From positions 1 to 21,100 of IMG/VR virus record IMGVR_UViG_3300007541_000287: 21,100 nt of DNA; one strand, 5' to 3'. This DNA is from a virus. Below, piece by piece: positions 1-21,100 of the stretch. How positions within the stretch are numbered: position 1 is the first letter of the stretch; each line of letters begins with the position of its first letter. A program made the position numbers and the translations under genes. The notes beneath the pieces are model-generated. The model was not told where the DNA came from. It did no database searches and saw nothing but the letters and a program-made list of their open reading frames with translations.

Positions 1-1131
1 CATGCTAATGCTGCATTTGATGCTGCAAATAACGCAGTAGACACTTTTGTAAGAGGTCAAGCTAATGCTGCTTTTGATCATGCCAATGCTGCATTTGATT
101 CTGCAAATACAAATGCAACTGCAATTACTGTTCTGCAAGGTGTCGATGCAACTCAGAACACAAGCATTAGTAATCTTGAAGGTGTCAACTTAACACAAAA
201 TACTAATATTACAAATGCTCAAGGTAGTGCTGATGCAGCCTTCGATCATGCTAACGCTTCATTTGATTTAGCTAACACAGCTATTACAACATCAGGTGGA
301 ACTATCACAGGTGCTTTAAATGTTTCATCTAATGTTTGGATTGGTGGTAATCTTATTGTTCAAGGTACACAAACAATTGTAGATTCAACAATTGTACAAG
401 TTGCAGATAATATTATTACTCTTAATGCTGCAATCGACCAAGCATCTGCTCCAGTTTTAGATGCAGGTATTGAAATTGATCGAGGTTCTTCTGCAAATGT
501 GTTTGTTAAATGGAACGAAACGAGTGATAAGTGGACGGTTACAAATGACGGTTCAAACTATTTCAACATTGGTGCCGATACTGGCGAGATATATGCTAAT
601 GCAGCTTTCGATGCCGCTAACACAGCACAAGGTACAGCTGATGCTTCGTTTCTCCATGCAAACGCTTCGTTTGAAGCTGCAAACACTAATGCTACGGCAA
701 TTACTGCTTTACAAGGTGTAGACCTTACACAGAATACCAATATTACTGCTGCACAAGCTTCAGCAGATGCTGCATTTCTTCATGCTAATGCTGCATTTGA
801 TGTTGCAAATACCGATGTAACAAATGTCAACATTAGTACAGGACATTTTGGTTCTGCTACAGAAGTTGCTGCATTTCAGGTTGCTGCAAACGGTCGTGTC
901 ATTTCTGCAAATGCAACATCGATTGCAATTTCAGCAACACAAATTACTTCTGGTACATTACCAGTTGGTAGAGGAGGTACAGGTGCCACAACATTCACAA
1001 CAAATGGTGTTTTGTTAGGCCAAGGCACTTCTGCTTTGACTACTGCTTCTTCTTCAACTGAAGGACACATTTTAACAATCAATAGTTCTGGTGTTCCAGA
1101 ATTTAAATACCTACAAGGTGGTACATTCTAA
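1..1131 (+). CDS. Tail-fibre shaft protein, 5'-truncated by window edge
   Basis: The frame is open from base 1 to a TAA at 1129-1131 (376 residues visible), and the true start lies upstream. The visible part begins inside Phe/Ala heptads (HANAAFD type, residues 1-10 and 20-36). Two 14-residue units (LQGVDATQNT / LEGVNLTQNT, residues 45-72) follow. Residues about 99-192 form a globular module (GNLIVQGTQTIVDST ... AGIEIDRG ... WNETSDKWTV) of a kind common in T4-like fibre proteins. More heptads occur at 199-228 and 255-270, and the C-terminal part carries the phage-fibre motif GTLPVGRGGTGAT (319-330). The heptad-globule-heptad layout fits a trimeric fibre shaft on the virion surface. Assignment to a fibre protein is strong from these motifs. 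The exact fibre (long, short or whisker) and the receptor are unknown. Confidence 0.85.
   Translation, partial: HANAAFDAANNAVDTFVRGQANAAFDHANAAFDSANTNATAITVLQGVDATQNTSISNLEGVNLTQNTNITNAQGSADAAFDHANASFDLANTAITTSGGTITGALNVSSNVWIGGNLIVQGTQTIVDSTIVQVADNIITLNAAIDQASAPVLDAGIEIDRGSSANVFVKWNETSDKWTVTNDGSNYFNIGADTGEIYANAAFDAANTAQGTADASFLHANASFEAANTNATAITALQGVDLTQNTNITAAQASADAAFLHANAAFDVANTDVTNVNISTGHFGSATEVAAFQVAANGRVISANATSIAISATQITSGTLPVGRGGTGATTFTTNGVLLGQGTSALTTASSSTEGHILTINSSGVPEFKYLQGGTF
58..108 (+). repeat. Phe/Ala heptad repeat block (first fibre gene)
   Basis: Residues 20-36 of the truncated fibre gene read QANAAFDHANAAFDSAN, a perfect 7-residue period. With Phe at heptad position a, Ala falls at d, so a parallel coiled coil is likely (inference). 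Related blocks occur in the fibre genes at 1588, 6066, 6846, 9186 and 10453. Confidence 0.75.
133..216 (+). repeat. Two tandem 14-residue units L[QE]GV[DN]xTQNTxIxN
   Basis: Bases 133-174 encode LQGVDATQNTSISN and 175-216 encode LEGVNLTQNTNITN. The same pair recurs in the shaft gene at 6456-6539, and a single copy occurs later in the first gene (residues 237-250). It looks like a repeat unit of the fibre stalk that has been copied between genes. Confidence 0.8.
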
Positions 1132-1150
1132 ACAATGAAAAGGAATCGTT

Positions 1151-1588
1151 ATGAGTGCAGAATTTTCAAATGCTTATCAGGAGATTTTGTTTGATAACTT
1201 AATGTCAATTATCAAACAAAACTTTGTTTTTCAAACGCAATTAAAACTTGCCGAAGAAAACAATAAAAAGATAGCAGAGATACAAGCTAAATATGATGAA
1301 TTGTCTAGAGCAAAAAGTAGTGTAAGCGAAAGTGTACACGAAGATAAGACTAGATTGCAAGTTGCTCTAAATGATGTGATGAAGAAAAAAGCAGAAATAG
1401 AAAAAGAATTAAACGAAAAGAAAACGGAGATAGATAGTTTGAAAGAGTACATCACAAAACTTGAAAATATTGCTCCGAGTTCAAAACTTAAAAAACTAAA
1501 TCCAGAAAAAAAGACGGAAGAAGTTTCTGCTGAACCTGCACCCACTGATTTGTTTGAGTTAAAGGCAAATGACGGTAGCTCGTTCTAA
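1151..1588 (+). CDS. Small coiled-coil protein, unknown function
   Basis: This encodes 145 residues. The start is supported by an AAGGA ribosome site at 1140-1144, and the stop overlaps the next start (TAATG at 1586-1590). A short N-terminal helix region (QEILFDNLMSIIKQNFVFQ) is followed from about residue 32 to 110 by a Lys/Glu-rich, heptad-like stretch (KKKAEIEKELNEKKTEIDSLKEY) that should form a long alpha-helical coiled coil. The C-terminus is Pro/Glu-rich and probably flexible. I recognise no enzymatic motif, signal peptide or membrane segment. Its place between two fibre genes, translationally coupled to the second, suggests a minor fibre component or an assembly chaperone. That role is inference only. 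Confidence 0.8.
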   Translation: MSAEFSNAYQEILFDNLMSIIKQNFVFQTQLKLAEENNKKIAEIQAKYDELSRAKSSVSESVHEDKTRLQVALNDVMKKKAEIEKELNEKKTEIDSLKEYITKLENIAPSSKLKKLNPEKKTEEVSAEPAPTDLFELKANDGSSF

Positions 1589-2712
1589 TGACAAATACAA
1601 TCATTGAATTACGCCATTCGTATGTAACTGGTAATGTACCATCCAGTTTAGCTAATGGCGAACTGGCCATTAACACATATGACGGTAAATTATTTTATCG
1701 TGGTGGTGCTTCAAATACAATTCAAACAATTGAACGATATGAAGGACCATCAGGTCTTGATGGTGAAGTTCAATTCAATGATTCAGGTACATTAGGTTCC
1801 GATTCTGGCCTCACATACAACAAAACCACAGATATACTTACTGTTACTGGTGCAGTTGTATCTGGCGGAATAAATGTAACACCAACAATTTTATCAGCAT
1901 ATAGCCACGCTAATGCAGCCTTTGAAGCTGCAAATACGGGAGGCGGTGGCGGTGGAACAATAACTCTTTCTCCTACTCCACCATCTAATAATGCAGAAGG
2001 TGATATATGGATTGATTCTGATGATGGTACAGAATATACATGGTTCAACGATAACACATCTTATCAGTGGGTTGAACTAGGTTCTTCTCCTAATGGTTTC
2101 GTTGACTTAACTGGCAACATTGTAATAGGAACAAGTGTTTCTGATAACATATCAATAAACAGTACACTTACAGGAAATCTTTTACCTACTTTAAATGTAA
2201 CTTATGATTTAGGTTCTCCTACAAGAAGATGGAAAGACTTATACCTTTCTGGTAGCACTCTTAACTTAGGCGGTGCTACAATTAAAACAGATGGCACTTC
2301 TGGTGCCATTGCTTTAATACCAGCACCATCAGCAGAAAATCCAAACCCAACAGCTCTTGTTGTATCTCCAACAGGCACAATCACAACAGCAAATACTGAT
2401 GGTGGTGCAATTGATTCGGCTAACATAGCAAATGCAGCTTCAAATACAGAAGGTGCATTATCAAATGATTTTGCTCAAGCAGCATTCAATACCGCTAACT
2501 CTGCCTTTGACCACGCTAACGCAGCTTTCGAAACTGCTAATTCTGGTGGAGGCGGCAGCGGTTCAACTGGTGATGTGTTGCTAAATAATAGTATTATAAG
2601 TAGTAACATCACAGTTGACAGTGGTAAAAATGGTCTCATTGTAGGACCAATTACCATGAACACAAATTTATCCATCACGATTGCTTCAGGACAAAGGTTA
2701 ATTATTCTATGA
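1588..2712 (+). CDS. Tail-fibre protein with LGELALNTYDGKLF-type N-terminus
   Basis: This encodes 374 residues. The start overlaps the previous stop (TAATG), which implies coupled translation. Residues 6-40 (IELRHSYVTGNVPSSLANGE then LAINTYDGKLFYRGG) match the N-terminal module of many phage fibre proteins. Heptads of the HANAAFEAAN type appear at 107-116 and 294-318, each ending in a Gly-rich hinge. Residues 128-165 (SPTPPSNNAEGDIW ... YQWVEL) form a small module also present in the gene at 6066. YDLGSPTRRWKDLYLSG (206-222) is a common fibre motif. The last 45 residues (NNSIISSNITV ... GPITMNTN) form a short beta module repeated by the next gene. It is a modular structural protein of the distal tail with no catalytic motif. 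Confidence 0.85.
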   Translation: MTNTIIELRHSYVTGNVPSSLANGELAINTYDGKLFYRGGASNTIQTIERYEGPSGLDGEVQFNDSGTLGSDSGLTYNKTTDILTVTGAVVSGGINVTPTILSAYSHANAAFEAANTGGGGGGTITLSPTPPSNNAEGDIWIDSDDGTEYTWFNDNTSYQWVELGSSPNGFVDLTGNIVIGTSVSDNISINSTLTGNLLPTLNVTYDLGSPTRRWKDLYLSGSTLNLGGATIKTDGTSGAIALIPAPSAENPNPTALVVSPTGTITTANTDGGAIDSANIANAASNTEGALSNDFAQAAFNTANSAFDHANAAFETANSGGGGSGSTGDVLLNNSIISSNITVDSGKNGLIVGPITMNTNLSITIASGQRLIIL

Positions 2713-2921
2713 GTTTAGAATTATTTGGAGACGGCAAGATAAAAGTCAATGGCGTAATTAGTATGACTTTTGCTCCAGGACCAATTATCGAAAATGGTGC
2801 CAACATTACTTCGAATGTCACTATCACATCAAACAACAATGCGATGAGTGCAGGTCCTATCACGATTGATGATGGAGTCGAGGTGACAGTGCCAGCTGGT
2901 TCAGAATGGACGGTGGTCTAA
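2709..2921 (+). CDS. Stand-alone 70-residue beta module, fibre-related
   Basis: The start overlaps the preceding stop (ATGA at 2709-2712), so translation is probably coupled. The 70-residue product resembles the C-terminal end of the protein just upstream: ITSNVTITSNNNAMSAGPIT here corresponds to ISSNITVDSGKNGLIVGPIT there, and both finish in alternating hydrophobic strands. This motif usually caps larger phage fibre proteins, in my recollection as a beta-helix-like terminal module. Here it is nearly the whole protein, preceded by MSLELFGDGKIKVNGVISM. It may be a small tip or cap subunit, or a domain split from the upstream fibre gene. The function is inferred from similarity and position alone. 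Confidence 0.75.
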   Translation: MSLELFGDGKIKVNGVISMTFAPGPIIENGANITSNVTITSNNNAMSAGPITIDDGVEVTVPAGSEWTVV

Positions 2922-2923
2922 GA

Positions 2924-3418
2924 ATGAGTACGTTGAAATTTAATAAATGGCAGAGCATAGATGGAGTGACCCGCAATGCTGTGTTGCAAGTTGTTTACCA
3001 AGAAAATTTTGGATACAGTAACACTTTTTATACTAATACAACTTCAACTTTTGGTGACGCAACAAATATGTCTGCCACTATCACACCTACATCGGCCACC
3101 TCAAAAATAATGATAGAGTCTGTAGGGGGTGGATTGCTGATAGGTTCTGCATCCAGCGCTGTGTTTAGGTTGTTGGCTAACGATGTAGTTGTTTGGACTA
3201 ACGATAGATGGGGGTATACGAATTCAGGCTCGTGGGTCGCAGTAAATTGGGGTTCAAAAACCATTCATTCACCAGCATCTACATCTCCTGTCACATATAA
3301 ATTTCAAATAATGGCAACGGCTGGAACCTCCCCTCAAGCAAGGATAGGAGATACTTCATCGGGTGCTAGTTCCGAACTAACCTACACAGCAGTTATTTTG
3401 ACGGAGATAGCACAATGA
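2924..3418 (+). CDS. MSTLK-type tail protein with beta-sandwich-like domain
   Basis: The chosen start at 2924 gives 164 residues. An in-frame ATG at 2906 would add six residues inside the previous gene, but MSTLKFNKWQSIDG at 2924 matches the usual MSTLKVxxI start of phage fibre-tip proteins, so the later start is preferred. The body (residues about 25-160) is beta-rich, with the pattern ITPTSATSKIMIES near residue 50 and a final Y-T-A-V-I-L-T-E-I strand. I recall this pattern in many cyanophage structural proteins. No SD stronger than GGTGG/AAGA lies upstream, so coupling to the 2709 gene is likely. It is probably a virion surface protein of the distal tail; the ligand is unknown. Confidence 0.75.
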   Translation: MSTLKFNKWQSIDGVTRNAVLQVVYQENFGYSNTFYTNTTSTFGDATNMSATITPTSATSKIMIESVGGGLLIGSASSAVFRLLANDVVVWTNDRWGYTNSGSWVAVNWGSKTIHSPASTSPVTYKFQIMATAGTSPQARIGDTSSGASSELTYTAVILTEIAQ

Positions 3419-3870
3419 TTACAGCAGCAGACGCACTTATCTCTCTCAAGCCTGGAGCGCAATGGACATGGTCAGGGACAGAATATTCTGGCCTTAACTG
3501 GTTAGATACGGAACAAACCAAACCAACCGTAGAAGAAATCAATGCTGAGATTGAAAGACTCAAAGCAGTTGAACTTGCAAAATATTATCAACAACCAAGG
3601 CAGGCAGAATATCCCCCACTTGCCGATCTTGCTGATGCACTCTATTGGCAGTCTCAAGGTGATGATACAAAGATGACAGCATACCTTGCTGCTTGTGATG
3701 CCGTGAAGACAAAGTATCCAAAAGACATGGAAGTACCTTCAGCAGTGGTGCAGGCGATCAATGCCGTATCATTGTTAACGGTACCAGAAGAAGTAGAGGA
3801 AGAAGAACCAGAAGAAGAGGTTTCTGCCAATCCCCAACCAGTTAACGGAGTGAGCATAGACAATGGCTAG
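3415..3870 (+). CDS. XkdW-like small tail-associated protein
   Basis: This encodes 151 residues. It starts inside the previous stop (ATGA at 3415-3418) and overlaps the next gene by 8 bases. Features in order are an N-terminal part with WTWSGTEYSGLNWLD, a helix with TVEEINAEIERLKAVE (about 41-56), the motif RQAEYPPLADLADALYW (about 63-79), a helix ending KTKYPKDM, and a strongly acidic linker EEVEEEEPEEEV (about 126-137). The AEYP..D..DALYW pattern is shared with XkdW-like and other small tail proteins coded next to phage fibres. The role is not firmly known; an assembly or connector protein for the neighbouring fibres is plausible. The acidic stretch looks like an added flexible tail. Confidence 0.65.
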   Translation: MITAADALISLKPGAQWTWSGTEYSGLNWLDTEQTKPTVEEINAEIERLKAVELAKYYQQPRQAEYPPLADLADALYWQSQGDDTKMTAYLAACDAVKTKYPKDMEVPSAVVQAINAVSLLTVPEEVEEEEPEEEVSANPQPVNGVSIDNG

Positions 3871-4366
3871 TGTATTGAAAGTTGATACCATAAAGAGCCT
3901 TGCAGGTAACGAGGCAATGACTATTCATGAGAGTGGGGTGCCGTTGCTGCAGGTGCCTATGTTTTCTATGAGACTTCTTTCCGATAAAAGTATTACAAGT
4001 TCAACCTCTCAAACTTTAATCCTAGATGACGTTATTATAAACACTAACAATTGGTACAACACAACCACTGGATTTTTTGCGCCTACTATTGCTGGGTATT
4101 ATCAAATCAATGGAACTATTTCTTACAGAGCAACTAGTGGTATGACTAGGATGATTGCAAGATTAATAAACGAAAATGACGATTTCACAGATGGCGGAGA
4201 TGTAGCACCGCCTGCTGCTACCGTGGGTAGAGTGTCTTTTTCTACAGTACGATATTTTAATGGCACCTCAAACACTGCAAGATTATCCTATTACACAATT
4301 GCAACAACCCCAATTATAGAAAGCAACCTCACTTCTTTTTCAGGCTTCCTAGTGAGAGGCGCATAA
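3863..4366 (+). CDS. C1q-like tail-tip protein, copy 1
   Basis: This encodes 167 residues and overlaps the previous gene by 8 bases. The N-terminus MASVLKVDTIKSLAGNEAMT is the typical short anchor seen in phage fibre-tip proteins. Residues about 32-167 follow a C1q/TNF-like jelly-roll pattern: an aromatic/polar first strand, FFAPTIAGYYQINGTISY in the centre, a strand with ARLINENDD, VRYFNGTSNTARLSYY, and a final FSGFLVRGA. C1q-like domains form trimeric beta sandwiches that bind ligands at the apex, so a receptor- or surface-binding tip is likely (inference). It is the first of four consecutive paralogues of diverged sequence, and its acidic loop ENDDFTDGGD is not shared by the others. Confidence 0.75.
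   Translation: MASVLKVDTIKSLAGNEAMTIHESGVPLLQVPMFSMRLLSDKSITSSTSQTLILDDVIINTNNWYNTTTGFFAPTIAGYYQINGTISYRATSGMTRMIARLINENDDFTDGGDVAPPAATVGRVSFSTVRYFNGTSNTARLSYYTIATTPIIESNLTSFSGFLVRGA
4342..4353 (+). repeat. 12-nt seam AGGCTTCCTAGT, copy 1
   Basis: This is the 3' end of the first C1q-like gene and encodes the core of SGFLV. The identical 12 bases, including the CTA leucine codon, recur near the end of all four C1q-like genes. Confidence 0.85.
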
Positions 4367-4367
4367 T

Positions 4368-4865
4368 ATGTCAAGACTAAACGTAGATCAGATATACACT
4401 CGCACAGGCACTGGCACACCGGCAATACGGGAGATGCCTGCTTTTGGTGTTGAACTCCTTAACAATCAGGCCATCAACTCAAATACCGACACTTTGGTTC
4501 AGTTTGATACGACTAATTTTGATTTTGGTTCTTATTGGGACGGCACAAATTTTCGTTACCTGCCATTGATTGCTGGGTATTATCAATTCAATGCTACATT
4601 GAGATTTACTTCAACAAGTGCTTCCCAGCTTAGAGTAACTCTTTCAAAAAACGGAACGTATATTATTTCATCCCAAGTACAGTTATCTAGTGCTATATTT
4701 ACACCTACCCATGTATCAGTCTCCCATCTCATGTACTGTAATGGGTCATCGGATTATGTGGATATTATAGGTCGTTCAGGAAGTGCTAGTGGTAATCTAG
4801 GGGGAACTGATGACACCACTGTTGGCGGTTGTCACTTTTCAGGCTTCCTAGTCCGACCAGACTAA
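4368..4865 (+). CDS. C1q-like tail-tip protein, copy 2
   Basis: This encodes 165 residues and begins one base after the preceding stop. The N-terminal anchor is MSRLNVDQIYTRTGTGTPA. The C1q-like body runs from about residue 24 to the end: AFGVELLNNQAINSNTDT, then YLPLIAGYYQFNATLRF in the middle, LRVTLSKNGTYI, HLMYCNGSSDYVDIIG, and a terminal FSGFLVRPD. The GYYQFNA and NGSSDYVDI elements match the family hallmark G-Y-Y/F-x-F and V-x-L-x-x-G-D-x-V. It is probably a trimeric tip protein like its neighbours, with sequence divergence outside the core strands that would fit different ligands (inference). Confidence 0.75.
   Translation: MSRLNVDQIYTRTGTGTPAIREMPAFGVELLNNQAINSNTDTLVQFDTTNFDFGSYWDGTNFRYLPLIAGYYQFNATLRFTSTSASQLRVTLSKNGTYIISSQVQLSSAIFTPTHVSVSHLMYCNGSSDYVDIIGRSGSASGNLGGTDDTTVGGCHFSGFLVRPD
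4841..4852 (+). repeat. 12-nt seam AGGCTTCCTAGT, copy 2
   Basis: Identical to 4342-4353, at the 3' end of the second C1q-like gene. The following bases differ (CCGACC instead of GAGAGG). Confidence 0.85.
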
Positions 4866-4884
4866 CAATGAGAGATTATAACGA

Positions 4885-5478
4885 ATGCCAAGTATAATAA
4901 ATTCAGATGACGGTCAAACTTCAGGTTCAGCAGGACTGAAATTCACTTCAGGTGATGATGGCGTCTTAAAAATCCAAAACAACGGCACGGATGCGTTGAC
5001 AATTGCCGATACGGGGGCCATGACTTTTGCACAACAGCCCGTGGTTCCTGTGCCTGCTTTTAGAGGATATCTTAGTGCAGACCAATCAATCTCTTCAAGT
5101 ACTGAAACAAAAGTTAATATTGATACGGTGACCGGAGAAGGATTTTTTGATACTAACGGATGGTTTGATACAACTAATTATAGGTATACTCCTCAGATAC
5201 CGGGTTATTATTTTGTCATGGGTAACATAAGAACGGGAGGAACAAATCAGTCGGTTCAATATGTTTCTATTTTTAAGAATGGTGCCCAATATGAGGTTGG
5301 AGAAATACAAAGAGAAATTAATATTGTTAACGTTGTCGTTTCTTCACTGGTATATATGAACGGGACCACCGATTATGTAGAGCTTTATGGTTACATAACC
5401 GCAACATCTCCTACTTTTGATTACGCTAGTAACAGCGCAACTTGTTTTTTCTCAGGCTTCCTAGTGAGGGCTGCATAA
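4885..5478 (+). CDS. C1q-like tail-tip protein, copy 3
   Basis: This encodes 197 residues, longer than copies 1 and 2 because of an extended N-terminal module (residues 1-55: GLKFTSGDDGVLKIQNNGTD then ALTIADTG), which is a small beta module common ahead of phage C1q-like domains. FAQQPVVPVPAF links it to the C1q-like body, which contains NYRYTPQIPGYYFVMGNIR, VSIFKNGAQYEV, SLVYMNGTTDYVELYGYI and the terminal FSGFLVRAA. A 19-base gap separates it from the previous stop, and only a weak GAGAG lies upstream. The linker and the NYRYTPQI.GYY stretch are shared with copy 4, so these two are the closer pair. Confidence 0.75.
   Translation: MPSIINSDDGQTSGSAGLKFTSGDDGVLKIQNNGTDALTIADTGAMTFAQQPVVPVPAFRGYLSADQSISSSTETKVNIDTVTGEGFFDTNGWFDTTNYRYTPQIPGYYFVMGNIRTGGTNQSVQYVSIFKNGAQYEVGEIQREINIVNVVVSSLVYMNGTTDYVELYGYITATSPTFDYASNSATCFFSGFLVRAA
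5454..5465 (+). repeat. 12-nt seam AGGCTTCCTAGT, copy 3
   Basis: Identical to 4342-4353. The identity with copy 1 extends further, through CAGGCTTCCTAGTGAG. Confidence 0.85.
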
Positions 5479-5479
5479 C

Positions 5480-6064
5480 ATGACCACCATACACACAGGT
5501 AATACCACAACCACAGGATTTGTTGTTGATGCAGACAACACTGGTAACCTCGTCATCAAGACTGGAGGATCGGGTGGCACAACAGCTTTAACCATAGATG
5601 ATTCACAGACTGCTACGTTTGCCAATCAACCCGTTGTTCCAGTGCCAGTTTTTATGGCGTATAGAGATACGTCAACACAAAGTGTAACTTCTGGTACAAA
5701 TACGAAAGTACAATTGAATGCTTTAGAGTATGATACTAATTCTTGGTTTGATGCTACTACTAATTATAGGTACACACCACAAATAGCAGGTTATTATCAG
5801 TTCAATGCTCTAATTTATTTTTCTGGAACTGGTCTTACAAATGGAACAGCTAGAATTTATAAGAATGGGAATGTCACTATAGATGGACATTTTCTTTCAA
5901 CCACGTCAGCAACTTTTATATATGCTATGTCTTCCGGTGTAATATATCTAAATGGAACAACTGATTATGTGGAACTTTTTGGTTATGTATCAGGAACAAA
6001 TCCATTGATACGAAATGATGTCAATAAAACATGGCTCCAAGGCTTCCTAGTGAGAGCAACATAA
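5480..6064 (+). CDS. C1q-like tail-tip protein, copy 4
   Basis: This encodes 194 residues and starts one base after the preceding stop. The N-terminal module (FVVDADNTGNLVIKTGGSGG then TTALTIDDS) and the linker FANQPVVPVPVF parallel copy 3. The C1q-like body includes NYRYTPQIAGYYQFNALIYF, ARIYKNGNVTI, GVIYLNGTTDYVELFGYVSG and the terminal LQGFLVRAT, where Gln replaces the Ser found in the other three. It is expected to trimerise and act at the fibre tip or another exposed tail site (inference). The stop is followed one base later by the shaft gene at 6066, so the four C1q-like genes and that gene appear to be one transcription unit. Confidence 0.75.
   Translation: MTTIHTGNTTTTGFVVDADNTGNLVIKTGGSGGTTALTIDDSQTATFANQPVVPVPVFMAYRDTSTQSVTSGTNTKVQLNALEYDTNSWFDATTNYRYTPQIAGYYQFNALIYFSGTGLTNGTARIYKNGNVTIDGHFLSTTSATFIYAMSSGVIYLNGTTDYVELFGYVSGTNPLIRNDVNKTWLQGFLVRAT
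6040..6051 (+). repeat. 12-nt seam AGGCTTCCTAGT, copy 4
   Basis: Identical to 4342-4353. Downstream identity continues as GAGAG, as in copy 1. Confidence 0.85.
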
Positions 6065-6065
6065 C

Positions 6066-6830
6066 ATGGCACTCAATTTTCCTGACAGTCCTAATCTAAA
6101 CGACACCTATAGTCTTGACGATAAAACATGGGTGTGGAATGGTTATGGTTGGAAACTACAATCAACTACTAACGTAACAAATTTAGCCAATTCTGCTTTT
6201 ATACAAGCTAATTCAGCCTTTGACCACGCTAACGCAGCTTTTGACGCTGCTAATAATTCAGTTGATTTATGGGTAAGAGATGCTGCTAATAGTGCTAGTT
6301 CTTATGCTAACTCTGCTTTTGAAAGTGCTAATAGTGCAGGTGTTTATGCTAATTCAGCCTTTGAAGCTGCTAACAATGCAACCGACACTTATGTAAGAAA
6401 TCACGCAAATGCTGCCTTTGACCAGGCAAACACAAATGCTAGTGACATTATAGTTCTTCAAGGTGTCGATGCAACTCAGAACACAAGTATTACAAACCTA
6501 GAAGGTGTTAATCTTACACAAAATACTAATATCACAAATGCACAAAGCACTGCTTCTGGAGCATTTGACCATGCTAATGCAGCTTTTGAAACTGCAAATA
6601 GTAGTGGCGCTTCTGTTGCTGTAAGTGATTCACCACCAGATTCACCAACAGCTAATAGTCTTTGGTGGCAAAGTAATACAGGTACTTTAAAAATTTATTA
6701 CAGTGATGGTGACAGTTCTCAGTGGGTTGAAGTCATTGCTATTCCAACCACTTTAGTTGACCAATTTGCAAGAGACACAGCAAATAATGCTTCAGGTTCT
6801 TCAATTGCTTTAGCAATTGCATTGGGGTAA
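6066..6830 (+). CDS. Tail-fibre shaft protein rich in ANxAF heptads
   Basis: This encodes 254 residues and starts one base after the previous stop. The N-terminus MALNFPDSPNLNDTY then WVWNGYGWK (1-30) is a short module also heading the next gene (MAFNFPNNPSVNDEV). From residue 39 to 122 the protein is almost entirely ANSAF/HANAAFD heptads with short interruptions (DLWVRDAAN, DTYVRNHAN). Two 14-residue LQGVD/LEGVN units follow (131-158), with another heptad block (166-179). Residues 183-224 form a small module (SPPDSPTANSLWWQS ... SSQWVEVI) also seen in the fibre at 1588. It is a stalk-dominated protein with no obvious globular tip, so it may be a connector carrying one of the adhesins. The stop is embedded in TAAATAAATAG. 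Confidence 0.85.
   Translation: MALNFPDSPNLNDTYSLDDKTWVWNGYGWKLQSTTNVTNLANSAFIQANSAFDHANAAFDAANNSVDLWVRDAANSASSYANSAFESANSAGVYANSAFEAANNATDTYVRNHANAAFDQANTNASDIIVLQGVDATQNTSITNLEGVNLTQNTNITNAQSTASGAFDHANAAFETANSSGASVAVSDSPPDSPTANSLWWQSNTGTLKIYYSDGDSSQWVEVIAIPTTLVDQFARDTANNASGSSIALAIALG
6183..6251 (+). repeat. Heptad repeat block in shaft gene
   Basis: Encodes residues 40-62, three and a half consecutive units of (A)N(S/A)AFxx (FIQANSAFDHANAAFDAAN), the cleanest run in this gene. The same period continues with interruptions to residue 122. Confidence 0.75.
6456..6539 (+). repeat. Two tandem 14-residue LQGVD/LEGVN units
   Basis: Encodes residues 131-158, matching 133-216 of the first fibre gene at protein level with one or two substitutions. 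The DNA is clearly similar but carries several synonymous changes, so the copy is not very recent. Confidence 0.8.
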
Positions 6831-6838
6831 ATAAATAG
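6831..6838 (+). promoter_or_regulatory. ATAAATAG, possible T4-type late promoter
   Basis: T4 late promoters are defined by a TATAAATA box, and this 8-mer lies in the 15-base gap before the gene at 6846. Transcription starting about seven bases downstream would leave almost no leader, which weakens the case. The motif overlaps the stop region of the preceding gene. Confidence 0.35.
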
Positions 6839-6845
6839 AGATAAA

Positions 6846-8807
6846 ATGGCATTCAACTTTCCTAATAATCCCTCAGTAAATGACGAAGTAACATTTGGTA
6901 CAATAACCTATGTTTGGAATGGCACATCTTGGGAATCTGGCAGTACAGGTCTAAGTTACGCTGAAGTAGCAAATCGTATTGACTTTACTTCAGACCGTGC
7001 TAACTCAGCTTTTGAATTAGCAAACAACTCTTCTCTTTGGGCAGTTCGTCAATCATTTGTTGCGACTGCTAATCAATCAGTATTCAATATTTCAACTGGT
7101 TATTTGCCAAACTATGTTGATGTGTTTTACAATGGAATTAAATTGTATGATGGTGAAGACTATACTGCTAACAATGGTTCTTCAGTTATTCTTACAAACC
7201 CAGCACCAGTTAATACAATCATCGAAGTTCTTTCTTTTGGTGCCAACGTATCAACAACAAACCTTTATGTTCTAGCATCAGCAACAGGTTTTTCTTCAAG
7301 ACAATCATTTACTGCAACAGAAGGACAAACCACATTTAATCCTACTGGCGGTTATCGTGTTGGTTACATTGATGTGTTTTACAATGGTATAAAATTAAAT
7401 ATACCAACAGACGTAACTGCTAATAACGGTACAGATGTTGTTTTTGTTGGATTGACACCAACAGCTGGTGACCTGATTGAAACGATTGTAATAACACCAG
7501 ATGTGAGTATTGCAAATGCAGTACCAATTACTGGTGGTACAATAAGTGGTAACATAACAATAGCAGGCAATATTTTACCATCTTCAACAAACACATACTA
7601 TCTTGGTTCAGATACGCAAAGATGGCATTCACTATTTGTCAATTCAAATTCGATTGATATTGATGGTTTAGTTTTAAGTAATCAAAATGGAACTCTTGCA
7701 GTATCATCTGGTGGTGCAGAACCAACACCAATTGCAGGTGAAGACACATGGGTCAGAGATCATGCCAATGCTGCGTTTGCTGCAGCCAATAATGTTGGAC
7801 CACAAATAGAACCAGCGTTTGCTCAGGCTAATGCTGCTTTTGAAGCAGCTAACTCAGTAAATGTCTATGGTGCAAATACGAATTCAAATACATTTTTTGC
7901 TTTACCTATTGGTACCACAGACGATAGGCCTGCCAACGCAGCTAACGGCCATATAAGATACAATACAACTTTAGAGAGACTCGAAACTTATCTTTACAAA
8001 TCAGGATGGACTTCTGTAGTAAATGATAATTATAGTATTGAATATTTAATAGTTGCTGGTGGAGGTGGAGGAGGAAGTGTTGAAACGCTTAATGGAGGAG
8101 GCGGAGGAGCTGGAGGTTATCGTTCTTCTGTACCTGGCGAGTCTTCTGGTGGAGGTGATCCTGCTGAAGCAACATTCACTGTATCTGGAGGAACAACATA
8201 TACCATAGTTGTTGGTTCGGGTGGAGCTGGCTCTGCAACGCCAGGTGGATCAGATTCCGCTGGAGCTCAAGGAAGTAATAGTTCTTTTGGTAACATAGTT
8301 TCTATTGGTGGCGGTGGAGGCGGCGGTAATACGATTGATGCAACATCAGGTGGCTCTGGTGGCGGAGGAAAAGAGTCTAGCGGTCCTGGTGGTGCTGGAA
8401 CACCGGGTCAAGGATACGGCGGTGGTCCTGGTAATGAAGCAGGCAACTACTCTGGTGGTGGAGGAGGTGCTGGTGAAGCCGGTAGCACAGATGGAACTAG
8501 ATATGGTGGTGATGGTGTTGAATCATCTATTGATGGTACACCTACCTATCGAGCAGGAGGAGGTTCTGCAACACCAGCTGCAGGTTCAGCTGGATTAGGT
8601 GGAGGCGGTGCTGTTAGTACCGAAGGAACGGTAAATACTGGCGGTGGCGGTGGCGGTGGTGTTTCAACTGGCGGCGGTAAAGCGGGTGGCTCAGGAATTG
8701 TAATCATTCGTTATATTGGACCACAAAGGGGTTTGGGTGGTACAGTCACCACCACTGGTAATTATACTGTTCATACATTTACTGGTTCAGGAACTTTTAC
8801 AGCTTAA
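6846..8807 (+). CDS. Modular adhesin with tandem repeats and large polyglycine domain
   Basis: This encodes 653 residues, the largest protein in the window. Order of parts: an N-terminal module MAFNFPNNPSVNDEV (1-33); two tandem ~70-residue repeats (68-136 and 152-221) sharing RQSFxAT and DVFYNGIKL; an LGSDTQRWHSLF fibre motif (253-264); heptads (306-336); a FALPIGTTDDRP...NGHIRYNTT module (350-375); a glycine-rich domain from about 400 to 622 with runs such as AGGGGGGS and TGGGGGGGVSTGGG; and a C-terminal strand TVHTFTGSGTFTA. The Gly-rich part resembles the phage/bacterial glycine-rich domain family and, by analogy with gp38-type adhesins of T-even phages, may fold as packed polyglycine-II helices displaying variable loops. 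Receptor binding is inferred. It is the first of three paralogues with this C-terminal design. Confidence 0.85.
   Translation: MAFNFPNNPSVNDEVTFGTITYVWNGTSWESGSTGLSYAEVANRIDFTSDRANSAFELANNSSLWAVRQSFVATANQSVFNISTGYLPNYVDVFYNGIKLYDGEDYTANNGSSVILTNPAPVNTIIEVLSFGANVSTTNLYVLASATGFSSRQSFTATEGQTTFNPTGGYRVGYIDVFYNGIKLNIPTDVTANNGTDVVFVGLTPTAGDLIETIVITPDVSIANAVPITGGTISGNITIAGNILPSSTNTYYLGSDTQRWHSLFVNSNSIDIDGLVLSNQNGTLAVSSGGAEPTPIAGEDTWVRDHANAAFAAANNVGPQIEPAFAQANAAFEAANSVNVYGANTNSNTFFALPIGTTDDRPANAANGHIRYNTTLERLETYLYKSGWTSVVNDNYSIEYLIVAGGGGGGSVETLNGGGGGAGGYRSSVPGESSGGGDPAEATFTVSGGTTYTIVVGSGGAGSATPGGSDSAGAQGSNSSFGNIVSIGGGGGGGNTIDATSGGSGGGGKESSGPGGAGTPGQGYGGGPGNEAGNYSGGGGGAGEAGSTDGTRYGGDGVESSIDGTPTYRAGGGSATPAAGSAGLGGGGAVSTEGTVNTGGGGGGGVSTGGGKAGGSGIVIIRYIGPQRGLGGTVTTTGNYTVHTFTGSGTFTA
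7047..7253 (+). repeat. DVFYNGIKL tandem domain, unit 1
   Basis: Encodes residues 68-136 of the adhesin. It shares RQSFxATxxQxxFN, GYxxxYxDVFYNGIKL, TANNG and IIE positions with the unit at 7299-7508, indicating internal domain duplication. Confidence 0.8.
7299..7508 (+). repeat. DVFYNGIKL tandem domain, unit 2
   Basis: Encodes residues 152-221. It is diverged from unit 1 outside the core motifs but keeps nearly identical DNA over the DVFYN codons (GATGTGTTTTACAATGG in both). Confidence 0.8.
7782..7849 (+). repeat. 68-bp direct repeat, copy A
   Basis: Matches 9342-9409 with a single mismatch (position 7838 T versus 9398 C), including 56 bases of perfect identity. It encodes heptads around AANNVGPQIEPAFAQANAAF in two paralogous adhesins. 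Confidence 0.9.
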
Positions 8808-8814
8808 AAGAGGA
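8808..8814 (+). promoter_or_regulatory. Ribosome binding site AAGAGGA
   Basis: It lies directly after the adhesin stop and 4 bases before the ATG at 8819, and supports that start. Confidence 0.6.
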
Positions 8815-8818
8815 AAAA

Positions 8819-9184
8819 ATGGCACATTTTGCAAAACTTGGAATCGATAATATTGTTTTAGAGGTTTTAGTTGTTAACAATGTTGATACGATGACTCCGC
8901 AAGGAGAAGAAAGAGAAGAGATCGGTGTTGCATTTCTCCAAAAATTAACTGGACATGCAACATGGAAACAAACATCTTACAATAATCAATTTAGAAAACG
9001 ATTTGCTGGTATTGGGTATAAGTATGATAGCCAATATGATGCTTTCATACCACCAAAACCGTATGCGTCTTGGATTTTCAATGAAGATGATTTGAATTGG
9101 GTACCACCAACACCATATCCTGATGATGGTGGTGTATATTCTTGGAATGAAGAAACCACATCTTGGGATTCAATAGAAGAATAA
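8819..9184 (+). CDS. Conserved small T4-like phage protein, unknown function
   Basis: This encodes 121 residues, led by a clear AAGAGGA site. It begins MAHFAKLGIDNIVLEVLVVN, passes through a central basic stretch (TWKQTSYNNQFRKRFAGIGY) and ends in a Trp/Pro/acidic tail (WIFNEDDLNWVPPTPYPDDG then WNEETTSWDSIEE). I recognise this layout as a widespread hypothetical protein of marine T4-like phages, usually coded beside tail-fibre genes, but I know of no proven function. There is no membrane segment or catalytic motif. It sits between two glycine-rich adhesin genes and is 1 base ahead of the second. A fibre-assembly factor or small virion protein is possible (inference). Confidence 0.8.
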   Translation: MAHFAKLGIDNIVLEVLVVNNVDTMTPQGEEREEIGVAFLQKLTGHATWKQTSYNNQFRKRFAGIGYKYDSQYDAFIPPKPYASWIFNEDDLNWVPPTPYPDDGGVYSWNEETTSWDSIEE

Positions 9185-9185
9185 A

Positions 9186-10448
9186 ATGTCAAAAGCATAT
9201 GACAACGCAAAAGAGTTAGACCTTATTGAGTTTGATTCGTCAAATAATAAGATCAACTTTACTGTTGAAATCTCATCCAATAATACCGTAATTGGTGGTT
9301 CGGATGATTTTGCTAGAACTCAGGCTAATGCTGCTTTCGAAGCAGCCAATAATGTTGGACCACAAATAGAACCAGCGTTTGCTCAGGCTAATGCTGCCTT
9401 TGAAGCAGCCAATAATATAAATGTTTATGGTGCTAATACCGCAGTATCAAATTTTTTAGCTTTACCTTCTGGCAACACAGCACAAAGACCCGCTGAAGCT
9501 GCTAATGGTCATATAAGATTCAATACAAGTATAAATGGTGGTTCTCTAGAAGCTTATATGGATGGCAACTGGATAACATTTCTTTCTTCGCAACTGACAG
9601 TAGGATTCTTACTTGTTGCAGGTGGCGGTGGCGGAGGTGCTAGAATTGGAGGCGGTGCAGGTGCAGGCGGTATTTTATATGCTTCAGGAAATGTTCAATT
9701 AACAGCTGCAACAACATATACAATAACTGTTGGTGCAGGAGGAACAGGCGGGCCACCAGGAAACTATCAAGTTGCTAATGCTACACAAGGTTCTGCTGGT
9801 TCAGATTCGACCTTTGGTCAATACGTTGCTTACGGCGGTGGCGGCGGTGGTGCTACAGACGGTTTTGCTGGAATGGTTGGAGGCTCAGGAGGTGGAGGTG
9901 GAAGACCAGCCCTTTCTGCTGGAGGAGGATCATCTCAAACCTCTCAAGGTGTAGCCATTGGTTATGGTAATGTTGGTGGAACAGGTAGTTCAAGTCCAGA
10001 TAGATCAGGTGGTGGAGGAGGCGCTGGTGCTGCCGGTGCAACCGGTGCAGTAAGTGGAAATGGAGGTATTGGTATTATAAACCCAATACAATCTTTTGGT
10101 GTCACCTTAGGTCAACTATCAGGTTCAGATTATTATATTGGTGGAGGCGGCGCTGGAGCTGGTTATCCGTCAGGAGGTGGTTTAGGAGGTTTAGGTGGCG
10201 GTGGCAATTCTGGACCTACAATAGGAACCGCAGGTCTTACAAATACTGGCGGCGGTGGCGGAGGTGGAGTTTATGATGGTGGTTCAGGTCATGCTGGAGG
10301 AGCTGGAGGTAGCGGATTTGTTATTGTTTTCTATGAAGCAACATCACAAAGAGGTATTGGTGGCACAGTAACAACTTTTGAGGGTGCAGGTAGAAAAATT
10401 TATCTTCACACATATACATCAACAGGTTCATTTACTTTCATCTCATAA
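9186..10448 (+). CDS. Glycine-rich adhesin, paralogue 2
   Basis: This encodes 420 residues and begins one base after the previous stop; no strong SD is present, so coupling is likely. Residues 1-43 (IEFDSSNNKINFTVEISSNN, TVIGGSDDFAR) form an N-terminal module shared with the next gene. Heptads occupy about 45-77, and a FLALPSGNTAQRP...NGHIRFNT module about 90-114. A glycine-rich domain runs from about 141 to 392 (LLVAGGGGGG at its start, TGGGGGGGVYDGGSG near its end), before the terminal strand IYLHTYTSTGSFTFIS. The Gly-run framework is shared with the proteins coded at 6846 and 10453, while the segments between runs differ, as expected for adhesins with variable loops (family analogy; binding not shown). 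Confidence 0.85.
   Translation: MSKAYDNAKELDLIEFDSSNNKINFTVEISSNNTVIGGSDDFARTQANAAFEAANNVGPQIEPAFAQANAAFEAANNINVYGANTAVSNFLALPSGNTAQRPAEAANGHIRFNTSINGGSLEAYMDGNWITFLSSQLTVGFLLVAGGGGGGARIGGGAGAGGILYASGNVQLTAATTYTITVGAGGTGGPPGNYQVANATQGSAGSDSTFGQYVAYGGGGGGATDGFAGMVGGSGGGGGRPALSAGGGSSQTSQGVAIGYGNVGGTGSSSPDRSGGGGGAGAAGATGAVSGNGGIGIINPIQSFGVTLGQLSGSDYYIGGGGAGAGYPSGGGLGGLGGGGNSGPTIGTAGLTNTGGGGGGGVYDGGSGHAGGAGGSGFVIVFYEATSQRGIGGTVTTFEGAGRKIYLHTYTSTGSFTFIS
9273..9317 (+). repeat. 45-bp direct repeat, copy A
   Basis: Identical over all 45 bases to 10543-10587. It encodes SSNNTVIGGSDDFAR in both paralogues. A second identical stretch follows (26 bases, 9331-9356 equals 10601-10626). Confidence 0.9.
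9342..9409 (+). repeat. 68-bp direct repeat, copy B
   Basis: Partner of 7782-7849, with one mismatch. The adjoining sequence on both sides diverges, so the identity is local. Confidence 0.9.
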
Positions 10449-10452
10449 AAAA

Positions 10453-11514
10453 ATGGCATCTAGAGCAGCTAATAACGCACTTGAACTAAGGTACATAGAC
10501 TTAGATTCTGCGAATAACAAACTAAATTTTGGTTTAGAAATATCATCCAATAATACCGTAATTGGTGGTTCGGATGATTTTGCTAGAGCCCAAGCTAACG
10601 CTGCTTTCGAAGCAGCCAATAATGTTTATGGTGCTAATACCACAGTAACAAATTTTTTAGCCTTGCCTTCTGGAAATACAGCACAAAGACCATCTGAAGC
10701 TGCTAATGGTCATATGAGATATAATACAACAAACGGCGCAATTGAAGGTTATTTTCACACTGGAGGTTGGGTAACAATAGCTTCTGACATATATCAAATT
10801 GAATTTTTACTTGTTGCCGGCGGTGGCGGCGGCGGTTGGGACGTTGGCGGAGGCGGCGGCGCTGGCGGTTATGTTTCAGCTAATACCACTGTTTACCCTA
10901 CAGTTGATTATGCAATTGTTATTGGTTCAGGAGGAAATGGTGGTACAGGTCCAAGTAGCGATTCTGGCTCAAGTGGATCAAATACAACAGCATTTGGTGT
11001 AACATCAGTTGGAGGTGGTAGGGGTGGTAATTACTCAGGAGGAAATGGATTAGATGGTGGATCTGGCGGTGGTGGTGCAGGTTATGGTGCAACAACTAGT
11101 GGTGGCTCAGGAACTCCAGGCCAAGGATTTGGTGGTGGAGGTTCACCCGGCTCTGGTGGAACAGCTGGTACAGGTGGTGGAGGAGGAGGCGCTACAAGTG
11201 TAGGTGCGACAGCAACTACACCTGGTACAGGTTTTGCTTCTGGTGGTACAGGAGCTACATGGTATGATGGAAATACTTACTCAACTGGTGGCAGAGGTTC
11301 AGGTGATGGAAGTACACCAATAGTAGCTGGTCCAAGTAACACAGGAAATGGAGGTGATGGAGCAGGTACTTCACCAAATGTTGGAGCTTCTGGAGGTTCA
11401 GGAATAGTTGTTATTAGATATAATGGTCCACAAAGAGCTTATGGAGGCACTGTTACAGCTGTAGGATCTCATACCATCCACACATTTACTTGTTCAGGAA
11501 CCTTTACGGCTTAA
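10453..11514 (+). CDS. Glycine-rich adhesin, paralogue 3
   Basis: The start is set at 10453 (353 residues). The frame is open back to an ATG at 10378, but that would overlap the previous gene by 71 bases, and the residues before MASRAANNALELRYIDLDS show no similarity to the paralogue's start. Residues 14-45 match the N-terminal module of the preceding gene (SSNNTVIGGSDDFAR identical). A single heptad block (46-57), a FLALPSGNTAQRP...NGHMRYNTT module and a glycine-rich domain (about 118-325) follow, then the terminal TIHTFTCSGTFTA. It lacks the GPQIEPAF heptad insert found in the other two, making it the most compact of the three. Likely a tail-tip adhesin (inference). Confidence 0.8.
   Translation: MASRAANNALELRYIDLDSANNKLNFGLEISSNNTVIGGSDDFARAQANAAFEAANNVYGANTTVTNFLALPSGNTAQRPSEAANGHMRYNTTNGAIEGYFHTGGWVTIASDIYQIEFLLVAGGGGGGWDVGGGGGAGGYVSANTTVYPTVDYAIVIGSGGNGGTGPSSDSGSSGSNTTAFGVTSVGGGRGGNYSGGNGLDGGSGGGGAGYGATTSGGSGTPGQGFGGGGSPGSGGTAGTGGGGGGATSVGATATTPGTGFASGGTGATWYDGNTYSTGGRGSGDGSTPIVAGPSNTGNGGDGAGTSPNVGASGGSGIVVIRYNGPQRAYGGTVTAVGSHTIHTFTCSGTFTA
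10543..10587 (+). repeat. 45-bp direct repeat, copy B
   Basis: Partner of 9273-9317, fully identical. It supports tandem duplication of the 5' part of these two adhesin genes. Confidence 0.9.
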
Positions 11515-11524
11515 TTCTTAACAC

Positions 11525-11531
11525 ATAAATA
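11525..11531 (+). promoter_or_regulatory. ATAAATA, possible late promoter before gp13
   Basis: It lies within the 22-base gap between the fibre cluster and gp13 and matches the core of the T4 late box. It ends only 5 bases before the gp13 ATG, and no SD is visible, so a transcript from it would be essentially leaderless. It could also be chance in AT-rich DNA. Confidence 0.35.
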
Positions 11532-11536
11532 AACAA

Positions 11537-12490
11537 ATGGCTAAACCTACAACAAGAAATCAATTCAAAGACTACTGCAAACGCCGACTAGGTTGGCCTG
11601 TTATCGACATTAATGTAGATGACGACCAAGTTGATGATCGCATTGATGAAGCTTTACAATTTTTCGAAGATTACCATTTTGATGGTGTAGAAAAGTTGTA
11701 CATGAAACATAAAATTACTCAAGCAGACCGAGACAGAAAATGGATTTATTGTCCAGATCCTGTTATTTTTGTGACAGGTGTTTTTCCTTTTGACGATTCT
11801 AATTCGTCAATCAATATGTTTGACTTGAGATACCAGTTAAGATTGCATGACCTCTATGACTTCACATCTGTATCGTATGTGTCATATGAAATTACCATGC
11901 AACACATTCGTTCATTACAACTTTTATTTTCTGGTACACCACAATTTAGATTTAATCGTAAACAGAATAGAATTTTCTTAGACATTGATTGGACGAGAGA
12001 CTTAGATGTTGGCGAATATGTCATCATCGAATGTTACCGAGCAATGCGGCCAGATACGGTTATTCTTGCAGGCACAGTCTCATCAAATACTACCGCAAAC
12101 ACAGTAACAGGCACAGGCACAGTATTTGACCAAGAACTTGTTGAGAATGACATGATTTCAATTAACGGTGAAGAGTTACAAGTAAAAACAATTGATTCAC
12201 CAACATCTATCGAATTAGTTGGACCTGTTTCTTCAAATATTTCTGGTGCTACAATTACAAAAGCCGGCGCATCAGATGTTTGGGACGATAGATTTCTTAA
12301 GAAATATGCAACAGCATTAATTAAACTCCAATGGGGTAATAATCTTTCTAAGTTTTCTGGAATCACTATGCCTGGTGGTGTCACACTTGATGGTGTGCGT
12401 ATCGCAGAAGAGGCAAGAGAAGAAATTTCTAAACTTGAAGAAGATATGTTCCAATTCAACAGTTTGCCAAGTGAGATAGTTACAGGTTAA
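11537..12490 (+). CDS. gp13: Neck protein gp13 (head completion)
   Basis: This encodes 317 residues, close to T4 gp13 (309). The N-terminal LKDYC/KRRLG-type segment (FKDYCKRRLGWPVIDINVDD, 10-29), the acidic helix DDRIDEALQFFEDYHFDG, and the C-terminal LKKYATALIKLQWGNNLSKF (254-273) with PGGVTLDG are typical of the family. In T4 this protein joins gp14 on the portal after packaging to form the neck that accepts the tail. Residues about 178-243 (GTVSSNTTANTVTGTGTVFD, NDMISINGEELQVKTIDSPT) look like a separate beta-rich domain inserted between the two conserved parts. No clear SD precedes the start. It is the first gene of an ordered gp13-gp20 block. Confidence 0.9.
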   Translation: MAKPTTRNQFKDYCKRRLGWPVIDINVDDDQVDDRIDEALQFFEDYHFDGVEKLYMKHKITQADRDRKWIYCPDPVIFVTGVFPFDDSNSSINMFDLRYQLRLHDLYDFTSVSYVSYEITMQHIRSLQLLFSGTPQFRFNRKQNRIFLDIDWTRDLDVGEYVIIECYRAMRPDTVILAGTVSSNTTANTVTGTGTVFDQELVENDMISINGEELQVKTIDSPTSIELVGPVSSNISGATITKAGASDVWDDRFLKKYATALIKLQWGNNLSKFSGITMPGGVTLDGVRIAEEAREEISKLEEDMFQFNSLPSEIVTG

Positions 12491-12495
12491 AATGA

Positions 12496-13383
12496 ATGGC
12501 AACCAACGTCTACTTCAATAATTTTCCATCCAGTCAGATAACATCTGAGCAACTTCTCGTAGAAGATTTGGTCATTGAGGCCATGCAAATCTACGGAATG
12601 GATGTTTACTATCTTCCAAGATCATCAAGAGATGAGGTCGATTATCTCTACGGCGAAGATACACTCAAACAATATGTAACTGCTTTTCCTCTCGAAATGT
12701 ATTTGGAAAATGTTACAGGTATGGATGGCGAGCAAGATTTCATTTCTAAGTTTGGCTTAGAAATTCGTGACGAATTAAATTTACTCGTTTCTCGCCGAAG
12801 ATTCTCAGCAACTGTACCACAATTAAGACCAAATGAAGGAGATTTGATATACATTCCTTTGGTCAAAAATTTATTTGAAATTACATTTGTTGAACACGAA
12901 AATGATCAGGCAATGTTTTATACATTGGGTCGTGGCCGTGGCGGTAATGTGTATGTTTATGCGTTGAAGTTGAAACAGTTTGTATTTTCAAATGAAATCA
13001 TTCAAGTTGGTATTTCAGAAATTGATGAACAAATACGAGACTACTACCCAAGAACTAAAATTTCATTAAATTCTGGAGGCACAGGCCAATTTGTTAAAGA
13101 TGAAATTGTTTATCAAGGTGCTAACTTATCAGTTGCAACAGCGCAGGCTACAGTTTACAAGTTTACACCAAATACACATATTGACATAATAAAAGTAAAA
13201 GGCACTTTCTCAACAGGTACAGTTACAGGTAACACATCAAATGCTTCTTGGACAATCGATGTTGTTGATGATACTGCTTACATGAATGATGCTTTCGAAG
13301 ACATACAAGACAACGCTAGAATAGAATCTGAGTCAGATAGTATCATTGACTTTACAGAAGTTAACCCATTTGGTGAACCATAA
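12496..13383 (+). CDS. gp14: Neck protein gp14
   Basis: This encodes 295 residues, against 256 for T4 gp14. It starts five bases after the gp13 stop. The conserved N-terminus NVYFNNFPSSQITSEQLLVE then DLVIEAMQIYGMDVYYLPR, and the C-terminal DIQDNARIESESDSIIDF and NPFG, identify it. It works with gp13 to complete filled heads and form the tail docking site. The extra length fits a beta-rich insertion at residues about 191-260 (GQFVKDEIVYQGANL ... VKGTFSTGTVTGNTSNASW), which looks homologous to an insertion in gp15. The stop overlaps the gp15 start (TAATG). Confidence 0.93.
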   Translation: MATNVYFNNFPSSQITSEQLLVEDLVIEAMQIYGMDVYYLPRSSRDEVDYLYGEDTLKQYVTAFPLEMYLENVTGMDGEQDFISKFGLEIRDELNLLVSRRRFSATVPQLRPNEGDLIYIPLVKNLFEITFVEHENDQAMFYTLGRGRGGNVYVYALKLKQFVFSNEIIQVGISEIDEQIRDYYPRTKISLNSGGTGQFVKDEIVYQGANLSVATAQATVYKFTPNTHIDIIKVKGTFSTGTVTGNTSNASWTIDVVDDTAYMNDAFEDIQDNARIESESDSIIDFTEVNPFGEP

Positions 13384-14417
13384 TGTTAGGTAAAGCACAT
13401 TACTACAACCGTTCTATTCGTAAAATTGTTGTTGCTTTTGGCACACTTTTTAACGACATTCTTTTGAGAAGATATTCAAAAGATGGTGCAACTGCTTATG
13501 AGACATTTAAAGTGCCTTTGAGTTATGGTTCAAAAGAGAGATACTTAACGAGAATAACTTCAGACCCAGACTTGAACAAATCTGTTGCAGTTGTTTTGCC
13601 AAGAATGTCATTTGAATTAACTGGTATGGCCTATGATCCATCCAGAAAACAACAGTCACTTTTAAAAAACTTTTCAACAACAACAGCAGGTACAGTTAAC
13701 GCTCAGTATTCACCTGTTCCTTATGATTTCAACTTTTCTATGTCCATCTATGTTCGAAACACAGAAGATGGCACACAAATCATTGAACAGATTATACCAT
13801 TTTTTAGACCAGATTTTACGGTAACGGTAGATTTTATTCCAGATATGGACCAAAAGTATGATATGCCAATCATACTAAACTCCGTAAACACGACCACTGA
13901 TTATGAAGGTGCAATGGCTGATGGCACAACAAGATTGATTATGTGGGATTTAGATTTTACTGTTAAGAGTTATCTATGGCCTGCGGTTGAAAAAGCAAAC
14001 GGTATTATTGGAACTTACAGTACGACCGCGCAAAGATATGGTCAAGCAAATACCAATATATACATAGATACACAAAATCGTGATGCACAAAAAGTTATTG
14101 TTGATTATGCAAATGGCAATAATTATTTCACAACAGGCGAAACGATTCGTGTAGACAATAAAAACATCACTGGTTCTGTGGTATATTTTAGTAATTCAAA
14201 CAATGGCATTTTAATTGTAGGAGAACTTACAGAACTATTACAAGCGAACGATCATATACGAGGTGATTATAGTAACGCTTACTATAAAGTCAATTCTGTT
14301 GACCTTTCACCACTTAAAGCGGTTCAGCTTGTAACAAAAGCAAACCCAGAAGATGCAAATTTAGATGATGAATTTGGTTTTTCAGAAACTATAACAGAAT
14401 GGCCTGATACAATATGA
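13383..14417 (+). CDS. gp15: Tail completion / sheath stabiliser protein gp15
   Basis: This encodes 344 residues, against 272 in T4, and starts within the gp14 stop (TAATG). HYYNRSIRKIVVAFGTLFND near the N-terminus, the central FSMSIYVRNTEDGTQIIEQI then IPFFRPDFTV (118-147) and the C-terminal NPED...DDEFGFSETITEWPDT are family hallmarks. In T4, gp15 forms the hexameric ring that caps the tail tube and sheath and binds the neck. Residues about 240-315 (NYFTTGETIRVDNKN ... GILIVGELTE ... DYSNAYYKVNSVD) interrupt the conserved C-terminal region and account for the extra length. Its stop overlaps the gp16 start (ATGA). Confidence 0.93.
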   Translation: MLGKAHYYNRSIRKIVVAFGTLFNDILLRRYSKDGATAYETFKVPLSYGSKERYLTRITSDPDLNKSVAVVLPRMSFELTGMAYDPSRKQQSLLKNFSTTTAGTVNAQYSPVPYDFNFSMSIYVRNTEDGTQIIEQIIPFFRPDFTVTVDFIPDMDQKYDMPIILNSVNTTTDYEGAMADGTTRLIMWDLDFTVKSYLWPAVEKANGIIGTYSTTAQRYGQANTNIYIDTQNRDAQKVIVDYANGNNYFTTGETIRVDNKNITGSVVYFSNSNNGILIVGELTELLQANDHIRGDYSNAYYKVNSVDLSPLKAVQLVTKANPEDANLDDEFGFSETITEWPDTI

Positions 14418-14800
14418 GTAACTTTGATGATAAACTAACAAAAGTTTTAGATATTGAACCTGTCGAATACACATCAAACAATGAAGTAATTGAAGTACAA
14501 GACACAATTGAAGATGATGCTGAATACGCTCGACAAAATTTACGCAACCTTATCGATAAAGGTAATGATGCTGCCGATCATATCATATCAGTAGCAAAAC
14601 AATCAGACCATCCTAGAGCATTTGAGGTTGCAGCAGGTATGCTAAAAAATCTTGCAGACATGAACAAAGATTTGTTAGAAATTCAGAAAAGAAAACAAGA
14701 CTTACAACCAAAAATTACCCAGCAAAATATAACCGTAGATAAAGCTGTATTCGTAGGTACAGCGGCAGACCTATTGAAACAATTAAAAGAAATTAAATAA
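14414..14800 (+). CDS. gp16: Terminase small subunit gp16
   Basis: This encodes 128 residues, shorter than T4 gp16 (164), and overlaps gp15 by 4 bases. An acidic N-terminal part is followed by the helical core (DDAEYARQNLRNLIDKGNDA, then AADHIISVAKQSDHPRAFEV, residues about 35-75) and a second helix NMNKDLLEIQKRKQ-like region (LADMNKDLLEIQKRKQDL). The C-terminus ends in DLLKQLKEIK. Small terminases recognise the DNA and stimulate gp17 ATPase while assembling as oligomeric rings. The identification rests on the core helices and on position directly before gp17. Confidence 0.9.
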   Translation: MSNFDDKLTKVLDIEPVEYTSNNEVIEVQDTIEDDAEYARQNLRNLIDKGNDAADHIISVAKQSDHPRAFEVAAGMLKNLADMNKDLLEIQKRKQDLQPKITQQNITVDKAVFVGTAADLLKQLKEIK

Positions 14801-14801
14801 T

Positions 14802-16433
14802 ATGTCTGAAGGTGGTTATCTTGGTAATGAACGCTTAAAAAGAGTAGGCGTTGAAATATCTTTCACTGAAGAACAAACGAAAGAATTTATTCGTTGTTCT
14901 CAGGACCCCGTTTATTTCATAAAAACGTATGTCAGAATTGTACATGTCGATAAAGGACTTGTACCATTTGATATGTGGTCATTTCAAGAAGAAATGGTCA
15001 AAGATTTCCATGAGAATCGATTCTCAATATGTAAGATGCCTCGACAGGTTGGTAAAACAACCACCACAGTTGGTTATATGTTGTGGTGTGCGTTGTTTAA
15101 CCCAGACTACACAATTGGTATTCTTGCAAACAAAGGCCAATTAGCACAAGAAATTTTATCACGGCTTCAAAAGGCATACGAGTATCTTCCTATTTGGTTG
15201 CAACAAGGCATCATTGTTTGGAACAAAAGGAACATTGAACTTGAAAACGGTTCAAAGATATATGCGTATGCAACATCAGCTGCAGGTGTCCGAGGTGGTA
15301 CATACAACCTAATCTTCTTAGACGAATTTGCGTTTGTGCCTCACAACATGGCAGTTGAATTTTTTACATCAACTTATCCTGTTATTTCTTCAGGTCAAAC
15401 TTCAAAAGTAATTATCGTTTCGACACCTAATGGTTTAAACCTGTTCTACAAAATGTGGACAGATGCCATCGAAAAACGCAGTCTCTATAAGCCAATTGAA
15501 GTTCACTGGTCTATGGTTCCAGGTAGAGATCAAAGATGGAAAGAAGAAACGATTCGCAATACATCAGAAGAACAGTTTCGACAAGAGTTTGAAACTGAGT
15601 TCATTGGCTCTGCGGCAACTCTCATTTCTGGTTCTAAACTAAGGTCATTGTCTTTCCATGACCCACTTCTCACTGAAGATGATGGTAACATTTTTGTCTA
15701 CGAACAACCTAAGCAAGGAAGACTATACATAGCAACCGTAGACTGTTCAGAAGGCGTTGGGTTAGATTATCACACCATCAATGTGATTGATGTGACGGAA
15801 CAACCCTATAAACAAGTTGCTAAATACAGGAACAACAAGTTACCTTTACTATTTTTACCAACAATAATCTACTCTTTATGCACAAGGTATAATGAGGCTT
15901 TCGTTTTGATTGAAACAAATAACGTTGGCCAACAAGTAGTAGATATTTTACACTATGATTTGGAGTATGAAAATGTTTATAAAATTGACCATCATCACAT
16001 CAAAGGTCAGACCATTTCAGGTGGGTTTAAAAGAGCCTCCAATTTTGGTATTAAAACAACTAAGACCGTCAAAAAGATCGGTTGTGCAAACCTAAAAACA
16101 TTAATCGAATCTGATAAGTTACTCATCAACGATTTCGACACCATAGCAGAGCTAAATACCTTTGTTCGTGTGAGAGATTCTTATGCTGCTGAAGAAGGCA
16201 ATAACGATGATATTGTTATGGGATTAGTACTGTTTGCATGGTTAACTGCACAGAGTTACTTTAAAGATTCCACCAATATTGACATTCGTAAAGTTCTCCT
16301 ACAAGAAAATAACTTGTATGCCGAAGAAGATTTGACTCCTGTTGGTATTATTGATGATGGAAGAAAAGAAGAAATCACCGTAGATTCCGGTGATGTTTGG
16401 ACTGAAAGAGGGTATATATCCTCAACTTTCTAA
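14802..16433 (+). CDS. gp17: Terminase large subunit gp17
   Basis: This encodes 543 residues (T4: 610), starting one base after gp16. The ATPase half contains Walker A PRQVGKTTT (80-88, Lys85), Walker B NLIFLDEFAF (169-178, Asp174 and catalytic Glu175) and coupling motif VSTPNG (206-211). The nuclease half has the RNase H-fold acidic residues: Asp314 in ATVDCSEG, Glu371 in VLIETNN, and Asp469/Asp470 in NNDDIVMGLV. All key residues are present, so the enzyme should be active. It cuts concatemeric DNA and pumps it through the portal into the prohead. The N-terminus is shorter than in T4, which accounts for most of the length difference. Confidence 0.97.
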   Translation: MSEGGYLGNERLKRVGVEISFTEEQTKEFIRCSQDPVYFIKTYVRIVHVDKGLVPFDMWSFQEEMVKDFHENRFSICKMPRQVGKTTTTVGYMLWCALFNPDYTIGILANKGQLAQEILSRLQKAYEYLPIWLQQGIIVWNKRNIELENGSKIYAYATSAAGVRGGTYNLIFLDEFAFVPHNMAVEFFTSTYPVISSGQTSKVIIVSTPNGLNLFYKMWTDAIEKRSLYKPIEVHWSMVPGRDQRWKEETIRNTSEEQFRQEFETEFIGSAATLISGSKLRSLSFHDPLLTEDDGNIFVYEQPKQGRLYIATVDCSEGVGLDYHTINVIDVTEQPYKQVAKYRNNKLPLLFLPTIIYSLCTRYNEAFVLIETNNVGQQVVDILHYDLEYENVYKIDHHHIKGQTISGGFKRASNFGIKTTKTVKKIGCANLKTLIESDKLLINDFDTIAELNTFVRVRDSYAAEEGNNDDIVMGLVLFAWLTAQSYFKDSTNIDIRKVLLQENNLYAEEDLTPVGIIDDGRKEEITVDSGDVWTERGYISSTF

Positions 16434-16437
16434 AAAA

Positions 16438-16445
16438 CTAAATAG
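16438..16445 (+). promoter_or_regulatory. CTAAATAG, possible late promoter before gp18
   Basis: It lies 5 bases after the gp17 stop and 41 bases before the gp18 start, in the longest gap of the morphogenesis block. A start about seven bases downstream would leave a 35-base leader containing a strong SD. The same octamer precedes gp19 and the gene after gp20. Confidence 0.5.
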
Positions 16446-16474
16446 ACAATAAAACGAAATTGACCCGATAACAA

Positions 16475-16480
16475 AAGGAG
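16475..16480 (+). promoter_or_regulatory. Strong ribosome binding site AAGGAG for gp18
   Basis: It is placed 6 bases before the gp18 ATG and fits the high expression expected of the sheath protein. Confidence 0.75.
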
Positions 16481-16486
16481 AAATCC

Positions 16487-18403
16487 ATGGCATTTCAGCT
16501 CTCACCTGGAGTTAATGTATCAGAGATCGATCTGACTACAATAGTTCCATCAGTCGCCACCTCAATTGGCGCTTTTGCCGGACCTTTTGCATGGGGACCT
16601 GCCAATGAAGTTGTTACCATTTCTGATGAAGTTAGACTTGCAGAAAGATTTGGTAAACCTGATAGTACAAATTATGAATACTGGTTCTCAGCTGCAAATT
16701 TCTTGGCATATTCCAATAGCCTAAGAGTGGTTCGTGCTGCAAATACGACTTCAACACTCAATGCTACTGCGAATGGAACAGGCGTACTTATTGAAAATGA
16801 AGACGACTATACAAATAACCACGAAACAGCTTCAAACTCAGCATACGGAGTTTTCGCTGCAAGATTCCCAGGCGCACTAGGTAATTCTATTCGAATTTCT
16901 ATTTGCCCATCTTCAAACGCTTTTTCATCTAATGTCACAGCACAAGTATCTGGAGCCACAGCAAATGCTGCAACTGCCGGTGATACCGCAGTTAATTTAA
17001 ATGCAAACGTATCTTCAGTACTACAAAGTGGTGACTTAGTTTCATTTGACGGAACAAATTACATTCGTGTTGTTTCTGTCAATGATAACGAATATCCTTT
17101 GGCCAACATTACTTTGGCTTCTGCTCTTACATCGACAGTTGCTAATAACACTTCAGTTCTTCGTAAATGGCAATATGCAGATAATTTTGGAGTTGCTCCA
17201 AGTACTTCTGACTATGTTTCTACAAGAACAGGTTCCAATGACGAACTCCACGTTATTGTAATTGACGAAGACGGTAAATTTACAGGAACAGCCAACACAG
17301 TTGTTGAGAGATATGCTTTTGTTTCTAAAGCAAGTGATGCAACATCCGGTGACGGTTCTTCAAACTACTACAAAAATGTAATTAATAACCAGTCACGATA
17401 TATTTGGTGGATGAAGCACGTTGATGGCGGTTCAAATTGGGGCAATACTGCTTCAGGTACCGCATTTACAGCAGGTGCAACACCAGTTTATGCTTCATTT
17501 ACCGCAGGTGCAGATGGCACGATAACTTCTGCCGACATTGTTAATGCTTATAACCAAGTTGCTAACCCAGACTCTATTGATGTTTCATTGATTGTTTCTG
17601 GCCCAGCAGACTCTACTGTTGCAGGTCATCTGGTTAGTAACATCGTTGAAGTTCGCAAAGACTGTGTAGTGTTTCTTTCACCAGAAAAAGCAGATGTTGT
17701 TAACAACTCTGGTAGCGAAGCAACAGCTGTTATTGCTTACAGAGATGGTCTAACAAGTTCTTCTTACGCAGTTATGGATTGCGGATGGAAATACCAGTTC
17801 GACAGATACAACAATACATACCGTTGGGTGCCACTCAATGGTGACATTGCCGGTCTCTGTGCTAGAACAGACTTAGAAAGAGATCCTTGGTTCTCACCAG
17901 GTGGTTTGAATAGAGGTATCATTAAGAATGTTATTAAACTTGCTTGGAACCCAACAAAGGCAGAAAGAGATGATCTTTATGTTAAGGGTGTCAACCCAGT
18001 GGTTACATTCCAAGGCGAAGGAACAATTCTGTTTGGCGACAAAACCATGTTGAGTAAGCCATCTGTTTTTGACCGAATCAATGTTCGTAGATTGTTCATT
18101 GTCCTTGAAAAGGCAATCTCTCGTGCTTCACGCTCTTCGTTGTTTGAGTTTAATGACCAATTCACAAGAGCTCAGTTTGTTGCATTAGTAGAACCATACC
18201 TCCGTGATGTACAAGGTCGCCGAGGCATTACTGACTTCCGTGTTGTTTGTGATGAATCAAATAACACGGCCGATGTAATTGACCGAAACGAATTTGTGGG
18301 AGACATTTACATCAAACCTGCACGATCAATCAACTTCATTCAACTCAACTTTGTTGCAGTTCGAACAGGCGTTTCGTTTGAAGAGATTGTAGGACGATTC
18401 TAA
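16487..18403 (+). CDS. gp18: Tail sheath protein gp18
   Basis: This encodes 638 residues (T4: 659). It has the family start FQLSPGVNVSEIDLTTIVPS with ATSIGAFAGPFAWGP (25-39) and the strongly conserved C-terminal domain (LWNPTKAERDDLY-like AWNPTKAERDDLYVKGVNPV; RINVRRLFIVLEKAISRASR; FEFNDQFTRAQFVALVEPYL; terminal VSFEEIVGRF). The middle (about 90-400) is Ser/Thr/Ala-rich and variable, corresponding to the surface-exposed protruding part in T4. Subunits form the contractile cylinder around the gp19 tube and drive tube penetration. Strong SD and a candidate promoter precede it; the stop TAA lies inside a further CTAAATAG motif. Confidence 0.97.
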   Translation: MAFQLSPGVNVSEIDLTTIVPSVATSIGAFAGPFAWGPANEVVTISDEVRLAERFGKPDSTNYEYWFSAANFLAYSNSLRVVRAANTTSTLNATANGTGVLIENEDDYTNNHETASNSAYGVFAARFPGALGNSIRISICPSSNAFSSNVTAQVSGATANAATAGDTAVNLNANVSSVLQSGDLVSFDGTNYIRVVSVNDNEYPLANITLASALTSTVANNTSVLRKWQYADNFGVAPSTSDYVSTRTGSNDELHVIVIDEDGKFTGTANTVVERYAFVSKASDATSGDGSSNYYKNVINNQSRYIWWMKHVDGGSNWGNTASGTAFTAGATPVYASFTAGADGTITSADIVNAYNQVANPDSIDVSLIVSGPADSTVAGHLVSNIVEVRKDCVVFLSPEKADVVNNSGSEATAVIAYRDGLTSSSYAVMDCGWKYQFDRYNNTYRWVPLNGDIAGLCARTDLERDPWFSPGGLNRGIIKNVIKLAWNPTKAERDDLYVKGVNPVVTFQGEGTILFGDKTMLSKPSVFDRINVRRLFIVLEKAISRASRSSLFEFNDQFTRAQFVALVEPYLRDVQGRRGITDFRVVCDESNNTADVIDRNEFVGDIYIKPARSINFIQLNFVAVRTGVSFEEIVGRF

Positions 18404-18407
18404 ATAG
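18400..18407 (+). promoter_or_regulatory. CTAAATAG, possible late promoter before gp19
   Basis: It contains the gp18 stop codon. Predicted initiation near 18413 would coincide with the CAGGAG ribosome site, giving a very short leader. Confidence 0.45.
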
Positions 18408-18412
18408 AGAAA

Positions 18413-18418
18413 CAGGAG
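18413..18418 (+). promoter_or_regulatory. Ribosome binding site CAGGAG for gp19
   Basis: It is 7 bases upstream of the gp19 ATG. It is a strong SD, as expected for an abundant tube subunit. Confidence 0.7.
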
Positions 18419-18425
18419 AAAATAA

Positions 18426-18971
18426 ATGGCATTCAATGTAAACGAATTTAGAAGCCAGATGACGGGTGACGGTGCTCGCCCAAATCTATTTGAGGTTTCT
18501 ATGCCGTTTCCTGGTTTCTCTGCGCCAGGAAACGCACAAACAAAACTTACATTTATGTGTAAAACTGCACAATTGCCAGGCGCTACGCTTGGTGTTGTGC
18601 CAGTGCAATACTTTGGTCGTGAACTGAAATTTGTAGGTAACAGAACTTTTGCTGACTGGACAATTACTGTCATTAATGACGAAGACTTCTCGGTGCGTAA
18701 TGCATTTGAACGATGGATGAATGGTATCAATTCACATTCACTCAATGTTCGTAATCCATTAGCTCTTGCACCAGGAGGTTACACAGTTGACGGTGATGTT
18801 CGCCAATTCAGCAAACAAGGTGATACAATCAAGAGATACAAATTTATTGGTTTATTCCCAACAGATGTAACTCCAATTGATGTTGATTGGGGTGCTAACG
18901 ATACCATTGAAGAGTTCTCGGTAACTCTTTCATATCAATGGTGGGAATCAGTAGAAGACGGTGTAGTGTAG
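18426..18971 (+). CDS. gp19: Tail tube protein gp19
   Basis: This encodes 181 residues (T4: 163). The N-terminal NEFRSQMTGDGARPNLFEVS (6-25), the KTAQLPGATLGVVPVQYFGR segment, NRTFADWTITVINDEDF, and the C-terminal VTLSYQWWE are characteristic. Hexameric rings of this protein stack to form the inner tail tube that carries DNA and terminates at the baseplate. It follows gp18 directly, with its own SD, and is followed at once by an intrinsic terminator, so the sheath-tube pair probably ends a transcript. Confidence 0.95.
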   Translation: MAFNVNEFRSQMTGDGARPNLFEVSMPFPGFSAPGNAQTKLTFMCKTAQLPGATLGVVPVQYFGRELKFVGNRTFADWTITVINDEDFSVRNAFERWMNGINSHSLNVRNPLALAPGGYTVDGDVRQFSKQGDTIKRYKFIGLFPTDVTPIDVDWGANDTIEEFSVTLSYQWWESVEDGVV

Positions 18972-19003
18972 AGATAGAGGGATTTTCCCTCTATCTATTT
19001 TTT
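18972..19003 (+). terminator. Intrinsic terminator after gp19
   Basis: AGATAGAGGGA (18972-18982) pairs perfectly with TCCCTCTATCT (18986-18996), an 11-bp stem with a 3-base TTT loop, or five bases if the inner A-T opens. The T-rich tract TATTTTTT runs to 19003. The stem begins one base after the gp19 stop. The structure is unlikely by chance and is the only clear terminator in the window. Confidence 0.9.
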
Positions 19004-19017
19004 AGAATGGATATCTA

Positions 19018-20679
19018 ATGGCAATTAAGCTCTTCGGCTTTACTTTCGGTCAAAAGGACATTGCTCAGAAACAAAACCCTGAGCAGCCTTCCTTTACTCT
19101 TCCGACTGAAGCAATGGATGACGGCGCAGTTACCGTCACTCAAAACGCTTATTACGGAACATATATTGATTTAGAGGGTGCAGTTCGCAACGAACTGGAA
19201 CTCATCACACGCTATCGTGAAATGGCAAACCATCCAGAATTGGAAATGGCCATTGATGATATTGTTAATGAAGCAATTACCCACGATGTAACTGGTAGAA
19301 CAGTTGACATTGTTACTGACAAATTAAAAGCGCCAGCATCTGTTAAAAATAAAATACATGAAGAATTTGAAAATGTTCTTCATATGTTAAACTTTGGCAA
19401 TTTAGCTGATGACCTATTCAAAAGGTGGTACATAGATGGTAGAATCTATTACCACGTGCTTGTCGATGAAAAGAATCCAAAAGAAGGGATTCAAGAACTT
19501 CGTTATATTGATCCAAGAAAAATTCGTAAAGTACGAGAGATCAAAAAAGACAAAGACCCAAAAACTGGTGCAGACATAATCAAATCAATTGCAGAGTACT
19601 ACGTCTATTCAGACAAAGGTACAACCACTCAAACATATGGAGCATCAGTTAACTCTGGCCTAAGAATTGCTATAGATTCTATTATCAATGTCAATTCTGG
19701 TTTGATGGATGCAAAGAATACTTTTGTTATCTCATATCTTCACAAGGCAATTAAACCACTCAATCAGTTACGAATGATTGAAGATGCCGTTGTGATTTAT
19801 CGTTTATCACGAGCACCAGAACGTAGAATCTTTTACATTGATGTTGGTAATTTACCAAGAGGTAAAGCTGAACAATATCTAAAAGATATTATGATTAAGT
19901 ATCGTAACAAGATGGTTTACGATGCTAACACAGGTGAGTTGCGTGACGATAGGAAACATATGTCGATGCTTGAAGACTTCTGGTTACCTCGCCGTGAAGG
20001 TGGTAAAGGTACAGAAATCACAACTCTGCCTGCCGGTCAAAACCTTGGTGAGTTGGAAGATGTTAAGTATTTTAGACAGAAACTTTTACAATCGCTAAAT
20101 GTGCCAATTGGCCGTTTAGAACCACAACAAGGTGGTATGATTGGTCTTGGTAGAACAACAGAGGTCACAAGAGATGAAGTTAAGTTTTTAAAATTCATCA
20201 TTCGTCTTCGTAATAAATTTTCACAAATTTTTGACCATGCACTTCGAATTCAATGTGTCTTAAAAGGCATTTGCACTTCAGAAGAATGGGAAATTTTTAA
20301 AGATCAAATTTATTATGACTATAAAAAAGATAATAACTTTACTGAACTCAGAGATGCTGAACTTCTAACATCTAGGTTACAAACATTGGCAACGGTTGAC
20401 CCATTTGTTGGTCGTTATTATTCAGCTGAGTGGGTGCGTAAAAATGTACTTCAACAAACCGATGAAGACATTAAAGAAATTAATAAACAGATAGAAAAAG
20501 AACAAGATTCTGGTATTGGCGGCCCAATGATGCAACAACAAGGCGACCAACAAGAACAAGTAGACCCAGAACAGTACCCACCAGAAGACAATACAGCAGA
20601 TGATGCTTCTACAGAATCAAAGACACCACAACTCGATAGTGATGTAGAACGGTATTCATCTCTACTAAATAGGCGTTAA
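19018..20679 (+). CDS. gp20: Portal vertex protein gp20
   Basis: This encodes 553 residues (T4: 524). The start at 19018 follows the terminator by 14 bases, with only a weak upstream GGAT. Family features include the early MDDGAVTVTQNAYYGTYIDL, ELELITRYREMANHPELEMA then IDDIVNEAI, RRIFYIDVGNLPRGKAEQYL, and the ALxCE-like region DVKYFRQKLLQSLNVPIGRL followed by the long helical stem. Twelve subunits form the unique vertex through which gp17 packages DNA and on which prohead assembly starts. The last 60 residues are Gln/Asp/Glu-rich and low in hydrophobics, so probably disordered. A CTAAATAG motif lies inside its 3' end. Confidence 0.97.
   Translation: MAIKLFGFTFGQKDIAQKQNPEQPSFTLPTEAMDDGAVTVTQNAYYGTYIDLEGAVRNELELITRYREMANHPELEMAIDDIVNEAITHDVTGRTVDIVTDKLKAPASVKNKIHEEFENVLHMLNFGNLADDLFKRWYIDGRIYYHVLVDEKNPKEGIQELRYIDPRKIRKVREIKKDKDPKTGADIIKSIAEYYVYSDKGTTTQTYGASVNSGLRIAIDSIINVNSGLMDAKNTFVISYLHKAIKPLNQLRMIEDAVVIYRLSRAPERRIFYIDVGNLPRGKAEQYLKDIMIKYRNKMVYDANTGELRDDRKHMSMLEDFWLPRREGGKGTEITTLPAGQNLGELEDVKYFRQKLLQSLNVPIGRLEPQQGGMIGLGRTTEVTRDEVKFLKFIIRLRNKFSQIFDHALRIQCVLKGICTSEEWEIFKDQIYYDYKKDNNFTELRDAELLTSRLQTLATVDPFVGRYYSAEWVRKNVLQQTDEDIKEINKQIEKEQDSGIGGPMMQQQGDQQEQVDPEQYPPEDNTADDASTESKTPQLDSDVERYSSLLNRR
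20665..20672 (+). promoter_or_regulatory. CTAAATAG, possible late promoter before prohead-core gene
   Basis: It overlaps the end of gp20. Predicted initiation near 20678 coincides with the AAAGGAG ribosome site, the same geometry as at gp18-gp19. Confidence 0.45.
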
Positions 20680-20684
20680 AGGAG
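20678..20684 (+). promoter_or_regulatory. Strong ribosome binding site AAAGGAG
   Basis: It overlaps the gp20 stop codon and lies 6 bases before the ATG at 20691, fixing that start. Confidence 0.75.
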
Positions 20685-20690
20685 ATTTAA

Positions 20691-21100
20691 ATGGACACTC
20701 AAAAATTTATTCAACAAGTTGCGTCAGGTGAAGCATCTGCTGCTAAAGACGCACTTGCAGACCTTCTTTCAAGTCGTGCCTTTGAAGCACTTGATATGAA
20801 GAAGCAAGAAATTGCAACCACACTTTACAGTAACGGTGAAGATATTGAAGTACAAGATACTGCCGATACTGAAATTGAAGAAGACGACCTTCTTACACAA
20901 GAAGAATTTGATGCACTCCCAGAAGAAGACCAAAAACTCTTTGAAGAAGTAGAACAACTTGATGAGATTGGTGATACACCTGCTGGTAAAGCTGCTTTAG
21001 GTAAATATGTTAAGAAGCGTGTCAAACAACTTCCAGCTATTGAAGTTAATTATCAGATGGCACCAGATGAAGGTGGTCCTTTCGGTGCTAAAAGAATCAA
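20691..21100 (+). CDS. Probable prohead-core-region protein (gp67-like position), 3'-truncated
   Basis: 136 codons are visible before the window ends. The start is fixed by AAAGGAG. An N-terminal helix (MDTQKFIQQVASGEASAAKD) leads into SRAFEALDMKKQEIATTLY (about 29-47), a motif I associate with small prohead-region proteins of marine T4-like phages. An acidic stretch (residues about 58-87, many Glu/Asp) and LDEIGDTPAGKAALGKYVKK (about 89-108) follow; the latter resembles the LGKYVKKA motif common in such proteins. T4 codes gp67 and gp68, minor prohead core proteins, just after gp20, which supports the role. Similarity to T4 gp67 itself is not evident by eye, and the protein is already longer than T4 gp67 (80 residues). 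The name therefore rests mainly on position. Confidence 0.6.
   Translation, partial: MDTQKFIQQVASGEASAAKDALADLLSSRAFEALDMKKQEIATTLYSNGEDIEVQDTADTEIEEDDLLTQEEFDALPEEDQKLFEEVEQLDEIGDTPAGKAALGKYVKKRVKQLPAIEVNYQMAPDEGGPFGAKRI

Follow-up and report, generated by a model that had tools for sequence, protein, structure and literature searches.

The window, a 21.1 kb virus record, contains a fibre region located upstream of genes for T4-type neck, sheath stabiliser, terminase, sheath, tube and portal proteins, as identified by PHROG matches. The neck, sheath, tube and portal genes of T4 type, along with a terminase resembling gp17, mark the record as that of a T4-like myovirus; T4-like cyanophages and a pelagibacter phage have large terminases that share 52-54% identity with the one in the window. 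Inside the fibre region lies an array of four C1q-like genes, which, like the neighbouring genes and the sequence elements described below, are on the + strand. Gene 1 (3863..4366, 167 aa) consists of an adapter up to about 3964, a head and the tail GFLVRGA; gene 2 (4368..4865, 165 aa) of an adapter at 4368-4445, a head that appears to have been replaced, and the tail GFLVRPD; gene 3 (4885..5478, 197 aa) of an adapter at 4885-5061, a head and the tail GFLVRAA; and gene 4 (5480..6064, 194 aa) of an adapter at 5480-5653, a head and the tail GFLVRAT. The array is preceded by a non-C1q tail fibre gene of phrog_6942 (2924..3418) and a conserved small gene of phrog_9114 (3415..3870). As an earlier note on this DNA had held, most of each C1q-like gene is strongly diverged, with 29-34% protein identity between genes 2-4 and gene 1, and the genes are tightly packed, the next ATG following the stop codon after 1, 19, 1 and 1 bases.

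All four C1q-like genes match phrog_15750. The Pfam C1q profile, PF00386, recognizes gene 1 above the cut-off (28.3 vs 23.7) and gene 2 below it (17.4); neither gene 3 nor gene 4 is matched by Pfam. Gene 3, the only one of the four that was modelled, was predicted as a monomer with AlphaFold2 from 63 aligned relatives. The head of this model, with a pLDDT of about 85-98, is predicted to adopt the gC1q/TNF-like jelly-roll fold: the model aligns with the solved gC1q domains of C1QL1 and C1QL3 (TM 0.85-0.86 by target, E 1.7e-9), and lower-ranked structural matches include the knob and petal domains of a phage central spike. In the model, the first strand of the head starts from residue 58 and the last beta strand spans residues 188-196, so that the 5' and 3' seams described below would encode both edge strands. 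The termini of known gC1q domains lie near each other. In this uncultured virus, for which the host is itself inferred, the C1q-like heads are probably receptor-binding knobs and probably trimeric.

Near the end of each C1q-like gene, over the Gly-Phe-Leu-Val codons, there is an exact copy of the 12-mer AGGCTTCCTAGT (4342..4353, 4841..4852, 5454..5465 and 6040..6051), the copy in gene 3 falling in the predicted closing strand of its head. The earlier note had placed these four copies correctly, and there are no other exact copies in the record; none occurred in 100 dinucleotide shuffles of it. The Gly, Phe and Leu codons (GGC, TTC and CTA) are the same in 4/4 copies, as had been claimed, whereas the Val codon, for which the same claim was made, varies, and so does the Arg codon. 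CTA and TTC account for 13-15% and 19-27% of their codon families in the window, and given the codon usage of the window, four independent draws would agree at Gly, Phe and Leu together with a probability of 1e-4 to 3e-4. Among the other invariant columns (start Met left out), 3 of 17 have one codon, in each case the common TTT or TAT. In pairwise comparisons within the window, same-residue codon agreement is 21/24 (88%) in the seam vs 140/314 (45%) elsewhere (P 6e-5, the pairs not being independent); a column test yields P 0.02 for Gly-Phe-Leu and 0.10 once Val and Arg are included.

Variable adhesin genes that end in an exact repeat might suggest a site-specific recombinase or a diversity-generating retroelement acting on the seam, but this is extremely improbable: none of the annotated window genes was identified as encoding a recombinase or reverse transcriptase, the 12-mer has no inverted copies in the window and is missing from nearly all related loci, and the heads differ throughout, not at selected bases. 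In other loci, the Gly-Phe-Leu codons vary freely (for Leu, TTA 28, TTG 9, CTT 6 and CTA 1), so we read the 12-mer as a mark of this lineage. Judged by the sequence comparison, it is most plausibly left over from shared ancestry or gene conversion in this lineage, and is best read as something other than a functional site; its exactness would signify a recent common copy of the four ends, by duplication, gene conversion or repeated exchange.

The bases directly 3' of the 12-mer position behave differently, in that the pattern AGG-NNN-GCA-TAATG is strongly conserved across the family. Among 63 distinct genes from other loci that have Arg third from the end, 49 (78%) encode it by AGG, whereas AGG accounts for 15% of Arg codons within gene bodies (P 6e-24). 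In 43 of them, the stop and the following ATG overlap in the manner of TAATG, and the use of AGG at this Arg depends on a nearby ATG (P 0.001). This signal looks like a Shine-Dalgarno site from which the next gene would be translated, and that would be why the pattern is conserved family-wide. In the window, the putative embedded ribosome-binding site is represented by GAGAGG with the stop/start junction of genes 1 and 2 (4354..4370) and by counterparts at 5466-5482 and, weaker, at 6052-6068. The gene 2/3 junction is the sole array junction that lacks the GAGAGG/GAGGG tail signal; a nine-codon ORF (ATG to TAA, 4868-4897) is located between these genes and overlaps the start of gene 3. An embedded Shine-Dalgarno site would make sense of the tail remaining next to the gene that follows it; it does not account for the Gly-Phe-Leu codons. 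The conservation of AGG-NNN-GCA-TAATG and its tie to a nearby ATG lend some credence to the idea that the seam bases are simply fixed by the needs of the encoded strand and of ribosome binding at the following gene, without recombination, but such constraint covers the codons after the 12-mer, not the freely varying Gly, Phe and Leu codons, and leaves the 5' seam and the head replacements described below unaccounted for, which makes it an improbable explanation of the whole.

The history of the heads can be traced by comparison with L005, a 4.4 kb IMG/VR locus that is syntenic with the window (gene 2709, 2924, 3415, C1q 1, C1q 2, adapter 3 and C1q 4) and retains the N-terminal adapter of every array gene. 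The islands conserved between the two span the tail of one gene and run into the adapter of the next, and the heads between them differ. The vertical baseline for synonymous divergence is provided by gene 3415-3870, with 84% amino acid identity and codon agreement of 62/118 (53%). C1q 1 is orthologous to L005 gene 1 over its whole length, with heads that are 52% identical and reciprocally best. In C1q 2, the identity is 96% in the adapter, 28% in the head and 100% in the tail, and the L005 head ranks 108th of 114, no nearer than random family members; gene 2924-3418 has the same anatomy, with 87% identity in the adapter, 34% in the middle and 100% over the last four residues. Flanking codons agree with L005 at about half, whereas codon agreement in the swapped heads of these two genes is 23/77, not above the random expectation of 36% (P 0.002 vs gene 3415-3870; P 0.0006 vs all flanks). 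Random agreement inside the heads and not in the flanks argues against mere fast protein evolution because selection on the protein alone would not erase synonymous agreement there alone. L005 also carries the window's adapter at position 3, including a run of 17 consecutive identical codons (4951..5001; P about 0.009 at the baseline rate), but there it is attached to an unrelated tail-fibre domain with a weak carbohydrate-binding match (L005:2429-3673). In L005, this tail-fibre gene is followed by an extra 55-codon gene that the window lacks. For gene 4, the codon test runs in the opposite direction, with 48% agreement in the head and 31% in the adapter, and trees of the short, long-branched heads do not reject orthology with L005 (p-AU 0.38 at position 2 and 0.59 at position 4).

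The other edge of the mosaic is marked by a Pro-x-Phe motif at the start of the head. In gene 2, the DNA alignment with L005 (blastn segment 3403-4445) stops at this 5' seam, TPAIREMPAF (4416..4445). By blastn and codon alignment, the corresponding seam of window gene 3, TFAQQPVVPVPAFR (5020..5063), matches L005 gene 4 instead of L005 gene 3, with 93% identity over 44 nt; the 11 identical codons in a row at this seam are not unusual alone (P 0.32). The same edge is found in other pairs of IMG/VR loci, of which two show it most clearly: L067 and L083 share 189 nt with 2 mismatches, and L032 and L034 share 109 nt with 2 mismatches, in both cases up to the Pro-Ala-Phe codons, with immediate divergence beyond. 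Conserved flanks around an apparently replaced binding domain are thus found in gene 2 and gene 2924-3418 of the window/L005 comparison, in L067/L083 and in L032/L034.

The edges were also surveyed among 81 distinct C1q genes from the window, L005 and other IMG/VR loci. Of the one-sided upstream alignments in this set, 30 of 46 stop no more than about 13 nt past Pro-x-Phe, and 336 of 379 downstream ones begin 2-46 nt before the stop; these counts are descriptive because the pairs overlap and are not independent, and local alignments stop where conservation stops, whatever the cause. When 68 genes were scanned without gaps, a single pair remained. Tandem C1q pairs in L016, L033, L037, L060, L065, L074 and L080 have DNA in common from 8-36 nt before the stop, with heads 38-46% identical at the protein level. 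One of these loci carries five C1q-like genes (L074:2689-9002), two of which are 81% identical in DNA along a 241-nt stretch that begins 24 nt before the stop, whereas their heads are 39% identical at the protein level. Across the wider family, codon agreement in heads (54%) is not below that in adapters (46%), so that the synonymous test is uninformative there.

The reading that we consider likely is that C1q heads are exchangeable between short conserved junctions. It draws on the seams themselves, the L005 mosaic, the sharp 5' breaks in identity between other loci, the C1q fold predicted for gene 3 and the ribosome-binding signal in the sequence. The four genes would encode small tail-fibre-associated proteins, each combining a position-specific N-terminal adapter with a C1q-like head, and the head would be replaced via recombination between two junctions, one at Pro-x-Phe, which opens the first strand of the head, and one formed by the closing Gly-Phe-Leu-Val-Arg strand together with the adjoining stop codon and downstream gene start. 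Since this 3' junction usually also holds the ribosome-binding site of the following gene, it would remain with the resident array. T4-like phages are recombination-proficient, and judging from the anatomy of the junctions, homologous recombination at the seams most likely does the swapping. The proposal in the earlier note that the 12-nt seam is a recombination boundary holds insofar as head and gene-content changes relative to L005 have edges there and the same edge recurs in unrelated loci. As a dedicated site, however, the seam does not stand, given that its synonymous codons vary freely in other loci and that the 12-mer is the right-hand edge only, the left one being Pro-x-Phe. Since this left edge precedes the head, what is swapped is the head domain, not a whole-gene cassette as had been suggested. 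That note missed both the other seam, at the opposite end of the domain, and the ribosome-binding site embedded immediately 3' of the 12-mer.

The array could alternatively have arisen by tandem duplication, one C1q gene being copied three times, with the heads diverging fast for new receptors and the seam kept by constraint and gene conversion. The uncommon GGC-TTC-CTA codons common to all four copies, the similar adapters of genes 3 and 4 (the heads of which are 42% identical) and the closing beta strand encoded by the seam fit this scenario; nevertheless, it appears unlikely because the position-2 heads are at random-level codon agreement with L005 when adapters and tails are not, the heads of window genes 2-4 have better matches in other phages than among themselves, and the L067/L083 heads differ next to nearly identical DNA. 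Tandem duplication, which the earlier note had also named, may still have given rise to the four positions themselves.

Head exchange between conserved junctions makes the locus resemble the distal tail-fibre adhesin locus of the T-even phages, in a T4-like virus with conserved motifs flanking variable adhesin segments. According to Tetart, Desplats and Krisch (1998; cited in PMC7468147), short conserved motifs flank the variable segments of T-even adhesins and reportedly act as crossover points. There, the motifs are in the distal long tail fibre, whereas in the window they bound C1q-fold heads in an array of small genes, and unlike in the T-even locus, the 3' motif also carries the ribosome-binding site of the next gene. 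In the E. coli phage tailspikes, conserved motifs up- and downstream of an exchangeable receptor-binding domain have been proposed as recombination hotspots (PMC10408124); these share with the window a conserved anchor, an exchangeable binding domain and flanking motifs, but belong to other phage genera and hosts, and the parts of that report available to us do not describe C1q heads or a tandem array. C1q-domain genes are among the more frequent variable recognition genes in marine phage genomic (metaviromic) islands (PMC3909814), and cryoconite phages encode C1q-domain putative receptor-binding proteins for which recombination was proposed (PMC7468147). As far as the accessible portions of these reports go, their C1q genes resemble those in the window in combining a variable head of putative receptor-binding function with a conserved N-terminus; the source of variation is described at the gene or domain level only, and nucleotide-level edges, a four-gene array or a 3' seam are not described (PMC3909814, PMC7468147). 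Adhesin mosaicism is thus of a known kind; new here is the mapping of its edges for the C1q fold. Assigning the edges to two short motifs, the 3' one also serving as a translation signal, yields a testable rule for the sites of head exchange and allows head and adapter to be tracked separately in metagenomes. More tentatively, and with somewhat more doubt than confidence, we suggest that aquatic phages share a pool of C1q-like heads that are exchanged across unrelated tail-fibre contexts via two edges defined by structure, one at the first beta strand and the other at the last; the embedded ribosome-binding site for the next gene would fix the 3' edge, and arrays like the one in the window would represent several independently refilled slots.

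In the collections searched, L005 is the sole close relative of the array. An exact 17-mer scan of IMG/VR produced three matches beyond L005, none in a C1q gene; the DNA pattern for QPVVPVP[AV]F found L005 as the only homologue in IMG/VR and 11 matches in GTDB, none with a homologue of window genes; an adapter search with a slightly blended query recovered L005 alone; and blastn against isolate phages yielded no match. The loci of the nearest neck-protein relatives mostly lack the C1q-like block.

The window contains a second adhesin-like array, composed of three more paralogous genes with glycine-rich domains (6846-8807, with PF21722, 9186-10448 and 10453-11514), the C-terminal ends of which are alike (GGTVTT...HTFTGSGTFTA-like). 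Alanine-rich repeats of the NAAFDAAN type are present in these glycine-rich genes as well as in the fibre genes at 1-1131, 1588-2712 and 6066-6830.
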